In this document: positions 1 through 64,000 of the stretch, piece by piece
Layout of the letters: each line of letters begins with the position of its first letter
Numbering within the stretch: position 1 is the stretch's first letter
Origin: Deferribacteraceae bacterium V6Fe1
GTDB lineage: Bacteria > Chrysiogenota > Deferribacteres > Deferribacterales > Deferrivibrionaceae
Reading direction: 5' to 3'
Assembly: GCA_022813675.1 (NCBI GenBank)
Contig: CP063375.1
Location: 818,001 to 882,000, forward strand
Length of the DNA: 64,000 nt
Position numbers and translations under genes: made by a program
The notes under the pieces: generated by a model
Seen by the model: the letters and a program-made list of their open reading frames with translations, nothing else
What the model was told of the DNA's origin: nothing
The model's database searches: none

Positions 1-974
1 GTGAAAGGATTCGAAATACCTCAAATCTTTTGGGCAGAATAGATACGCTTATAAGCTTTGCCGATGTGGCTGAGTCAAACAGATATGTAAGGCCGACTGT
101 AAATGACAGCGGTGTGATAAAAATAATAGATGGTAGGCATCCTGTGATAGAAAAATTTTTAGATGAGCCTTTTGTCCCAAATGACGTTTTTCTTAATAAT
201 GATGAAAGCAGGTTGATGATAATTACAGGCCCAAATATGGCGGGTAAAAGTACATATATCAGGACTGTAGCACTTATAAGCATAATGGCACATATCGGCT
301 CTTTCGTGCCGGCCAAAGATGCTGAGGTGGGTTTTATTGACAGGATTTTTACCAGAATCGGTGCCAGCGACAACCTTTCCCAAGGGGAATCTACATTTAT
401 GGTGGAGATGGTTGAGACGGGGAATATTTTAAATAATGCCACGGAAAAATCATTGGTGATACTTGATGAAATAGGTAGGGGCACTTCGACATTTGACGGA
501 GTATCTATAGCTTGGGCGATTTCGGAATATTTATTAAATAAAGTTAAGGCCAAAACACTTTTTGCCACACATTACCATGAGCTTTCAGACATCCCTCTGG
601 CTAATCACGGAGCAAAAAATCTTACCATAGAGGTCAAAGAGTGGAAAAATGAGATAATCTTTCTAAGAAAGATTATTGAGGGGAGCACGGACAGAAGTTA
701 TGGAATTTATGTGGCAAAGCTGGCAGGGCTTCCACAGGAGATTGTTCAAAGAAGCGATGAGATTTTAAAACAATTGGAAAAGAATGAATTTGGCCTTGAT
801 GGACTACCAAAGCTTGCAAGAAAAGCAAAAAAAGAGCAGCAGATTGTCCAACCGATGCTTATTTTTGAAGAAAATGAAGCTCTTGAAGAGTTGAGAAAAA
901 TAGATGTAAATAATATAACCCCTCTTGAAGCCCTTAATATCTTGGCAAAATTAAAGGAGCTGGCTGATGAATAA
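1..974 (+). CDS. mutS: DNA mismatch repair protein MutS, C-terminal part (5' end outside window)
   Basis: This is the C-terminal ATPase half of MutS, which binds DNA mismatches and recruits the repair machinery. The reading frame is already open at base 3, so the gene continues upstream of the window and no start is present here. The Walker A motif GPNMAGKST, the DEIGRGTSTFDG Walker B/signature segment and the ATHYHEL switch motif are all visible and intact. The tail after the ATPase is the usual helical dimerisation region, ending near LAKLKELADE. The stop codon overlaps the ATG of the next membrane-protein gene by 8 bases, which suggests translational coupling. Confidence 0.97.
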   Translation, partial: ERIRNTSNLLGRIDTLISFADVAESNRYVRPTVNDSGVIKIIDGRHPVIEKFLDEPFVPNDVFLNNDESRLMIITGPNMAGKSTYIRTVALISIMAHIGSFVPAKDAEVGFIDRIFTRIGASDNLSQGESTFMVEMVETGNILNNATEKSLVILDEIGRGTSTFDGVSIAWAISEYLLNKVKAKTLFATHYHELSDIPLANHGAKNLTIEVKEWKNEIIFLRKIIEGSTDRSYGIYVAKLAGLPQEIVQRSDEILKQLEKNEFGLDGLPKLARKAKKEQQIVQPMLIFEENEALEELRKIDVNNITPLEALNILAKLKELADE

Positions 975-1545
975 AAGTCAAGTGCTGCTGGGGTATATGA
1001 TTGACAGTCCGATATCGTTTATCTCTTTTTTTCTTGGTAAAATACCTTTATGGGTTTTAATGTATCTTGCTTTTATTGGCAAAATAAGTATGCCGATGTT
1101 TTTCCTTTTGGGAGGGCTTGTTTATTTGTCAAGAAGCTATTTTGACGTGGAAATATTTGGGATAAATCCCATTTACTCTACCTTTACAAGTATATTTTAC
1201 AGTATTTACAAGCCAATTTTATTTATTAGTGTTGTTATGGTAATTTTTTTAGGCATTAATTATTTTTTCATGACTCAAAACTTATTTGTGTTGTTAATTT
1301 CTGTCATTGCTGCCGGTATATTTTTAGTTGGGATGACTTTTTTCTTTAGAAAGGATTATTTTGATGCTTTGTGGAGGATAAAAAATGCCCCTCAAATAAA
1401 TATCTCTTCATTTAAGATATTTTTGATTGATATCTTATGGCTAATTACCATTACTACCCCTGTTGGATTGTCAGTTATTGGACTTTTGATAATTTATTTT
1501 ATTGAGTTTAACAGTTTATTGCAGGAATTTGACGGAATTTTATAA
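967..1545 (+). CDS. Hypothetical multi-pass membrane protein
   Basis: I do not recognise this 192-residue protein. It is very hydrophobic, with about five likely membrane segments (around residues 15-35, 40-55, 75-100, 105-125 and 155-180) and few charged residues. It overlaps the end of mutS (ATG inside the last codons), so it is probably co-transcribed and coupled to it. A strong hairpin terminator follows directly after its stop. There is no motif that indicates substrate or activity; the short cytoplasmic link containing FFRKDYFDALWRIKNAP is the most polar part. Confidence 0.75.
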   Translation: MNKSQVLLGYMIDSPISFISFFLGKIPLWVLMYLAFIGKISMPMFFLLGGLVYLSRSYFDVEIFGINPIYSTFTSIFYSIYKPILFISVVMVIFLGINYFFMTQNLFVLLISVIAAGIFLVGMTFFFRKDYFDALWRIKNAPQINISSFKIFLIDILWLITITTPVGLSVIGLLIIYFIEFNSLLQEFDGIL

Positions 1546-1547
1546 AA

Positions 1548-1582
1548 GCTAAGTGAGCTTTTACGGCTCACTTAGCATATTT
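1548..1582. terminator. Bidirectional intrinsic terminator between convergent genes
   Basis: A perfect 11-bp stem (GCTAAGTGAGC at 1548-1558 with GCTCACTTAGC at 1566-1576) and a 7-base loop are followed by ATATTTTT. On the minus strand A/T-rich sequence also follows. It sits between the stop of the membrane protein and the stop of the ompA-like gene, so it can serve both transcription units. Confidence 0.85.
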
Positions 1583-1587
1583 TTAAG

Positions 1588-2799
1588 TTATTTCAAAAGG
1601 AGTGCTTCCACTCTTCTGTTTTGATCTTTACCTTCTTCTGTATCATTTGAAGTTATCGGCTTATCAGGGCCATAACCTTTTGCAGAGATTCTTTCTTTTT
1701 CAATACCAAACTCTGTTACAAGATACTCGGCTACAGCATCCGCTCTTTTTTGAGAGAGGGCTATATTTTTGTCACGGTCACCGTCACTGTCGGTGTGTCC
1801 TGCTATTTCTACCTTAACTTCTGGATGTCTTTTTAAAAACTCGGCAAATTTTTTGATTTCATCAACGTATTCAGGTTTTATATCTGCTTTGTTTGTGTCA
1901 AACTGCACGTTAAGCTTAATTTTAACTTCACAGCCATCTTTATCAACGATCGCATTTTTTACTGAATTAGGACATTTGTCCAGCCCGTCAAACACTCCAT
2001 CCATATCTGAGTCAAGCGGACAACCGTTAGTATCTACTTTTACGTTAGCTTGAGTGCTCGGGCATTTGTCCAAATAGTCGAAGACACCATCATTGTCGGT
2101 ATCAAACGGACAACCTTTATTGTCAACAGGTGTGTTTATCGGAGTATTTTGACACATATCTTCAGTATCAGCCACTCCGTCTTTATCTGTATCAAGCACT
2201 ACGGGTTTTACTGTGCATCCGGTGCTGTCAACCTTGTCCCCTTTGGGAGTATCAAGGCATTTGTCAATATTATCGTTAACACCATCGTTATCGGAATCCA
2301 TAACGGGTTTGCTTTTTTTACCAAAATTAAAAGTCAATCCGAGAGCGGCAATTACGTCATTTCCGTCACCGAAAAGATAATTGTCCCTTACTTCGGCAAA
2401 AATGCCAAAATTATCTTTTACCATGTATTTGACCCCTAAAGCTGCTGAAGGACCAATGTTCATACTTGAACTAAGGTCACCGGCAATACCCAAAGCTCCA
2501 TAAGGCTTAAGAGTTTCATTTTCCAAAAAGTAATACTTAACATGACCTAAATATTGAAAAAGGTTTGTATCGTTTCCATTGTCATACTCAGTAGGAATGT
2601 ATCCTACACCAAGTTCGACTTCAAATTTTTCGTTTAAACTTTTGCCTAATCTTAATCCATACTCTGGATTATCATCAATATCCCTTTCCCCCGTAAAGTA
2701 GTGGTACCCTAAATAAGGTGACACAGAGTATTCATACTGAGAAGCATAAACACTTGAAACAAAAAGCATTGCAACTAAAACATAAAATAGTTTTTTCAT
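1588..2799 (-). CDS. OmpA-family outer-membrane protein with thrombospondin type-3 repeats
   Basis: A 403-residue envelope protein. Residues 1-19 form a signal peptide (cut after VYA). Residues about 20-162 look like an eight-stranded OmpA-type barrel ending in LGLTFNFG. Residues about 167-290 hold four calcium-binding thrombospondin type-3 repeats of the DxDxDGVxDxxDKC type. The C-terminal OmpA domain (about 295-403) carries the peptidoglycan-binding signature with GHTDSDGD and the NRRVE end. It probably tethers the outer membrane to the cell wall. A GGAGG ribosome-binding site precedes the ATG and a good sigma-70 promoter lies 25-53 bases upstream, so the gene appears monocistronic and strongly expressed. 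Confidence 0.93.
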   Translation of the reverse strand: MKKLFYVLVAMLFVSSVYASQYEYSVSPYLGYHYFTGERDIDDNPEYGLRLGKSLNEKFEVELGVGYIPTEYDNGNDTNLFQYLGHVKYYFLENETLKPYGALGIAGDLSSSMNIGPSAALGVKYMVKDNFGIFAEVRDNYLFGDGNDVIAALGLTFNFGKKSKPVMDSDNDGVNDNIDKCLDTPKGDKVDSTGCTVKPVVLDTDKDGVADTEDMCQNTPINTPVDNKGCPFDTDNDGVFDYLDKCPSTQANVKVDTNGCPLDSDMDGVFDGLDKCPNSVKNAIVDKDGCEVKIKLNVQFDTNKADIKPEYVDEIKKFAEFLKRHPEVKVEIAGHTDSDGDRDKNIALSQKRADAVAEYLVTEFGIEKERISAKGYGPDKPITSNDTEEGKDQNRRVEALLLK

Positions 2800-2823
2800 A
2801 AATAACCTCCATTATTTAAAATG

Positions 2824-2852
2824 ATTATAAATTAGTTAATCATACAAAGCAA
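2824..2852 (-). promoter_or_regulatory. Sigma-70 promoter of the ompA-like gene
   Basis: On the minus strand, TTGCTT (2847-2852) and a perfect TATAAT (2824-2829) are separated by exactly 17 bp. Transcription would start about 20 bases before the GGAGG ribosome-binding site of the ompA-like gene. Confidence 0.7.
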
Positions 2853-2948
2853 GCGATATGTTTAATTATATCATTTTTACCTTAATTTGTTATTTGAATG
2901 TCTGGTTTTTTACTGTTGAGTATGTTAATGAGAATGTAGGTAAACTTT

Positions 2949-2965
2949 ACAATATTAAATATTGT
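2949..2965. promoter_or_regulatory. Perfect palindrome upstream of the gpgP-like gene
   Basis: ACAATATT-A-AATATTGT is a perfect inverted repeat ending 14 bases before the ATG of the phosphatase gene. It is in the position of an operator. No clear Shine-Dalgarno sequence lies between it and the start codon, so the mRNA may have a very short leader. Confidence 0.4.
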
Positions 2966-2979
2966 GTTAACATATTAAT

Positions 2980-3750
2980 ATGAAATATTTAATTTTTACA
3001 GACTTGGACGGGACACTACTTGACCATTTTACTTATTCTTTTAAAGAGGCCATCCCCTGCATAGATATTATCAAAACAAAAAATATACCCCTTGCTTTTA
3101 TTACGAGCAAAACAAAGGTGGAGGTTGAAAAAATTATCTCTCAGGTAGATTATGATATTGTATTTTCCGTAGAAAACGGGGCAGCAGTATATTTTTTTGA
3201 CAAATTAAAAATACATAACAAAGTCTTTGGTGAAAAATTAGAGAAGATTATCCAATTTTACGAGAAAGTTAAAAAAAGATATAACTTACTCAGCGTCTTT
3301 GAAATATCCGAAGAGAAACTGTCAGAAATGGTTAATTTGTCAGTTGAAAAAATCAGGCTTTTAAAGGAGAGAGAATTTAGTGTGCCTTTTATAATAAAAG
3401 TCAATAACAATCTTCAACAACTTGAAGCTGAGGCCGCTTCTTCTGGATTTAAGATACTAAAGGGTGGACGATTTTATCATCTTGTAAGCAAAAATCAGGA
3501 TAAAGGGGTTGCCTTAAACTACATTAAGAATATTTTAGGTAAAAATTGTAAATGTATTGGCTTGGGTGATAGTGGCAACGACTATGACCTGCTTTCAAAC
3601 GTAGATATTCCAATTATTATAAAAAAATATGACGACAGTTATGATGAAAAATTGCTCGATATAAAAGGTGCCATTAAAAGTAGGTTTGTAGGTCCAAAAG
3701 GTTGGTGCGATTCGTTAATAAAGTTTCTAAAGGAGGAAAACGGTGGCTGA
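2980..3750 (+). CDS. HAD phosphatase, glucosyl-/mannosyl-3-phosphoglycerate phosphatase type
   Basis: A 256-residue HAD-superfamily hydrolase of the Cof/MPGP class. Motif I is FTDLDGTLLD at residues 6-15, a SKTK motif II follows at about 47-50, and the late GLGDSGNDYDLL segment supplies the metal-binding aspartates. MPGP-family enzymes remove phosphate from mannosyl- or glucosyl-3-phosphoglycerate to give the compatible solutes mannosylglycerate or glucosylglycerate. The next gene, which overlaps its stop by 8 bases, is a matching glucosyl-3-phosphoglycerate synthase-like glycosyltransferase, so glucosylglycerate is the likelier product (inference). No clear ribosome-binding site is visible before the ATG. 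Confidence 0.8.
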   Translation: MKYLIFTDLDGTLLDHFTYSFKEAIPCIDIIKTKNIPLAFITSKTKVEVEKIISQVDYDIVFSVENGAAVYFFDKLKIHNKVFGEKLEKIIQFYEKVKKRYNLLSVFEISEEKLSEMVNLSVEKIRLLKEREFSVPFIIKVNNNLQQLEAEAASSGFKILKGGRFYHLVSKNQDKGVALNYIKNILGKNCKCIGLGDSGNDYDLLSNVDIPIIIKKYDDSYDEKLLDIKGAIKSRFVGPKGWCDSLIKFLKEENGG

Positions 3751-4954
3751 TTTTTATCAAAATTCACTTTTTACGACTTTACAGAATTTAAATAACAGAA
3801 AATTTGAAGAGATATCTGAAGATATTATGAAATACACAAGCAGAAGAAAAATAGCACTCCTTTTGCCTGCGTTGTATTCTGAGTTTGAGACTGAAGCAAT
3901 GAAAGTCATCATAAATGAATTAATGGAAGTCCCATTTATCGAGACTATAGTTTTGTCCCTTGACCAGGCTAACAAGGATCAATTTCTTGATGTTAAAAAG
4001 AGGCTTAGCGTTCTTCCCCAAGAGGTAAAAGTAGTATGGAATCACGGGGAAAGGGTGCAGGAGCTTTATGATGAACTTTTACGGGAAGATTTTCCGCTCA
4101 ATATCCCTGGTAAAGGGAGGGTAGTATGGATGGGGCTTGGCTATATTTTGGCACAAAACAGACATTATGTTGTGGCTCTTCATGATTGTGATATTTTAAA
4201 TTACAAAAAAGAATTAGTTGCAAGGCTTGTTTACCCGCTTATAAACAAAAATTTAAATTACAGATTTTCAAAAGGATATTATGCGAGAGTTACAGATAAG
4301 CTATACGGCAGAGTAAAAAGGCTTTTTTATATCCCTCTAATTAGGTCGTTGAAAAAGATTGTGGGGCATGAAAATAATTTCTTAAGGTATCTCGATAGTT
4401 TCAGATATGCCCTTTCAGGAGAGTTTGCCTTTCTTTCGGATCTTGCAAGGACTGTTAGGATTTCACCCACTTGGGGGCTTGAGATATCCATACTAAGTGA
4501 AATATATCAAACTGTTCACTTGAGCAAAATTTGCCAGGTAGAGATTATGGATACTTATGAACATAAGCATAATACAATTGACGTTAAGAAGCCAAACGAG
4601 GGGCTTATCAAAATGGCTTCGGATATTGCAAAGACCACTTTTAGGGTATTGGCACAAGACGGAGTTATCGTTTCTGAGGCTTTTTACAGGACACTTCTTG
4701 CCACATATATTCAAGAGTCAAGACGGACTATCGAACAATATTATGCACTGGCAGAAATAAATGGACTGCAATACGATAGGCACGAAGAGATAAAGGCTGT
4801 GGAGTCTTATGCGGTGGCAATTAAAAATGCTTGGCTGGAGTTTACTGAAAACCCTATCGGAGTAAGACTGATCTCTCCTTGGATAAGGATAGAGTCGGCA
4901 CTTCCGGGATTTATGGAAAAACTGTCAGAGTATGTTGATGCCGATAACAGTTAA
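3743..4954 (+). CDS. Glucosyl-3-phosphoglycerate synthase-like glycosyltransferase
   Basis: A 403-residue glycosyltransferase that most resembles the GpgS (GT81) group, which transfers glucose from an NDP-glucose donor to 3-phosphoglycerate. The N-terminal part has the LLLPALYSEFE segment where GT2-fold enzymes bind nucleotide, and HDCDIL near residue 148 is the expected metal-binding DxD. The GEFAF and WGLEI segments in the middle fit the acceptor side of GpgS-type enzymes. It starts at GTG (3743), six bases after AGGAGG, inside the end of the phosphatase gene, so the two are coupled. The pair would make glucosylglycerate, a solute known from thermophiles and salt- or nitrogen-stressed bacteria. 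Confidence 0.78.
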   Translation: MADFYQNSLFTTLQNLNNRKFEEISEDIMKYTSRRKIALLLPALYSEFETEAMKVIINELMEVPFIETIVLSLDQANKDQFLDVKKRLSVLPQEVKVVWNHGERVQELYDELLREDFPLNIPGKGRVVWMGLGYILAQNRHYVVALHDCDILNYKKELVARLVYPLINKNLNYRFSKGYYARVTDKLYGRVKRLFYIPLIRSLKKIVGHENNFLRYLDSFRYALSGEFAFLSDLARTVRISPTWGLEISILSEIYQTVHLSKICQVEIMDTYEHKHNTIDVKKPNEGLIKMASDIAKTTFRVLAQDGVIVSEAFYRTLLATYIQESRRTIEQYYALAEINGLQYDRHEEIKAVESYAVAIKNAWLEFTENPIGVRLISPWIRIESALPGFMEKLSEYVDADNS

Positions 4955-6255
4955 TTACTTTTTGGGACGCAACTTTTCATAGGCAAAAATAGAAATAGTG
5001 AGGCGATACTTCTCCCTATTACCAGTGCGGTTGCGGCAATTATTGCACCCGGCAGCAGCGTAAATTTAATTAATAAAATTAATGAAGCGATAATAATCGA
5101 GACTTCAAGGGCAGTAGCGATAGTGATAGGGTTTGTAACACTACAATTGACGAGTACCCCTCTTTGAAAAGATATAAGAACGGTACTTGCGGGCAGTGCT
5201 ACCATAATCATCGTCGGGATTATGGCAAAGTTTGCCAGCTCATCCGAGAGACCTGATACTTCTTTAAACCACAAATGTGAGACAGGGGTAAATGCGATAA
5301 TTCCCATGGATATCAGGCAAAATAGTCCGAGAAATGCCGCAAAATTTCTTACAATCTTGTAATTGTCTTCATTTTTTGAAATTATTGCAATTACCACTTC
5401 TTGATAAGAAAGCCCTAAACTCCTGAAAATAAATACGAGAGAGTTGATAACAGGGAGCACCGCTAAAGATTCGATCGATTTTATACTTTTCCCCATGAAA
5501 AAAGTTACCGCTGGGTAAACACCAAGACCAATAAGAGGGGTCAGGGCAAGAGGGATATAAAATTTTGAAATAGTTATCAGAGGGATATTTTTATCTTGTT
5601 CATTTTGCTTGATACCTTTGACAATATTATTAGCCATAATTCTTACTGCAACAGCCTCGGCAATTACACCGCTGCTCAATGAAAATGTCCCTACTGCGGC
5701 GCCGGTAAGTATATTTAAATTGTATAAAACAATTGCGGAAACAGACATAAACATTAACCTGAATATTGTGCTAAATGCCACATATTTTGTTTTGCCGTTT
5801 TTAATAAGAATCCCTTGGTAAAAGCGTCTGTACCCTATGGCAGCAGGCCAAGGGATTAGGAGAATCGTTGCAATATGTGCAATTTTTGACACTTCACTTT
5901 TAAGCCCCAAAACATCTTGTGCAAAAAAGTAGAATATTTGCGGGATACAAATTATTGAAATTATCATTGTGAGTAGAATATTTAAATAAATTGCAAATCT
6001 TCTCAGATCGTAATAACTGTGTTTCCCTTTGACCATTGCCGTCGATGCACTCATAAGCATGATAATGGGGGCTTCTGCCAAAAGGCCAATTGCAAGTGCC
6101 ACACCATAAGCGGCTAAATTAAATTTTTCCTGAGGCAATCTTGCTATTATACTTGCAAGGTATGGCCCTTCAAAAGCCATCATAAGCCAGGTTGATGCAA
6201 GAGGGAGCCAAAATTTAAATATATCTTTGTATTTAACCTTTTGAATGTCATCCAT
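4951..6255 (-). CDS. MOP-superfamily (MATE/flippase-like) multi-pass transporter
   Basis: A 434-residue membrane protein with about 12 hydrophobic segments arranged as two similar halves, as in the multidrug/oligosaccharide-lipid/polysaccharide exporter superfamily. The start (KFWLPLASTWLMMAFEGPYLASIIARLP) resembles the first helix of MATE and ANKH-like proteins. The substrate cannot be read from the sequence. It overlaps the sir2-like gene upstream by 8 bases and is convergent with the glycosyltransferase gene, the stops overlapping by 4 bases. There is therefore no room for a terminator between the two convergent units. Confidence 0.75.
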   Translation of the reverse strand: MDDIQKVKYKDIFKFWLPLASTWLMMAFEGPYLASIIARLPQEKFNLAAYGVALAIGLLAEAPIIMLMSASTAMVKGKHSYYDLRRFAIYLNILLTMIISIICIPQIFYFFAQDVLGLKSEVSKIAHIATILLIPWPAAIGYRRFYQGILIKNGKTKYVAFSTIFRLMFMSVSAIVLYNLNILTGAAVGTFSLSSGVIAEAVAVRIMANNIVKGIKQNEQDKNIPLITISKFYIPLALTPLIGLGVYPAVTFFMGKSIKSIESLAVLPVINSLVFIFRSLGLSYQEVVIAIISKNEDNYKIVRNFAAFLGLFCLISMGIIAFTPVSHLWFKEVSGLSDELANFAIIPTMIMVALPASTVLISFQRGVLVNCSVTNPITIATALEVSIIIASLILLIKFTLLPGAIIAATALVIGRSIASLFLFLPMKSCVPKSN

Positions 6256-7069
6256 TTAATTCTTCATCTATCAAAGTAATTGCCTCAAGCCCTCTCATTG
6301 GGATTGAGATATTATCCCCACTGATTTGTGATTCTCTTAAATTTATTCTTATCGCAGTTGCATTTTCACGTTTTGAAAGTCTTTCACTTGTATATCTGAT
6401 TGATGGTATGGCAGTCCCCGCACCAACTTCAACAATGACAATATTTTTGCCTGACGCAAAACTTAAAAAATCATCCAGTCTTTCCGATTGCTCATGTGAG
6501 CGGTTTGGCAGCCATGAGTAATCTCCAAACATCAAAATATTGGGCCTTGCTACTCGGCCGCAAAATTTGCATTTGGGGATATTTTTAGCTCTCATAGTTT
6601 CATGGTCGATATCAACTGATTCATTGTTTTCCCAAATTGCGTCACAGCACGGGGAAAGGCATTGGAGATAGTGAATAGAGCCGTGAATTTCATAAATTTT
6701 ATAAGGGTCAAACCCGGCTTTTTGAAATTGCCCGTCAACATTGGAAGTGATGACAAAATAATCTTCCATAAGCTCTTTGCCCCAGTTTAACATAATATCA
6801 AACCCTTTGTGAGGTTTGGTTTTCCTGTATAATTCCAATCTGTGTCCGTAAAATCCCCAACCAAAGTGCGGGTCGTTTTCAAAATGGGCAGGGTTTGCAC
6901 AATCATAAAAATTAAGCCCAAGCCTTTCATACATTGGATATGCATGCCAAAACCCTTTTTCCCCTCTGAAATCAGGCAGCCCTGAATCTACTCCAATCCC
7001 CGCACCTGCGGTAATTATAAGTATGTCAGCATTTTTTATCTTTTCTGCGGCCTTTTTGATGGCATCCAT
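6248..7069 (-). CDS. Sir2-family NAD-dependent protein deacylase (sirtuin)
   Basis: A sirtuin of about 273 residues. NAD-binding motifs are visible: ITAGAGIGVDSGLPDFRGEKG near the N-terminus, TSNVDGQFQKAG in the middle and the catalytic-type histidine in YEIHGSI. Two Cys pairs (CLSPCC and CKFCG) form the zinc-binding module. I place the start at ATG 7069, giving MDAIKKAAEK, because GGGGGG lies 6-8 bases upstream; the open frame extends 16 codons further to 7117 without a better site. The gene overlaps the MOP-transporter gene, so the two form an operon. The family removes acyl groups from lysines; its target here is unknown. Confidence 0.88.
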   Translation of the reverse strand: MDAIKKAAEKIKNADILIITAGAGIGVDSGLPDFRGEKGFWHAYPMYERLGLNFYDCANPAHFENDPHFGWGFYGHRLELYRKTKPHKGFDIMLNWGKELMEDYFVITSNVDGQFQKAGFDPYKIYEIHGSIHYLQCLSPCCDAIWENNESVDIDHETMRAKNIPKCKFCGRVARPNILMFGDYSWLPNRSHEQSERLDDFLSFASGKNIVIVEVGAGTAIPSIRYTSERLSKRENATAIRINLRESQISGDNISIPMRGLEAITLIDEELNG

Positions 7070-7181
7070 ACAGCACCCCCCTAAAACTATAAAATCAAAA
7101 CCTGTATGAATCAACACAATTATTTCTTTGTATAATTTAAAAATTATGTATAATAAATTATCAAGCTTTTTCGGAGGTTAT

Positions 7182-8459
7182 ATGAAAGATTTGATAGTAG
7201 ATAAAAATTCGCCGAAGATAAATAAGATTTTAGATAGAGGCGGGATATTTGATAAGGAGTATCTCCCGGTGGTTATGGATATACTTGATAAGGTAAAAAC
7301 AGAAAAAGATAAGGCACTTATAGAGTTGACTCTGAAATTTGACAAGACGGATTTGACAAAAGGGTTTGAGGTTGAAAAACAATATCTGAAAACATGTTTT
7401 GATAATTTGCCTGAAAGTTTGCAAAAATCCCTTGAGCTTGCCAAAGGAAATATCATGGAATATCACAGAAATATGCTTGAGAAAACATGGATGTACGAAA
7501 GGGAAGACGGGTGCATACTGGGTGCAAAAGTTACCCCTCTTGAAAGGGTTGGGGTGTATGTGCCGGGTGGAAAAGCTACATATCCTTCAACGGTATTAAT
7601 GAATATACTTCCTACAAAGGTAGCTGGGGTTAGCGAAGTTATTATGGTTACCCCCGCAACGGAGAATAGGCTCAATGAAGTGGTGCTTGCTGCGGCGTAT
7701 TTGGCAGGCGTTGACAGGGTATTTAAAATTGGTGGAGCTCAGGCTGTTGCTGCCCTTGCTTACGGCACGGAGACAATACCAAAGGTGGATAAAATAGTTG
7801 GCCCGGGCAATATTTATGTGGCTTTGGCAAAGAAAATAGTTTTTGGGACAGTTGATATAGATATGATTGCAGGGCCCAGTGAAATTCTTGTCATAGCTGA
7901 TAAATTTGCAAACCCGGAATATGTGGCTGCCGATATGCTTTCCCAAGCAGAGCATGATGAGCTGGCCTCTTCGATTGTAATCACCGATAATATGAATTTG
8001 GCAGAAAAAGTAGCCGCCGAGGTTGAAAAACAATTAGCCAAACTCCCTAAGAAAAATATTGCTGAAAAATCGCTGAAAGATTTTGGTGCAATTATTGTTG
8101 TAAGCGATTTGGATGAGGCGTGCACTCTTGCAAACAAGATTGCCCCTGAGCATCTTGAGCTTTATGTGAAAACCCCTTTTGAATATCTTAATAAAATAAA
8201 AAATGCCGGTGCAATATTTTTGGGGGAATATACCCCTGAAGCTGTCGGGGACTATGTCGCAGGGCCAAATCACACACTTCCTACAAACGGTACTGCGAGA
8301 TTTTTTTCTCCCCTTGGGACTTACGATTTTGTAAAGCGTTCGAGTATAATAAGTTTTAATAAAGATGCTCTGTTTAATGTAGGCGAAAGTATCATAGAGA
8401 TTGCAAAGGCAGAAGGGCTTGATGCTCACGCAAACTCAGTAATTAAAAGGATTAAATAA
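7182..8459 (+). CDS. hisD: Histidinol dehydrogenase
   Basis: The last enzyme of histidine biosynthesis, oxidising histidinol to histidine with NAD. The 425-residue length is normal. Family motifs are seen: GVYVPGGKATYPSTVLMN, VDKIVGPGNIYVALAKK, AGPSEILVIAD, the LSQAEHDELAS zinc/catalytic segment and GPNHTLPT near the C-terminus. The start at ATG 7182 has a strong TCGGAGGT ribosome-binding site; the upstream in-frame codons from 7128 lie in the promoter region, where TATAAT-like boxes occur at 7131 and 7149. No other his genes are near. polA follows after 2 bases and is probably co-transcribed. Confidence 0.96.
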   Translation: MKDLIVDKNSPKINKILDRGGIFDKEYLPVVMDILDKVKTEKDKALIELTLKFDKTDLTKGFEVEKQYLKTCFDNLPESLQKSLELAKGNIMEYHRNMLEKTWMYEREDGCILGAKVTPLERVGVYVPGGKATYPSTVLMNILPTKVAGVSEVIMVTPATENRLNEVVLAAAYLAGVDRVFKIGGAQAVAALAYGTETIPKVDKIVGPGNIYVALAKKIVFGTVDIDMIAGPSEILVIADKFANPEYVAADMLSQAEHDELASSIVITDNMNLAEKVAAEVEKQLAKLPKKNIAEKSLKDFGAIIVVSDLDEACTLANKIAPEHLELYVKTPFEYLNKIKNAGAIFLGEYTPEAVGDYVAGPNHTLPTNGTARFFSPLGTYDFVKRSSIISFNKDALFNVGESIIEIAKAEGLDAHANSVIKRIK

Positions 8460-8461
8460 TT

Positions 8462-10819
8462 ATGTCGACTATTATCATAGACGGACACTCGGTTGCTTAC
8501 AGGATTTTTTACAAAGTTCCCCCTTTGACAAATTCCAAGGGTGAGCCTACCGGACTAATTCATTCTTTTATAAATACTATACTTTCTATCAAAGAAAAAT
8601 TTAACCCGGAAAAGTTATATGTGACATTTGACTCAAAAGGTGAAACAGACAGACACAGAATGCTTGAAAAGTATAAGGCAAACAGACCGTCAACTCCGGA
8701 AGACTTGATTTTTCAGGTGGAAAAGGTGAAGGAAATCTTGCCGCTTTTGGGGATAGATGTTTTTTGCATAGAGGGTATTGAGGCAGATGACATCATTTAT
8801 ACCTTGACTGAAAAAAGCGATGGAGAAGTTTATTTGGTAACAAAGGATAAGGACTTGATGCAGCTTGTAGATTCAAAGGTAAAGCTTCTTGATTATCAAA
8901 CAGGAAATCTTATAGACAAAGAAGGTGTAAAGGAGAAGATAGGAGTATATCCCGACAAAATCCTTGATTATCTTGCCCTTTGCGGCGACTCGGCGGACAA
9001 TATTCCGGGTGTAAAAGGGGTTGGCCCTAAAACAGCCATAAAGCTTTTGGATGAATATGGGAGTCTTGAAGGTGTGTATGACAATGTGGAAAATATTAAA
9101 GGGAGTTTGAAAGATAAGCTCACCGAAAATAAAGAGTTGGCATTTTTAAGCAGGGAGCTTGCAAGACTGAAAATCGTAGATAACCTTGAAACTTTAAAAG
9201 TTAAGGGTGATATAAAGCAGGTGTTAAAAGAGCTTGAATTAAATAGCCTGTACAAAAGAATTTTCAAGACAAGTGACAAAGAGGTTAAGGGTAAAGATTT
9301 TCATGAAGATATACTTTTTGTTGTGGACAACAGAATTTTTCTTTCGAAACAAAATGAGACTGTCGAGGATGCAAAGCCTGACACAAACACAAAATATGTC
9401 TATGATATAAAAAACTTATACAAAAAGACATCATTTTATGCGGATGATGTTCACGATTTGCTCCTTATTTCGTGGCTTAATAACCCTGACAGTGGCGGGC
9501 TTGGGATATCTAAAAACGAATCATTAAATGACTTTATAGCCAAAGTGAGAAACAGGGCGACTGAAGAGATTGAAAATCTTAAGAGAAATGATCTTTATGA
9601 TATTTATTTCAAATATGAGCTGCCGCTTGCAAAAGTGATTGCCAAGATGGAAAATGCCGGAATAATTCTTGATAGAAAAATCCTCGATAGTTTAAATGAT
9701 GAGATACAAAAGGATGCTTTGGCAAAAGAGGAAGAGATTTATGCACAGATTGGAGAGGTAATTAATATAAATTCACCAAAACAGCTCAGAGAGGTCTTGT
9801 TTGACAAACTAAAACTTTCCCCCTTTAAGAAGACAAAGACAGGGTTTTCCACAGATGAAGAATCTTTGAGAAACATGGTGATTGTCAATCAGCACCACAA
9901 AAAGCTTCTTGAAGATATAATTGAATACAGAGAGCTGACCAAACTACTGAATACATATATTACGAAACTTCCCGAATATATCGACCCCGATACAGGTAAG
10001 ATATATTCCGAATTCAAACAGACAGGCACGGCAACCGGGAGATTTTCTTCCAACAATCCAAATTTGCAAAATATCCCTTTGAAAGGGAAGTGGGGGAAGA
10101 AAATAAGGTCCGCTTTTGTGGCTTCTCCGGGGAAAATTTTTATATCGTTTGACTATTCACAAATTGAGTTGAGGTTTTTGGCACATTTTTCTCAAGATGA
10201 AACCCTTTTGAGTGCTTTTAAAAATAATCTTGATATACATAAAATAACCGGTTCAAAAATATTTAAACTACCTGAAGAAAAGATTGAAGGGGATTTGAGG
10301 AGGATAGCAAAAGCTGTCAATTTTGGCATACTTTACGGACTCAGCCCTTTTGGCCTTGCAAGGGATACGGGGGTGTCAAATGCCGATGCCAAAGAGTTTA
10401 TCGAAACATATTTCAAAACCTATCCAAAGGTGCAAAAATATATTGAGCAGGTGATAAATGATGCGAGAAGGCAGGGCTTTGTAAAGACGATTCTCGGAAG
10501 AAAGAGATTCTTCCCAGAAATTAACAGCAAAAATCCCGTTTTAAGAAATAGATCGGAAAGGATGGCTCTAAACTCAATCCTCCAGGGTTCAGCCGCTGAC
10601 GTGATAAAGCTTTCTATGTTAAAGAGTGATGAATATACAAAAGGTATTGATGCTGAAATTGTTTTACAGATTCATGATGAGTTGGTTTTTGAGGTGGATG
10701 AAAATATTGCTTTGGAAGTGGAAGATAAGGTAAAATATATTATGGAAAACGTTATGAGCCTTGATGTAAAGCTTGAGGTAAACAGCTCTACCGCTTCAAA
10801 TTTGGGGGAGGTAAAATAA
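8462..10819 (+). CDS. polA: DNA polymerase I, apparently without an active proofreading site
   Basis: At 785 residues this is shorter than E. coli Pol I (928). Residues 1 to about 270 are the 5' nuclease domain, with its FDSKGETDRH and GDSADNIPGVKGVGPKTA motifs. The polymerase domain has motif A (FDYSQIELRF, near residue 563) and motif C (QIHDELVFEV, near 736), both intact. The middle (about 285-390) is a shrunken 3'-5' exonuclease-like domain in which I cannot find the first DxE motif; only YDIKNLYKK and DDVHDLLLISWLNNP recall the fold. Proofreading is therefore probably lost, as in Taq polymerase. The stop shares TAATG with the next gene. Confidence 0.95.
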   Translation: MSTIIIDGHSVAYRIFYKVPPLTNSKGEPTGLIHSFINTILSIKEKFNPEKLYVTFDSKGETDRHRMLEKYKANRPSTPEDLIFQVEKVKEILPLLGIDVFCIEGIEADDIIYTLTEKSDGEVYLVTKDKDLMQLVDSKVKLLDYQTGNLIDKEGVKEKIGVYPDKILDYLALCGDSADNIPGVKGVGPKTAIKLLDEYGSLEGVYDNVENIKGSLKDKLTENKELAFLSRELARLKIVDNLETLKVKGDIKQVLKELELNSLYKRIFKTSDKEVKGKDFHEDILFVVDNRIFLSKQNETVEDAKPDTNTKYVYDIKNLYKKTSFYADDVHDLLLISWLNNPDSGGLGISKNESLNDFIAKVRNRATEEIENLKRNDLYDIYFKYELPLAKVIAKMENAGIILDRKILDSLNDEIQKDALAKEEEIYAQIGEVININSPKQLREVLFDKLKLSPFKKTKTGFSTDEESLRNMVIVNQHHKKLLEDIIEYRELTKLLNTYITKLPEYIDPDTGKIYSEFKQTGTATGRFSSNNPNLQNIPLKGKWGKKIRSAFVASPGKIFISFDYSQIELRFLAHFSQDETLLSAFKNNLDIHKITGSKIFKLPEEKIEGDLRRIAKAVNFGILYGLSPFGLARDTGVSNADAKEFIETYFKTYPKVQKYIEQVINDARRQGFVKTILGRKRFFPEINSKNPVLRNRSERMALNSILQGSAADVIKLSMLKSDEYTKGIDAEIVLQIHDELVFEVDENIALEVEDKVKYIMENVMSLDVKLEVNSSTASNLGEVK

Positions 10820-11883
10820 TGAGCAGATTAAACACAATTTTAAAAGAAAATTCCGAATTAAAAAATGAGCTTGAGGGGATAATCGGGCTTATCAAAGAAA
10901 ATGAGATAAAACATCAGGGATTTAAAATCGTAGAATATGCTTTTCTGATGTCTCGGAAGCTTTCTGATATTGAAGATAGGCCGCTTAGTTATTTGAAAGA
11001 GATTTTTTCCCTTGATAAGATTTATCTGTGTGTCAATAAAGATATTTTTAGCTTTGAAGATTTTGACAATACGCAAGAATATAAAAAGATTAAATTTTAT
11101 AACACAAACGTATTTAAATATTTTTTCCTTAAAAAGAGGCCTTATATCGGCAATAACAAAGTAAATTTAATTAGCGAATTTGACCTTTATCCGGAGATGG
11201 GCTCATACTTGATTAGCCCTATTTTTGAAAATGACAAACTTGTAGGTAGCCTAAATATTTATAGCAAATCTCCAGACAGGTTTTCTGATAATTTCTCTGA
11301 AACCGTTAGCTTTGATTTTATAAAGGAGCTTTCATTTAAGGCAGGAATCTCTCTCAGGAAGATTTACGATAGTGAATTTATTAGGATGAAATCTAAGATA
11401 GATGATTTGACAGGTTGTTATAATAAAAACGGCTTGTATGAGAATCTTGAAATATTTTTAAACAGGCACAAAAGATATTCACAGCCATTTTTCTTTATAA
11501 TGTTTGACCTTGATAATTTTAAGATTGTAAATGACACATTGGGGCATCTTGTGGGGGATGAATTTTTGCGAAGAGTCGGCAAAGGGCTTAAGGAAAAATT
11601 TAGAAAGAGCGATATTATCGGCAGATTTGGCGGGGATGAATTTTTTATGCTTATCCCTAAAAAAGGGGCGGATGAGGCGAAGATAATTCATAATAAAGTG
11701 AATGATTTGTTGGAAGATTTGTCTAATGAATTTGATTTGGAAAAAATTGTAACAGCAAGTGCAGGTTGTGTGAAGATGACTGCCGAATCAGAGCCTAGAC
11801 CCCTTGTGGATTTGATAAAGCTTGCCGATGATATGCTTTATAAAAGTAAAAAAGAGTCTAAAGGCTCGATAAGTATTGCATAA
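10819..11883 (+). CDS. GGDEF diguanylate cyclase with GAF/DUF484-like sensor
   Basis: A 354-residue protein that should make the second messenger c-di-GMP. A short N-terminal coiled coil (residues 1-35) leads into a GAF-like domain (about 40-180). The C-terminal GGDEF domain contains the intact active-site motif RFGGDEF (GGDEF at 271-275). Five residues before it is RKSD, the RxxD inhibitory site, so product inhibition is expected. The gene starts within the polA stop (TAATG) and is followed three bases later by the sigma-54 activator gene, so it belongs to the same plus-strand run. No phosphodiesterase domain is present. Confidence 0.9.
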   Translation: MSRLNTILKENSELKNELEGIIGLIKENEIKHQGFKIVEYAFLMSRKLSDIEDRPLSYLKEIFSLDKIYLCVNKDIFSFEDFDNTQEYKKIKFYNTNVFKYFFLKKRPYIGNNKVNLISEFDLYPEMGSYLISPIFENDKLVGSLNIYSKSPDRFSDNFSETVSFDFIKELSFKAGISLRKIYDSEFIRMKSKIDDLTGCYNKNGLYENLEIFLNRHKRYSQPFFFIMFDLDNFKIVNDTLGHLVGDEFLRRVGKGLKEKFRKSDIIGRFGGDEFFMLIPKKGADEAKIIHNKVNDLLEDLSNEFDLEKIVTASAGCVKMTAESEPRPLVDLIKLADDMLYKSKKESKGSISIA

Positions 11884-11886
11884 ATT

Positions 11887-13215
11887 TTGTTGTCTATGAA
11901 AGAGCTGACACCCGAGCTGTCAAGGCTGATTTTTGACAATGTTTACAACGGTATTTACCTTGTGGATAGCCAAGGGAAAACCCTCTGGGTAAATAAGGCA
12001 TTTGAAGAGATGTCTGGTTTTTCCTTGGACGAGCTTGAAGGGAAGACGCTTTATGATCTTGTCAATGTTTACAAATATTTTAGTGGCTCTGCCAGTATAC
12101 TTGTCCTTGAAAATAAGAAGCCTGCAACGGTAACTTACAGGACAAGCAAAGGTAAAAACTTTCTCGTCAAAGGGAAACCGATATTTGATGATAATGGCAA
12201 CCTAAAGTACGTGGTAAATACAATATGGGATTTGACGGTAATTAACTATACCGATGTGGTGGATAAGGATACTTTGAGAGAGTTTAAGCTTCAAGAGTCA
12301 GATATTATTACTACCAGTAGCAGTATGAATAGTGTCATTGATATGGCCATGAAAGTTGCGCCCACGGATGCCAATATCCTTATTACGGGGGAATCGGGTG
12401 TAGGGAAAAGTCTTCTTGCAGGGCTTATTCACAAGATGAGTGACCGTAAAAATGGCAAATTTCTCAAAATAAACTGTGCCTCAATCCCCGAAACACTTTT
12501 GGAGTCGGAGCTGTTTGGTTATGAGTCAGGGGCATTTACAGGTGCCAGCACAAGAGGGAAAATGGGGTTGGTTGAAGCCGCAGAAGGGGGGACAATTTTT
12601 TTGGATGAGATTTCCGAGCTCTCATTGAATGTTCAGGCAAAAGTTTTGACACTTATTCAGGAAAAAGAGTTTGTGAAAGTAGGAGGCACAAAGTCGATAA
12701 AGAGCAATGTGAGGATAATTGCTGCTACCAATAAAAATCTTTACACACTTGTCAATGAAGGGCGTTTTAGGGAAGATTTATATTACAGATTAAACGTTAT
12801 TCCGATAAATATTCCGCCCCTAAGGGAAAGGTTGGACGATATCCCCATTTTGTGCGAATATTTTTTGAAAAAGTTTAATGAAAAGTATAATAGTTACAAA
12901 TATATTTCCGATAGTGTGATTGAGTATTTCAAGACGTATAATTGGCGGGGCAATGTGAGGGAGCTTGAAAATACCATAGAGCGTCTTGTGGTTACCACAA
13001 AGTCAAATAATATTACCCTTTCAGACCTTAACCAGCTCTTTGACGAAGATTTTAGCGGCAACAAGTTAAATTTTGAGGAGCAGATTGCACTGTTTGAAAA
13101 AAATATCTTGCTGAAAGCTAAGAAAAAATTTGGCTCTACAAGACAGATAGCCAAACATTTAAACCTTTCTCAGACAAAAGTGGTCAGGCTTTTGAAAAAA
13201 CACAAAATTGTATGA
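11887..13215 (+). CDS. PAS-domain sigma-54-dependent transcriptional activator (AtoC-like role)
   Basis: A bacterial enhancer-binding protein. Residues about 10-125 form a PAS sensor domain. The AAA+ domain has Walker A GESGVGKS (168-175), the sigma-54 contact loop GAFTGA (about 215-220), Walker B GGTIFLDEI and the arginine-rich sensor region. The C-terminus is a small helix-turn-helix (RQIAKHLNLSQTKVVRLLKKH). There is no receiver domain, so the signal is probably a ligand or redox state sensed by PAS. The start is uncertain: TTG at 11887 or ATG at 11896, without a clear ribosome-binding site. Directly downstream are three palindromes and a -24/-12 promoter before the acetoacetyl-CoA genes, its likely target. 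Confidence 0.92.
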   Translation: MLSMKELTPELSRLIFDNVYNGIYLVDSQGKTLWVNKAFEEMSGFSLDELEGKTLYDLVNVYKYFSGSASILVLENKKPATVTYRTSKGKNFLVKGKPIFDDNGNLKYVVNTIWDLTVINYTDVVDKDTLREFKLQESDIITTSSSMNSVIDMAMKVAPTDANILITGESGVGKSLLAGLIHKMSDRKNGKFLKINCASIPETLLESELFGYESGAFTGASTRGKMGLVEAAEGGTIFLDEISELSLNVQAKVLTLIQEKEFVKVGGTKSIKSNVRIIAATNKNLYTLVNEGRFREDLYYRLNVIPINIPPLRERLDDIPILCEYFLKKFNEKYNSYKYISDSVIEYFKTYNWRGNVRELENTIERLVVTTKSNNITLSDLNQLFDEDFSGNKLNFEEQIALFEKNILLKAKKKFGSTRQIAKHLNLSQTKVVRLLKKHKIV

Positions 13216-13294
13216 GTTGAATATAACTCATTTGAATTATTTATAACTCACTTATTTTCTTTAAATGTCTGCATATTGAGTTGAATATAACTCA
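13213..13294. promoter_or_regulatory. Cluster of three enhancer palindromes TGAGTT-N6-AACTCA
   Basis: Two identical 18-bp copies of TGAGTT-GAATAT-AACTCA lie at 13213-13230 and 13277-13294. A third with one arm mismatch (TGAATT-ATTTAT-AACTCA) lies at 13233-13250. The first overlaps the stop codon of the activator gene. The cluster lies 60-140 bp upstream of the sigma-54 promoter, the usual place for enhancer-binding-protein sites, so the adjacent activator probably binds here. Confidence 0.8.
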
Positions 13295-13353
13295 GACAGT
13301 CTTGCATGTATTTGTAACTTATTAATAGTTAGACTTAAAAATTTTATTGATAT

Positions 13354-13370
13354 AGGCATACAAATTGCAA
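13354..13370 (+). promoter_or_regulatory. Sigma-54 (-24/-12) promoter of the thiolase operon
   Basis: AGGCATACAAATTGCAA matches the consensus TGGCAC-N5-TTGCW, with GG and GC at exactly the required spacing (GG at 13355-13356, GC at 13367-13368). Transcription would begin near 13380, about 25 bases before the thiolase ATG. Confidence 0.8.
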
Positions 13371-13404
13371 CAATGTATTATCAAATAAAAATGGGGGTAT
13401 GTTT

Positions 13405-14580
13405 ATGAAAAATGTTTACATTGTAGAAGCTTTAAGGACACCTTTTGGTTCATATGGCGGAAGTTTGGCAGATGTCCATGTTGCAGACTTGGGGGCAACT
13501 GTAATCAAAGGGCTTGTGGAAAAAACAGGGATTGATGTTGATGCTATTGATGAAGTTATTTTAGGGCAAGTACTTATGGGTGGCAGCGGACAAGCACCTG
13601 CAAGGCAGGCGATGAGAAAGGCTGGATTAAAAGATAAGACTCACGCAATGACAATTAATAAAGTATGTGGAAGCGGTATGAAAGCAATTATGCTTGCTGC
13701 TCAGTCAATAATGCTTGGTGATAGCGAAGTGGCGATTGCAGGCGGTATGGAAAATATGTCAAATACACCTTATGCTCTTGATAAAGCAAGATTTGGCTAT
13801 AGGATGGGCAATGGCAATATCCTCGATTTGATGATTTTTGATGCCCTTCTTGACCCTTATTCCGGCAGACATATGGGGGAAATCACTGAGGAAAGTATAG
13901 CAAAAAATAATGTTTCAAGACAGGAGCAGGATGAATACGCTATCAGGTCATATACATTATCCCAAAAGGCTGTTGAGGGTGGGAGATTTGATACAGAAAT
14001 CGTCCCTGTAGTTAAACAAAGCAAAAAAGGGGAAGTAGTCGTAAACAGAGATGAAGAGCCTTTTAAGGGGGATATATCTAAATTGCCAAGTTTACGTCCC
14101 GTGTTTAAAAAGGATGGCACCATTACTGCGGGAAATGCTTCTACTATAAATGACGGAGCCGCAGCAGTGCTTCTTGCATCAGAGGATGCGGTTAAAAAGT
14201 ATGGTTTAAAACCAAAAGCAAAGTTGGCAGCTTATTCGACTAACAGTATCCACCCGAATGACTTTGGTGAAGCTCCGGTCGGGGCTATTGAAAAAATCTG
14301 GGCTAAAACAGGTCTTTCAAAAGATGATATCGGGCTTTACGAAATTAATGAGGCGTTTTCTGCTGTCCCACTTTTTGCAATCAAAAAACTTGGCCTTGAT
14401 ATAAATAAAGTGAATGTAAACGGAGGGGCAGTTTCTCTCGGACATCCTGTAGGAGCAAGCGGCGGCAGACTTGTTACTACAATTTTAAATGAAATGATTT
14501 TGAGAAAAGAAAAGTATGGGCTTGCTACACTTTGTATCGGCGGCGGCGAAGCTGTGGCTGTATTGCTTGAGCTACTTTGA
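13405..14580 (+). CDS. Acetyl-CoA acetyltransferase (thiolase)
   Basis: A 391-residue thiolase joining or cleaving acetyl-CoA and acetoacetyl-CoA. The active-site cysteine lies in NKVCGSGMKA, and the second and third catalytic motifs are EINEAF and GGAVSLGHPVGASGGR near the C-terminus, with the final Cys in LCIGGG. I choose ATG 13405 (MKNVYIVEA) rather than 13399 because GGGGGT sits immediately before 13399 and is correctly spaced only for 13405. It is the first gene after the sigma-54 promoter and is followed 12 bases later by a CoA-transferase gene, indicating an acetoacetate or short-chain fatty acid utilisation operon. Confidence 0.95.
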   Translation: MKNVYIVEALRTPFGSYGGSLADVHVADLGATVIKGLVEKTGIDVDAIDEVILGQVLMGGSGQAPARQAMRKAGLKDKTHAMTINKVCGSGMKAIMLAAQSIMLGDSEVAIAGGMENMSNTPYALDKARFGYRMGNGNILDLMIFDALLDPYSGRHMGEITEESIAKNNVSRQEQDEYAIRSYTLSQKAVEGGRFDTEIVPVVKQSKKGEVVVNRDEEPFKGDISKLPSLRPVFKKDGTITAGNASTINDGAAAVLLASEDAVKKYGLKPKAKLAAYSTNSIHPNDFGEAPVGAIEKIWAKTGLSKDDIGLYEINEAFSAVPLFAIKKLGLDINKVNVNGGAVSLGHPVGASGGRLVTTILNEMILRKEKYGLATLCIGGGEAVAVLLELL

Positions 14581-14592
14581 CGGAGGCTGATA

Positions 14593-15957
14593 ATGGCTAA
14601 TAAGGTTTACGAATCAGTAGAAAAGGCGTTAGAAGGGGTTTTAAAAGACGGGATGACGATTGCTGCCGGCGGATTTGGGCTGTGCGGTATCCCCGAAAAG
14701 TTGATACTTGCAATTAGGGACAGTGGAGTAAAAAATTTAACATTTGTAAGCAACAACGCCGGCGTGGATAATTTCGGTCTCGGTCTGCTTTTGCAAACAA
14801 GACAGATAAAAAAGATGATTTCTTCGTATGTGGGTGAAAATAAAATATTCGAGCAACAATATTTAAATGGCGAGCTTGAGCTTGAGCTAACCCCTCAGGG
14901 GACTTTGGCTGAAAAGCTCAGGGCAGGCGGTGCAGGTATCCCTGCATTTTATACAAGGACAGGCTACGGCACAATTTTGACAGAAAATAAGGAAACAAAG
15001 ACATTTAATGGCAAAGAGTATGTTTTGGAAGAGAGTATTGTGGCTGACCTTTCAATTGTCAAGGGGTGGAAAGCTGACAAGTCAGGCAACGTAATGTTTA
15101 GAATGACTGCCAATAATTTTAACGAAGCCTGTGCAAAAGCGGGAAAATTGACAATTGTGGAAGTCGAAGAGATTGTAGAAACCGGTGAGCTTGATCCTCA
15201 CTGTATCCATTTGCCTGGGATTTATGTGGATAGGCTTGTGCTTGGGACAAATTACGAAAAGCCGATTGAGCAAAGGACTGTAAATACCGGGACAATAAGC
15301 GCAAAAGGGTTTAACGAACAAAAAGAGTGGATGGCAAAAAGGATTGTAAAAGAGCTAAAGGACGGATACTACGTAAACTTAGGTATAGGGATGCCTACTC
15401 TTGTGGCAAACTTTGTCCCTGATGATATCAATATAATTCTTCATTCGGAAAATGGGCTTCTTGGTATCGGACCATTCCCTTCTGAAGAGGAAGTGGATGC
15501 CGATCTTATAAATGCCGGCAAGCAGACAGTTACATATATCAAAGGTGCTAGTTTCTTCGACTCATCAGAATCATTTGCTATGATTAGGGGCGGTCATCTT
15601 GATTTGTCAGTTTTGGGCGGTATGCAGGTAAGCAAATATGGAGATTTGGCAAACTGGGTTATCCCCGGTAAAATGGTCAAAGGTCCAGGCGGTGCAATGG
15701 ATTTGGTGTCAGGGGTCAAAAAACTTATTGTTATGATGGAGCATACTGCAAAAGATGGAAGTCCTAAAATACTAAATGAGTGCACTCTGCCTATCACGGG
15801 CAAAAATGTAGTAGACATGATTGTTACCGAAAAAGGTGTATTTACTGTTGATAAGGATAAAGGGCTGACTCTTATTGAAATATCGCCATTTTCAAGCCTT
15901 GATGATATAAAGGCGACAACTGGCTGTGATTTTAAAATATCAGACAACCTAAAGTAA
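14593..15957 (+). CDS. 3-oxoacid CoA-transferase, alpha and beta subunits fused
   Basis: A 454-residue protein containing both halves of a succinyl-CoA:3-oxoacid (or acetate/acetoacetate) CoA-transferase. Residues about 1-225 are the alpha part ([13 protein letters not shown], the [12 protein letters not shown] segment, [13 protein letters not shown]). Residues about 240-454 are the beta part, with the catalytic glutamate in HSENGLLG and the [14 protein letters not shown] segment. Most bacteria carry two separate subunits; fusion is typical of mitochondrial enzymes and occurs in some bacteria. With the thiolase upstream it would convert acetoacetate via acetoacetyl-CoA into two acetyl-CoA. 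A terminator follows its stop. Confidence 0.93.
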
Positions 15958-15973
15958 TATCTCTAAAATTACG

Positions 15974-15997
15974 GGCGGCTTTTTGGCCGCCTTTTCT
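15974..15997 (+). terminator. Intrinsic terminator of the thiolase/CoA-transferase operon
   Basis: GGCGGC (15974-15979) and GCCGCC (15986-15991) form a GC-rich stem around a T-rich loop, followed by TTTTCTT. It lies 16 bases after the CoA-transferase stop. Confidence 0.85.
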
Positions 15998-16207
15998 TAT
16001 AAATCGACATTATCTCACGAAAGACGAGCTTAGTATCATATGCTTAAGAATAAGTAGGCTATGCCTTTAAATCTTTTTAAGGAAAGGCCAGACAAATATT
16101 TAAGCCTGTAGTAATGTAATTAAAGGATAAATAAGGCGACACTGGATTGTGAACACTACCTTATTTGTTACTTAACACTTAGTACTTAACACTTAAAGCT
16201 TAATTCT
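15998..16207. repeat. Intergenic region with a 7-nt-periodic repeat block (minus orientation)
   Basis: No gene is visible between the terminator and the DUF4412-like gene, a gap of about 300 bases. At 16168-16202 there is a block of TTAACACTTAGTACTTAAC-type sequence. It is the reverse complement of the TAAGTGTTAAGTRCTAAG repeats found at 32341, 35240, 39040 and 49817. The remainder shows no feature I can support. Confidence 0.55.
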
Positions 16208-16260
16208 TCCCCCCCATAAACTGCTTCATCATCTGCTGTATCTCTTCCTGACTTGGCTGA

Positions 16261-16911
16261 TTATTGCCCCCCCTTTGGATTGTCTGGGCTATTCATCATC
16301 TCTTGGTAAGATTTGATTGGAAAGTTTGGCAGTTTAAATTCAGAATTGCTTATATTTGCGTTAAATTGCACTTTTTTTGCCATTTCTACCCTTTTTACCC
16401 CCATCACATCAGCTTCGCTTTTAAGGGGTATCCCCTTGTAAATCCATACCTTTGCCTGATCAAATTGCCAAATATCGCACATGTAGCCCAGCACCTTCTC
16501 TTTACCGATTTTTTTGGCTTTGTTTGACTGTAGAAAACTTTTTATATCTTTGTATTCATCGTTCATCTTTTGCATTTCATTTACATTTGTTTTGATAATA
16601 ATGTTTTCTTCAAAATCTACTGTGTAGATGATGCCATTATCGTATTTTGACAGCTCTTTAGTGACGGTTTGCCGCCCCATTGTGGTGGATACTGTTTCAG
16701 ATTTTTGCAGCTCAAGGTCACCGAAATCTTTAAAAATAAGTGTGGATGCCCCCTCCTCTTTTATCTGTACTCCGTAAACATTTCCCGTGGCAGTGATAGC
16801 GTATTCCACGATGCCTGATTTTACTTCATATCTTTTTTCTTTGGCATACACCTGAAAGGTAAATACAAAAAACAATAGAGTGATTGTCGCAATGATTTTT
16901 AAAGTTTTCAT
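16261..16911 (-). CDS. DUF4412-like secreted protein, possibly frameshifted at a G run
   Basis: A 216-residue protein with a signal peptide (residues 1-23, cut after VYA), so periplasmic or outer-membrane associated. The body has the features of DUF4412-type proteins: a modified central segment KKIGKEKVLGYMCDIW followed by VWIYKGIPLKSEADVMG. Function is unknown. An AAGGAGA ribosome-binding site precedes the ATG. The frame ends at TAA immediately after a run of seven G (16267-16273, coding strand). With six G the frame would continue through a Q/M-rich tail of about 19 residues (NNQPSQEEIQQMMKQF...) to 16196, which looks like the natural C-terminus. Confidence 0.75.
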   Translation of the reverse strand: MKTLKIIATITLLFFVFTFQVYAKEKRYEVKSGIVEYAITATGNVYGVQIKEEGASTLIFKDFGDLELQKSETVSTTMGRQTVTKELSKYDNGIIYTVDFEENIIIKTNVNEMQKMNDEYKDIKSFLQSNKAKKIGKEKVLGYMCDIWQFDQAKVWIYKGIPLKSEADVMGVKRVEMAKKVQFNANISNSEFKLPNFPIKSYQEMMNSPDNPKGGQ

Positions 16912-17060
16912 ATCGGTATCTCCTTATGGTAGGATAGCAAATTATAGCATAAAAATTGTAAAGTTGCTTGGGATTAATTTGTGGATAACGGGTGATTGTT
17001 AGTAATATTACCATGATTTTTGCCAGTAAGATATTTTGTCCATACTTTTAATTACAAGAT

Positions 17061-18498
17061 ATATTAAAGTTGCAGTCTCCCCGTTTTTTTAATGGAATTA
17101 TGTAACTGATTGGTTTTATGTAAGAAATTGTAATAAAATAGTTGTAAGTACCTCTTTTCGCTGGTATAGTTGAATTTGCATAAACAACTAACAACCAAAC
17201 AAAAAGAGGTGTTTAATTATGACTGAATTATTAAAAAAAGTGAAGGGAAAAATTAGAGTAATGGTCCATAACTTTGAAGGTAAGGTAAGTCTACCATATG
17301 GTAAATTCATTCTGGAACTAGTATCAGGGGTATTAATAACAGGAAATTGTAACATTACTGAAATATCAAGAAGCCTGAATGAGAAAATAAAACTTAAAAC
17401 ACTATGAAACGTTTGTTTAATCATCTTGAGGGTAAGACTAATTTACTTGAATTAGCTAATGATTATTTATTATCACAAGCATCTACTAAAGTAGATGATA
17501 GTACAATAATAGCCCTTGATGATGGAGATATAAGCCATTTATTTGCTAATAATTTTGAGCAGTCCTGTAAAGTGAGAGATGGTAGCACAGGTAAATATCT
17601 CGAGGGTTATTATTTGAATCAGATAAGTTTATTTGATGACAAAAGTAATCAAACTTATCCTGCTTATCTTGGGATGTACAGCACAGAGAGTAAAGATTTT
17701 AAGAGTGCTAATACAGAAGGCTTAAAAAGTGTAGAAAGTTTTGTAACTAATGTTGGTAAAAAAGGCTTATGGGTAATGGATAGGGGCTATGATAATGGAG
17801 CTTATCTTGGCTATTTCCTAAAAGAATGTTTAAGTTTTATTGTGAGAATGAAGACCAACCGTCATTTAATTTATAAAGGGAAAAGCGTAAATATTGAAGA
17901 GTTAAATAAATCTATAAATAGAAGATATAAAAACGGAAAACATTTTAGATATGGATATTTGAAATGCTTTATAGAAATTAAATCAAAATTATATCCTGTC
18001 ACCCTAATATCACATAAAGGAGAATTTAATAAAGAATCCCATATATTTTTAACCAATGGACATTTAAGTAAATCAGAAGAAATTAAGAGGAGAATACGTG
18101 GCTATTATAGACGTTGGGGAGTAGAAGAAAGTTATAGATTTGAAAAGCAAGGCTTTGGCATAGAGAAATCAATAATAAGAAATTTTAATTCAATAAGGTC
18201 AATGCTTGGTGCAGTAATGCTTGCTTGGTCTGTACTGGTTGATATTAATGAAGATGAAATATTACGAGAAGAAGTAGTTCTTGCCTCAAAACCCGAAAAG
18301 AAGAAACGACCTCAGTTTATTTATTATACACTTTTAAGGGGTGTAAGAAATATTTTTGCTGGAGTTAAGACATTATATCTTCACAGGCGACGAAAGAAAA
18401 ATAAACTAAAACAACTGACAATAGAAGATTTCTTGTTCCCAAAAAGTTCACTATGCCATATAGTATGAAAAAAACGGGGAGACTACAGGATATTAAAG
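17061..18498 (+). mobile_element. IS4-family insertion sequence with 9-bp target duplication
   Basis: The element spans about 17070-18489. Its ends are inverted repeats: TGCAGTCTCCCCGTTTTTTT at the left (17071) and the same sequence with one mismatch (TGTAG) read inward from the right (18487). Both sides are flanked by ATATTAAAG (17061-17069 and 18490-18498), the target duplication. Inside is one transposase split into two overlapping frames. It lies between the DUF4412-like gene and the glycosylation island and interrupts no recognisable gene. Confidence 0.9.
17219..18468 (+). pseudogene. IS4-family transposase, split into two frames
   Basis: The first frame (17219-17407, 62 residues) and the second (17404-18468, 354 residues) together match one IS4-type DDE transposase. 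The N-terminal piece ends at ...NEKIKLKTL and the second begins MKRLFNHLEG, overlapping as ATGA. Catalytic residues are in the second part: ALDDGD (first Asp), VMDRGYD (second Asp) and a perfect IS4 signature Y-x2-R-x3-E-x6-K (YYRRWGVEESYRFEK). One base must be gained, or the ribosome must slip by -1, near 17400 to join them. I see no classical slippery heptamer, so a frameshift mutation is likelier than programmed slippage, though ATGA coupling could express the second part alone. Confidence 0.85.
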
Positions 18499-18638
18499 AA
18501 ATTGACATGTATGTCGATATATGACAAAGTGATGATGTATATGAGTAAGTTAATCAAATTTAACTTTATTTTGTGGATGTCTGATTTAAGTTGTCCACTG
18601 CGGTAGCTTTTGTCTAATTTTAATGTGATAAGGTAAGA
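18490..18638. other. Intergenic leader of the glycosylation island
   Basis: 149 bases between the IS4 element and the first glycosyltransferase. A 12-bp palindrome GACATGTATGTC overlaps TTGACA near 18502, and GATATA follows about 14 bases later, a poor promoter spacing. The ATG at 18639 is preceded by GATAAGG. Nothing firmer can be said. Confidence 0.3.
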
Positions 18639-21014
18639 ATGGATTTAAAAAATATTATAGAAAATTTTGATAATTTGAAAGAAACTGACAAAGGCTTGGT
18701 TTATTTTAACTCAGCAAAAAAACTTATACTACAAGAGATAGAGCGCAAAAACTTTAATGTATACTCTATAATTTTTGCTGCTCTAATTTTAAAAAACAAA
18801 ATAAAGCTTGAAAAAAGCCCTGTTGAATCTCAGTTAAGAAAAAGTTTAATAAAGGAATTTGGTAATATTAAAGATGTTGAAATCTCAAGTCACCCTTTAA
18901 AGCTTAACTTAGCTCTAATAATTTTTGTGACTGATGTTTTGCAAGGAAATTTTAAAAATAGTAAAGTTGATTTGTTAGAAAGGATTGTTGAGGTAAATGC
19001 CAACAACTTTGTATTAAACAATAATCAAGTAGCACCTTTTTTCCAAATTTTAAAATCTATTTATACTCTTGATGAAGTTGTGGAAATTCTTAAAAATAAT
19101 ATTTTTAAAGGTAAGTTTTGGAATAAAAGTTTATTTTCTAAAAAAACTGCATTTTTGTGGGTTTTCCCTATATTTTGGTCATGCTTTGGTTTTGAAAGGC
19201 AATTCAAATCTCTTTATGAGCCCTGGCTCAGTCTTTTTTACAAAGCTATTCAAAAGAAAGATACTGAGCTTGTGTTTTTTATGATGTTGCCGATGACACA
19301 CATCTATACAAATTTATCAACGACTCAGGAAGAATACAGGCAGTTTAACAAAGAAGTAAATATCCCTTTTGCTAACTATGTGCAGGAGCATGTTGTAAAT
19401 GAGTATAGTATTACTCCTTGCACCAAAAATGTTAAAAATGAAGATGAATCAAAGAAGATTGCTTATGTGTATGATAGAATTGTAGGAAGTTCCCCTGTAA
19501 AATTACTGTATTCACTATTAGAAAATCTTACTCAGCAAGATAATAAAAATGAATATTATGTATATGACTTGGAAATTATTGAAAAAACACCGTCCGATAA
19601 AAGATTTGTAGAGATGATTAAATCTTTGGGAGTTAAATATTTTAGTGCACACAGCACAGTGAAAGATATTGAGTATGGTGTTCATTACTATAGCCATATA
19701 GAAAAAGCTCTTAAATTAAGAGAAAAGATAATAGAAGATGATATAGATGTGCTAATTATGGGAAATAATTGGTCATATCCAATTTTTTTGTATGGCACAA
19801 GGACAGCTCCAAAGCAAATTTATTGGTGTCACGGAGCGTTTGAATTTGATGTCCCTGGTATAGATAAGAGGATTACTCATATACCGGAAGGCTCCCCAAT
19901 GCATCAAAATGATATACCTTTTGAGAGATTTCAGCTTAGACAAAGTGATATATTTTTTCAGGAAGAGGTTGAAGAAAACAAAAAGAAAGCCGCCGAAATA
20001 AGAAAAAAGTTTCCGGAAGATGTGATAATATTAGGGAGTATTGGAAGACTTATTAAACTTGAAGGTGAAGGCTATCTTGAAGCTGTGGCAGAAATAATGA
20101 AGCAAAATCCCGACACAATTTATCTTGCTTGTGGCACAGGTGGTACAGAAAATATTAAGAAAAAAATTAAAGAATTAGGTATTGCTGACCGATTCTACTT
20201 TGAAGGTTGGGTCGATCCGGCAATTTATGCGCATGTGATAGATGTGTATTTAAATACATTTCCCGATCCAAGTGGTGAGGCGTTGGTAGAATATAAGAAA
20301 TATAGGGCAGATGGTCAATCGGTAAGTTTATACGAGAATAGTAATAACATCGAAGCTTATTTAAATTTAGCGGATTTCTTTTTTGGCTTGAGATATTTGG
20401 AAAATAAAGATATCTTTTGTGTAAGAGAAAAGTATAGAAATAAGATATATGATTTAGTTGGCGGTAGAGCTCTTATTATTACTTTTGATTTTTTTGGTAA
20501 AAATAAGCAAGAAAAACTACAAATAAAATTGCAAGAGAATAATGATTTTATTTTTGTGACAAATAATGGTACTAATGATATTTTTTACAAAAATAAGAAA
20601 TTTACTTTTAATATAAATCCTTTCTTTTTTTATTTGTCATCAGATGTTTTATTTTTGAATTGTTGGGATGAGAGTATCCTGAAATATAATATTGATAATT
20701 CCTTTAGTAGAATTTACTTGTTAAATGATGAAAATATGAATCAAAAAATTTCTGTAGAAAAATGGTATGTTGAGCTTTCTGAAAAAATTAGTATAGTTAG
20801 AAACAATAGAATTAGCCATATAGAATTATTTAATTTTATTTTTAAAGATTTAAGAGATGATTTAAAAAGTAATTATTTTAAATTTAAGGGAAAGTACTAT
20901 GATTTGATTCAATATGAGCTAAGTCTTTTTTTAGATAGTTTTATTTTTAAAAATTTTATAGATATTCAGTCAAGAGTAATTGATATTTATAAAGAGTTAA
21001 GTAGCAGGATTTGA
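18639..21014 (+). CDS. Large GT-B glycosyltransferase, flagellin/surface glycosylation
   Basis: A 791-residue cytoplasmic protein. Residues 1 to about 265 are helical with no motif I know. Residues about 275-600 are a GT-B glycosyltransferase. The first half contains KIAYVYDRIVGSSPVKLL and IYWCHGAFEFD. The nucleotide-sugar half contains GSIGRLIKLEGEGY, IADRFYFEGWVDPAIYAHVIDVYLNTFPDPSGEALVE. This arrangement recalls HMW1C/SPINDLY-like protein glycosyltransferases (inference). The last 190 residues are unassigned. It opens the AT-rich island that ends at the flagellin gene and is followed 14 bases later by a radical-SAM gene, so flagellin or another surface protein or polysaccharide is the probable acceptor. 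Confidence 0.78.
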   Translation: MDLKNIIENFDNLKETDKGLVYFNSAKKLILQEIERKNFNVYSIIFAALILKNKIKLEKSPVESQLRKSLIKEFGNIKDVEISSHPLKLNLALIIFVTDVLQGNFKNSKVDLLERIVEVNANNFVLNNNQVAPFFQILKSIYTLDEVVEILKNNIFKGKFWNKSLFSKKTAFLWVFPIFWSCFGFERQFKSLYEPWLSLFYKAIQKKDTELVFFMMLPMTHIYTNLSTTQEEYRQFNKEVNIPFANYVQEHVVNEYSITPCTKNVKNEDESKKIAYVYDRIVGSSPVKLLYSLLENLTQQDNKNEYYVYDLEIIEKTPSDKRFVEMIKSLGVKYFSAHSTVKDIEYGVHYYSHIEKALKLREKIIEDDIDVLIMGNNWSYPIFLYGTRTAPKQIYWCHGAFEFDVPGIDKRITHIPEGSPMHQNDIPFERFQLRQSDIFFQEEVEENKKKAAEIRKKFPEDVIILGSIGRLIKLEGEGYLEAVAEIMKQNPDTIYLACGTGGTENIKKKIKELGIADRFYFEGWVDPAIYAHVIDVYLNTFPDPSGEALVEYKKYRADGQSVSLYENSNNIEAYLNLADFFFGLRYLENKDIFCVREKYRNKIYDLVGGRALIITFDFFGKNKQEKLQIKLQENNDFIFVTNNGTNDIFYKNKKFTFNINPFFFYLSSDVLFLNCWDESILKYNIDNSFSRIYLLNDENMNQKISVEKWYVELSEKISIVRNNRISHIELFNFIFKDLRDDLKSNYFKFKGKYYDLIQYELSLFLDSFIFKNFIDIQSRVIDIYKELSSRI

Positions 21015-21028
21015 TTAGGAGAATAATT

Positions 21029-22186
21029 ATGAGCAAAGAGTGGAAGGAAGATAAAAAATGGAATCCTTTTAACAGTCATAAACTACTTGCACATGTTGAA
21101 AGATGGAAGATGATTAGAAGAGGTGAGAAAATTCCTCCACCAGTACTTGTTACTATTGATCCGAGTAATATATGCAACCATAAATGTGAATGGTGTAATG
21201 CTTCTTATATAATGTCAAATCAGAATAATATGATGACAGAGAAAAATATTAAAGATATTGTAGAGTTGTTTGTTGATTAGAGGCTGGAGAGTTATAAAAT
21301 AAGTGCTGTTTGTATAGCCGGTGGAGGGGAGCCCCTTATGAATCCAAATACTGGGCTTTTGATTGACCTTCTAACAGCAAATGGAATTCAGGTTGGTGTT
21401 GTTACAAATGGATATTATATCAATGAATACTTAGAATCTCTTTCAAAATGTACATGGGTTGGTGTATCAGTTGATGCAGGGACAGAAAAAACTTTTAATA
21501 AATTAAAAGGATTGCCAGAAGAGGCTGATAACTTTAGTATTATATTAGATAACATCAGAATGTTAAAGAATTTTTCAGAGAAAAATAGAACTCTTTTATC
21601 GAAAAACCACCCTGCTTATGGTATAAGTTATAAATTTTTGTTATCAAATGAAAATATATATGAGGTTTATAAGGCTGCATTAATTGCAAAAGAAATTGGA
21701 TGCAAAAATTTTCATCTGAGACCTTCTTCTACTCCATGGAATATTCTAAACACAGCTAATGAAGTTGTATTTACTGAAGATGAGATAAAGGTCTACAATG
21801 GACAGATAGAAAAGGCACTGAAATTGGATGACGAGATTTTTAATGTTTATGGGGTTACTCATAAGTTTGATGGTCAATTCAAGAGGTGTAATAAATTTGA
21901 AAATTGTTATGCTGTATTTATGACAGGTGTTTTTATGCCTTCAAAAGAGGAAGGTAAAATCGACTTTGGCCTTTGTTGTGATAGAAGAGGAGATGAAAGG
22001 CTATTGTTAGCGTGTGGTATTTCTAAACTTTCTAATATAAAGGATTTATGGGGGAGTAAAAAGCACTGGGAAATTTTTGATAATATTAAAGTAAAGTCAC
22101 AATGCCCAAGATGTACATACCAACCACATAATCAAATATATGAGCAGGTTATTCTAAAAGATAGTATGACTTATATTTTTATATAA
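21029..22186 (+). pseudogene. Radical-SAM/SPASM-like protein interrupted by an in-frame TAG
   Basis: Frame 21029-21280 encodes the radical-SAM cluster motif CNHKCEWC and stops at TAG (21278-21280). The same frame stays open to 22186, and the bases directly after TAG encode RLESYKISAVCIAGGGEPLMNP, which contains the conserved GGEP motif of radical-SAM enzymes. One protein of about 385 residues was therefore split by a single amber codon. The C-terminal part carries several Cys (FGLCCDRR, SQCPRCTYQ) as in SPASM or twitch domains. An AGGAGA ribosome-binding site precedes ATG 21029. The likely ancestral codon is TGG, TTG, CAG or AAG; read-through or internal restart at ATG 21338 would separate the Fe-S motif from the rest. 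Substrate unknown. Confidence 0.85.
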
Positions 22187-22199
22187 GGAGTGATATAAG

Positions 22200-22964
22200 A
22201 TGATTGAAGAAGTAAAGCATTTTTGGGATCAAAGACCATGTAACATCAGGCACTCTCTTAAACCAGTCGGTACGAAAGAATATTTTGATGAGGTTGAAAA
22301 AAGAAAATATTTTGTTGAGCCTCACATTCCAAAATTTGCTGATTTTGGAAAATGGAAAAATAAAAAAGTTTTGGAAATCGGCTGTGGAATTGGAACAGAT
22401 TCTATAAATTTTGCAAAAAATGGAGCAAAATTAACATGTGTTGAACTGTCGGAGGAAAGCTTAAAATTATGCATAAAGAGATTTGATGTTTATGGTCTAA
22501 ATGCTGAATTTTATTTGGGTAATTGTGAAGAATTATCTAGCTTCTTGCCTATTCAAAAATATGACCTAATATATTCATTTGGTGTTTTGCATCATACTCC
22601 AAATATAAAAAAAGCAATTCACGAAATAAAAAAATACATGGATTCTAACTCTGAGCTTAGAATTATGCTATATGCAAAAAATTCCTGGAAAAATATAATG
22701 ATTGAAGCAGGTTTTGATCAGTATGAAGCCCAAAAAGGTTGTCCTATAGCTAATACTTATACACACGAAGAAATTAAGGAAATTTTAAAAGATTTTGAAA
22801 TATTATCATTAACTCAAGATCATATTTTTCCATATGCTGTAGAAAAATATATAGATTATAAGTATGAATTGCAGCCATGGTTTAAGAGTATGCCAAAGGA
22901 AATGTTTAAAGCTTTAGAAAAAAAACTTGGGTGGCATACTTTAATAGTTGCTAAACTGAGGTGA
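22200..22964 (+). CDS. Class I SAM-dependent methyltransferase
   Basis: A 254-residue methyltransferase of the Methyltransf_11/25 type. Motif I is VLEIGCGIGTDSINFAK (about residues 56-72), followed by the acidic ribose-binding residue in CVELSEESLK and the post-II segment YDLIYSFGVLHHTPNI. It begins with EEVKHFWDQRPCNIRHS, a start often seen in methyltransferases of surface-polysaccharide and flagellin-glycan clusters. It lies 13 bases after the broken radical-SAM gene with GGAGTGATA as ribosome-binding site. The acceptor, probably a sugar on a glycan, cannot be read from the sequence. Confidence 0.85.
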   Translation: MIEEVKHFWDQRPCNIRHSLKPVGTKEYFDEVEKRKYFVEPHIPKFADFGKWKNKKVLEIGCGIGTDSINFAKNGAKLTCVELSEESLKLCIKRFDVYGLNAEFYLGNCEELSSFLPIQKYDLIYSFGVLHHTPNIKKAIHEIKKYMDSNSELRIMLYAKNSWKNIMIEAGFDQYEAQKGCPIANTYTHEEIKEILKDFEILSLTQDHIFPYAVEKYIDYKYELQPWFKSMPKEMFKALEKKLGWHTLIVAKLR

Positions 22965-22968
22965 GTTT

Positions 22969-24267
22969 ATGAAAAAATCTATGAATATATCGGTAATAGG
23001 ACTTGGCAAACTTGGTGCATGTACTGCAGCATGCTTTGCATATAAAGGTTATAATGTTATTGGGGTAGATATTAATACTAAAGTCGTAGAGTTAATTAAT
23101 GCGGAATGTTCACCTTATATTGAACCAGGACTAGAAAAGTTGTTAAAAAATTGTGATGGGAGATTAAAAGCTGTAACCAATTATGAAGAAGCTATAAATA
23201 ATACAAATATTACTTTTTTGATCTTACCAACTCCTAGTGAACCTAATGGTGAATTTTCAGATAAGTATCTTAAAAATGCACTTTATGAACTGTCTAAAAT
23301 TTTTAGAGAAAAAAACAGTTACCATACATTTGTTGTAGTATCCACTGTATCACCGGGTACTAATAAGAATTCTATTATTCCCTTTATAGAGTTGGCTTCT
23401 GGTAAAAAATTGAACAAAGATTTTGGGGTTGTTTATAATCCGGAATTTATTGCACTTGGTAGTGTTATAAAAGACTTTTTAAATCCAGATATGGTTCTTA
23501 TTGGAGAAAGTAGCAAAAAAGATGGTGATCTTGTCGAAAGTATTTATAGAAATGTTTGTGAAAATAGTCCATATTTTGCAAGAATGAATATTATTAGCGC
23601 AGAGATTACTAAAATAAGTTTGAATTCTTTTGTGACAATGAAAATTAGTTTTGCGAATACTTTGGGGAATATATGTGAAAAGGTGCCTGATGCAAATGTC
23701 GATAATATTACAAATGCATTAGGATCAGATAAGAGAATTTCACCGTATTACCTCAAAGCTGGTTCTCCATACGGTGGTCCATGTTTTCCAAGGGATAATA
23801 GAGCTTTTGCAGCTTTTACTGAAAAATTTGGAATAGATGCCAAGCTTGCGAAAGCAACTGATGAGATAAATGATTTTCAAACGGACAAAATTGTAAAAAG
23901 TATACTAATGAATTTACCAGTTGATAGAAAAATTTCTATAATTGGTCTTACTTATAAGGAAGGGACACCTGTATTAGATGAATCTTTAGGAATGAAATTA
24001 ATAAATAAGTTAAGCAATAATATAGCAATTTATGTTTTTGATGACTTCAGCCATATATACGATAATAGTATTAATTTTCCGAATAATGTTATTTTATGTG
24101 ATTCTCTAGAAAAATGCCTAAACAGCACATCACTGCATATTCCTATCATAATAAAAAACAATTATGAAATAATTAAGTATTATTACTCTACTATTGGTAG
24201 AGAAATAAAGATTTTAGATATTTGGAGAATTTTTGATAATATTAATAATAAGTTAATGATAATATAA
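22969..24267 (+). CDS. UDP-glucose/GDP-mannose 6-dehydrogenase family protein
   Basis: A 432-residue NAD-dependent nucleotide-sugar dehydrogenase producing a uronic acid sugar. The N-terminal Rossmann motif is VIGLGKLGACTAACFA, the domain-linking helix is present (NSFVTMKISFANTLGNICE), and the catalytic cysteine lies in GGPCFPRDN (near residue 268), close to the family GGxCFxKD motif. The C-terminal nucleotide-sugar domain is shorter and more divergent than usual (SIIGLTYKEGTPVLDES is kept). It starts 5 bases after the methyltransferase. It probably supplies a UDP-hexuronate to the neighbouring glycosyltransferases. Confidence 0.85.
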   Translation: MKKSMNISVIGLGKLGACTAACFAYKGYNVIGVDINTKVVELINAECSPYIEPGLEKLLKNCDGRLKAVTNYEEAINNTNITFLILPTPSEPNGEFSDKYLKNALYELSKIFREKNSYHTFVVVSTVSPGTNKNSIIPFIELASGKKLNKDFGVVYNPEFIALGSVIKDFLNPDMVLIGESSKKDGDLVESIYRNVCENSPYFARMNIISAEITKISLNSFVTMKISFANTLGNICEKVPDANVDNITNALGSDKRISPYYLKAGSPYGGPCFPRDNRAFAAFTEKFGIDAKLAKATDEINDFQTDKIVKSILMNLPVDRKISIIGLTYKEGTPVLDESLGMKLINKLSNNIAIYVFDDFSHIYDNSINFPNNVILCDSLEKCLNSTSLHIPIIIKNNYEIIKYYYSTIGREIKILDIWRIFDNINNKLMII

Positions 24268-24279
24268 ACGGAGTCAATT

Positions 24280-24852
24280 ATGGAACATTATCTAATATTT
24301 TATATATTTAGAAAGTGGAATGGAAATGTTGAAAACAAATATTTTATTAATTTTATAGGTTCTAAAATCAATGGAAATTTTTATGAGGAAAAGATTTTTA
24401 ATTATAATAAAAATCATTATGTTTTTAAAAAAAATTTCCACTTTTGATAAAGAGTATTTTGAGTGGATTGATTTATTAGAAGCTGTTTATGATGCAAATA
24501 ATAAAGTTTTTACTATGTTAGAGCTAGGGACAGAATATGGAACGTGGCCTTTGAATGATGCACGTGCTTGTAATTTATGAACAAAAATTATAATCTTTGT
24601 GGTATTGAAGCAGAACCTTCACATTACAAAGTGATGTTAGAACATTTGATTGATAATTTAGGGAGCACTAGAAATGTTAGTATTTTAAATTTTGCGGTAT
24701 CAGACACAGAAGATGAAGAAGTTCTGTTTGTTGTTGGACATCCAAAATTATGGCATGGACAATCAATTGTTAATAACCCAAATTTAGAAATAAAAGATTT
24801 TCCAGACTCAAAAGTTATTCCAATAAAAGTAGTCACTATGAGTGAATTATGA
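24280..24852 (+). pseudogene. Decayed FkbM-type methyltransferase (two frameshifts, truncated end)
   Basis: A GGAG ribosome-binding site and ATG at 24280 begin a frame that stops at 24445-24447, just after a run of eight A (24427-24434). With seven A it would continue as STFDKEYFEWIDLLEAV into the FkbM-like SAM motif MLELGTEYGTW. That second frame stops at 24580; one more base near 24573-24576 would lead into NYNLCGIEAEPSHYKVMLEH, the typical acidic-loop part of this family. The frame ends at VVTMSEL, where intact family members go on with their conserved DLIDxDIQG segment, so the C-terminus is also missing. The stop overlaps the next radical-SAM gene (ATGA), so coupling may have outlived function. 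Confidence 0.78.
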
Positions 24853-25799
24853 AATTCTTAAATAGAAACCATTATGCTTTGATATTTGGAGAAAAGTGTA
24901 ACTTAGCATGTTCATATTGTAGTTATGGGTTAAACAAAAAAAATGCTGATAAATTCCAAAGTAGCGCAATAGAAAATAATATAAGTATGTTAGTAAAGAT
25001 ATTAGAAAATTTGGGGAATGTTGCGGTTACTGTTTCAGGCGGTGAACCAGCTTTATTTAGTAATTTTCCTCAGTTAATTAAAAAATTACCAAAAATTAAA
25101 TGGATAGTTTTTACTAATTTAACCATTCTACCTGAATGGTATTTTGATGATAACATTTCATTGTTGGTTCCATCTTATCACAATATTGTTGATAAATTAA
25201 ATTTTCTAAAAAATATAAAACTCTTAAAAAGAGAAGGTAAAAGAATGCATTGTAAAATTATAGTTCATCCTAACAACGAATATAGAGATTTGGATCTATT
25301 CGAAAAACTATGGGAAATCAGTATTCCAACAAGTTTTGTGCCTCTAGAATATACTTATTTTTTTAGGGAAGAGTTTTTAAAAAGCTTAATTACAAAATAC
25401 AGAACATCTCTTCTTTATAATTCAAGATTTTTTAGGTTAGACTATTTATGTTCAAGGAAGTGTAAAGCAGGAACTTTGGATGGTTTTCAAATTAATTCTG
25501 ATTGTACAATAGTTAGATGTTCAACAAATCAGATTAAAATTTCAGATATTTTTAATTTTCACCTCTATAGTAAGAAAGTTCAATGTAATGTTAATAGTAG
25601 TTGTTATTGTGAATGGCATCATTGGAATGAATGGACACTGGCAAATGATAATGAGATTTGGAGTGACTATGTAACTAAAGGTATTTATAAAAAACCAACA
25701 ATTAAAGAATTGTATGAATTTATAATAAAAATGAGGTGGTTAGAATCGGGAAGAAATTTAGAAAGCAAAACTACTTCACTATTTGAGGGGGTTTTATAG
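24849..25799 (+). CDS. Radical-SAM protein with Cys-rich C-terminal region
   Basis: A 316-residue radical-SAM protein. The [4Fe-4S] SAM motif is CNLACSYC (residues about 17-24), VSGGEPALF is the GGEP motif, and the C-terminal part holds six further Cys (LCSRKC, RCST, QCNVNSSCYCEWHHW) that may bind a SPASM-like auxiliary cluster. It starts inside the end of the decayed FkbM gene. Its substrate is unknown. By position among methyltransferases and glycosyltransferases next to flagellin, it may modify a surface sugar or peptide side chain (inference). Codon and base composition are AT-rich like the rest of the island. Confidence 0.82.
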   Translation: MKFLNRNHYALIFGEKCNLACSYCSYGLNKKNADKFQSSAIENNISMLVKILENLGNVAVTVSGGEPALFSNFPQLIKKLPKIKWIVFTNLTILPEWYFDDNISLLVPSYHNIVDKLNFLKNIKLLKREGKRMHCKIIVHPNNEYRDLDLFEKLWEISIPTSFVPLEYTYFFREEFLKSLITKYRTSLLYNSRFFRLDYLCSRKCKAGTLDGFQINSDCTIVRCSTNQIKISDIFNFHLYSKKVQCNVNSSCYCEWHHWNEWTLANDNEIWSDYVTKGIYKKPTIKELYEFIIKMRWLESGRNLESKTTSLFEGVL

Positions 25800-25801
25800 T
25801 A

Positions 25802-26506
25802 ATGAAAAATGTTATTTATACAAAAGTACCAAATTTTGGAAATATTGAGTTAATAGACTACTATGATGAGTTTTTGTGGTATTATCCTGATTGTGAGCTT
25901 GAAACCAAGAAATGGGTAACAGATAATTGTAAAGATGATTGGATTATTTTAGACTGTGGAGCAAATATAGGTTATTATACAATATTATTTGCTAAACTTG
26001 CGAATAAAGGCTATGTTTATGCTTTTGAACCTACCGATACTATTGTAAAGTTAAAGAACAACTTAGAATACCATAAGATAACTAATGTTAAGATTATTCA
26101 CAAGGCTTTAGCTGATACAACATGTGTAAAAAGAGACAAAATCTACAAGATTTGGGGTAAAGAGGCTGAATTTAAGAGTTTCGAATTTATAACCATTGAT
26201 GATTTTATCGAGGGAGAAAATGTTAATAAAATTGATTTAATAAAAATAGATGTTGACTCATATGATTTTGAAGTTTTAAAAGGAGCAGAAAAAACATTAA
26301 AAAAATTCAACCCTTTTGTCATTGTAGAATTAAATCATGCATTAAGTTTGAGAAATACATCAATTTATCATGCTATAGAGTGGATGAAAAATATTGGTTA
26401 TGATAAAGGATCAGTATTAGATCATGAAAATATAATTTTCAAAAAAAATTATGAGTTTGTAGATGTAGAACCATTTACTTTATTGTTTAAAAGAAGAACT
26501 CTATGA
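25802..26506 (+). CDS. FkbM-family methyltransferase
   Basis: A 234-residue SAM methyltransferase of the FkbM group. Motif I is IILDCGANIGYYTILFAKL (residues about 48-66), the acidic loop is YAFEPTDTI, and the family-typical IDLIKIDVDSYDFEVLKGAE segment with the acidic metal- or substrate-facing residues is complete near residues 140-160. It lies 2 bases after the radical-SAM gene and overlaps the next methyltransferase by 4 bases (ATGA). This intact copy contrasts with the decayed FkbM paralogue 1 kb upstream. Likely role: O-methylation of a glycan on flagellin or the cell surface. Confidence 0.88.
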   Translation: MKNVIYTKVPNFGNIELIDYYDEFLWYYPDCELETKKWVTDNCKDDWIILDCGANIGYYTILFAKLANKGYVYAFEPTDTIVKLKNNLEYHKITNVKIIHKALADTTCVKRDKIYKIWGKEAEFKSFEFITIDDFIEGENVNKIDLIKIDVDSYDFEVLKGAEKTLKKFNPFVIVELNHALSLRNTSIYHAIEWMKNIGYDKGSVLDHENIIFKKNYEFVDVEPFTLLFKRRTL

Positions 26507-27234
26507 ACGGATTTGTTAAAACTATAGAACTCACAAATTTAAATAAAATATTAAATTCCTATGAAGAACTAAATATAAATAATAATAAAAGTTTAGCATT
26601 ATGGAAGATGGACATTGATGATCAGCCCATTTTTCGTTATATTTACAGAAATGTTAAGCCAAGGAGGCATCTGGAGTTTGGTACATGGCAGGGGGCTGGT
26701 TTGCTTTATTGCTTGGAAGAATGTAGTGCAACTGTATGGACAATAAACCTGCCCTTTGGAGAATTTGTTAATGGGGACATAACATATGGAGTTTATACAG
26801 ATGAATTGGAGTCTGTAAAAGCATGGGCCAACAAAATAGGTTTTGAATGGAAAAGTAGTCACCAAACAGATACTTTTGGTTTTATAGGAAGGCATTACCT
26901 TAATAAAAGTTTAGGCAATAGGGTTTGTCAAATATATTGTGACAGCAGAGATTGGGATACATCAAATTATCCTAAAAGTTTTTTTGACTCGGTTTTAGTT
27001 GATGGCGGACACCAGACTGAAGTTGTCAAAAATGATACTGAGAAGTCCATTCCATTATTAAGGAGTGGTGGAATTATGATATGGCATGATTACTGTCCAC
27101 CAGTTTATGATGATTTTGAATGTGTAAAGGGAGTAATAGATGCTATTGAATTGATGAAAGAAAATTTAAGTTTATATTTTAAAAACTTATATTGGATCAA
27201 TCCAAGTTGGATTTTATTTGGTATAAAAAAATGA
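26503..27234 (+). CDS. Class I SAM methyltransferase (Methyltransf_24-like)
   Basis: A 243-residue protein with a Rossmann methyltransferase core: HLEFGTWQGAGLLYCLEE is motif I, and SFFDSVLVDGGHQTEVVKNDTEKSIPLLRSGGIMIWHDYCPP matches the conserved D-G-x-H and late aspartate segments of the Methyltransf_24/cephalosporin-hydroxylase type. The start overlaps the FkbM gene and the stop overlaps the following glycosyltransferase start (ATGA), so the three genes form a tightly coupled unit. The acceptor is unknown, probably a sugar of the same glycan. Confidence 0.82.
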   Translation: MNGFVKTIELTNLNKILNSYEELNINNNKSLALWKMDIDDQPIFRYIYRNVKPRRHLEFGTWQGAGLLYCLEECSATVWTINLPFGEFVNGDITYGVYTDELESVKAWANKIGFEWKSSHQTDTFGFIGRHYLNKSLGNRVCQIYCDSRDWDTSNYPKSFFDSVLVDGGHQTEVVKNDTEKSIPLLRSGGIMIWHDYCPPVYDDFECVKGVIDAIELMKENLSLYFKNLYWINPSWILFGIKK

Positions 27235-29876
27235 GTTTTGATATGGGTAATACTTATCTATCAATTGTAATTCCAGTTAGAAACGATAATCATGGTGGAG
27301 ATTTTATTAAAAGATTCCAAAATTGTTTAAATTCTATATTTTATTTGAATAGTAAGTACCATTTTCCTATTGAAGTTGTAATAGTTGAATGGAATACGCC
27401 TGATTATAAACCTTCTATTTCTAAATATATGAATATAGATAGCAAACCTGATTCTTGTGATATATTTTATTATAATGTTCCCTCAACTGTTCACAATAAA
27501 TATAAATATTCAAATAGACTTTTCTTATACCAAATGATTGCTAAGAATGTGGGAATAAGAAGATCTTTAGGGGAATTTATTTTGTGCACTAATGCTGATA
27601 TAATTTTTTCAGAAGAATTATTTAGATTCTTAAGCGAAATGACGTTAGAAAAAGATAAAATTTATAGGGCCATTAGAGTCGATGTTGATAATAAAATGCT
27701 TGACTTTGAATCTTATCAAGATTTAATTGAATATTGCCAAGAAAGTGTTATTAGAGTAAATGGTTATACATCTCTTTCTTCTAAAGATTATAGAAAAGAT
27801 GAGTTTCTCATAGTAAACTTACTGTCCAATATAGAAAGATTTAATCTTTTTAGTGGAAAGCTTGAAGAAAAAATAGAATATTTTTTTACCAATGCTTGCG
27901 GCGACTTTCAATTAATGCATAAAGATAATTGGGAGAAGTTACGTGGTTATCCAGAATTTGATAAGTACTCTTTTCATTTAGATTCAATATTAGAGTACCA
28001 GGCTGTCTATTCTGGGATCAAAGAAGTAACTTTGCCTGATGAGAAATGTATATATCATATTGAGCACGACTCAGGGTTTGTTCCTGAAAAGAAATCTGAA
28101 TTTGAAAAAAAATATCCATTGGGGTTTAGAATTTCAGATTTAGAATTAGAGTATTACAGGATAGCAATCAAGAATTCTAATCAACCAAAAATATTTAATA
28201 CAGAAAGCTGGGGTCTTATTGATGAACCTCAAATCTTATCGGAAAGTAAGTTTTCTACCAAGATTGCTTTTGTGGCGATACCTAAGGATTTTAGTGATGA
28301 GTTTGAAATTATTCAATTTAATTCTATTAATAGTTGGTTAGATTTATCTGTAGAGAATGAAGTTTACTTACTTTGTGATAATAACTTTAAAAAATATCAA
28401 TTTCCGACAAAAGTTAAATACATAAAGGGTCTTGAGTACACTGAGCATAATAAACCATGTCTGAAATCAGCTTTTGAGCTTATCAAAAATAACATAAATG
28501 CTAATTATATAGTTTTTGTTAACAGTGACATTATATTGTTAGATAATTTTAGTAAAGTAGCTAAAAAAATAATAGAGGAAATTAAAGAAGATTTTTTAGT
28601 AGTTGGTAAAAGAATTAATATTAATATACAAAACAAAATAGATTTTAGGGATATACATTGGTGGGATAAAATTTTTAATATTGGAAAAGAAAGTAAAGAA
28701 GATACTGAGCTATCCATAGACTACTTTTTCTTTCATAGGAACTTTCTTAACGACCGATTTCCAAAATTATCAATTGGTGGTATGTATTGGGATAATTGGC
28801 TAATAAGCAAAGCTTTTCGTGATAAGTTAATATTAGTAGATGTTTCTAAAGCAATTACTGCTCTGCATCAGAATCATAAATATAAAGGTAATTTAACTGT
28901 TAAAGATATTATTGCAAGTGATATGGCAAAAGAAAATTTTAGACTTATAGGAGGTCATTTGAATAAAAAACATTTAGGAAATATTAAATTAGAATTTTGC
29001 AATAATAAGTTTTTAATTAAAGGATATAAAGAAGTAGATATAGTAAATATAAAAGAATTACATAGAGCTAATTTTAAAAATTTTGAAGATTATGATGAGC
29101 AGATTTTGCAATATATATCTTCATTTATTAATAATCCCTTTGATGTTAATTTTGATATAGGTTTTTATTTAAAAAACTTGCCTGTTTTTTCTTACAACCC
29201 AGATGCTTTATTAAATATAAGTATAGGAATAGTTTTATACGATATGAGGGAATACCTTACTTTATTTTCTCCTTTTATGGTAAGAGCGGCAGAATTAGGT
29301 TACCTAAATGGTGATAATTTATTAGGTTTGCGTTTTAAAGGTATATCAACAGTTCATATAAATTATTGGAAAAATGAGATTGACTCAGGTAATAAAGATG
29401 CTAAATTAGTTTTAGCTTTAATTTATTATTATGGATTAGGTTGTAAAAAAGATGAAAAAATCGCGTTAGAAATTTTATTTGATTATTATTTAGATAACAA
29501 TGCGTCTAAAATTATTAAATTGTTATTTTTCAGACTTTTTTTCGATGCAGATAAAAAAAAGTATATGAAAAAATACATTGATTATTTTAAAACTGAGATA
29601 GATGCGGAAACATTTTATTTTTTGGGAATGGTATACTGCAGAGGAATAGGAAATTTTATAGAAGAAAATGAAGAAAAATCCAAAGAATATTTTATGAAAG
29701 CGGCAAAAAATGGTTTACCCCAAGGATTTAATTATCTTGGAGTTAAATTTTTAATGGAAAATAAATTAGAAAAATCAAAGTTTTATTTTGATTTAGGTGC
29801 TAAATTTGGTGATCAATTATCTATAAAAAATTTAAAATATGTTAATAAATTTGAAGATGCAAATATACAACATTGA
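27231..29876 (+). CDS. Multi-domain glycosyltransferase: two GT-A-like domains plus Sel1-like repeats
   Basis: An 881-residue protein starting at ATG 27231, which overlaps the preceding stop. Residues about 1-300 are a GT2-type domain (YLSIVIPVRNDN, then LCTNADIIFSEELFRFL with an NAD-type metal site). Residues about 340-600 look like a second GT-A-like domain (IAFVAIPKDF, YIVFVNSDIILLDNF, SIGGMYWDNWLISKA). Residues about 690-875 contain Sel1/TPR-like helical repeats (LALIYYYGLGCKKDEKIALE; GMVYCRGIGNF...KAAKNGLPQGFNYLG). The fusion suggests one protein adding two sugars and docking on a protein partner through the repeats, plausibly flagellin (inference). Confidence 0.78.
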   Translation: MSFDMGNTYLSIVIPVRNDNHGGDFIKRFQNCLNSIFYLNSKYHFPIEVVIVEWNTPDYKPSISKYMNIDSKPDSCDIFYYNVPSTVHNKYKYSNRLFLYQMIAKNVGIRRSLGEFILCTNADIIFSEELFRFLSEMTLEKDKIYRAIRVDVDNKMLDFESYQDLIEYCQESVIRVNGYTSLSSKDYRKDEFLIVNLLSNIERFNLFSGKLEEKIEYFFTNACGDFQLMHKDNWEKLRGYPEFDKYSFHLDSILEYQAVYSGIKEVTLPDEKCIYHIEHDSGFVPEKKSEFEKKYPLGFRISDLELEYYRIAIKNSNQPKIFNTESWGLIDEPQILSESKFSTKIAFVAIPKDFSDEFEIIQFNSINSWLDLSVENEVYLLCDNNFKKYQFPTKVKYIKGLEYTEHNKPCLKSAFELIKNNINANYIVFVNSDIILLDNFSKVAKKIIEEIKEDFLVVGKRININIQNKIDFRDIHWWDKIFNIGKESKEDTELSIDYFFFHRNFLNDRFPKLSIGGMYWDNWLISKAFRDKLILVDVSKAITALHQNHKYKGNLTVKDIIASDMAKENFRLIGGHLNKKHLGNIKLEFCNNKFLIKGYKEVDIVNIKELHRANFKNFEDYDEQILQYISSFINNPFDVNFDIGFYLKNLPVFSYNPDALLNISIGIVLYDMREYLTLFSPFMVRAAELGYLNGDNLLGLRFKGISTVHINYWKNEIDSGNKDAKLVLALIYYYGLGCKKDEKIALEILFDYYLDNNASKIIKLLFFRLFFDADKKKYMKKYIDYFKTEIDAETFYFLGMVYCRGIGNFIEENEEKSKEYFMKAAKNGLPQGFNYLGVKFLMENKLEKSKFYFDLGAKFGDQLSIKNLKYVNKFEDANIQH

Positions 29877-30957
29877 AGACATCTCCTACACGATAACCGA
29901 ATTTTGCCCTGGCCCTTGCAGATACTGCTCTATTTGGAAATTACCAAAAAAGACTGAGCAAGAGCTTAACTCTCAAGAGATGGATAGTATATTTTCATCC
30001 AAATATTTAAATCTTAAAAAAGTTCATATTACCGGTGGTGAGCCACACTTGACCGATAATTATTTTAGAGCGATAGATTCAATAGTCAAGTATCACCCGG
30101 ACACTGTTATTGATTCACCTATTACCGGCTGGTTTCCTGACAGACATGAGGAAATTGCCAAATATGCTTTAAAAAAAATGAATTTGATAAGGCTTGATAT
30201 TTCTCTTGATGGTGATGAAGAGACTAATTCTAAAATAAGGCTACATAAAGATGGATTTAAAAAGTCTTTAGAAACTATCGAAAGACTTAAAAAGATTAAA
30301 GGTGTTGTATTAAGATTGCAATTTACAATTTACAAAGAAAATTTGCATCTTATTGAGTGGATTTATAATTTTGCAAAAAAATTAGGAGTAGGGCTTTATA
30401 TCGGCTATGGCAGATATAATCCTGATAGATACAGAAATAAAAAAGATAATTTGACTAATAAAGAACTGTCGCAAGATGATTTTATTTTTACAAAAGAGGA
30501 GCTGGAGTTAATTGATGAACAGCTGAAAAATATAGGTTATGACAAGAGCAGATATGCAAGTAAATATCTTTTACAAAAGGCAGTTTTTGAAGGAAAGAAA
30601 ATAGATTTTAATTGCTATATGGGCGCAAGAAGTATTGATATAGACCCTTATGGAAATGTTTATCCTTGCCTCTTGTGGCTACCTTATTTAAAATTTGGTA
30701 ATATAAGAGAGGCAGGCTCTTTTGACAAAGTCTTAGAAACAGGAGTCAATATTTTAGATAAGATAGAAAATAAAGAGTGTCATCAAGATTGCCTTTATAC
30801 TTGCGCTAATAAATGTGAAATAGTTAATCCAAATGTAAAAGCTGTGGGAATGATTAATTATTCCGGTGGCAAATATGGCTTTATTTTTAGTGAAAATGAT
30901 GTAATCCCAATCCGCCCATTTTGGTACGAAGAATATAAGAAAAAAGGGCTTATTTAA
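29857..30957 (+). CDS. Radical-SAM protein with SPASM-type C-terminus
   Basis: A 366-residue radical-SAM enzyme. CPGPCRYC (about residues 14-21) binds the SAM cluster, HITGGEPHLT is the GGEP motif, and a SPASM-like region follows with CYMGARSIDIDPYGNVYPCLLW and then CHQDCLYTCANKC. I choose ATG 29857; 29839 is also in frame but deep inside the previous gene. The frame shares TAATG with the DUF354 gene downstream. From here the base composition becomes less AT-rich, so this gene and the next may belong to an older part of the locus. Substrate unknown; SPASM relatives act on peptides and on sugar nucleotides. Confidence 0.85.
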   Translation: MQIYNIEDISYTITEFCPGPCRYCSIWKLPKKTEQELNSQEMDSIFSSKYLNLKKVHITGGEPHLTDNYFRAIDSIVKYHPDTVIDSPITGWFPDRHEEIAKYALKKMNLIRLDISLDGDEETNSKIRLHKDGFKKSLETIERLKKIKGVVLRLQFTIYKENLHLIEWIYNFAKKLGVGLYIGYGRYNPDRYRNKKDNLTNKELSQDDFIFTKEELELIDEQLKNIGYDKSRYASKYLLQKAVFEGKKIDFNCYMGARSIDIDPYGNVYPCLLWLPYLKFGNIREAGSFDKVLETGVNILDKIENKECHQDCLYTCANKCEIVNPNVKAVGMINYSGGKYGFIFSENDVIPIRPFWYEEYKKKGLI

Positions 30958-32066
30958 TGATTTGGTTTGACCTTGTTACACCTAAATCAGTTCTTTTTTT
31001 TACACCTATCATAAGAGCAATTAAAGAAAATGGGCATGAGTCCCTGATTACTACTCGTTCGGGTGAAGGGTATAGCGAAATCATTGACTTGCTAAAACTA
31101 TACAACATTGACTTTGTTGACCGCGGGGTATTTGGTGGTGCGCGCCTTGAAGATAAGCTTTCTGCGTCCATCGAAAGGCAAAAGGCGCTGATCGAGTATA
31201 TTTCGATTTTTAAAGTAAAAAAACTTGTGTCCCTTTGCAGTGTAGATGCAAACAGAGTGGCATTTGGTCTTGGGATACCTGTAATAAATTTTTATGATAT
31301 CCCGTTGTCCGACTATAGAGCTGACTTTAGAAAGGCTTTACCTCAGGCAAGACTCACCTTGCCGCTTTCAGATAAAGTATTTAAACCGTTTGTCGTGCCT
31401 GATGAAATATTTATGCGTTTTTCCCTTGAGCAGCATCAAATTTATGAATATGGTTTTATCGACCCTGTTATATGGCTTAAAAATTTTAAGCCGGATTTTG
31501 ATTATGTAAAAAATATTTTTAAAAAATACAATATCGATATGAATAAGCCTTATATCCTTGTGCGCGAAGAGGAGTATAAAGCAAGCTATGTAGATAAAAA
31601 ATATCCGATACTTTACGAGTGTATTAACCAAATAAGAGAAAAGACACGGGCAAACATAATCTTTATTCCGAGATACGAATCAGACTACCTCAAAAAAGAG
31701 TTTCCTGACTGCTATGTATTAGAGGAAAAAGTTATTATCCAACACCTTCTTGCTTACGCCTCACTTTTTATCGGCGGTGGTGGCACACTTAACACAGAAA
31801 GTTGTTATTTCGGCACTCCGACAATTTCTACAAGAAGTTTTGTATCTCATTATGATAAATATCAAATTGACAATGGCCTTATGGTATGGGTGACTAATAA
31901 ATATGAATTGATTGATACCGCTATAAAGATGTTTGGCAAGCGCTATGATGGCAGGGCAAAAGATGTATTTTCAAAGATGGATGTCAATATTGAGCAAATC
32001 TTAAAGGTGATTATGAATGGGGAGATAGCAAAGAGTGAATTTAGTATGTTTGATACTTTAGAGTAA
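30957..32066 (+). CDS. DUF354 family protein (GT-B/epimerase-like fold)
   Basis: A 369-residue DUF354 protein. The N-terminus WFDLVTPKSVLFFTPIIRAI and the ARLTLPLSDKVFKPF, ILVREEEYKASY and ASLFIGGGGTLNTESCYFGTPTIS segments are those of this family. Its fold resembles UDP-GlcNAc 2-epimerases and GT-B glycosyltransferases. Members lie mostly in surface-polysaccharide loci of archaea and bacteria, but the reaction is not established. It is the last gene before the flagellin promoter. A glycine-rich nucleotide-facing loop (FIGGGGT) suggests that it binds a nucleotide sugar. Confidence 0.85.
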   Translation: MIWFDLVTPKSVLFFTPIIRAIKENGHESLITTRSGEGYSEIIDLLKLYNIDFVDRGVFGGARLEDKLSASIERQKALIEYISIFKVKKLVSLCSVDANRVAFGLGIPVINFYDIPLSDYRADFRKALPQARLTLPLSDKVFKPFVVPDEIFMRFSLEQHQIYEYGFIDPVIWLKNFKPDFDYVKNIFKKYNIDMNKPYILVREEEYKASYVDKKYPILYECINQIREKTRANIIFIPRYESDYLKKEFPDCYVLEEKVIIQHLLAYASLFIGGGGTLNTESCYFGTPTISTRSFVSHYDKYQIDNGLMVWVTNKYELIDTAIKMFGKRYDGRAKDVFSKMDVNIEQILKVIMNGEIAKSEFSMFDTLE

Positions 32067-32196
32067 TAATCAAAATATTGCATCTTATTTATCATGATTG
32101 GGGAAAAACAGTATTTTTTGGATGAAATAAATAATAGCTTTAACTAATGGGTTAAAGGTTATTGAAAAATAAAAATTACAGAAAATAAAATTTTTC

Positions 32197-32223
32197 TAAA
32201 GTTTTTTTCGCCTTGTTCGATTA
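32197..32223 (+). promoter_or_regulatory. Sigma-28 (FliA) promoter of flagellin
   Basis: TAAAGTTT, then 11 bases, then TTCGATTA matches the flagellar sigma-28 consensus TAAAGTTT-N11-GCCGATAA with the correct spacing. Transcription would begin near 32231, about 245 bases before the flagellin ATG, leaving an unusually long leader. Confidence 0.8.
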
Positions 32224-32265
32224 GGTAGTCAGAAAGCTAAATAGGTTAGAGGTACTGAGACAATC

Positions 32266-32307
32266 GGGCCGATGTGGTGTTAGACCATGTCGGCCCTTTT
32301 TGTTTTG
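32266..32307 (+). terminator. GC-rich hairpin plus T-run inside the flagellin leader
   Basis: GGGCCGATGTGG (32266-32277) pairs with CCATGTCGGCCC (32285-32296), using two G-U pairs, around a 7-base loop, and is followed by TTTTTGTTTTG. It looks like an intrinsic terminator. It may end the upstream island mRNA, end a short (about 70-nt) sigma-28 RNA, or act as an attenuator for flagellin. Confidence 0.75.
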
Positions 32308-32337
32308 TAGAGAAAAGTTGTTAAGGAGGTGAAAAGC

Positions 32338-32430
32338 AGTATTAAGCGCTAAGTGTTAAGTGTTGAGCAGGAAGTGGCGTTAAACGTTGAACCTTGAACG
32401 TAGAACGTTGAACTTTGAACGTTGAACAAC
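32338..32430. repeat. 7-nt-periodic intergenic repeat mosaic (copy 2)
   Basis: A TAAGTGT-type block (from 32341) is followed by GAACGTT/GAACGTA/GAACCTT units repeated about seven times with 7-base spacing. It lies in the flagellin leader, directly after a strong AAGGAGGTGA Shine-Dalgarno-like sequence (about 32321-32331) that no longer precedes a useful start codon. The rest of the 32067-32474 gap holds only the promoter and hairpin listed separately. Confidence 0.75.
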
Positions 32431-32474
32431 AAAAGGCAAGGATGCCAAAATTAAAAAACACATGGAGGTAAGTT

Positions 32475-34790
32475 ATGGCACTTACAATTTACAACAATAT
32501 TTCTTCGTTAACATCTCAAAGATATTTGGGGCAGACAAATTCTGCAACAGCTAAGACATTGGAAAAGCTTTCTTCAGGTCTTAGGATTAACCACGCAAGT
32601 GATGATGCATCAGGGCTTGCAATTAGTGAAAAATTAAGAGGGCAGATCAGCGGTCTTAAAAGAGCAAGTATGAATGCTCAAGACGGTATATCAATGCTGC
32701 AGACCGGTGAAGGTGCTTTGCAAGAAGTACAAAACATCATCCAAAGGATGAGAGAATTGGCAGTACAAGCTGCAAACGGCACATACACATCAAACGACCG
32801 TAAAGAGATTCAAAAAGAGGTAGATCAGCTTAAATCTGAAATAGACCGTATTTCATCTTCTACAGAGTTTAACACTAAGAAGTTGTTAAACGGCGATGCT
32901 ACTGCCCTTTGGTCAAGTGATAGCAATAAAATCGATGTTTCTGTGCTTGGTAAAGTAGCTGAAGGTAACTACAATATCAATATTAATGCTACTCCTGGTA
33001 CAAACTATGTATATAAGACTGATGTTATGACATTAAAAGATGGGGCATTGGCAGCAGAATTAGATTCTTCAACAACCGCACAAGTTGAAAAAATTGACAA
33101 TATCTCAGGATTGTTGCCAACTTTAAATAACAGTGATTTATCAGCATATGATATTGATATTAGTAAAACTAATGTGGCCACAGATGATGTGAAGATCATA
33201 TCAAAATATAGAGCTGACACTGCTACTGGCACTAATAATGGAATCACTACAATAACAACAGCTGCAGGTACAACAGTAAATGGTACAGGATATATAGAGT
33301 TTGAGGTTTTAACCAATATAGATATTTCTGTACAAGCAACTGATATTTCAAATGCAGCTAGAGCAAGGTTTATTGATGCAACTACTGGCCAGGTAAGTGA
33401 TTGGGTTTCAATGAGTTTTGATGATTCGGCAAGTGCTTTTACTACAGTTACAGGTGCTTTTAATGGCGGAACTTTAACAATTGGTGCTGCTGATACAAAT
33501 GGTGATTTTGTGGCAGGTGATAAAGCATTGTTATCACAAATTGATGCAGGTACTGTTGATGCTTCTACTGCTGGTAACGCTGCATTAACTATTACAGATG
33601 CATATGGTAACTCTGGGCTTGAAATTGAAGTCGCAAATTTTGTGAGTTCAGCTGAAAATGCAAGGACTACACTTTATATTGCACAAATGGATACAGCTAC
33701 CGGCTCACTCAACACTGGAAAGCTTGACATAGTAATGCAAAAAGCAGCTGATGTTTCAACTGGAACTCAAATAGTATTTGATGTTGCAGGAGCAGGCGAT
33801 AGGGCTACAACTTCTACCCAATTAAAAGATGTCGCTAGATTTGTGACAGCTGACGGCAGAAACTTGTTTGACAGTACTCAGGAGCTTACAATATTTGGAA
33901 ATGGTAAACAGACTACTATCTATCTTGAAGGCAGTGATACTATCGAAGATTTTGAAACCAAGCTTACAAATGCCATAAAAAATGATTTAGGAATGGGTGC
34001 TGGAAGCAGTATTGATGAGCATTTGGTTGATTATGTGACAAGTCCTACAGCGGGGAACCAGGCTGTTGAAGGTACATTTGTTATTCAATCAGCATTACTT
34101 GGGGAAGATAGCAAGCTATCATTCATAGGAGACCAGTCTCTTATAGATGGACTGTCACTTGCTACAATTCAAGAAGGTGAAGATTCAGAGCTTACTCTTA
34201 CAGTAACCAATGCTCACACTGGTGAAGAGGTAGGTAGTGATGTAGTAAATGACTATACGCTGAAAAATGTTATTGCAGGTGTAAATGTTAAGATTGACTC
34301 TTCTCTTGATATCTCAAGGGCTTGGAATACGTCAACTAAATCAATAGATTTTTCATCAACAACTGGTACAGTAGATGTCAAACTGCACCTTGTTGACAAC
34401 TCTACAGACCTTCAGATTGGTGCAAACGAAGGGCAGGCTATCAATGTAAACATAGCTCAGATTGATACCAAATCACTTGGGCTTGATGATGTATTGATGG
34501 TTGACCAGCCTTCAGCTCAAAAAGCTATTACAAAGCTTGACAAGGCACTTGAATTTGTATCAAGCACAAGGGCTACAATAGGTGCTCAGATTAACAGGCT
34601 TGAAAGTGCAATATCAAACCTTGATACTACAAGAGAAAACTTAACTGCTTCTGAGTCAAGGATTCGTGACCTTGATATGGCTGAAGAGATGGCTAAATTT
34701 ACAAGGAACCAAATCCTTTCTCAAGCTGGTACTGCAATGCTTGCACAAGCTAATCAGTTACCACAGATGGCTTTACAACTTCTTCAGTAA
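32475..34790 (+). CDS. fliC: Flagellin with a large variable domain
   Basis: A 771-residue flagellin, well above the common 270-500. Residues 1 to about 140 are the conserved D0/D1 N-terminus (INHASDDASGLAISEKLRGQ, NAQDGISMLQTGEGAL). Residues about 685-771 are the C-terminal D1/D0 (LESAISNLDTTRENLTASES, MAKFTRNQILSQAGTAMLAQ), ending LQLLQ. The central 540 residues are Thr/Ser/Ala/Asp-rich, form the exposed surface of the filament and offer many possible O-glycosylation sites. GGAGGT precedes the ATG. Sigma-28 promoter upstream; flaG downstream. The neighbouring glycosyltransferase, methyltransferase and radical-SAM genes probably decorate this protein. Confidence 0.97.
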   Translation: MALTIYNNISSLTSQRYLGQTNSATAKTLEKLSSGLRINHASDDASGLAISEKLRGQISGLKRASMNAQDGISMLQTGEGALQEVQNIIQRMRELAVQAANGTYTSNDRKEIQKEVDQLKSEIDRISSSTEFNTKKLLNGDATALWSSDSNKIDVSVLGKVAEGNYNININATPGTNYVYKTDVMTLKDGALAAELDSSTTAQVEKIDNISGLLPTLNNSDLSAYDIDISKTNVATDDVKIISKYRADTATGTNNGITTITTAAGTTVNGTGYIEFEVLTNIDISVQATDISNAARARFIDATTGQVSDWVSMSFDDSASAFTTVTGAFNGGTLTIGAADTNGDFVAGDKALLSQIDAGTVDASTAGNAALTITDAYGNSGLEIEVANFVSSAENARTTLYIAQMDTATGSLNTGKLDIVMQKAADVSTGTQIVFDVAGAGDRATTSTQLKDVARFVTADGRNLFDSTQELTIFGNGKQTTIYLEGSDTIEDFETKLTNAIKNDLGMGAGSSIDEHLVDYVTSPTAGNQAVEGTFVIQSALLGEDSKLSFIGDQSLIDGLSLATIQEGEDSELTLTVTNAHTGEEVGSDVVNDYTLKNVIAGVNVKIDSSLDISRAWNTSTKSIDFSSTTGTVDVKLHLVDNSTDLQIGANEGQAINVNIAQIDTKSLGLDDVLMVDQPSAQKAITKLDKALEFVSSTRATIGAQINRLESAISNLDTTRENLTASESRIRDLDMAEEMAKFTRNQILSQAGTAMLAQANQLPQMALQLLQ

Positions 34791-34810
34791 ACTGGCGGTA
34801 ACAAAATTTA

Positions 34811-34832
34811 AGGGCAGGGTCATCCCTGCTCT
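34811..34832 (+). other. Hairpin between flagellin and flaG
   Basis: AGGGCAGGG and CCCTGCTCT pair over 9 bp, including one G-T pair, around TCAT. No T-run follows, so this is more likely an mRNA-stabilising or processing hairpin that favours flagellin over flaG than a true terminator. Confidence 0.5.
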
Positions 34833-34855
34833 AAACTAAAAAGGCGGTGATTAAA

Positions 34856-35206
34856 ATGTTGGATACTATAAGAAATGTCACAGCTCATCAGGTGGAGCAA
34901 GCATCAAAACCTATTGATGCGGCTTCAAAAGATGTGGCTAAGCAACAGGCTCAGCAGGTTGTGGCAGAAAAAAGGCAACCCTCAGAGGAGCAGGTAAAGT
35001 CTGCCGTTGAGGACCTTAACAAAACACTGCAAAATTTGAATGTAAAACGCCAGTTTGTCGTAGACAAAGAAGTTGACAAAGTGATTGTGAAGGTGATTGA
35101 CAGCGACGAAAAAGAGGTGATCAGGCAGATACCTTCTGAGGAAGCATTAAAATTGTCAAAAAATGTCAAAGAGATGATTGGTCTCTTGTTTGACAGCAAA
35201 TCTTAA
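34856..35206 (+). CDS. flaG: FlaG family flagellar protein
   Basis: A 116-residue FlaG protein. The C-terminal half (LQNLNVKRQFVVDKEVDKVIVKVID, then EEVIRQIPSEEALKL-type sequence and a final helix) is the FlaG domain. The N-terminal 50 residues are polar and Gln/Lys-rich. FlaG influences flagellar filament length in several bacteria. I choose ATG 34856 (MLDTIRNV) with GGCGGTGA upstream; GTG 34847 lies within that ribosome-binding site. It follows the flagellin by 65 bases and a hairpin, and a strong terminator ends the unit. Confidence 0.9.
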   Translation: MLDTIRNVTAHQVEQASKPIDAASKDVAKQQAQQVVAEKRQPSEEQVKSAVEDLNKTLQNLNVKRQFVVDKEVDKVIVKVIDSDEKEVIRQIPSEEALKLSKNVKEMIGLLFDSKS

Positions 35207-35213
35207 AATATTC

Positions 35214-35235
35214 GCCGGGGCAACCCGGCATTTTT
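35214..35235 (+). terminator. Intrinsic terminator after flaG
   Basis: GCCGGG (35214-35219) and CCCGGC (35224-35229) enclose a GCAA tetraloop, followed by ATTTTT. It starts 8 bases after the flaG stop. Confidence 0.88.
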
Positions 35236-35239
35236 AACT

Positions 35240-35322
35240 AGTGCTAAGTGCTAAGTGTTAAGCTAAAAGCAACATTGAACCTAGAACGTTGAACGTTGAA
35301 CCTAGAACGTAGAACGTAGAAC
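35240..35322. repeat. 7-nt-periodic intergenic repeat mosaic (copy 3)
   Basis: Begins with GTGCTAAGTGCTAAGTGTTA and continues as GAACCTA/GAACGTT/GAACGTA units every 7 bases. It fills the gap between the flaG terminator and the stop of the minus-strand ATPase gene. Confidence 0.75.
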
Positions 35323-35329
35323 ATACCAC

Positions 35330-36871
35330 CTATACCCTTTCCCACTCAAAATTTATTTCATTCTTTTGTTCAGAGCTAAATTCGATGCCGATAAGATAGA
35401 TTTGTTTGCCTTCATTTAAATATTTTTCGGCATAATTTCTCTCTTTGATTTGCCTTAAAGCTTCCCCTTTTTGGCCGTCAACTTTAAATTCCAAGATATA
35501 AATCTTATCTTCTGCAAAAAGTGTCAAATCTATCCTGCCTTTGTTTGTAACATCTTCACCAATCAGCCTAAAGCCAAGTGAAGCTATATAAGTATAAATC
35601 ACGCTAGCATAATAGCCTTCATATAAACTGATATTATTTTTTGTGAAATTTGTATATGGAATTGAGGCAAATAGTGAAATTAGATTATTTTTTACTATGT
35701 TAAAATCAGCGTTATGTAAAGCACTAAAAGTTTGATTTTGAATATATGTTACTTCCTTATGATTAAAAAAATAGCGAAGAATATAATCATTTAATGATAT
35801 CTGGACTTCAAGGTTTGGTATCTTTAGCTTATATTCTATAGACCTGCCTGTATCAATCATCTTCTCAATCGTCAAATAACCCGATTGATAAAGTATCACT
35901 TCCAAATCAATATTTTCTATATCAAAGCTGGAAAGTATTTTTTTATCTAATATCAGATTAGTTAAACTCGGTAAAAAATAATTTCTCTCTTTTATGAGCT
36001 TAATCAAAAAAGATGGTGTGCCGCTTTCAAACCAATAATTATCAAATACAAATTCATTACTTATAAATTGCAAAATATCAAAAGGGTTGTAAACATTATC
36101 TTTTAGGAAATTATAACCATTATACCATTTTTTTACTTTTTCCAAATCCACATCTTTAAAATAAGGCATAAATGAGGTTTCTATATCTTTTTGAGTATAA
36201 CCGCAGATATTGCCATACTTTGGATTGAGGGAGATATCCGTGAGCATATTGAGCCCGCTAAAAATAGATGCCTTGGAAAATTTACTCACGCCTGTCAAAA
36301 ATGCAAATTTGACATAGGCATCATTATCTTTGATTATAGAATACAACCCCTTGATAAACTCCCTATTTATCTTAGCCTGTTCAATATTTTCAATCACATC
36401 AAGAATAGGTTTGTCATATTCGTCTATCAATATTACTACCTTTTGATTGTATTTTTCGTAAGATTTTTGAATAAGCTCATTGAAACAAGATGATGCATTG
36501 TCTGCATTTTCACAATCTATTTCAAGTATCCTTTGGTTGGCTTTAAATATATCAAATGCTCTATCTTTTAGGCTTTCAAGTGAACTCAAATCACCGGCCC
36601 AGCTTATCTTTATTACCGGGTATTTTTCATCCCAATTCCACTTGTCATAAATATACAGACCTTCAAAAAGCTTTTTGTTGCCTTCAAACAATTCTTTTAA
36701 TGTATCAAGAAATAAAGATTTACCAAATCTGCGAGGACGGGATAAGAAGGCGTATTTATAACTTTCAATTAATTCAAAGGCTTCTTTTGTCTTGTCAATA
36801 TAAATGTAGTCCCCTTCAATTATTTCACTAAAGGTTTGAATACCTATAGGGAGCTTTTTTAGTTTTTGCAT
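35330..36871 (-). CDS. AAA-ATPase-like protein with C-terminal PD-(D/E)XK nuclease-type domain
   Basis: A 513-residue protein of the widespread AAA-ATPase_like plus PDDEXK_9 architecture. The N-terminus LPIGIQTFSEIIEGDYIYIDKT is the family start. Walker A is SRPRRFGKSLF (about residues 44-54) and Walker B is VVILIDEYDKP (about 145-155). The C-terminal part has the nuclease-like motif KGRIDLTLFAEDKIYILEFKV. The family is often amplified in genomes and is linked to mobile or defence functions without a settled role. An IS1634-type element lies 7 bases upstream of the ATG, has replaced the native ribosome-binding site and has duplicated the first 70 bases of this region (see the IS entry). Confidence 0.88.
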   Translation of the reverse strand: MQKLKKLPIGIQTFSEIIEGDYIYIDKTKEAFELIESYKYAFLSRPRRFGKSLFLDTLKELFEGNKKLFEGLYIYDKWNWDEKYPVIKISWAGDLSSLESLKDRAFDIFKANQRILEIDCENADNASSCFNELIQKSYEKYNQKVVILIDEYDKPILDVIENIEQAKINREFIKGLYSIIKDNDAYVKFAFLTGVSKFSKASIFSGLNMLTDISLNPKYGNICGYTQKDIETSFMPYFKDVDLEKVKKWYNGYNFLKDNVYNPFDILQFISNEFVFDNYWFESGTPSFLIKLIKERNYFLPSLTNLILDKKILSSFDIENIDLEVILYQSGYLTIEKMIDTGRSIEYKLKIPNLEVQISLNDYILRYFFNHKEVTYIQNQTFSALHNADFNIVKNNLISLFASIPYTNFTKNNISLYEGYYASVIYTYIASLGFRLIGEDVTNKGRIDLTLFAEDKIYILEFKVDGQKGEALRQIKERNYAEKYLNEGKQIYLIGIEFSSEQKNEINFEWERV

Positions 36872-37029
36872 AATTGTCCTGACTTTGACACTTTCACTTG
36901 AAAATTTTCCAATAAAAGTGGCAAGAAGCCAGTAAATACAGGGGTGTTAATTTCTGTGCTCCATATTTTGTAGTGGCAACTTATTGATAGATAATATGTT
37001 TTATATTGATGTTTTTATGCATTTTTTTC

Positions 37030-37059
37030 TTGACATATTTACTACTTTTGTAGTATATA
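37030..37059 (+). promoter_or_regulatory. Promoter-like sequence inside the IS1634-type element
   Basis: TTGACA (37030-37035) and TATATA (37054-37059) are spaced 18 bp. The transposase ATG at 37065 begins only 5 bases after the -10 box, so a transcript from here would be nearly leaderless. Confidence 0.45.
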
Positions 37060-37064
37060 TAGCC

Positions 37065-38703
37065 ATGTACTTGAAAAAAACTCGCTCTAAACAATATACT
37101 TACCTGCAAGTTGTAGAATCATATAGAGACGACAATGGTGTCCCAAGACATAAAGTACTATTTAATTTAGGCAGATTAGATATCCTAAAAAAAGACCCAT
37201 CTTTTGCCACTGTAATAGATAAAATAAGAGAAGAGATTTCTGAATCTACTAAACCTGAGTTTAAAGATATATCTGATGCTGATATAGTGAATTGGGGCTA
37301 TAAGATATATGAGAAGCTCTGGAAGATGTTTGAGCTGGATAAGACACTTGATGATATACAGAAAAACAGTAAAGCCAGGTTTGATTTACAATCGAGTTGT
37401 TTCCGTATGGTAATAGAGCACTTATTAGAGCCTAAGAGTAAGCTTGGAGTTTATGCAAATCAGAATAGGTATTACAATATTCCTGAAGTAGAGCTTCATC
37501 ATTTTTATAGAAGCCTTGATATATTATCGGAATATAAGGAGCTTTTAGAGGATAAATTATTTTATAAAAATTTTAGCGTATTTAATTTAAAAGTAGATAT
37601 AGTTTTTTATGATGTAACAACCTTTTATTTTGAGAGTGTCAGGTCAGATAGTTTAAGAGAATTTGGCTTTAGTAAAGATGGTAAGTTTAATGAGGTACAG
37701 ATTGTATTTGGTTTACTTGTTGATATGGAAGGTCGTCCTATTGGTTATGAACTATTTCCTGGGAATACTTTTGAGGGTAAGACCCTTGAGAAGGCATTAT
37801 TTAAATTAAATGAACGATTTAATTTAAATAAAGTTATAATAGTTGCAGATAGGGGCTTAAACAGTAAGATTAATTTAAAGCTGATAAAAGATAATGGATT
37901 TGATTATATAGTTGCAAGCAGACTAAAGAGTTTGCCATCAGATATTCAATCCGAGATATTTATGGATGAAGGTTACAATTTTATAAAATCGGATGAAGAG
38001 GATATTTTTAAATATAAGAGTATAGATTACAAGAATAAAGTTTCTTTGGGTAATGGTTCTGTAGCTGTTTTGGATGAGAAGTTAATAGTAACATATTCTT
38101 CTAAAAGGAGTAAGAAGGATAAAGCAGACAGGCAAAGACTTATAGACAAGGCTAATCATTTGCTTGAAAATGAATCATTGATAAAATCCTCTTTAAGAGA
38201 GGTGGCAAGAAGTTTTAAAGGAAGAATCCTCAAACAAAGAAAAATGTTATAAACTTGATGAGGCTGCGATTGAGAAGGATGAGCGCTTTGATGGATATTA
38301 TGGTATACAGACAAGTGAAACGAATTTATCTGAGATAGATGTAATAGATGCATATCACAATTTGTGGAAGATAGAAGAATCTTTTAGAATAATGAAGAGT
38401 AAATTAGAGGTACGTCCGATATTTCATTGGACGGAGAAGCGTATTAAAGGGCACTTTGTAGTTTGCTTTTTAGCATTTTTACTTGAGAGGACATTGGAAC
38501 ATAAGCTTAGAACGGCTGATATAAAAGCATCATCGAGAGATGTAAGAAGTACAATTAACTCTATGAATTTTGCAAGATTTGAATCTAAGGGTCAGACTTA
38601 TCTGCTTAAAACTAAATTTGGCAGTTTGGGCAGTCATATATTAAGAGCACTTAGAATCCCACCGCCTAAGAATCTTTCCACCCCTGATGAGTTGAAATTT
38701 TAA
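37065..38703 (+). pseudogene. IS1634-family transposase, frameshifted twice
   Basis: The frame from ATG 37065 (MYLKKTRSKQYTYLQVVESY) runs to a stop at 38252. It contains DDE-type segments: VDIVFYDVTTFYFES (first Asp) and IIVADRGLNSKINL (second Asp). The rest lies in another frame, ending at 38703 and containing IDAYHNLWKIEESFRIMKSK, the region of the catalytic Glu. Reading by eye, the protein leaves the first frame near 38192, passes through KRGGKKF in a second frame and enters a third near 38215. Both jumps sit on short T runs and each would be repaired by one extra T. The copy is therefore probably inactive unless these are sequencing errors. Confidence 0.85.
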
Positions 38704-38866
38704 TCTAAAAATCACCTGTAGTGACAAAATGTACAAACCTAAAATAATAAAATTATTATCTACAATTACTTATAAAATCAAAGTGTCAAAGACAGGAGTC
38801 CCCTTCAATTATTTCACTAAAGGTTTGAATACCTATAGGGAGCTTTTTTAGTTTTTGCATAATTGT

Positions 38867-39114
38867 CTCCGCAGTAAATAATACTTCTTCAACAAAATAT
38901 AAGTGAAAATATTGAATTAGGCAAGGGGGATGCTCGCGGAGTTAGGAATTATGGACTTTGGATTATGGATTTTAAATGATAATGTTAGTCTTACGGGCTT
39001 GTAAAGATTATTAGCAGTCAAAATAAACAATATAAATTTACTTAGTGCTTAATACTAAATACTTATCACTAACGTAGAACGTAGAACGTAGAATCTTGAA
39101 CATTGAACGTAAAA
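38867..39114. repeat. Intergenic region with two 7-nt-periodic repeat blocks (copy 4)
   Basis: The first part (38867-38935) is the original upstream region of the AAA-ATPase gene and includes its native GGAG ribosome-binding site on the minus strand. From 38940 a TTATGGACTTTGGATTATGG block shows 7-base periodicity. At 39040-39114 an ACTTAGTGCTTAATACTAA block leads into GAACGTA units, ending 6 bases before the crotonase stop. No gene is seen. Confidence 0.65.
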
Positions 39115-39120
39115 CATTAT

Positions 39121-39756
39121 TCACTTCCCAATAACAGATTTATATTCCCCTAAAAACAGTTTGTTTTTACTTGCGATTTTTTTGGCAAAATTGTCGGCAA
39201 AGTTATTCATCTCATCAACACTTTCAAATGTTTCTAAGATAAAATTAGCTTCTTTCATAAATTCGGCATCCACCATATCTCCAAACAAAAATAATTTTTG
39301 TAAATAAGCAGGTTTCATCAGTCTTGGCAATCTTTGTGTCCCTCCAAAACCAGTAATTATTCCAAGCTTTGCACCGGGATGAGCAAATTTGCTCTTTTTT
39401 GTGGCAAGCCTAAAGTCGCAGCTTGCGGCAAAATCAACCCCACCCCCCATGCAAAATCCGTCGATCTCGCCGATGATTACCTGAGGGATACTATCCATAA
39501 GCCTGAAAAGAGAGTTGCCGAGTATCGAAAATTTCTTTGCGGTAAATCCGCTGTATTTAATCATTTCCCTGATATCAGCCCCTACGGCAAATGAGCCGCC
39601 ATGCCCCTTGACCCTTATTACCTTTGCCTGAGAGACAGAAATTTCTTTAAAGGTCTCCCTTAATTTGATTATTGTTGGGATATTTAAAATATTAAATTTA
39701 TCGTCCGGGAAAAGCTCTATTACGGCTATTTCTTGGTTAATTGTAAATTTTATCAT
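39121..39756 (-). CDS. Crotonase-family protein lacking both canonical glutamates
   Basis: A 211-residue protein of the enoyl-CoA hydratase/isomerase superfamily. The oxyanion-hole segments GGSFAVGADIREM and IDGFCMGGGVDFAASCDF are clear. Aligned by eye with rat enoyl-CoA hydratase, the position of Glu144 is Gly (HPGAKLGIITGFGGTQR) and that of Glu164 is Lys (LQKLFLFGD), so simple hydration is unlikely. The usual C-terminal 40-50 residues are also missing. Its start overlaps the stop of the Schlafen-like gene (ATGA), and a second crotonase lies at the head of the same minus-strand operon. Possible roles include isomerase or hydrolase activity, or a non-catalytic partner. Confidence 0.82.
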   Translation of the reverse strand: MIKFTINQEIAVIELFPDDKFNILNIPTIIKLRETFKEISVSQAKVIRVKGHGGSFAVGADIREMIKYSGFTAKKFSILGNSLFRLMDSIPQVIIGEIDGFCMGGGVDFAASCDFRLATKKSKFAHPGAKLGIITGFGGTQRLPRLMKPAYLQKLFLFGDMVDAEFMKEANFILETFESVDEMNNFADNFAKKIASKNKLFLGEYKSVIGK

Positions 39757-41129
39757 TTTGACTCCATATTTTTATTTATTATCCACTTACCTTTTTTTGT
39801 ACTTCCCTCTCTTGCGATGATATCTTTTTTCTTTAATATGCTCATATAATTTTTTGTAGTTCTTGTACTTTTATTTATAATTTTACTGATTGCATCAACA
39901 GTGATGTAGGGATTCTTTGTGATTATTTCAATCAATTTTGTCACAATTTCTGGTGCAATTTCTGGTGCAATTTCTGGTGCAATTTCTGGTGCAACATAAT
40001 CTTTAGTGTTAAATATTGTTACCTTGAAAAAGTTGTTAGTGCTTTCAAAAATTGGCTCAGGTAAAAAGGCCTTATTAAATGCATCTATGACTCTTTTTAT
40101 TCCTGATCCATATTTCTCAATTAAGCCTGCTTCTTTAAATAGAGTGGCAATTAACTTATTTCTTGGAGTTGAGATAAAATTCCCCGACTTTAGATGTTCA
40201 ATGGTTAATCCTTCCGGCAACCCGCCCGGATTTATAAACTCTATTTTATTGTTAAAAATTTTTATGATTGAGTCGTAGCTACTTTTGTAGTCCCTATGTA
40301 CAATCATATTTATAACTATCTCTCTTATAGCTTCCATAGGGTAATCCCACTTTTCTTCTCGTTGCGGTTTTCCCGTAAAGATAAGGGCTTTATTTATATG
40401 TTTGGAAATAAAATTTATTATTAGTTCGACCTCAGAGAATAAATCTTCCCTAATGGTTACATCATCTTTGATACTAATATCATCTATAAATCTCCCCATT
40501 TCAATTGTGGACATTATTGGATTGTCTTTAGTAAATAGTAGATACGCACCAAATGTGATTTTATTATCTCTGATTGCTTGAAGTTTTGTCAAAACAGTCA
40601 ATGGATCATCTGTTATAGGAAAAGCTCTTTTTTGGTTAGCCATTGAAATAAAACGGTTTATTTTTTCAAATGAAATGTCTTCAATAGTATGCATAGAGTC
40701 TTGAAAAAAATCCCAACTTGAGTTTATGGTTTTTAAATGTTCATCGGAAATTTCAGTTGGTGACATTTGATGGTTTGAATTGTTTATCCTTTTAAAGTAT
40801 CTTCCTTTATAACTTATAGGTTTGATAGGTTGCTCAGTTACATGTATCACTGCTATCGATTTTCCTTTTACCTCTACTTGTTCGATTTCAGGTATGACAG
40901 AGGGAGATGTTGATGTTTTAATTTGGTTAATCCAACTTTGGAATGTTTCATCATTTATTTTTAAGCCTTTCAATATGCCATTGTCTGTAACACCAACAAT
41001 AAGCTTACCCCCTTTTGCATTAGCAAAGGCACAAACTGACTCAATAGCTTCTTTATCAAAAGAAGCTTTAAACTCTACAACTTCAGATTCCCCCTGACTT
41101 ATTAGTTTATTAAGTTTTTCTATATCCAT
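39753..41129 (-). CDS. Schlafen/AlbA_2-domain ATP-binding transcriptional regulator-like protein
   Basis: A 458-residue protein. Residues about 10-125 form an AlbA_2 (Schlafen-like) domain (ESEVVEFKASFDKEAIESVCAFANAKGGKL, GRYFKRINNSN). Residues about 250-370 are a HATPase_c_4-type domain (YPMEAIREIVINMIVHRDY, NPGGLPEGLT, NKLIATLFKEAGLIEKYGSGI). The C-terminus is a winged helix (ITVDAISKIINKSTRTTKNYMSIL). This is the common putative-regulator or accessory-gene architecture. Between the last two domains a 12-bp unit is repeated four times, encoding APEI APEI APEI APEI. It lies between two crotonase genes, 9 bases after one and overlapping the other. Confidence 0.85.
   Translation of the reverse strand: MDIEKLNKLISQGESEVVEFKASFDKEAIESVCAFANAKGGKLIVGVTDNGILKGLKINDETFQSWINQIKTSTSPSVIPEIEQVEVKGKSIAVIHVTEQPIKPISYKGRYFKRINNSNHQMSPTEISDEHLKTINSSWDFFQDSMHTIEDISFEKINRFISMANQKRAFPITDDPLTVLTKLQAIRDNKITFGAYLLFTKDNPIMSTIEMGRFIDDISIKDDVTIREDLFSEVELIINFISKHINKALIFTGKPQREEKWDYPMEAIREIVINMIVHRDYKSSYDSIIKIFNNKIEFINPGGLPEGLTIEHLKSGNFISTPRNKLIATLFKEAGLIEKYGSGIKRVIDAFNKAFLPEPIFESTNNFFKVTIFNTKDYVAPEIAPEIAPEIAPEIVTKLIEIITKNPYITVDAISKIINKSTRTTKNYMSILKKKDIIAREGSTKKGKWIINKNMESK
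39944..39991. repeat. In-frame 12-bp tandem repeat, four units
   Basis: CAATTTCTGGTG (plus strand) is repeated four times without mismatch inside the Schlafen-like gene, encoding the tetrapeptide APEI four times. Slippage would change the linker length by four residues and keep the frame. Confidence 0.9.
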
Positions 41130-41138
41130 ATTTATAGA

Positions 41139-41933
41139 CTATTTTATCTCCTCAAAATCTTCCCACCTGTCTTTAAACTGTGGTGCTCTTTTTTGAAGAA
41201 AGGCGCTCATCCCTTCAATTTTGTCATTGCTGGCAAAGGCTACGGTAAAGGCGTTTTGCTCTATGAGGAGGGCTTGGTTAAAATCCGTTTCAAGTCCGTT
41301 ATTGATTGTCTCTTTAGCAAGGCCTATTGCAAAGAGGCTTTTTGATTCGAACTTTTCGAGAATTAAATTTAAATTTAACTCCAATTCGTTTTTATCTTTG
41401 TAGGTGCTTAAAAATATGCCATACCTTTTAAGAAAGTCCGCATCGACTTTTTCTCCGGTAAAAACCAAGTATTTAGCAAGTGTTTCGTGAGATTTTTTGG
41501 CAATTATCTGACTGCCGCCAAACCCCGGGATAAGTCCGAAATTTACCTCGTCAAATCCAAATCTTGCATCGCTTGTGGCAAGAATCAAATCGCAGGCAAG
41601 TACAATCTCAAAGCTACCGCCTAAAGTGTCGCCGCATACACAAGCAATTACAGGTTTTTTAATCTCTCGTATCTTTTTTATGATATTTTGGCCTAATTTA
41701 GCATAAATTTTTGATTCAGCTTCATTAAACTTGACAAGCTCATCGATAGGCGCACCTTTTGAAAAATACTCAAGCTCGCTTTTTATGACTATGACATCAA
41801 TGTTTTTGTCTTTTTCCCCTTTTTCAAGTGCGGAGTAAATATTGTTTAGCATACTGACAGTTAGTCTGTTTTCATTGGATTTACTGTTGAGTGATATAAA
41901 AAATGCCCTTTTTGAAATTTCAGATTTGATCAT
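41139..41933 (-). CDS. Enoyl-CoA hydratase/isomerase family protein
   Basis: A 264-residue crotonase of usual length. Oxyanion-hole segments are SKGAPIDEL and CVCGDTLGGSFEIVLACDL. The first catalytic glutamate is present (GFDEVNFGLIPGFGGSQ), while the second canonical position appears to be Tyr (LAKYLVFTGE). The tail KIEGMSAFLQKRAPQFK is the typical C-terminal helix of the family. It is the first gene of a minus-strand operon that continues with the Schlafen-like regulator and the shorter crotonase. No acyl-CoA dehydrogenase or thiolase is adjacent, so the pathway cannot be named. Confidence 0.85.
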   Translation of the reverse strand: MIKSEISKRAFFISLNSKSNENRLTVSMLNNIYSALEKGEKDKNIDVIVIKSELEYFSKGAPIDELVKFNEAESKIYAKLGQNIIKKIREIKKPVIACVCGDTLGGSFEIVLACDLILATSDARFGFDEVNFGLIPGFGGSQIIAKKSHETLAKYLVFTGEKVDADFLKRYGIFLSTYKDKNELELNLNLILEKFESKSLFAIGLAKETINNGLETDFNQALLIEQNAFTVAFASNDKIEGMSAFLQKRAPQFKDRWEDFEEIK

Positions 41934-42042
41934 CTCTCCCTCTCTAAATTGTGTGCTATAAATTACCCAAACTCACATTTTTATTTATTGCTTATAGTAA
42001 AAAATATTGATATTTACAAGAAAATTAAACTTGGAGCGTGCC

Positions 42043-43455
42043 ATGGCAAAGGTCAATCACAGGTCGATGCGACTTTTTGAAGACAGATTAACTGATAGAC
42101 AGCAAAAATTTATAGATGAATTTTCAATACTTTACGGCAAAAAGTTTGAGTCTTCCAAAAAATGGATTGAGGAGAAAAGATTTGTTTATTGCGACTGGAT
42201 GAATGCTCTGACTTTTAAAAAAAGTATCAAAGAGCTTATATTCCCCATATTTTCAAAGAGCTCAAAAGGAGCGCATTTTGAGGATATTGACGGAAATATT
42301 TTGACAGATATCGCTATGGGGTATGGTGTCAATTTTTGGGGGCACAATCCTGATTTTGTAAAAGAAGCTATTTCAGAAAGACTTGAGCTTGGGCTTGAGC
42401 TTGGTCCTCAGCTTAAATTGTCTGCTGAGGTGGCTGAGCTTATTTCTGAGCTGACAGGAGTAGAGCGGGTAGCTTTTTGCAACTCAGGGACTGAGGCAGT
42501 TATGACGGCAATCCGAATTGCAAGGGGGAAGACCGGCAAAGATAAAATTGTCATCTTTAAAGGCTCATACCACGGGACATTTGACGGGGTGCTCGGTGTA
42601 GGAAGTTGTGAAAATGTTGAGCCGATTTCTATTGGGACACCGGATAACTTTGTAAGAGATTTGTATGTTTTGGATTATGGGGCTACAGAGTCATTAGAAT
42701 TTATAAAGGAAAATGCGAAAGAGATTGCAGCAGTAATGGTTGAGCCTGTCCAAAGCAGAAACCCGGCACTGAGGCCGAAAGAATTTTTGCAAAATTTAAG
42801 AGAGATTACCTTAAATACAGGGGTAGCACTGATTTTTGATGAAACGATAACGGGATTTAGAATACACCCGGGAGGTGCTCAAAAGTATTTTGATGTGATT
42901 GCAGACTTGGTTATCTATGGCAAGGCGTTAGGTGGTGGAATGCCGATAAGTGCCGTTGCGGGCAAAGATGAATATATGCAGCTTTTGGATGGCGGAATGT
43001 GGCAATTTGGAGATGACAGTATGCCGCATGATAACGTGATATTTCACGCCGGGACTTATTACAAACATCCTTTGTCAATTGCTGCTGCAAAAGCATCGTT
43101 GACGGAGATAAAAAAGAGAAGAAATATAGTATATGATGAGATGCGAAACAACATGACCTATCTTGCTGATTCGTTAAACAGCTATTTTAAAGATGAAAAT
43201 ATCCCTCTCAGGCTTGATTATTGCGAATCAATGTTTAGATTTTTTGGGCTTGGCAAATACGATTTGATTTTAGAGCCTTTAGAGCTTGATTTACTATTTA
43301 AAATTTTAATCTGTAACGATGTTTATACATGGGAAAAAAGGACATGCTTTGTTTCTGCCGCACACACAAGAGCAGATATCAAAACAATTATTAATGCGTT
43401 TAAGTTGTCAGTTGAAACATTGAGAACGGGTGGTTTTGAATTTATAATCGATTGA
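42043..43455 (+). CDS. Class III PLP-dependent aminotransferase (glutamate-1-semialdehyde aminomutase-like)
   Basis: A 470-residue aminotransferase. The PLP-binding features are visible: CNSGTEAVMTAIRIAR, SYHGTFDGVLG, LIFDETITGFRIHPGG and the lysine in DLVIYGKALGGGMPISAVAG. The C-terminal part is normal for the class. ATG 42043 (MAKVNHRS) is preceded by TTGGAG; the frame stays open upstream to 42007. The closest look is to glutamate-1-semialdehyde aminomutase-like proteins and to the aminotransferases found in some biosynthetic clusters, with an extra N-terminal 60 residues. It is divergent from the crotonase operon and next to feoB; the substrate is not evident. Confidence 0.82.
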   Translation: MAKVNHRSMRLFEDRLTDRQQKFIDEFSILYGKKFESSKKWIEEKRFVYCDWMNALTFKKSIKELIFPIFSKSSKGAHFEDIDGNILTDIAMGYGVNFWGHNPDFVKEAISERLELGLELGPQLKLSAEVAELISELTGVERVAFCNSGTEAVMTAIRIARGKTGKDKIVIFKGSYHGTFDGVLGVGSCENVEPISIGTPDNFVRDLYVLDYGATESLEFIKENAKEIAAVMVEPVQSRNPALRPKEFLQNLREITLNTGVALIFDETITGFRIHPGGAQKYFDVIADLVIYGKALGGGMPISAVAGKDEYMQLLDGGMWQFGDDSMPHDNVIFHAGTYYKHPLSIAAAKASLTEIKKRRNIVYDEMRNNMTYLADSLNSYFKDENIPLRLDYCESMFRFFGLGKYDLILEPLELDLLFKILICNDVYTWEKRTCFVSAAHTRADIKTIINAFKLSVETLRTGGFEFIID

Positions 43456-43486
43456 TATAAAAACTTTTTTGAGATGAAAAAAAGTA

Positions 43487-43515
43487 TTGACTTTTTTGTT
43501 AGGTTTGTCTAACTT
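43487..43515 (+). promoter_or_regulatory. feoB promoter with palindromic metal-regulator-like operator
   Basis: TTGACT (43487-43492) and TAACTT (43510-43515) are spaced 17 bp. In the spacer and overlapping the -10 is GTTAG-GTTTGT-CTAAC (43498-43513), a partial palindrome similar to DtxR/IdeR/MntR boxes (TTAGG-N-CCTAA type). A metal-dependent repressor bound here would block feoB transcription. Confidence 0.6.
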
Positions 43516-43539
43516 TCCTCGTAATTGATAGGAGGACGT

Positions 43540-45480
43540 ATGACAGGTGCTCAAAAATATAAAGTCTTATTGGTAGGAAACCCCAATGTAGGTAAAAGTC
43601 TGCTATTTTATCATATTACAGGCAAATATGCATCCGTATCAAACTACCCCGGGACTACAGTTTCTATCACAAAAGGGACTACAAAGATTGGCAGTCACCA
43701 CGAGCTTGAAATAATAGATACTCCCGGTTTTTATAATATGGTTACAATCACGGAAGAGGAAAATGTAACCAAAAAGATTATTTTGGAAGAGAAGCCTGAT
43801 GTGATACTTCATGTCATTGATGCAAAAAATATAGAAAGGATGCTTCCTCTTACCTTGCAGTTGTTGGAAGCAAATCTGCCTGTTATCCTTGTGCTTAACA
43901 TGTATGATGAGCTTAAAATGCGAGGGCTTGCCATCGAACTTTCCCACCTTGAGCACGATCTTGGTATCCCCGTTGTGTGTACAATTGCCACAAAACGATA
44001 TGGGCTGGATAATCTTATTTCAAGGATAATAAGTGTTGCTGAAAAAAGGTATAAATATCAGCCTATTACCGTGGAGTATTCTGAGAAGATAGAAAAGGCT
44101 ATTAGTGAAGTTGCCGACCTCATCAAAGGGGAATATCCGATTAGCAAAAGGAGCGTAGCAACACTTTTGCTGCAAAATGATAATGAGGCATATAATTTAC
44201 TTAAAAATAACGAAGATATAGATCAGCTTAAAAGTAAGGTAAGTGAGTTTTATGACAAAGATATAAGTCTGCATATAGCATATGATAGACACAAAATGGC
44301 TGCGGAAATTATAAAAGAGCATATTTTAGAGGATAAGAGTGTTAAAACATCCAAAGTAAAAGAGTTATTGGATAAGCTGACACTGCACCCAATATTCGGT
44401 TTTTTTGCGGTGTTTGTTATTTTATATTTCGGTTTTTACAAATTTGTGGGCGGTTTCGGAGCGGGCACTTTGGTTGATTTAATTGAAGTAAAAGTGTTTG
44501 AAGAATTTATCAACCCTTATGTAAATGCCTTTTTTACAAAAATACTTGGCGACAGCATATTTTTTAACCTTTTTGCAGGAGATTACGGGATAATCACCCT
44601 TGGTGTAAGATACGCTTTTGCGATTGTCTTGCCAGTAGTGTCCACTTTCTTTCTAATGTTTTCGATAATTGAGGACTCGGGGTTTTTGGTGAGAATCTCA
44701 ATGCTTCTTGATAAAATATTAAAGAAAATCGGTTTGAGCGGAAGGTCAGTTATCCCTCTTATTTTGGGGCTTGGATGCGGGACGATGGCGACCGTCGTCA
44801 CAAGGACTCTTGAGACAAAAAGGGAAAGGTTTTTGGTGACATTTCTCCTTGCTCTTACTATCCCCTGCTCTGCTCAGCTTGGTGTAATTTTGGGACTCTT
44901 GGGGGGTAGTTTTTCGATGCTCATGACATGGTTTGTGTCGATTTTGGTTATTTTTCTGATTTCCGGTTATGTGCTTAATAAATATACCAAAGGGGAAGGT
45001 GCCACATTTTTTATGGAGGTGCCGCCGATTAGAATGCCAAAATTTGGCAATGTAATGGTAAAAACCTTTTCGAGACTAAAATGGTATGCTTTTGAGATTA
45101 TCCCTATATTTATCTATATAAGTGCTCTGATATGGATAGGGAAGATTACAAAGATATTTGACTTTTTGACATATGTTTTGACATTCCCCGCAAAGTGGGC
45201 AGGCTTGCCTGACAAGATGGGGGAAATATTTTTATACGGTTTTTTCAGAAGGGATTTTGGAGCAGCGGGGCTATACGATATTCAGAATTTTATGACAAAC
45301 AAACAGATGGTGGTTGCTGCAGTAGTATTGACCCTTTTTGTCCCCTGTGTTGCACAGTTTGCTGTTATGATTAAAGAAAGGGGTGCCAAGACATCAGTAC
45401 TTATATTTTTGTCCGTAATACCATTTGCTTTTATATTCGGTATTTTATTAAATATGTTACTTACTGCTTGGGGGTATTAA
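43540..45480 (+). CDS. feoB: Ferrous iron transporter FeoB
   Basis: A 646-residue Fe2+ transporter. The N-terminal G domain has G1 GNPNVGKS (residues 13-20), the Thr-containing G2 NYPGTTVS, G3 DTPGFYN and G4 NMYDE. A helical linker domain follows. The membrane part has the Gate motifs, including SGRSVIPLILGLGCGTMA and IPCSAQLGVILGLLGGS in the first and FRRDFGAAG plus VPCVAQFAVMIKERG in the second. I choose ATG 43540 (MTGAQKYK), 5 bases after GATAGGAGG; earlier in-frame codons lie in the leader. feoA overlaps its stop (TAATG). Iron or manganese control is suggested by the operator upstream. Confidence 0.96.
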   Translation: MTGAQKYKVLLVGNPNVGKSLLFYHITGKYASVSNYPGTTVSITKGTTKIGSHHELEIIDTPGFYNMVTITEEENVTKKIILEEKPDVILHVIDAKNIERMLPLTLQLLEANLPVILVLNMYDELKMRGLAIELSHLEHDLGIPVVCTIATKRYGLDNLISRIISVAEKRYKYQPITVEYSEKIEKAISEVADLIKGEYPISKRSVATLLLQNDNEAYNLLKNNEDIDQLKSKVSEFYDKDISLHIAYDRHKMAAEIIKEHILEDKSVKTSKVKELLDKLTLHPIFGFFAVFVILYFGFYKFVGGFGAGTLVDLIEVKVFEEFINPYVNAFFTKILGDSIFFNLFAGDYGIITLGVRYAFAIVLPVVSTFFLMFSIIEDSGFLVRISMLLDKILKKIGLSGRSVIPLILGLGCGTMATVVTRTLETKRERFLVTFLLALTIPCSAQLGVILGLLGGSFSMLMTWFVSILVIFLISGYVLNKYTKGEGATFFMEVPPIRMPKFGNVMVKTFSRLKWYAFEIIPIFIYISALIWIGKITKIFDFLTYVLTFPAKWAGLPDKMGEIFLYGFFRRDFGAAGLYDIQNFMTNKQMVVAAVVLTLFVPCVAQFAVMIKERGAKTSVLIFLSVIPFAFIFGILLNMLLTAWGY

Positions 45481-45704
45481 TGAATTTGAATGATGCCAGG
45501 GTTAAAGAAACTTATATTGTTGAAAACATTGATTCTTCTGATGTGGAATCGATGAAAAAACTTCTGTCTATGGGGATTTTGCCGGGGACGGAATTGAAAG
45601 TATTACAAAAAAATCCTACAATAATATTTGAAGTGTATCATAGCAGATTTGCAATTGATAACAAATTAGGAGAAAAAATTTATGTCAAAAAAAATAACGC
45701 ATAG
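45480..45704 (+). CDS. feoA: FeoA-domain protein
   Basis: A 74-residue FeoA/SH3-like protein (MKKLLSMGILPGTELKVLQKN; PTIIFEVYHSRFAIDNKLGEKIYVK). FeoA is a small cytoplasmic partner needed for full FeoB activity. ATG 45480 overlaps the feoB stop as TAATG. The order feoB-feoA is the reverse of the usual feoA-feoB. The frame upstream of 45480 is in the feoB end and is not likely used. Confidence 0.92.
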   Translation: MNLNDARVKETYIVENIDSSDVESMKKLLSMGILPGTELKVLQKNPTIIFEVYHSRFAIDNKLGEKIYVKKNNA

Positions 45705-46101
45705 AGGCAAAGTCGTTAAGAAGATTGATGAAAATAAATACGTAGTGGAAGTGATGCCTATGTCTGCTTGCTCATCATGCTCTATGGGGGGGAGCTGCCA
45801 TGGTGGAGAAACTTCTCAAAAGAGTTTTACCATAACATCTGACCAGAATATAGATATAAGCAGTGAAGTAATAATTTCATTATCTAAAAAGAGCCTTCTT
45901 TTTTCTGTTTTGACGGCATATATCATCCCTATTATTTTAATGCTTATAATAGCTGTGACAGTTGATAAAGTATTTTCAAAAGATATTGTTACTGCAGTCG
46001 TCTCCCTTGTTGTGCTCGGGATATATTTTGTAATATTAAGGGTTTATCTTAAAAGCTCCGGGCAGCTTAATATCTCGATTGAAAAAATAGAGAAATCTTA
46101 G
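45682..46101 (+). CDS. rseC: RseC/MucC family (SoxR-reducing system) membrane protein
   Basis: A 139-residue RseC-family protein. The cytoplasmic N-terminus has the clustered cysteines CSSCSMGGSCHGG (about residues 31-43), which may bind an Fe-S centre. Two membrane helices follow (about 75-95 and 102-122). RseC homologues take part in the Rsx/Rnf SoxR-reducing system or modulate sigma-E signalling. The gene overlaps the end of feoA by 23 bases, so it is translated with the iron operon, a plausible link to redox and iron status (inference). Confidence 0.85.
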   Translation: MSKKITHRGKVVKKIDENKYVVEVMPMSACSSCSMGGSCHGGETSQKSFTITSDQNIDISSEVIISLSKKSLLFSVLTAYIIPIILMLIIAVTVDKVFSKDIVTAVVSLVVLGIYFVILRVYLKSSGQLNISIEKIEKS

Positions 46102-46113
46102 GCGGCAAATAAA

Positions 46114-47736
46114 ATGAAAATTTCGGGAAATATTGTAGATGTTATAAAGGAGGAGATTTACCCCGGGTATATTGTGGTTGAAAATGGCAGAATACAGGAT
46201 ATTGTCAGGGAAAATCTAAAGTCGGACAAATTCATATTACCGGGATTTATTGATTCTCATATTCATATAGAAAGTTCAATGCTTCTTCCATACGAATTCG
46301 CAAGAATAGCCTCGACTCATGGGACTGTTGCCTGTGTGGCTGACCCACACGAGATTGCAAATGTATTAGGTAGAAAAGGTGTAGAATTTATGCACCAAAA
46401 TGCACAAGGGTCTGCTATAAAAGTATATTTTGGTGTGCCATCCTGCGTCCCTGCTACAAATTTTGAAACGGCAGGGGGCAAAATTGATATTGAAGATATA
46501 AAATATCTTTTTGAAAAATACGATTTAAAATTTTTAGGGGAGATGATGAACGTCACCGGCGTAATTTATAATGATGAAAATGTGGCTGAAAAGATTGAAA
46601 TTGCAAAAAAAATGAACAAAAAAATCGACGGTCATGCTCCAAAATTAAGAGGAGCAGATTTAAAAAAATATATTGAAGCAGGGATAGGTGCTGACCATGA
46701 GTCTGTAAGTATTGAGGAAGCTGAAGAAAAAATAAATCTTGGGATGAAAATTCAGATAAGGCAAGGCTCTGCTGCAAAAGATTATGATGCACTTTTTCCT
46801 TTGATTGAAAAATATCCTAATAGCTGTATGTTTTGCTCTGATGACTTGCATCCTGATAACCTTGTGGATGGGCATATAAACCTTCTCGTGAAAAAGTCCG
46901 TGGAGCTTGGTGTTGATATTTTTAAGGTACTAAAGGCTGCAACACTTAATCCCGTCAAACATTACGGACTTGACGTGGGGCTTTTACAGGTAGGGGACAG
47001 TGCAGATTTTATTGTGGTTTCCGATTTGAAAAATTTTGAAGTACTAAGAACATACATAAATGGTGAAATTGTTGCCAGAAACGGTAGACCGGAGTACCCA
47101 TATAAGTCATTTGAAAAGGTTAATAATTTTAAGAAATATAAATTAAGCCAGGAAGATTTTCAAATTAAAAGCGAAAAAGATATGGAAGTAAATGTTATCA
47201 CTGTGCATGACAACAGTCTGATTACAGGCAGAGAAAGATTTAAGATAAATTCTATTGCAGGTGAGCTTGTCGCCGATACAAGTAGAGATATTTTAAAGAT
47301 TGCGGTAGTAAATCGCTATGAAAAATCAAAACCTGCGGTAGGTTTTATTAAAAACTTCGGGCTAAAATCAGGGGCAATTGCTTCAAGCGTGGCACACGAT
47401 TCACACAATATTGTTGCGGTATGTTGTGACAATGACAGCCTTTGTCGTGTTGTAAATCTTATAATGGAAAATGAGGGTGGAATAAGTGCAAGTGACGGGG
47501 TGACAGATGAGATTTTACCTTTATCATTTGCCGGTATTATGAGTGGTGATGATGGCTACAATGTAGCAAAAATGTATAAAAAGCTTGATGTTATGGCAAA
47601 AAATATGGGGAGCAAGTTGACTTCACCATTTATGACACTTTCATTTATGGCACTTTTAGTTATCCCTGACCTTAAAATGAGTGATAAAGGCTTGTTTGAT
47701 TCACAAAATTTCAGATTTATAGGCCTTGAAGAATAA
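46114..47736 (+). CDS. ade: Adenine deaminase
   Basis: A 540-residue amidohydrolase that converts adenine to hypoxanthine plus ammonia in purine salvage. Metal-binding and family motifs include LPGFIDSHIHIESSMLLP, VADPHEIANVLGRKG, GHAPKLRGADLKKYI with ADHESVSIEEA, and CSDDLHPDNLVDGHIN. The C-terminal domain ends with the family's HDSHNIVAVCCDNDSL and SDGVTDEILPLSFAGIMS. The length is normal for adenine deaminase of the Bacillus AdeC type. It follows rseC by 12 bases and may be the last gene of the iron operon, though it also has its own ribosome-binding region (GGCGG). After it lies a 370-base non-coding stretch. Confidence 0.93.
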   Translation: MKISGNIVDVIKEEIYPGYIVVENGRIQDIVRENLKSDKFILPGFIDSHIHIESSMLLPYEFARIASTHGTVACVADPHEIANVLGRKGVEFMHQNAQGSAIKVYFGVPSCVPATNFETAGGKIDIEDIKYLFEKYDLKFLGEMMNVTGVIYNDENVAEKIEIAKKMNKKIDGHAPKLRGADLKKYIEAGIGADHESVSIEEAEEKINLGMKIQIRQGSAAKDYDALFPLIEKYPNSCMFCSDDLHPDNLVDGHINLLVKKSVELGVDIFKVLKAATLNPVKHYGLDVGLLQVGDSADFIVVSDLKNFEVLRTYINGEIVARNGRPEYPYKSFEKVNNFKKYKLSQEDFQIKSEKDMEVNVITVHDNSLITGRERFKINSIAGELVADTSRDILKIAVVNRYEKSKPAVGFIKNFGLKSGAIASSVAHDSHNIVAVCCDNDSLCRVVNLIMENEGGISASDGVTDEILPLSFAGIMSGDDGYNVAKMYKKLDVMAKNMGSKLTSPFMTLSFMALLVIPDLKMSDKGLFDSQNFRFIGLEE

Positions 47737-47768
47737 ATTTATTTTTTAAAAGAGGTCTAATCTCTGAC

Positions 47769-47968
47769 ATCACCCCATTTTTTATATAATTGACATTTAG
47801 TTACAATAATAATGCTTCCAAGATGTTGCATATTATTTTCATCCAAAAAAGCAACAATAACAACAAAATGGAGGCAATGTACGGTAGGTAACTTGCTAAG
47901 AATGCGAAGGAAATATGAAAAGAAAGAAGAGTGTACTCATGGCATAAGAGTGCAAAAAATGGGGTGAT
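47769..47968. mobile_element. 200-bp MITE-like element A
   Basis: Bounded by perfect 15-bp inverted repeats ATCACCCCATTTTTT (47769-47783) and AAAAAATGGGGTGAT (47954-47968), with no convincing gene inside. A nearly identical copy in the same orientation lies at 48817-49016, on the other side of the Abi gene. No clear short target duplication flanks this copy alone. Confidence 0.85.
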
Positions 47969-47984
47969 AGCAGATTTTAACATG

Positions 47985-48013
47985 TTGCAACTGAATAGTT
48001 TTTTAACTATAAA
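47985..48013 (+). promoter_or_regulatory. Promoter of the structured RNA/Abi unit
   Basis: TTGCAA (47985-47990) and TATAAA (48008-48013) are separated by exactly 17 bp. The start site would be about 48019-48021, at the first base of the structured RNA. Confidence 0.7.
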
Positions 48014-48018
48014 AAGAA

Positions 48019-48080
48019 AAAACCACGGGTTCGTCACCGCTACATTCGTAGCGTGAGAGGATTTGCCCGTGGGCTGCATT
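48019..48080 (+). ncRNA. Compact structured RNA upstream of the Abi gene (abiF-RNA-like)
   Basis: Directly after the promoter is a two-level structure. An outer stem CCACGGG (48023-48029) pairs with CCCGTGG (48066-48072). An inner hairpin CGCTAC (48038-48043) pairs with GTAGCG (48048-48053) around ATTC, with unpaired GAGAGGATTTG on the 3' side. Its place immediately before an Abi_2 gene matches the known association of abiF RNAs with AbiF/AbiD-type proteins. I infer the relation from position and form only; a covariance-model search is needed. Confidence 0.6.
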
Positions 48081-48106
48081 ACTAAGTATAAGAAAAATGA
48101 GGTAAA

Positions 48107-48805
48107 ATGCAAGCTAATTTTTCGACATCTATCAGAACATATTTATCAAACGATAGATTAACACCATACGAGAAAATATTAAAAACAAAAGATGATAAAA
48201 TAATCTTATCCCATTATATATGGAATATAAAGTTGTCAGAATGCTTTTATCCTTTGTTACAAATTCTGGAAATTTCTTTAAGAAACAGTATTAATAATGC
48301 AATTATTGATTATTTTGGATTTGATGATTGGTATGAAGATAAATACGGCATGTTAGAAAAAAATGAATTAGTACTTGTATCAAAAGCTAAAGATGAAATA
48401 ACAAAAAGGACTGAAGATTTGACAAAAGGTAAAATTATTGCGGAACTTAACTTTGGCTTTTGGACAAGTTTATTTAACAAGAGATATGATGTTAAACTAT
48501 GGCATAAAATCATCAAAAAAGTTTTTCCTGATTTGCTGAGAAAAAATAGAAACCGCAAATACCTTTCTCGGAAACTCAATGAAATAAGGAAATTAAGAAA
48601 TAGAATATTTCACCATGAACCCATATGGAATAATGTTGGATTAAAGGAGATTCATGATGATATCGTAGAAGTAATTGGAGGCATAGATACTCATATAAAA
48701 AAGATGGTGATACTTTTAGATAATTTTGATCATATTTATGATAAACAATTTCAAATAAAACAGATAGAAAGCCAGATAGGTGATTTGTTTATTAAGGAGG
48801 CTTGA
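48107..48805 (+). CDS. Abi_2/AbiF-like abortive-infection protein with HEPN-type RNase motif
   Basis: A 232-residue Abi family protein. The N-terminal region (SLRNSINNAIIDYFG) and the C-terminal segment KLNEIRKLRNRIFHHEPIW are typical of Abi_2. RNRIFHHE contains an R-x4-H motif of HEPN ribonucleases, the probable active site. Such proteins halt cell growth on phage infection. A structured RNA with its own promoter lies 27-88 bases upstream, an arrangement reminiscent of RNA-controlled toxins. The ATG has a GAGG ribosome-binding site. The unit is bounded by two 200-bp MITE-like repeats, suggesting that it moved as a cassette. Confidence 0.85.
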   Translation: MQANFSTSIRTYLSNDRLTPYEKILKTKDDKIILSHYIWNIKLSECFYPLLQILEISLRNSINNAIIDYFGFDDWYEDKYGMLEKNELVLVSKAKDEITKRTEDLTKGKIIAELNFGFWTSLFNKRYDVKLWHKIIKKVFPDLLRKNRNRKYLSRKLNEIRKLRNRIFHHEPIWNNVGLKEIHDDIVEVIGGIDTHIKKMVILLDNFDHIYDKQFQIKQIESQIGDLFIKEA

Positions 48806-48816
48806 ATTCTTTTGGT

Positions 48817-49016
48817 ATCACCCCATTTTTTTTATATAGTTGACATTTAGTCACAATAATAATGCTTCCAAGATGTTGCATATTATTTTCATCCAAAAAA
48901 GCAACAATAACAACAAAATGGAGGCAATGTACGATAGGTAACTTGCTAAGAATGCGAAGGAAATATGAAAAAAGTAAAGTGTACTCATGGCATAAGAGTG
49001 TAAAAAATGGGGTGGC
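48817..49016. mobile_element. 200-bp MITE-like element B
   Basis: Near-identical direct copy of element A, with a handful of substitutions and a two-base longer T run at the left end. The left terminus is ATCACCCCATTTTTT (48817); the right terminus AAAAAATGGGGTGGC has lost the last two bases of the inverted repeat. It starts 11 bases after the Abi stop. Confidence 0.82.
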
Positions 49017-49068
49017 TGCAGGCCTAATTTCTGATGACATTTATTAAAAATTATATTATTAAGTCTTT

Positions 49069-49812
49069 ATGAAAGAAATATTACTATTTTTAGTTGGCAT
49101 TTTGACCGGATTTGTTAATGTGATTGCCGGCGGCGGCTCATTTTTAACGATACCTCTTCTTATTTTTATGGGGCTCCCCCCTACTGTGGCAAATGGGACA
49201 AACAGATTAGGTATTTTTCTCCAAAGTCTTTTTGCTGTAAGAAAATTTCATCAATATGGTGTTTTCCCCGTAAAATTTGCGATTTTTGCGGCTATCCCTG
49301 CTACTTTGGGGAGCTTACTTGGGGCATATTGGGCTACTATTATCAGTGAAAATTCATTTAAAAAATATCTTGCAATCTTGATGATAGTTATCACTCTAAT
49401 AACATTGTATAATCCTCTTAATAAATTAAAGACTAAGCAGGATGAAGATTTTTCTTTAAGAAGAAAAATTGTAATCTTTATTGTGTTTTTTCTTATTGGA
49501 ATTTATGGAGGTTTTATACAGGCAGGTGTTGGTTTCTTGATTTTGGCAGGTATGATGCTGACAGGGTATGACCTTGTGGCAGGTAATGCTGTTAAGACGT
49601 TTGTAATACTTATTTTTACACTATTTGCACTTGTAATATTTATAATGAATGCAAAAGTAAATTTTACCTTGGGGCTTATCCTCGGTGCTGGAAGCATAAT
49701 AGGTGCTAATTTAGGTACAACAGTAAGTGTAAAAAAAGGGAATAAATTTATTCAATATTTTGTCACGGTTTGCATCATCATCTTTGCGATAAAACTTCTC
49801 TTCTATAAATAA
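49069..49812 (+). CDS. TauE/SafE family sulfite/anion permease-like protein
   Basis: A 247-residue membrane protein of the TauE/SafE (DUF81) family. The duplicated family motif is visible: LTGFVNVIAGGGSFLTIPLLIFMGLPPTVANGTNR in the first half and GIYGGFIQAGVGFLILAGMMLTG with GNAVKT in the second. There are about eight transmembrane helices. Members export sulfite, sulfoacetate or other small sulfur compounds, but many are uncharacterised, so the substrate is open. It stands alone between the MITE-bounded cassette and the copper genes. Confidence 0.9.
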   Translation: MKEILLFLVGILTGFVNVIAGGGSFLTIPLLIFMGLPPTVANGTNRLGIFLQSLFAVRKFHQYGVFPVKFAIFAAIPATLGSLLGAYWATIISENSFKKYLAILMIVITLITLYNPLNKLKTKQDEDFSLRRKIVIFIVFFLIGIYGGFIQAGVGFLILAGMMLTGYDLVAGNAVKTFVILIFTLFALVIFIMNAKVNFTLGLILGAGSIIGANLGTTVSVKKGNKFIQYFVTVCIIIFAIKLLFYK

Positions 49813-49816
49813 ATAA

Positions 49817-49991
49817 CTGTTAAGTACTAAGTAGTAAGTAATTCGTAAACCGTGAGTCGTTATTCATAAATCGTGATTTGAATTTCATTATTCGGCTTTC
49901 GGTTTACGTTTTGTAACGTTTACACGTTTTAACCTTGAACCTTGAACATAGAACATAGAACGTTGAACGTAGAACTTTTGACCTTGAACTT
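49817..49991. repeat. 7-nt-periodic intergenic repeat mosaic (copy 5, longest)
   Basis: Starts with GTTAAGTACTAAGTAGTAAG, passes through GTGAGTCGTTATTCATAAAT-type units, and ends in a run of GAACCTT/GAACATA/GAACGTT/GAACGTA units every 7 bases. It stops a few bases before the copA promoter. Confidence 0.75.
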
Positions 49992-49997
49992 TCCTTA

Positions 49998-50041
49998 TTG
50001 ATTTATTTTCAAGTTTGTCTATATATACCCCCATAGGGTAT
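49998..50041 (+). promoter_or_regulatory. copA promoter with CsoR-type operator
   Basis: TTGATT (49998-50003) and TATATA (50020-50025) are 16 bp apart. Overlapping the -10 and start site is the perfect inverted repeat ATACCC-CCATA-GGGTAT (50025-50041), matching the CsoR copper-repressor operator pattern. No csoR gene is in the window. Confidence 0.75.
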
Positions 50042-50057
50042 GCAAAGTGAGGCGAAT

Positions 50058-52403
50058 ATGAAAAGTTTTAACTTATCTGTAAAAGGTATGACTTGTGCAG
50101 CTTGTGCAAGAAGAATTGAAGTGATGCTTAAAAAGCTGCAAAATATCCAGAATCCAAACGTAAATTTGTCAACGGAAAAGGTTTCTTTTGAAGCTGAAGA
50201 TTCTGTTAATTTAAATGATATTGTTAATAAAATCGAGAGTTTGGGGTATGAGGTAGAGAAGGAAAAGATCGAGTTTGATATAAAGGGGATGACATGCGCA
50301 GCCTGTTCAAGCAGAATAGAGAAGCAGGTTGCAAAAATGCCTGGGGTTTTAAGCTCTGTGGTAAATCTTACCATGGGTAAAGGGACTTTTTATGTAGCAA
50401 AAGGGTTACTGAATGAAAGTCATCTTGCTGAAAAGATTACAAAGCTTGGTTATGAGCCTATCGCTATAAAGAATAAGATTTTGGAAGAAAGTGACAAGTC
50501 AGTAAAAGAGAAAAAATTTAAGCTCATATTATCTATTACCTTTTCAATACCGTTTCTTTTGTCAATGTTTGATATGATTTTTAATCTGTACTTTATCCCT
50601 GATTTTTTATCTAATAAGTATTTTCAACTTTTCCTCGCGACGATGGTTCAGTTTTATTGCGGTTTTCAATTTTATAAAGGGGCTTATGCTAATCTGAAAC
50701 ATTTCAGTGCAAATATGGATGTTTTGGTAGCTCTTGGCACATCTGCTGCTTACTTTTTTAGCCTATATAATATTTTTTCAGGTGGACATTTGTATTTTGA
50801 AACTTCTGCTATTTTAATCACATTGATATTGTTGGGAAAATATCTTGAAGAAAGGGCAAAAGGGAAGACGAAAGAGGCTATTTCAAAACTGATAGATTTG
50901 ACACCTAAGAAAGCAAAAGTGATTAAAGATGGAGTAGAGAAGGAGATTTTGACTGAAGAGGTGGTTGAGGGGGATATTATAATTGTAAGGCCCGGAGAGA
51001 AATTGCCTGTAGATGGAGTAATTATTGAAGGTGAAACATATATAGATGAATCAATGATTACCGGGGAAAGTATCCCTGTTAAAAAAAGGGTTGGAGAAGA
51101 GGTTATAGGGGCTACCGTCAATAAAAACAATACTTTTAAATATAAAGCGACAAAGGTAGGGCAAGATACCATGCTTGCTCAGATAGTTAAAATTATTGAA
51201 GAAGCCCAAAGTTCAAAAGCTCCTATACAAAGATTTGCCGACGTTATATCAGGATATTTTGTTCCGGCAGTAATAGGGATATCAGTTTTGACATTTGTTT
51301 ATTGGTACTTTTTAGGTAGCAATCATAACTTGAACTTAAGCATAATCAATATGGTGGCGGTACTTGTTATTGCCTGCCCTTGTGCCTTAGGGCTTGCAAC
51401 ACCTACATCCATAATGGTTGGGACAGGTAAGGCAGCAGAAAACGGGATACTTTTTAAGGGTGGGGAATATCTTGAAAAATTGCATAAGGTAACTGCTGTT
51501 GTGTTTGATAAGACGGGGACGATTACGATAGGTAAGCCTGTTGTGACAAATATTTTAGCTGAAGATAAAGATTTTACATTAAAATTAGCGGCATCTGTTG
51601 AAAAATATTCGGAGCATCCCATTGCTGAAGCCATAGTCAATCATTATAAGGGTGAATTTTTAAATGTTTCAAATATTGAGGCAGTCCCGGGCAAAGGGAT
51701 AAAAGGTGAGCTTGACGGACGAATTGTTTTGGTAGGTTCAAAAAAATTTATTGAAGAGCATATTGACATAACTGATGCAAATGAGTCGACTTCAGAGGTT
51801 GGCACAAAAGTTTATGTTGCTTTTGATGGGAAGTATTTGGGAGCAATTACTGTGAAGGATGAGATAAAAGACTCTTCCTTAAAAGGGATTAATATTTTAA
51901 AGGGGAAAGGGTTGAAACTGTATATGTTAACCGGCGATAACAAGGAAGTGGCTGTGGAAATTGCCAAAAGAGCAAATATAGATAATGTTATAGCAGAAGT
52001 GCTACCTGACCAAAAGGCTGATAAAATAAAAGAGCTTCAAAATAATGGGGAAATTGTGGCGATGGTAGGGGATGGTATTAATGATGCCCCGGCGCTTGCG
52101 GTGGCTGATATCGGTATTGCAATTGGCACCGGCACAGACATTGCTATTGAGGCTGCAGATATAACCCTTGTGAAAGGGGACATTATTGGAGTGGCAAAGA
52201 GTATTGAGCTTAGTAGAGCAGTGATAAAAAATATCAAGCAAAATCTTTTTTGGGCGCTTATTTATAATATTATCGGTATACCTATTGCAGCATCCGGATT
52301 TTTAAACCCTATCGTAGCAGGTGCAGCGATGGCTTTTAGCTCTGTTTCTGTGGTAAGTAATGCTCTTAGGCTTAAAAGATGGAAGTTTGAAATTGGCAAT
52401 TAA
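50058..52403 (+). CDS. copA: Copper-exporting P1B-type ATPase
   Basis: A 781-residue Cu+ export ATPase. Two N-terminal heavy-metal domains carry MTCAAC (CxxC at residues 13-16 and about 83-86). The membrane metal site is [12 protein letters not shown], the phosphorylation motif DKTGTITIG, the actuator loop DESMITGES, and the hinge [16 protein letters not shown]; a SEHPIAEAI nucleotide-binding motif is also present. The start at ATG 50058 (MKSFNL) has GAGGCG upstream; the alternative ATG 50040 lies inside the operator. copZ follows after 42 bases. Transcription is probably induced by copper through CsoR. Confidence 0.96.
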
Positions 52404-52445
52404 TAATATTTTGATACACAAAAATAAACATGTTGGAGGAAGAAA

Positions 52446-52655
52446 ATGAAAGAATTAAAAATTACTGTAAACGGGATGAGTTGCCACCATTGTAAAAATG
52501 CTGTGGAGTCAGCACTCAAAAATCTCAACGGAGTAGAAAATGCTGAAGTAAACTTAGCAGAAAAGAGTGTTAAGGTTGTATTTGACGAAGCCGTTGTAAA
52601 CCTTGATAAAATCTGTGCTGAAATAGAAGAAGCAGGTTATGAACCTGTAAAATAA
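52446..52655 (+). CDS. copZ: CopZ-like copper chaperone (HMA domain)
   Basis: A 69-residue single heavy-metal-associated domain with the metal-binding loop GMSCHHCKNAV (CxxC at residues 13-16) and the typical end EIEEAGYEPVK. It delivers Cu+ to CopA. GGAGGAAG precedes the ATG. It lies 42 bases after copA and is followed by a strong hairpin, so copA-copZ is the whole unit. Confidence 0.93.
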   Translation: MKELKITVNGMSCHHCKNAVESALKNLNGVENAEVNLAEKSVKVVFDEAVVNLDKICAEIEEAGYEPVK

Positions 52656-52662
52656 TTAAAAA

Positions 52663-52686
52663 GGGGCGGAAAACTCTTTCCGCCTC
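52663..52686. terminator. Terminator between copZ and the HIT gene (convergent)
   Basis: GGGGCGGAAA (52663-52672) pairs with TTTCCGCCTC (52677-52686) around ACTC. An A-run precedes it, giving U-rich 3' sequence on the minus strand. It lies at the ends of both genes; its 3' half overlaps the first base of the HIT stop region. Confidence 0.75.
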
Positions 52687-53102
52687 TATCTGTTTAAAAT
52701 ATCAGCCACTTTTTTAGCCCAAAGGCACATATCTTCCTGAGAGCCATAAGATTTATGTGGTATCCCAAATCGTATTCCATCCTCTTTGTATCGAGGTATA
52801 ATATGAATGTGGGAGTGAAAGACCTCTTGCCCTCCGGCTTCTTCTACATTTTGAATAATGTTAAAACCGTCACATTTATATGCCTGTTTCATAGCGTTTG
52901 TGATTTTTTTGATAACAGGGTATACTTTTTCAGATACATCATCCGGAGCATCAAGCACATTTACAAAGTGCTTTTTTGGGATTAAAAGTGCGTGCCCAAG
53001 ATTGACCGGCCTGATATCGAGAATTGCAACAAAATTTTCGTCTTCATAGAATCTGCTGCACGGAAGATTCCCTTTTATTAGGTTACAAAATATACAGTCC
53101 AT
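52686..53102 (-). CDS. HIT-family nucleotide hydrolase
   Basis: A 138-residue histidine-triad protein, probably hydrolysing nucleoside phosphoramidates or AMP conjugates. The catalytic triad motif is HSHIHIIPRY (about residues 93-102), and the N-terminal DCIFCNLIKG with Cys is common in bacterial HIT (Hit/HinT) proteins. The length is slightly above HinT (about 115), with an extra C-terminal helix. It is monocistronic, convergent with copZ, with AGGAGGAATA upstream of the ATG. Confidence 0.92.
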   Translation of the reverse strand: MDCIFCNLIKGNLPCSRFYEDENFVAILDIRPVNLGHALLIPKKHFVNVLDAPDDVSEKVYPVIKKITNAMKQAYKCDGFNIIQNVEEAGGQEVFHSHIHIIPRYKEDGIRFGIPHKSYGSQEDMCLWAKKVADILNR

Positions 53103-53189
53103 TATTCCTCCTTAGTTTAAAGGCTTTATTTTTTGAGTAATTTATAATATCATTTTAACACAATAAAAATCTTTTAAAAGGGGTAATTT

Positions 53190-53819
53190 TTGAAAAAATT
53201 AGTGTTTGACTTGGATAATACTCTGTATAACCCCTCTTCCGGTGTTTTGAATGAAATCGATAAGCGTATAAACGTATTTATGAAAGAAGTTTTAGAACTT
53301 GATGGTGTTGATGAATTAAGGATTTTTTATAGGAATACTTACGGCACTACTTTGCTTGGGCTTATGAGGCACTATAAGGTAAAACCTCAAGATTATCTGG
53401 ATTTTGTACATGATATAGATTATGCCAATCTGCTTGGCAAAGATTGTAAGCTAATAGAAGTCTTAAAAGATATAGACGGTGAGAAGATAATATTTACAAA
53501 CGGCTCTCGTTTGCATGCTATCAATACTCTTTCAAGTTTGGGGATATTGGAGCAGTTTGTAGAAATTTTTTCCATTGAAGACTACCTTGAATTTCCGAAA
53601 CCTTTTGAGCCTGCATATTTGAAACTTATTGATAAACTGAGTATTAACCCTAAAGAGTCAATTTATTTTGAAGATTCTCATAGAAATTTAAATGCATCAA
53701 AAAAGTTCGGGTTTAAAACCGCACTTGTGTGGAGTGAATCGGAAGACTTTGATTATTCATTTAATACTATCTATGATATAATTAGATTAAAATCATCAGG
53801 GGAAGTCAATGTCGGATAA
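53190..53819 (+). CDS. HAD-superfamily phosphatase, pyrimidine 5'-nucleotidase-like
   Basis: A 209-residue HAD hydrolase. Motif I is FDLDNTLYNP (residues 5-14), motif II FTNGSR, motif III around KPFEPAYLKL, and motif IV YFEDSHRNL. The DNTLY form with the R-x-H-x3-L segment is typical of the Sdt1/PpsE pyrimidine 5'-nucleotidase type. The start is TTG (53190) after AAGGGG. Its end overlaps the start of the next gene by 11 bases; it heads a long plus-strand operon. Confidence 0.87.
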   Translation: MKKLVFDLDNTLYNPSSGVLNEIDKRINVFMKEVLELDGVDELRIFYRNTYGTTLLGLMRHYKVKPQDYLDFVHDIDYANLLGKDCKLIEVLKDIDGEKIIFTNGSRLHAINTLSSLGILEQFVEIFSIEDYLEFPKPFEPAYLKLIDKLSINPKESIYFEDSHRNLNASKKFGFKTALVWSESEDFDYSFNTIYDIIRLKSSGEVNVG

Positions 53820-54372
53820 AAAATTAAATAAGGTATATGAGTTTTTTTCTCATAATGTCAGGACATTTACTACAGAAATAGTTACCACGATAGAATGCCT
53901 TAAGGTAGGCTTTGTAGAGACTGAAAGTGAAGAGTTTGATATTGTGTATGAGGCAGCTTACCTTTTGGATTTATATGATATAGGCCTTAATATAGTATTT
54001 AAATATTTAAGTGGTGATGAGAGTGTCAATAAGGAAAAAGTCAGCGTCAAGGAAATTACCGAAGAGTTTTTAAAATCAGTAAACGGATATATTACAAGTA
54101 GCGAGCTTAATATTGTAAAAGATTATCAAAATGATACAGTGCTAACTGATAATTTTATTTTTAAAAATATATACAAAATAATCCTTTATGAGTTTATAAA
54201 GCTTGCTTCAGGAGCTTTAAATATTTCTCTGGCGGAAAAGATAGAGATTAGCAGTGAAAAACTTAATGATAAATATCCTGAAATCTTCAGCTTATTTGGT
54301 CAAATTTTAAATAGCGTTGGTGTAAAATTTACTATGATAGATAACAAAATTATTTTGGAGCAGTTAAAATGA
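53809..54372 (+). CDS. HisKA/ChpT-like helical protein without ATPase motifs (putative phosphotransferase)
   Basis: A 187-residue protein I do not recognise with certainty. The N-terminus FFSHNVRTFTTEIVTTIECL resembles the H-box of histidine-kinase dimerisation domains (F-x-S-H-x-x-R-T). The rest could be a degenerate GHKL fold: FKNIYKIILYEFIKLAS sits where an N-box would be, and IDNKIILEQLK is a final strand. No G1/G2 ATP-binding boxes are visible. The gene overlaps both neighbours and directly precedes a lone receiver-domain gene. A ChpT-like histidine phosphotransferase or an inactive kinase is a reasonable inference, not an established call. Confidence 0.6.
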   Translation: MSDKKLNKVYEFFSHNVRTFTTEIVTTIECLKVGFVETESEEFDIVYEAAYLLDLYDIGLNIVFKYLSGDESVNKEKVSVKEITEEFLKSVNGYITSSELNIVKDYQNDTVLTDNFIFKNIYKIILYEFIKLASGALNISLAEKIEISSEKLNDKYPEIFSLFGQILNSVGVKFTMIDNKIILEQLK

Positions 54373-54731
54373 AGGTATTGATAGCAGATGATGAATTGCG
54401 ACTGAGAAAGGTCGTGTCATTGCATTTGAAAAAGAGTGGACTTGATGTGATAGAAGTTTCTAACGGGGCTCAGGCCCTTGAAAGGGCTAAAGAAGAATCT
54501 CCTGACGTGATAGTGCTTGATGTGATGATGCCGGAGCTAAATGGTCTTGAGACTTTGGAAAGGTTAAAGGGGGATAGTTCGTTAAAAGATATTCCTGTAA
54601 TTATGCTTTCAGCTAAGGCTACCCAAGATGATATAAAAAAAGGGGTAGAGCTTGGAGCAACTTCTTACCTCACAAAGCCTTTTAGCCCAAAGCAGCTGTT
54701 GGAGGAAATCTATAAATTTAAGAGTGAATAA
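54369..54731 (+). CDS. Single-domain response regulator (CheY-like)
   Basis: A 120-residue receiver domain. Acidic pocket DDE near residues 7-9, phospho-acceptor in VIVLDVMMPELNG (about residue 52), the conserved Ser/Thr in VIMLSAKA and the lysine in YLTKPFSP are all present. It has no output domain, so it probably passes phosphate or binds a partner. It overlaps the HisKA-like gene (ATGA) and shares the stop/start with the HDOD gene (TAATG). Confidence 0.93.
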   Translation: MKVLIADDELRLRKVVSLHLKKSGLDVIEVSNGAQALERAKEESPDVIVLDVMMPELNGLETLERLKGDSSLKDIPVIMLSAKATQDDIKKGVELGATSYLTKPFSPKQLLEEIYKFKSE

Positions 54732-55816
54732 TGTATCAAGTATATTTTGAAGGTGATAATCAAACTTTTTTGGATATTTACAGGCACCTTAATGATAAAA
54801 TTTCCTTTGTACAAGATGCCGGTACTGCTGATATAATTTTGCTTGAAGTAAAAGTTGCTGATGATATAAGGAAATTAGATGGTTTGAAAGATTCAAAGGT
54901 ATTTGTTATTCTTGATAAACCGGATAGAGAAATTATTCTCAAATTAAAACAGTATAAAATTGCAGGAATACTTTCTAAGCCGATAAAGCAAGATATATTG
55001 CTGGAAAAAATGCAGTCTTTTGGCATAAATAGCGACTCACAAGAGCTGCTTAAGTATGAAACCCTAAAAGCTAAAATTATTGCAAAGGCTACGAGTATAT
55101 CACCACTGCCAAAAGTGGCACGAGAGCTTATTGCTATGTCTTCAAAAGAGAATGTGGAAATTAACGATATTGTGGCAAAGATAAAAACTGATCAGGGTGT
55201 TGCTTCTAAAGTATTAAAGATTATTAATTCACCTTTTTATGGGATGAGACGAGAAATAACAAGCATAGAAAGGGCTACAATATATCTTGGTCTTGGGACG
55301 GTAAAAAATATTGCAATTTCTCTTTCTACAGCCGAGATGTTTAATAAAAACTTTTCGCTTTACGGGACAAGTGGTCAAAAGATGTGGGAGCATTCTTTTA
55401 TAACAGCAAGGCTTTGTGAAGAGATAGCAAATCTTTCAAAACAAAAGCTTGATAGCGATGCACTTTACTTGGCAGGGCTTTTTCATGACATAGGGAAGGC
55501 TATTTTGGTCGATTTTATTTATGAAAAAGTTACAGGAGCAGCGGACGAAAAAAGGCAATTGGGCCTAAACCATATTGATGTTGCTATGATTATTTTAAAA
55601 AAATGGAATATTGCCGAACAAATTATTTTCTGGGTCAAAAACCACCATGAATTTAGTCCCGAAATAAATTCTGCCGTATTGTATTTTGCAAATATCATTG
55701 CAAATGATCCTGAAATGATACGAGAGTGCAGCGAAGATATTTCCAAAATAATCGGAGTAGATAAAGAATTATTCGTAAAGAAAATAGAAGACTTTTTATC
55801 TGAGGAGGAAGGTTAA
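54731..55816 (+). CDS. HDOD-domain signalling protein with degenerate receiver-like N-terminus
   Basis: A 361-residue protein. Residues about 1-105 look like a receiver domain that has lost its acidic pocket (ADIILLEVKVADD in place of the Asp strand, GILSKPIKQDILL as the K-P end). Residues about 115-330 are an HDOD domain (ISPLPKVARELIAMSS; SKVLKIINSPFYGMRREITSIERATIYLG; AGLFHDIGKAILVD). HDOD proteins act in motility, c-di-GMP and stress signalling, mostly by protein contacts. Here an HD pair is retained, with NHHEFS later. It starts within the stop of the receiver gene and is followed by a PP2C phosphatase. Confidence 0.88.
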   Translation: MYQVYFEGDNQTFLDIYRHLNDKISFVQDAGTADIILLEVKVADDIRKLDGLKDSKVFVILDKPDREIILKLKQYKIAGILSKPIKQDILLEKMQSFGINSDSQELLKYETLKAKIIAKATSISPLPKVARELIAMSSKENVEINDIVAKIKTDQGVASKVLKIINSPFYGMRREITSIERATIYLGLGTVKNIAISLSTAEMFNKNFSLYGTSGQKMWEHSFITARLCEEIANLSKQKLDSDALYLAGLFHDIGKAILVDFIYEKVTGAADEKRQLGLNHIDVAMIILKKWNIAEQIIFWVKNHHEFSPEINSAVLYFANIIANDPEMIRECSEDISKIIGVDKELFVKKIEDFLSEEEG

Positions 55817-55818
55817 GA

Positions 55819-57369
55819 TTGAGCTATCAAAAATTGATTAAAGTGTTAGCAGCTTCTGTTGTAGATGAGTATTTCGAAAGTATTGCGGAATTATTGAATG
55901 AAATAGGTGCGGTAAGTTTTTGCATTTTAAAGTTTGAAAATAACTTGAGCGAGATTGTAGTAAGTAAAAACATAGAGGGTGATTTATTTTTTGATAGTTC
56001 AGACATACAGTTTGATAAGTCAGATTTTAAAGAAGATGTGGCTATAAACTATTTTGATAAACAACTAAAATTTGATTCGATTTTTTATATACACCATAAT
56101 TCTTCCCTTTTTGCAGCAATACTTATCAATATATCGAATAAAACAAATCTAAATATTCTGAAAGAGAATATTGAGAGAATCTCACAGAGGTATCTTGAAA
56201 TACTTATTAAGGATAAAAGGACAGAAGTATATGTAGAGTATCAAAAAAAGATAGATTTTGTAAAAGTTGTCAGCAATATTTTTAGGAATCTCTCTATTGA
56301 CGATTTACTTTCCACCGGGGTTGCCCTTTTCATGGATGTATTTTCTGCAGAGGCAAGTTGCGTGCTTTATGGTGATAAGTTTGTCCCGATAGGTGTCAAA
56401 GAGGATGACTTGGCGAAGATAACAGTCAAGGGGGAGCCTTTGTCAGAGATTATTTACAGGTTAGATAAATCGTATTTTTTCAAAGAAGATTTGTTGGCAG
56501 ATAAGTATAATGTAGAGAATATATTTTTTATTTATGAGCCTAAGTATAAGCTTAGAATAATCCTTTTTAATGTAAGTGTTGATTTCGCGCCGGATGTGGA
56601 GTTTTCTGAGATTATTTCCAGTATATTGACAATTGCCATGGAAAATGCATATGCACACGAAAAGATGGTGGAGATGAAAGTATATGAATCAGAAATGGAT
56701 AAGACGGCTGAAATATTAAATATGTTTGTAAACAATGAGATAGTATTTAATTCAGAGGTTAAGGCTTATGGAGTCAGCATTCCCGCAAAGGTAGCCGGCG
56801 GTGATTTCTTATATTTAACAGATAACGAAGATGAAATATTTTTGTGTATTGCAGATGTGTGTGGTAAGGGTTATGCGGCTGCAGTGTTAACTGTCGTAAT
56901 GAGCACAGTGGCAGAGCTTCTTAAAAATGTTAAACACTACGATTTAGTTGATTTGACAAACAAGTTGTCAGATTTTTTGTTATCTAAAAATCTTGGTGGC
57001 AGATTTATTACGCTGTTTTTTGGGGTAATAGATAAGAAAAGCTTGGAGTTAAAATATATATCATTAGGGCATGAGCCGGCATATATTGTAAGAGATGATG
57101 CTATAATAGAGCTTCACTCCTCTTTTTTGCCGATGGGGATTATGAAAGAAGAATACGGTATTGAGAAAATCAAATTATCTAATGAGGATTTGCTTTTTCT
57201 GTTTACTGACGGAATAATAGAGTATATTGACTATGAAAATTTAAAATACAGGTTAATGGAAATAAAAGATACACCCCTTGAAGATTTTGTAAAAAATCTT
57301 TATAAAGAGTGCGTAAAAGATAGAAAGCAGCAGCTTGATGATTTTACCTGTGCAGTCTTAAAAATCTGA
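55819..57369 (+). CDS. SpoIIE/PP2C-type serine phosphatase with sensor-like N-terminus
   Basis: A 516-residue protein. Residues 1 to about 290 are probably two GAF-like sensory regions joined by a helix (RTEVYVEYQKKIDFVKVVSN). A coiled segment (VEMKVYESEMDKTAEILN) leads to a C-terminal PP2C/SpoIIE domain with GVSIPAKVAGGDFLYL, IADVCGKGYAAAVLTVVMS, SLGHEPAYIV, PMGIM and LFTDGIIEYID, plus a final DDFTCAVLKI. Metal-binding aspartates are intact. Such phosphatases act on anti-sigma-antagonist proteins. The start is TTG (55819) after GGAGGAAGGTT. Together with the three genes before it, it forms one signalling module. Confidence 0.9.
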   Translation: MSYQKLIKVLAASVVDEYFESIAELLNEIGAVSFCILKFENNLSEIVVSKNIEGDLFFDSSDIQFDKSDFKEDVAINYFDKQLKFDSIFYIHHNSSLFAAILINISNKTNLNILKENIERISQRYLEILIKDKRTEVYVEYQKKIDFVKVVSNIFRNLSIDDLLSTGVALFMDVFSAEASCVLYGDKFVPIGVKEDDLAKITVKGEPLSEIIYRLDKSYFFKEDLLADKYNVENIFFIYEPKYKLRIILFNVSVDFAPDVEFSEIISSILTIAMENAYAHEKMVEMKVYESEMDKTAEILNMFVNNEIVFNSEVKAYGVSIPAKVAGGDFLYLTDNEDEIFLCIADVCGKGYAAAVLTVVMSTVAELLKNVKHYDLVDLTNKLSDFLLSKNLGGRFITLFFGVIDKKSLELKYISLGHEPAYIVRDDAIIELHSSFLPMGIMKEEYGIEKIKLSNEDLLFLFTDGIIEYIDYENLKYRLMEIKDTPLEDFVKNLYKECVKDRKQQLDDFTCAVLKI

Positions 57370-57391
57370 TTTTTTAAAAGAAGGAGCTAAC

Positions 57392-58072
57392 TTGGAAGAT
57401 AAATCAAAACAAATACAATCTATGTTTGACAATATTGCAGGCAAATATGATTTGCTGAATAGGTTGTTAAGCTTTAGGCGTGATGTAGCTTGGAGAAGAA
57501 AAGCTATCAAAAAGATGGAACTTATTGAAGATATGCTTGTTCTTGACCTTGCTTGCGGAACGGGTGATATGATTTTAGAGCTTAAAAATCAAGTAAGTGG
57601 TGTAAATGTTATTGGTGCCGATTTTAGTAAAAATATGCTTAGTATCGCCAAGCAAAAAGGGATTACAGAGCCTTTACTGGCTGCAGATGCCCATTTTTTG
57701 CCTTTTAAAGAGAATTCTTTTGATAGAATTATGATAGCTTTTGGTTTTAGAAATGTTGTAGACAAACAAAAAGGGCTTGAAAACCTGTATAGAGTTTTAA
57801 AGCCCGGTGGAAGACTTTGCATACTTGAATTTTCTCAACCTGAAGGTGTAATTTTTCCAAAGATTTACAGATTTTACTTTACGAAGCTCCTCCCTTTTAT
57901 CGGCGGGCTTATTTCGGGGAATAAGAATGCTTACTCATATCTGCCTGATTCCGTATATAAATTTCCTAAAAAGGATGTTTATAAAAAGATGATATTGAAT
58001 GCCGGGTTTAAAGAGGTAAAGTTTAACCCTATGACATTTGGCATATGCGATGCAACAATCTGCTATAAATAA
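57392..58072 (+). CDS. ubiE: Demethylmenaquinone/2-methoxy-6-polyprenyl-benzoquinol methyltransferase
   Basis: A 226-residue UbiE/MenG methyltransferase, which adds the ring methyl group in mena- or ubiquinone synthesis. Family signatures are present: FDNIAGKYDLLNRLLSFRRD at the N-terminus, SAM motif VLDLACGTGDM, FGFRNVVDKQKGLENLYRVLKPGG and the YSYLPDSVYKFP segment. It starts at TTG 57392 with AAGGAGC. The nth gene begins within its last codons. An anaerobe-type genome would use it for menaquinone; no other men genes are in the window. Confidence 0.94.
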   Translation: MEDKSKQIQSMFDNIAGKYDLLNRLLSFRRDVAWRRKAIKKMELIEDMLVLDLACGTGDMILELKNQVSGVNVIGADFSKNMLSIAKQKGITEPLLAADAHFLPFKENSFDRIMIAFGFRNVVDKQKGLENLYRVLKPGGRLCILEFSQPEGVIFPKIYRFYFTKLLPFIGGLISGNKNAYSYLPDSVYKFPKKDVYKKMILNAGFKEVKFNPMTFGICDATICYK

Positions 58073-58679
58073 GATATTAGAGTTTCTTGATAAAAGATAC
58101 CCTGAAGCGAGCTGTTCGCTTAGGCATAGAAACCCTTTTGAGCTTCTTGTGGCTACAATTTTAAGTGCTCAATGTACGGATGAAAGGGTAAATTCTGTTA
58201 CCAAATCCTTGTTTGAAAGATATAAGACCCCCAAAGATTTTGCCACAGCAGATATTGATGAGCTGAAAAATATTATCAGACCAACAGGTTTTTTTAACAA
58301 TAAGGCGATAAATATAAAAAATATGGCAATCAAGCTTATTGAAAGTTATAGTGGTAACATCCCGTCAAATATGCAAGACTTATTGAGTCTTCCGGGTGTC
58401 GGACGAAAAACAGCCAACGTAATCCTTGGGAACTGCTTCACCCCCGAAGGGATTGTAGTAGATACACATGTCAAAAGGGTATCAAAAAGACTTGGGTTGA
58501 CAAACAATGATAATCCCGACAAGATTGAAAATGACTTGTTGAAAATTATTCCCAAAGGGAAATGGAATATTTTTTCTCATCAGGTTATACTTTTTGGCAG
58601 AGAGATATGTGCCTCGAGAAAGCCAAAGTGCGATATATGTGAGCTAAATACTATTTGCAGCTATTATAAAGGATGTTAA
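58050..58679 (+). CDS. nth: Endonuclease III
   Basis: A 209-residue base-excision DNA glycosylase/AP lyase. Motifs: LLVATILSAQCTDERVN, helix-hairpin-helix LPGVGRKTANVIL with the catalytic lysine, the catalytic aspartate in VVDTHVKRVSKRLGL, and the [4Fe-4S] binding pattern C-x6-C-x2-C-x5-C (CASRKPKCDICELNTIC). The start is ATG 58050 (MQQSAINKIL) or the in-frame ATG 58038; both overlap the ubiE end and neither has a clear ribosome-binding site. The stop is followed immediately by the next ATG. Confidence 0.95.
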   Translation: MQQSAINKILEFLDKRYPEASCSLRHRNPFELLVATILSAQCTDERVNSVTKSLFERYKTPKDFATADIDELKNIIRPTGFFNNKAINIKNMAIKLIESYSGNIPSNMQDLLSLPGVGRKTANVILGNCFTPEGIVVDTHVKRVSKRLGLTNNDNPDKIENDLLKIIPKGKWNIFSHQVILFGREICASRKPKCDICELNTICSYYKGC

Positions 58680-59231
58680 ATGGAAATATTATTAAATTTT
58701 ATGTTTATATTTTTGTCAAGAATTGTAGATGTAAGTCTTGGGACGGTTAGGATTATCTTAGTCTCAAAGGGGATGCGAGTTCAGGCGAGTATTTTAGGTT
58801 TTTTTGAAGTACTTATCTGGATAGTTGTTGTTGCCAGAGTAATAATGTATGTTTCAAGCCCTATATATTATGTGGCTTTTGCTGCAGGGTTTGCTACCGG
58901 CAATTATGTAGGGATGATTTTGGAAGAAAAGCTTGCTTTGGGCAATGTCCTTATTAGGGTAGTGACAAGGTTTGACGCCGAAAGGCTTGTTGAAGTGCTT
59001 AGGAATGAAAATTTTATTGTTACCTCAGTAGACGGTGAAGGGAAGGATGGCCCTGTAAAAGTAATCTTTGGGATTATGAAAAGAAAAAGTGCCAGAAAAT
59101 TTATTCAACTTGTTAATAAATATAACTCCAATGCGTTTTATACGGTTGAAAATGTTACTTCCGTAAGTAAGTTTGAGAATGACCCTGTGTTGAAAAAGAG
59201 ATTTTTTTTGAAAAATTTTATTAGGAAATAG
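58680..59231 (+). CDS. UPF0316/DUF2179-domain membrane protein
   Basis: A 183-residue protein with three N-terminal membrane helices (residues about 1-80: FLSRIVDVSLGTVRIILVSKG, LIWIVVVARVI) and a C-terminal cytoplasmic DUF2179 domain (GNVLIRVVTRFDAERLVEVLR; KVIFGIMKRKSARKFIQLV). This is the UPF0316 architecture; function unknown. Its ATG directly follows the nth stop, so it is within the same operon; larC follows 2 bases later. Confidence 0.9.
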   Translation: MEILLNFMFIFLSRIVDVSLGTVRIILVSKGMRVQASILGFFEVLIWIVVVARVIMYVSSPIYYVAFAAGFATGNYVGMILEEKLALGNVLIRVVTRFDAERLVEVLRNENFIVTSVDGEGKDGPVKVIFGIMKRKSARKFIQLVNKYNSNAFYTVENVTSVSKFENDPVLKKRFFLKNFIRK

Positions 59232-59233
59232 GT

Positions 59234-60397
59234 ATGCTTTATTTTGATATGACTTCAGGCATTTCAGGTGATATTGCGTTGGCGTTGCTGTCGCAGCATT
59301 ACGGTGGTTTGGAAGAATTTTCAGCCGAAGTGTCAAGCTTATTAAAGACGAAAGTGCAGCTGCTTTTACAAAATGTATTTGTGAATGGGATTCTATGCAA
59401 GCGCCTGTCTATAGACATTGAAAAAGAGCCGCACATCCATAGAAATTTTAGGGATATAAAAAATATTATCTTTAACTCTGATTTTGAAGAGAATATAAAA
59501 ACAGATGCTATAAAAATATTTGAACTTATTGCTGAGGCTGAGGGGAAGATACACGGCAAATCTATAGATGAAGTCCACTTTCATGAAGTGGGTGCCATAG
59601 ACTCCATTATTGATATATTGGGTGCTTCTTGGTTTTATAATAAGCTAAAACGACCGGAAATTGTCGCATCGAAAATTAAGATTGGAAGCGGTATAGTCAA
59701 GTCAGCTCACGGGCTAATCCCCGTACCCGCGCCGGCCACCCTTGAGATAATAAAGGGGGTTGAGTTTAAAAGAATTGATATTGACGAAGAGCTTACCACC
59801 CCGACAGGGGCAGCTTTGATGAAATATTTTAGCACTAAATTTACAAACGATATTAGCGGGAATGTGGAAAATATTTTCTATGCTACCGGGACAAAAACCT
59901 TTGAAAGCTTGCCTAATATCTCGAGATTATTGGTGTTAAGTGAAATTGATAAGAGCGATGAAGGTATTGTCGTTGTTGAGACAAATATAGATGATATGCC
60001 GTCGGAATTTTTTGATAATGTTATGAAACAACTTTTTGACTGCGGCTGTAAAGATGTCTTTTTTACCCCTGTTTTTATGAAAAAGAACAGACCCGCTTGC
60101 AAGATTTCAGCCTTAGTCGAGAGCAGGCATCTTGATACCGTCGCAGCTATTTTACTTCAACAGACATCTTCCTTTGGCCTTAGGTATTACAATGTAAATA
60201 GAATTATCGCAGAGCGAGAATTTAAAGAAGTAGATTATCAAGGACATAAAATAAATGTAAAATATGGTAATTTTAAAGATTTTGTCAAATTCAGCCCTGA
60301 ATATGAAGATGTGGTAAAAGTAGCCGAAAAAATCGGCGAACCACCTTATGAGATTTACAAAAAAATAATTGGTATGTTGTATAGAGGCCAAGATTGA
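59234..60397 (+). CDS. larC: Nickel-pincer cofactor biosynthesis protein LarC
   Basis: A 387-residue LarC, the CTP-dependent cyclometallase that inserts nickel into the pincer nucleotide cofactor of lactate racemase-type enzymes. Family features: YFDMTSGISGDIALALL at the start, the HIHRNFRDIKNII histidine segment, VHFHEVGAIDSIIDILG, GLIPVPAPATLEI, TTPTGAALMKYF and ETNIDDMPSEFFDNV. In Lactobacillus plantarum larC is made by programmed frameshifting; here it is one open frame. larA, larB and larE are not in the window. The CCA-adding enzyme gene overlaps its stop. Confidence 0.92.
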   Translation: MLYFDMTSGISGDIALALLSQHYGGLEEFSAEVSSLLKTKVQLLLQNVFVNGILCKRLSIDIEKEPHIHRNFRDIKNIIFNSDFEENIKTDAIKIFELIAEAEGKIHGKSIDEVHFHEVGAIDSIIDILGASWFYNKLKRPEIVASKIKIGSGIVKSAHGLIPVPAPATLEIIKGVEFKRIDIDEELTTPTGAALMKYFSTKFTNDISGNVENIFYATGTKTFESLPNISRLLVLSEIDKSDEGIVVVETNIDDMPSEFFDNVMKQLFDCGCKDVFFTPVFMKKNRPACKISALVESRHLDTVAAILLQQTSSFGLRYYNVNRIIAEREFKEVDYQGHKINVKYGNFKDFVKFSPEYEDVVKVAEKIGEPPYEIYKKIIGMLYRGQD

Positions 60398-61719
60398 CAA
60401 CTATAAAAAACCTTTCAGGTAAAATCAAACAGATACCGTATATAGAAGAATTGCAACAGATGGAAAATGAATACAACATTCGGATATTTTTGGTTGGTGG
60501 AACGGTAAGGGACTTGATTCTTGACAGAGAGATATCTGATTTGGATATCATTGCTTTTGGGCAAGATTATGAGAAGGTTGCAGAAGTATTTGCAAACAAA
60601 ATAAATGCCACACCGATAAAATTTAAAGATAATGTAAGGATTGTTAAAAAAGGTTTTTCTATAGATGTTTCAAAGACAAGGGGGATTAGCCTCGAAGAAG
60701 ATTTGTTAAAGAGAGACTTTACCATTAATAATTTGGCTATGAGTTTGAAAGGGGACATTTTTGGTGATTTGACTGACATCCTCTTAAGAAAGATACGCGC
60801 TGTTTCCGAAGAAAGTATTTTGGATGATCCCCTTAGGATATTAAGAGCTTTTAGGTTTTTAAGTGAGTTTGATTTTGAAATAACTGCAGAGACTTTTGAT
60901 TTTATAAAAAAATACCGTGAAAAGTTAAGCGGTGTGGCAAGTGAAAGAGTTTATGCAGAGCTTAAGAAAACGGTTTTAGGTGAGTATTTTTTAAAAGCCT
61001 TTGATTATATGAAAGAGTTAGAAATTTTTGACATAATTATTCCGGAATTAAAAGATTTAAAAGGAAAAGACAGGGGGATATACCACAATCATGACCCTTA
61101 TGAGCATACATTTTGTGCCACAAGAAGCACATATGATTACGGGAGACAAATTGGTATCGAAGGGGAAAAACTTTTTTTGCTATTTGTTTCGGCCTTGTTG
61201 CACGATATTGGAAAAGGGCTGCCCGAATATCTTGAGACACACGGAAAATATATTGGGCATGAAACAAAAGGTGCAAAACTTGCTTGTGAAATATTAAGAA
61301 GACTTACTTTTTCCGCGAAAGAGATAAAGTTTATCAAAGCTATGATAGAAAATCACACTAAAATCAGAAGATATGCCGTCAATAATGCCAAAGATAATAC
61401 ATTGAAGATGTTTATCTTTGACTACAATGAGTTGCTTGATTATCTGTACGTGATTACCATAGGAGATAATAGTTGCAAACCAATAGAGCTTAATAAGATT
61501 TTAGGCACTATAGATAAAATAAAGAGTCTGAGAAATGATATCGATTTTGAAAAGAGTAAACTTATATGTGGAGATGATTTAATCAAGCTTGGGCTTAAGC
61601 CCTCTGAAAATTTCAAAAAAATATTAAAAGACGTAAAATTTAAACTATCAACAGGTAATTTAAAGGGAAAAGATGATGCCATAAAATATATAACTTCAAA
61701 TTATAAGGAGGCTTTATGA
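60394..61719 (+). CDS. cca: tRNA nucleotidyltransferase (CCA-adding enzyme) with HD domain
   Basis: A 441-residue class II tRNA nucleotidyltransferase/poly(A) polymerase family protein. Nucleotidyltransferase motif LVGGTVRDLILDREISDLDI (about residues 33-52), KRDFTINNLAM, DPLRILRAFRF, and a C-terminal HD domain (SALLHDIGKGLPEY near 268; ENHTKIRRYA). It repairs or adds the CCA 3' end of tRNAs. All four tRNA genes in this window lack encoded CCA, so the genome needs this activity, although a separate poly(A) or A-adding paralogue could share the fold. Start TTG 60394, overlapping larC. Confidence 0.9.
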   Translation: MTTIKNLSGKIKQIPYIEELQQMENEYNIRIFLVGGTVRDLILDREISDLDIIAFGQDYEKVAEVFANKINATPIKFKDNVRIVKKGFSIDVSKTRGISLEEDLLKRDFTINNLAMSLKGDIFGDLTDILLRKIRAVSEESILDDPLRILRAFRFLSEFDFEITAETFDFIKKYREKLSGVASERVYAELKKTVLGEYFLKAFDYMKELEIFDIIIPELKDLKGKDRGIYHNHDPYEHTFCATRSTYDYGRQIGIEGEKLFLLFVSALLHDIGKGLPEYLETHGKYIGHETKGAKLACEILRRLTFSAKEIKFIKAMIENHTKIRRYAVNNAKDNTLKMFIFDYNELLDYLYVITIGDNSCKPIELNKILGTIDKIKSLRNDIDFEKSKLICGDDLIKLGLKPSENFKKILKDVKFKLSTGNLKGKDDAIKYITSNYKEAL

Positions 61720-62477
61720 AGTTTTTAAGATTTTCCAAAGACAAAGTTGAAATGAAAGGGATTTATGAGGATGGTAAGATAAAGAGGATAATAGGTTCTT
61801 TTTTTGACAATTATACTGTTACAGACGAGGTTTATAGTGAAGACGATGTGACATTTTTACCGCCGGTAATCCCATCAAAATTTGTTTGTGTCGGCAGAAA
61901 TTATGCTGAACATGCCAAAGAGCTTGGCAATGAAGTCCCTACTGAGCCGTTGATATTTTTAAAACCTTCAACAGCCGCTAATGCTCATAAAGGGGATATC
62001 TTATATCCGCCGATGTCAAATAAGGTTGACCATGAGGCTGAGCTTGCGGTTGTTATCGGCAAAAAATGCAGCCAGGTCTCCGAAAAAGATGCTATGAAAT
62101 ATGTGTTTGGTTATACCTGCTTAAATGATATCACTGCAAGAGACATACAAAAGAAGGAAAACAAATTTACAAGAGCAAAGTCATTTGACACTTTTGCCCC
62201 ATTCGGCCCTTTTATTGAAACCGACTTTGACTATGAGAATGTCGGAGTAAGGTGCAGGGTAAACGGAGAAATTAGGCAAGATGGCAATACAAAAGATATG
62301 ATTTTTAAAATACCTTTTCTTATTTCATTTATTTCAAACGTAATGACCCTTCTGCCGGGTGATATTATCGCCACAGGCACACCATCTGGGGTTGGCGGGC
62401 TCAATATAGGGGATACCGTTGAAATTGAGATTGATGGGCTTGGAAAATTAATTAATTATGTCAAAGCAAGAAATTAA
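61716..62477 (+). CDS. Fumarylacetoacetate hydrolase (FAH) family protein
   Basis: A 253-residue FAH-family enzyme cleaving or decarboxylating a C-C bond of a diketo acid. Metal-binding and active-site segments: CVGRNYAEHAKELGNEVP, the Glu-rich DHEAELAVVIGKKC, NDITARDIQKKENKFTRAKSFDTFAPFGPFI and GDIIATGTPSGVGG. The length and motifs also fit oxaloacetate decarboxylase (FAHD1)-type proteins, a plausible role. It overlaps cca by 4 bases (ATGA) and the Cys-cluster gene by 20 bases. Confidence 0.93.
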   Translation: MKFLRFSKDKVEMKGIYEDGKIKRIIGSFFDNYTVTDEVYSEDDVTFLPPVIPSKFVCVGRNYAEHAKELGNEVPTEPLIFLKPSTAANAHKGDILYPPMSNKVDHEAELAVVIGKKCSQVSEKDAMKYVFGYTCLNDITARDIQKKENKFTRAKSFDTFAPFGPFIETDFDYENVGVRCRVNGEIRQDGNTKDMIFKIPFLISFISNVMTLLPGDIIATGTPSGVGGLNIGDTVEIEIDGLGKLINYVKARN

Positions 62478-62709
62478 GTGCTTTATGTGTGGTGCCTGCT
62501 GTGTGGCGTATGATATATCTACGCTAAAAAAGCCGGCAGGCACCCCTTGTGAATTTTTATGCAAAGACGGCAAGTGCGGCAATTATGAAAACAGACCTAA
62601 GGTGTGCAGAGATTTTAAACCGGATGAGATATGTGTTCTTATTTCTACACTTGATTTTGAAGACAAGGTTAAGGTGATTCAAAGGATTTATGGTATATCC
62701 GAAGAATAG
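62458..62709 (+). CDS. YkgJ-type Cys-cluster protein
   Basis: An 83-residue protein with a zinc/iron-chelating-type Cys pattern: CFMCGACCVAYD, then CEFLCKDGKCGNYENRPKVCRDF and a final EIC. This is the short form of the YkgJ (CxxCxxCC) family, of unknown function. It begins inside the FAH-family gene and is convergent with the CRP-like gene, stop to stop with 1 base between, so no terminator is present there. Confidence 0.85.
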   Translation: MSKQEIKCFMCGACCVAYDISTLKKPAGTPCEFLCKDGKCGNYENRPKVCRDFKPDEICVLISTLDFEDKVKVIQRIYGISEE

Positions 62710-62710
62710 A

Positions 62711-63376
62711 TTACTGCTTTCGGTAGAGAGATTTTCTTAAAAAGCTATACATTTTTTCTTCATCCAATTTAAATGTAATTTCTGGTATCTTATCGGTGTC
62801 AAGCGTATAAATTACCTCCTCCTTTTCCAAAACAAAGAGAGCTTTTAATATTTCCGGCTGATCCAAGTGCATCATTTCTGTTAGTTTTTTTAGGTGAATC
62901 CCTATATTTTTAATTTTTTTGTTCACAAATGTGTCAATCAGGTAAAAACATATTGTCGATATCAATTTATATTCCAGTGCGTTAGCGTATTTATTGTTAA
63001 TTTCGTTCAATCTCTCAATGAGTGAGCTCATTACTGAAAAATTAAATTTAGGTATTTTGGATGCCGCCTGCAAAAATGTATTCTTTGAAAAAGCTATTAC
63101 TTCCACAGGTGTTTTGGCTCTGACCGATGCTGACCTTTTGTTTTCGAGAAATACAGCCATTTCACCAAATATGCTTATGTCACTTATGGTATTTATTACA
63201 TAAAGTGAGCCTGCATCATCTTGCTTCAATATCTCAAGGGTGCCGTTTTTTAAAACATATACAGAACCCGCATCGTCCCCTTCTTTAAAAATAAACGTCC
63301 CTGGTGTAAACTTTTCAATTTTTCCTGATTTTTCCAACAATTTGAGTATGTTGTCATCAATACTAATATTTTTCAT
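62711..63376 (-). CDS. CRP/FNR-like cyclic-nucleotide-domain regulator
   Basis: A 221-residue protein. Residues about 10-125 form a cNMP-binding domain (FTPGTFIFKEGDDAGSVYVLKNGTLEIL, IFGEMAVFLENKRSASVRAKTPVEVIAF) with the GEMA...RSASV phosphate-binding cassette. A dimerisation helix and a winged-helix DNA-binding domain follow (LKKLTEMMHLDQPEILKALFVLEKEEVIYTLD). No FNR-type Cys cluster is seen, so it may bind a cyclic nucleotide rather than sense oxygen. It is transcribed away from the tRNA operon. Confidence 0.87.
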   Translation of the reverse strand: MKNISIDDNILKLLEKSGKIEKFTPGTFIFKEGDDAGSVYVLKNGTLEILKQDDAGSLYVINTISDISIFGEMAVFLENKRSASVRAKTPVEVIAFSKNTFLQAASKIPKFNFSVMSSLIERLNEINNKYANALEYKLISTICFYLIDTFVNKKIKNIGIHLKKLTEMMHLDQPEILKALFVLEKEEVIYTLDTDKIPEITFKLDEEKMYSFLRKSLYRKQ

Positions 63377-63429
63377 CTCGACCCCTGAACATATTTTAGC
63401 ACATAAATATACTTTGACGCAAAAAAATG

Positions 63430-63458
63430 TTGACTTTTTTAAGGTGTTTTGATAATGG
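63430..63458 (+). promoter_or_regulatory. Promoter of the tRNA operon
   Basis: TTGACT (63430-63435) is followed 15-17 bp later by GATAATGG (63451-63458), about 34 bases before tRNA-Arg. A single promoter could serve all four tRNAs. Confidence 0.55.
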
Positions 63459-63491
63459 TATCAGTCCTTGATAAGAGGGGTTTTCTTGTGT

Positions 63492-63565
<74 letters not shown>

Positions 63566-63573
63566 TTTTTTAT

Positions 63574-63648
63574 GGTGGGTGTAGCTCAGTTGGTAGAGCC
63601 CAGGATTGTGGCTCCTGTTGTCGCGGGTTCGATCCCCGTCACTCACCC
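63574..63648 (+). tRNA. tRNA-His (anticodon GTG)
   Basis: The extra 5' G typical of tRNA-His precedes acceptor GTGGGTG, which pairs with CACTCAC; anticodon stem CAGGA/TCCTG, loop TTGTGGC gives GTG; T-arm GGGTTCGATCCCC. CCA is not encoded. Confidence 0.95.
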
Positions 63649-63660
63649 TTTTATAAGTTT

Positions 63661-63742
63661 GCGAGTGTGGCGGAACTGGTAGACGCGCTAGACTTAGGAT
63701 CTAGTGTCTTTCGGCGTGGGGGTTCAAGTCCCTCCACTCGCA
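63661..63742 (+). tRNA. tRNA-Leu (anticodon TAG)
   Basis: Acceptor GCGAGTG pairs with CACTCGC; anticodon stem CTAGA/TCTAG with loop CTTAGGA gives TAG. A long variable arm (TGTCTTTCGGCGT region) marks a class II tRNA. T-arm GGGTTCAAGTCCC. CCA is not encoded. Confidence 0.95.
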
Positions 63743-63751
63743 TAAGTAGCC

Positions 63752-63824
63752 GCGGGTGTAGCTCAGCTGGTAGAGCGCGACCTTGCCAAGGTTGAGGTCG
63801 CCGGTTCGAGTCCGGTCACCCGCT
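63752..63824 (+). tRNA. tRNA-Gly (anticodon GCC)
   Basis: Acceptor GCGGGTG pairs with CACCCGC; anticodon stem CGACC/GGTTG region with loop TTGCCAA gives GCC; T-arm CCGGTTCGAGTCCGG. CCA is not encoded. A run of T follows the discriminator directly and may end transcription. Confidence 0.95.
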
Positions 63825-63924
63825 TTTTTTGCGTCCGTCATTCGGTGTCATATCCTTTCATATTACCTTATTTTACAAATATTTGCAGATATTTTTTGAC
63901 TTTTCATATTTTTGTCAATAACTA

Positions 63925-63993
63925 TTTTTACTCGAAAAAACGAGTAAAAAAACGAGTAAAAAGTCATATTTTGGGCATTCTTTACTCGTTTTT
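63925..63993. repeat. Clustered CGAGTAAA boxes downstream of the tRNA genes
   Basis: TTTTTACTCG (63925-63934) forms a 10-bp inverted repeat with CGAGTAAAAA (63941-63950). A further CGAGTAAAAA is at 63953-63962 and TTTACTCGTTTTT at 63981-63993. Four boxes within 70 bases right after a tRNA cluster recall integrase arm sites or a repressor array; what lies beyond the window is unknown. Confidence 0.6.
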
Positions 63994-64000
63994 AAGACAA

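Follow-up and report, generated by a model that had tools for sequence, protein, structure and literature searches.

A conserved four-gene block of the Deferribacterales that may couple two-component signalling to a Ser/Thr phosphatase

A contiguous signalling block and its neighbours

The window analysed here, a stretch of 64,000 nucleotides, contains four open reading frames that follow one another on the forward strand and that encode, in order, a 187-residue histidine-kinase-like (HK-like) protein (53809–54372), a stand-alone receiver of 120 residues (54369–54731), a 361-residue HDOD protein (54731–55816) and a 516-residue sensor PP2C phosphatase (55819–57369). Successive frames are joined by a 4-base overlap, a 1-base overlap and a 2-base gap, in keeping with an earlier sequence-only reading in which the four genes overlap or nearly touch. 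Upstream, a gene for a HAD-family pyrimidine 5'-nucleotidase-like protein (53190–53819, forward strand; TIGR01993, 154.5 bits against a cut-off of 142.9) overlaps the HK-like gene, and downstream lies a menG/ubiE methyltransferase gene (57392–58072, forward strand; Ubie_methyltran, E = 6.5e-63), which we place outside the signalling path. The neighbours of the block are housekeeping genes. Promoter-like sites were about as frequent as in shuffled sequences (34 versus 29.8, s.d. 5.5), so no promoter is claimed, and a terminator-like site on the forward strand at 55476, within the HDOD gene, was judged to be a chance match.

The four genes are a real, contiguous and conserved block in the Deferribacterales. 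Of 50 genomes of the phylum, 34 gave an orthologue of the HK-like protein in a profile search; each of the 34 belongs to this order, which has 45 members in the set. In each of the 29 loci fetched the HK-like and receiver genes were adjacent, with an overlap or a gap of no more than 2 bases. Recurrence across the order is more than chance would produce; the sequence-only reading, which was to fall if the genes were not syntenic elsewhere, survives on this point, and the module is almost certainly real and functional. In 27 of the 29 loci menG directly follows the PP2C gene, and the remaining two stop at a contig edge; the exception to this arrangement is genome G023 (locus L170). The nucleotidase-like gene lies next to the block on the same strand in 9 of the 29 loci.

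The block also occurs in reduced forms. All four genomes of one genus (g14) have only the HDOD and PP2C genes, the HK-like and receiver genes being gone; one family (f5) has kept the receiver and HDOD genes and has lost the other two; and all four genes are absent from two near-complete genomes. Every partial form of the module retains the HDOD gene. We did not count as clean losses G023, in which the HDOD gene lies at a contig start, G013, in which the receiver and HDOD genes are on separate contigs, or G049 and G012, which are 86–88% complete. That parts are lost separately, and that the neighbours are housekeeping genes, is consistent with the four genes merely sharing transcription in a housekeeping operon with menG and belonging to no single pathway. 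We consider this very unlikely: the flanking genes vary between loci, yet the four module genes stay adjacent, and the HK-like gene never occurs without the receiver gene (29 of 29 loci, 34 of 34 genomes).

A genome-collection scan with the N-terminal alignment of the PP2C protein gave 27 confirmed loci, all 27 titled as Deferribacterales; the scan used exact peptide patterns, which miss relatives, and several genomes of the order had no counterpart in its list. No relative was found in the viral contigs searched, and a tblastn search of plasmids gave no match.

Fold and H-box of the HK-like protein

An AlphaFold model of the HK-like protein (pLDDT 92.9, pTM 0.90) predicts a DHp hairpin (helices 3–32 and 44–67) and a CA-like α/β domain, and structural comparisons of the model (Foldseek, VIA) returned HK853, DivL and ChpT. 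Consistent with these matches, alignment by hhalign to six HisKA kinases of the same order gave 96.6% (E = 4.9e-10; control, 0.04%), and five of five secondary profile hits tested were HisKA/HATPase_c kinases. Among PDB sequences the sole kinase match of the family profile was HK853, a weak match (E = 0.1) that we did not use alone. Pfam gave no match for the 187-residue protein, and neither HisKA nor HATPase_c in any of 30 family members; weak Pfam matches scattered among the members, for example to DAAF9_N (6 of 30 members, best 0.00095), we took to be chance. The family alignment and the model both lack ATP-binding motifs: an invariant Glu128 replaces the N-box Asn (33 of 33 orthologues), and the G boxes, present in all six kinases compared, have no counterpart in the alignment. 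Of the features of a HisKA kinase, the DHp hairpin and Bergerat-type CA fold are present by the model, its structural matches and hhalign, and the acidic residue beside the His, the N-box Asn, the G boxes and the Pfam match are missing. As modelled, the protein has the HisKA kinase fold without an ATP site. The sequence-only reading had described an H-box-like helix lacking ATP-binding motifs, which agrees with the alignment and model, and had staked itself on similarity to HisKA or ChpT, which was found. We consider it likely that the HK-like protein is an ATP-independent HisKA relic that acts on the receiver encoded beside it.

The relic of the H-box is H15-N16-V17-R18-T19 (53851–53865, forward strand; SH[N/H]xRT in the family, 33 orthologues). 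H15 is present in 31 of 33 distinct orthologues and is replaced by R or F in the other two, which are 47.6% identical to each other, as are proteins of other genera. The residue that follows (H+1) is never acidic and is N or H in all 33 sequences; R18 is invariant, and T or N occupies H+4 in 33 of 33. Passages of a study of HK853 and CrdS state that the acidic H+1 residue is needed for kinase activity only and the T/N residue for phosphatase activity only, and that the His is dispensable for phosphatase activity (PMC3510030). Loss of the H+1 acid with retention of T/N at H+4 therefore favours an ATP-independent receiver phosphatase over phosphotransfer, and, as far as these residues can indicate, there is an even chance that the net action of the HK-like protein is mainly that of a phosphatase. 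Counting against this, a His in 31 of 33 orthologues is more than a pure phosphatase needs.

Retention of His15 is instead what might be expected of a phosphorelay of the ChpT/Spo0B type, in which a remote hybrid kinase would pass phosphate by way of His15 to the receiver, and so to control of the HDOD and PP2C proteins. The structural matches include ChpT, the Caulobacter histidine phosphotransferase (4fmt_B, E = 3.3e-6), and in the portion of PMC3433190 that describes it ChpT likewise has no autokinase activity and an atypical ATP-binding-like domain. Like ChpT, the HK-like protein combines a soluble DHp domain with an ATP-free CA-like domain, and no autokinase activity is expected of it; unlike ChpT, its gene sits in a PP2C operon. 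The fold match to ChpT is weaker than those to HK853 and DivL, the His is replaced in 2 of 33 orthologues that otherwise stay conserved, and the invariant T/N at H+4 is a phosphatase residue. We regard such a relay as a tentative alternative, less likely than not.

Less likely still, the HK-like protein may be a scaffold or titrating pseudokinase that only binds and holds the receiver and performs no chemistry. The ATP site is gone, with the N-box Asn replaced by the invariant Glu128, the His is not universal, and one top structural match is DivL (Z = 14.3), whose record title says tyrosine kinase; but conservation at H15, R18 and T19 is much stricter than a purely binding role would seem to demand.

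The receiver, the HDOD protein and the PP2C phosphatase

The receiver matches Pfam Response_reg (E = 5.7e-31), and D7, D8, D51 and K103, all intact here, are invariant columns in 30 sequences, so that the acidic pocket, phosphorylatable Asp and Lys of CheY-like proteins are present in the alignment. Among PDB entries it is closest to RR468 (E = 1.4e-36), with which HK853 pairs. The likeness to the HK853–RR468 pair of Thermotoga maritima extends to the HK-like protein, which matches DHp and CA domains over its whole length (6rgy_B: Z = 13.1, 183 residues, 3.6 Å). Unlike HK853, it is a separate 187-residue protein that has no ATP-binding motifs, acidic H+1 or membrane or sensor part. Since family f5 has the receiver and HDOD genes without the HK-like gene, the receiver can evidently work without the HK-like protein.

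The HDOD domain (55100–55651, forward strand; PF08668, E = 1.7e-42, residues 124–307) is preceded by a pseudo-receiver-like domain (54731–55045, forward strand) that hhalign aligns to the receiver at 58.8% (E = 9.4e-5; control, 0.08%), with Glu39 opposite Asp51 of the receiver. These results lend moderate support to the earlier suggestion of a dead receiver-like domain. Receivers that lack the aspartate are frequently found joined to HDOD domains, whose working role is "currently unknown", according to sections of PMC4395418; unlike other such proteins, the HDOD protein of this module shares a fixed operon with a genuine receiver and with a phosphatase. Its retention in every partial form suggests an adaptor between receiver and phosphatase, and we think it rather probable that it acts as an adaptor to the PP2C protein. 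Judging solely from gene order and loss patterns, the HDOD protein may contact both the receiver and the phosphatase.

The PP2C protein matches Pfam SpoIIE (PF07228, residues 337–515, E = 6.6e-31). The metal-binding aspartates D329, D346, D464, D507 and D508 are invariant in 23 sequences, as befits a PP2C domain of the SpoIIE/RsbU type. Foldseek matched the model to SpoIIE, RssB and phytochromes, and the model contains two GAF-like regions and long helical linkers, in agreement with the SpoIIE-type phosphatase with sensor regions of the sequence-only reading.

That reading had also noted no kinase or anti-sigma partner nearby, and indeed the window (818–882 kb) contains no HATPase_c match, the nearest being at 749 and 957 kb, and none of the six HATPase_c_2 or six STAS matches of the genome. 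Elsewhere the genome has STAS, RsbW-like and 47 HATPase_c matches, including a STAS–RsbW-like pair at 1348 kb. Its four stand-alone STAS proteins are encoded at 1119, 1348, 1415 and 2180 kb, and RsbW-like proteins at 1348 and 2020 kb. Co-occurrence of the module with one STAS or RsbW-like gene was not obtained, HATPase_c_2 being present in 50 of 50 genomes and STAS in 48 of 50; a 269-residue HATPase_c_2 protein occurs also in G004 and G011, both of which have no module. Whether the phosphatase substrate is a STAS-type protein we put at even odds.

A route from phosphorylated receiver to Ser/Thr phosphatase

We propose, with a probability of roughly 40%, that throughout the order the operon links two-component signalling with a Ser/Thr phosphatase by way of separate proteins. 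A remote histidine kinase, one of many in the cell, or a small phosphodonor would phosphorylate Asp51 of the receiver. The HK-like protein would bind the receiver in the manner of HK853 and RR468; with its kinase chemistry lost and the H+4 phosphatase residue kept, its main action would be to dephosphorylate the receiver. The HDOD protein would read the state of the receiver via its pseudo-receiver domain, its HDOD domain or both, and would then tune the GAF-like/PP2C phosphatase, whose substrate, encoded elsewhere, would most likely be a STAS-type anti-anti-sigma protein. Of the phosphotransfer-to-phosphatase switch suggested earlier, the passage of a phospho-signal to a phosphatase fits this scheme; phosphotransfer is not favoured, because the H-box keeps the dephosphorylation residue without the kinase residue and one family has no His.

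A receiver input with a SpoIIE-type PP2C output is familiar from the receiver-PP2C regulators RssB and HsbR of Pseudomonas and from RsbU, RsbP and RsbZ, and GAF-type sensors and helical linkers are shared with these phosphatases. In the module, unlike in RssB and HsbR, the receiver and PP2C domains are separate proteins, an HDOD protein lies between them and an HK-like protein is added. To our knowledge, receiver control of separate PP2C phosphatases has been little studied. The tandem GAF-linker-PP2C arrangement resembles RsbZ (PMC12143880). The parts are familiar, and the combination, unrecognised in the sequence-only reading and not found in the literature searched, seems to be undescribed. 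More tentatively, what is distinctive may be an ex-kinase turned dedicated ATP-independent phosphatase of one receiver, steering a Ser/Thr phosphatase in trans via an HDOD adaptor. If so, it would be a further case of a histidine-kinase relic turned receiver phosphatase, and the Deferribacterales would have a fixed junction at which two-component signalling meets partner switching and HDOD domains have a defined job. The gene string that encodes it also serves menaquinone synthesis. The three natural reduced forms of the module make the role of the HDOD protein and receiver control of the PP2C phosphatase testable.

A conserved four-gene unit in the Deferribacterales

The module occupies positions 53809-57369 on the forward strand, where genes that overlap or almost touch encode, in order, a 187-aa protein without family assignment (here termed HK-like), a 120-aa receiver, a 361-aa HDOD protein and a 516-aa SpoIIE-type (PP2C) phosphatase. 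A HAD phosphatase gene lies before the module and overlaps its first gene, and menG follows directly, from 57392. A single-sequence search with the 187-aa protein matched 30 of 39 genomes, the window's own among them, and a 30-row profile search found the HK-like protein in 34 of 50 phylum genomes. All 34 belong to the order Deferribacterales (45 genomes in the set), and the profile had no match in the five phylum genomes outside it. The synteny that the sequence-only reading of a signalling module had named as a test was found elsewhere. In 29 of 29 fetched loci from relatives the receiver gene adjoined the HK-like gene, with an overlap or a gap of <=2 bases; the HDOD gene came next in 28 (two of these with one small gene intervening), and the PP2C gene and menG were each in sequence in 27, the missing genes being those of L036 and L058, loci that both reach contig ends. 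When the phosphatase N-terminus was used to scan a genome collection based on GTDB, 27 loci were confirmed, each carrying the title Deferribacterales or that of a taxon within it. The module is a real, order-wide signalling unit. Within the openly licensed literature, which is limited evidence, we found no description of it: the parts are known, and the combination was not found in print.

Against the nearest relative, dN/dS was 0.06 for the HK-like gene (4 synonymous and 1 nonsynonymous changes), 0.14 for the receiver, 0.41 for HDOD and 0.49 for PP2C, with few changes in each; against the next relative it was 0.16 for the HK-like gene, with synonymous sites nearly saturated, and was not computable for the other three. 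In family f8, a 206-aa protein with a J-domain-like start and TPR-like repeats (by eye) is encoded between the HAD and HK-like genes (L049:10243-10863, L050:10915-11535). A protein of 118-122 aa whose start is signal-like and which has Gly/Ala-rich segments (L049:8980-9339, L050:9659-10015, L202:7649-8017, L203:7651-8019) lies between receiver and HDOD in family f8 and adjoins menG in the module-less genomes G004 and G011.

A histidine-kinase relic and the adjacent receiver

No Pfam family fits the HK-like protein. Its AlphaFold model is confident (pLDDT 92.9, pTM 0.90) and shows an alpha/beta domain that comes after a hairpin of two helices. Foldseek returned 133 PDB matches at E <= 0.001, and the 50 matches listed are all histidine kinases, phytochromes or relatives, including AdeS, HK853, DivL and ChpT. 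VIA-align superposed the model on DivL (Z 14.3, 184 residues, 3.3 A) and on HK853 (Z 13.1, 183 residues, 3.6 A); as the latter alignment starts with HK853 chain residue 246 opposite model residue 1, His15 would be the counterpart of HK853 His260, provided that the alignment is gapless. The suspected HisKA similarity was recovered when the family profile was compared with a profile of six kinases from the same order, of which Pfam confirmed five (96.6%, E 4.9e-10, 171 columns, H-boxes aligned; unrelated control 0.04%). Weaker profile matches in other genomes were large proteins, and the five tested were all HisKA/HATPase_c kinases. ATP-site motifs are absent from the HK-like protein, and Glu128 occupies the kinases' N-box Asn position. 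The first protein of the module is a histidine-kinase relic.

Among 33 distinct HK-like orthologues from the fetched loci, His15 is kept in 31, and R18, D54, D57 and E128 are each kept in all 33. The residue after the histidine (H+1) is N in 23, H in 10 and acidic in none, and that at H+4 is T in 31 and N in two; each of the six kinases compared above carries an acidic residue (E or D) at H+1 and T at H+4. According to Willett and Kirby (PMC3510030), for CrdS, HK853 and two others the acidic residue is required for kinase and dispensable for phosphatase activity, and the T/N residue is required for phosphatase and dispensable for kinase activity; in CrdS the histidine merely enhances phosphatase activity, the half-life of the phosphorylated receiver being 0.7 min with wild type, 2.6 min with H371A and 53.5 min without the protein. 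By these roles, the relic is without the kinase residue and retains the phosphatase residue, and its H-box points towards phosphatase chemistry. Phosphotransfer may also take place, since 31 of the orthologues conserve the histidine. The two orthologues lacking His15 (R or F) are those of family f4, with N at H+4 and a histidine one position later; they share 47.6% identity, and HK-like proteins of other genus pairs share 47-56%. Of the phosphotransfer-to-phosphatase switch put forward from sequence alone, the signalling module stands, and the detailed reading moves from phosphotransfer towards a putative receiver dephosphorylation.

The receiver has invariant D7, D8, D51 and K103 (30 sequences), and residues E9-K14, where helix 1 starts, are likewise invariant; this helix makes contact with kinases. 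In the PDB the receiver matches RR468 best (E 1.4e-36), ~15 bits ahead of the next receiver that is clearly different. RR468 is the partner of HK853, and HK853 is the only kinase among PDB sequences matched by the HK-like profile, weakly (E 0.1). Together these matches suggest that the two proteins descend from, or resemble, a pair of the HK853/RR468 type.

HDOD protein, phosphatase and natural reduced forms

The HDOD N-terminus has moderate receiver likeness (58.8%, E 9.4e-5; control 0.08%), and its Glu39 aligns with Asp51 of the receiver. The phosphatase model contains two GAF-like regions, assigned from secondary structure and phytochrome matches, then long helices and a PP2C domain, with domain placement uncertain because of its pLDDT of 85.0 and pTM of 0.50; structurally it matches, among others, SpoIIE, P. 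aeruginosa RssB and phytochromes. The metal-binding aspartates are invariant. According to PMC12143880, helical linkers activate such PP2C phosphatases via dimerisation, and RsbZ is a tandem-GAF member; by analogy, control of the module's phosphatase through its linker and dimerisation is plausible.

The four genomes of genus g14 (G025, G027, G036, G045; 93-98% complete) have no HK-like match by profile search and no receiver orthologue at E <= 1e-32; they retain HDOD and PP2C (interrupted by a contig end in G036), adjoining a HIT gene that comes before the module in many relatives. Receiver candidates total 12-16 in g14 genomes versus 20-39 in g11. In family f5, the G006 receiver is diverged and lies 8 bases from HDOD, and neither an HK-like nor a PP2C gene is beside them; in G013 receiver and HDOD both lie at contig ends. 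In G023 the gene after HDOD and PP2C is not menG. None of the four genes was found in G004 and G011 (99% complete), where the flanking HAD and menG genes remain close to each other; in G018, which belongs to the same genus, the module is complete. The receiver is present in 34 of 34 genomes with the HK-like protein. HDOD is kept in every partial form and is therefore likely to be the hub of the module.

Candidate partners elsewhere in the genome

The earlier statement that no kinase or anti-sigma partner lies nearby was borne out: none of the genome's 47 HATPase_c matches, and no STAS, RsbW-like or HATPase_c_2 partner candidate, falls in the window. Candidates elsewhere are a STAS-RsbW-like pair (1348 kb), a PP2C+STAS pair (1415 kb), a 1086-aa PP2C (1046 kb), further STAS proteins (1119 and 2180 kb) and a 269-aa HATPase_c_2 protein (2020 kb; G000:C1:2019546-2020352, L178:5544-6353, - strand). 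In the last, the HATPase_c_2 domain is C-terminal and the N-terminal region conserved and possibly receiver-like; its gene adjoins a 271-aa gene, metallo-beta-lactamase-fold-like by eye, and it has matches in 46 of 50 phylum genomes, module present or not. The 1415-kb pair belongs to a second phosphatase-STAS cluster (G000:C1:1415085-1416446, L176), which encodes a PP2C with PAS, a 106-aa STAS protein and a 473-aa STAS-containing protein, adjoining a gene that is CheR-like by eye. In a family f10 genome (G041:C1:632933-634635), a large PP2C, a STAS protein and an RsbW-like protein are encoded consecutively; a classic partner switch therefore exists in the phylum.
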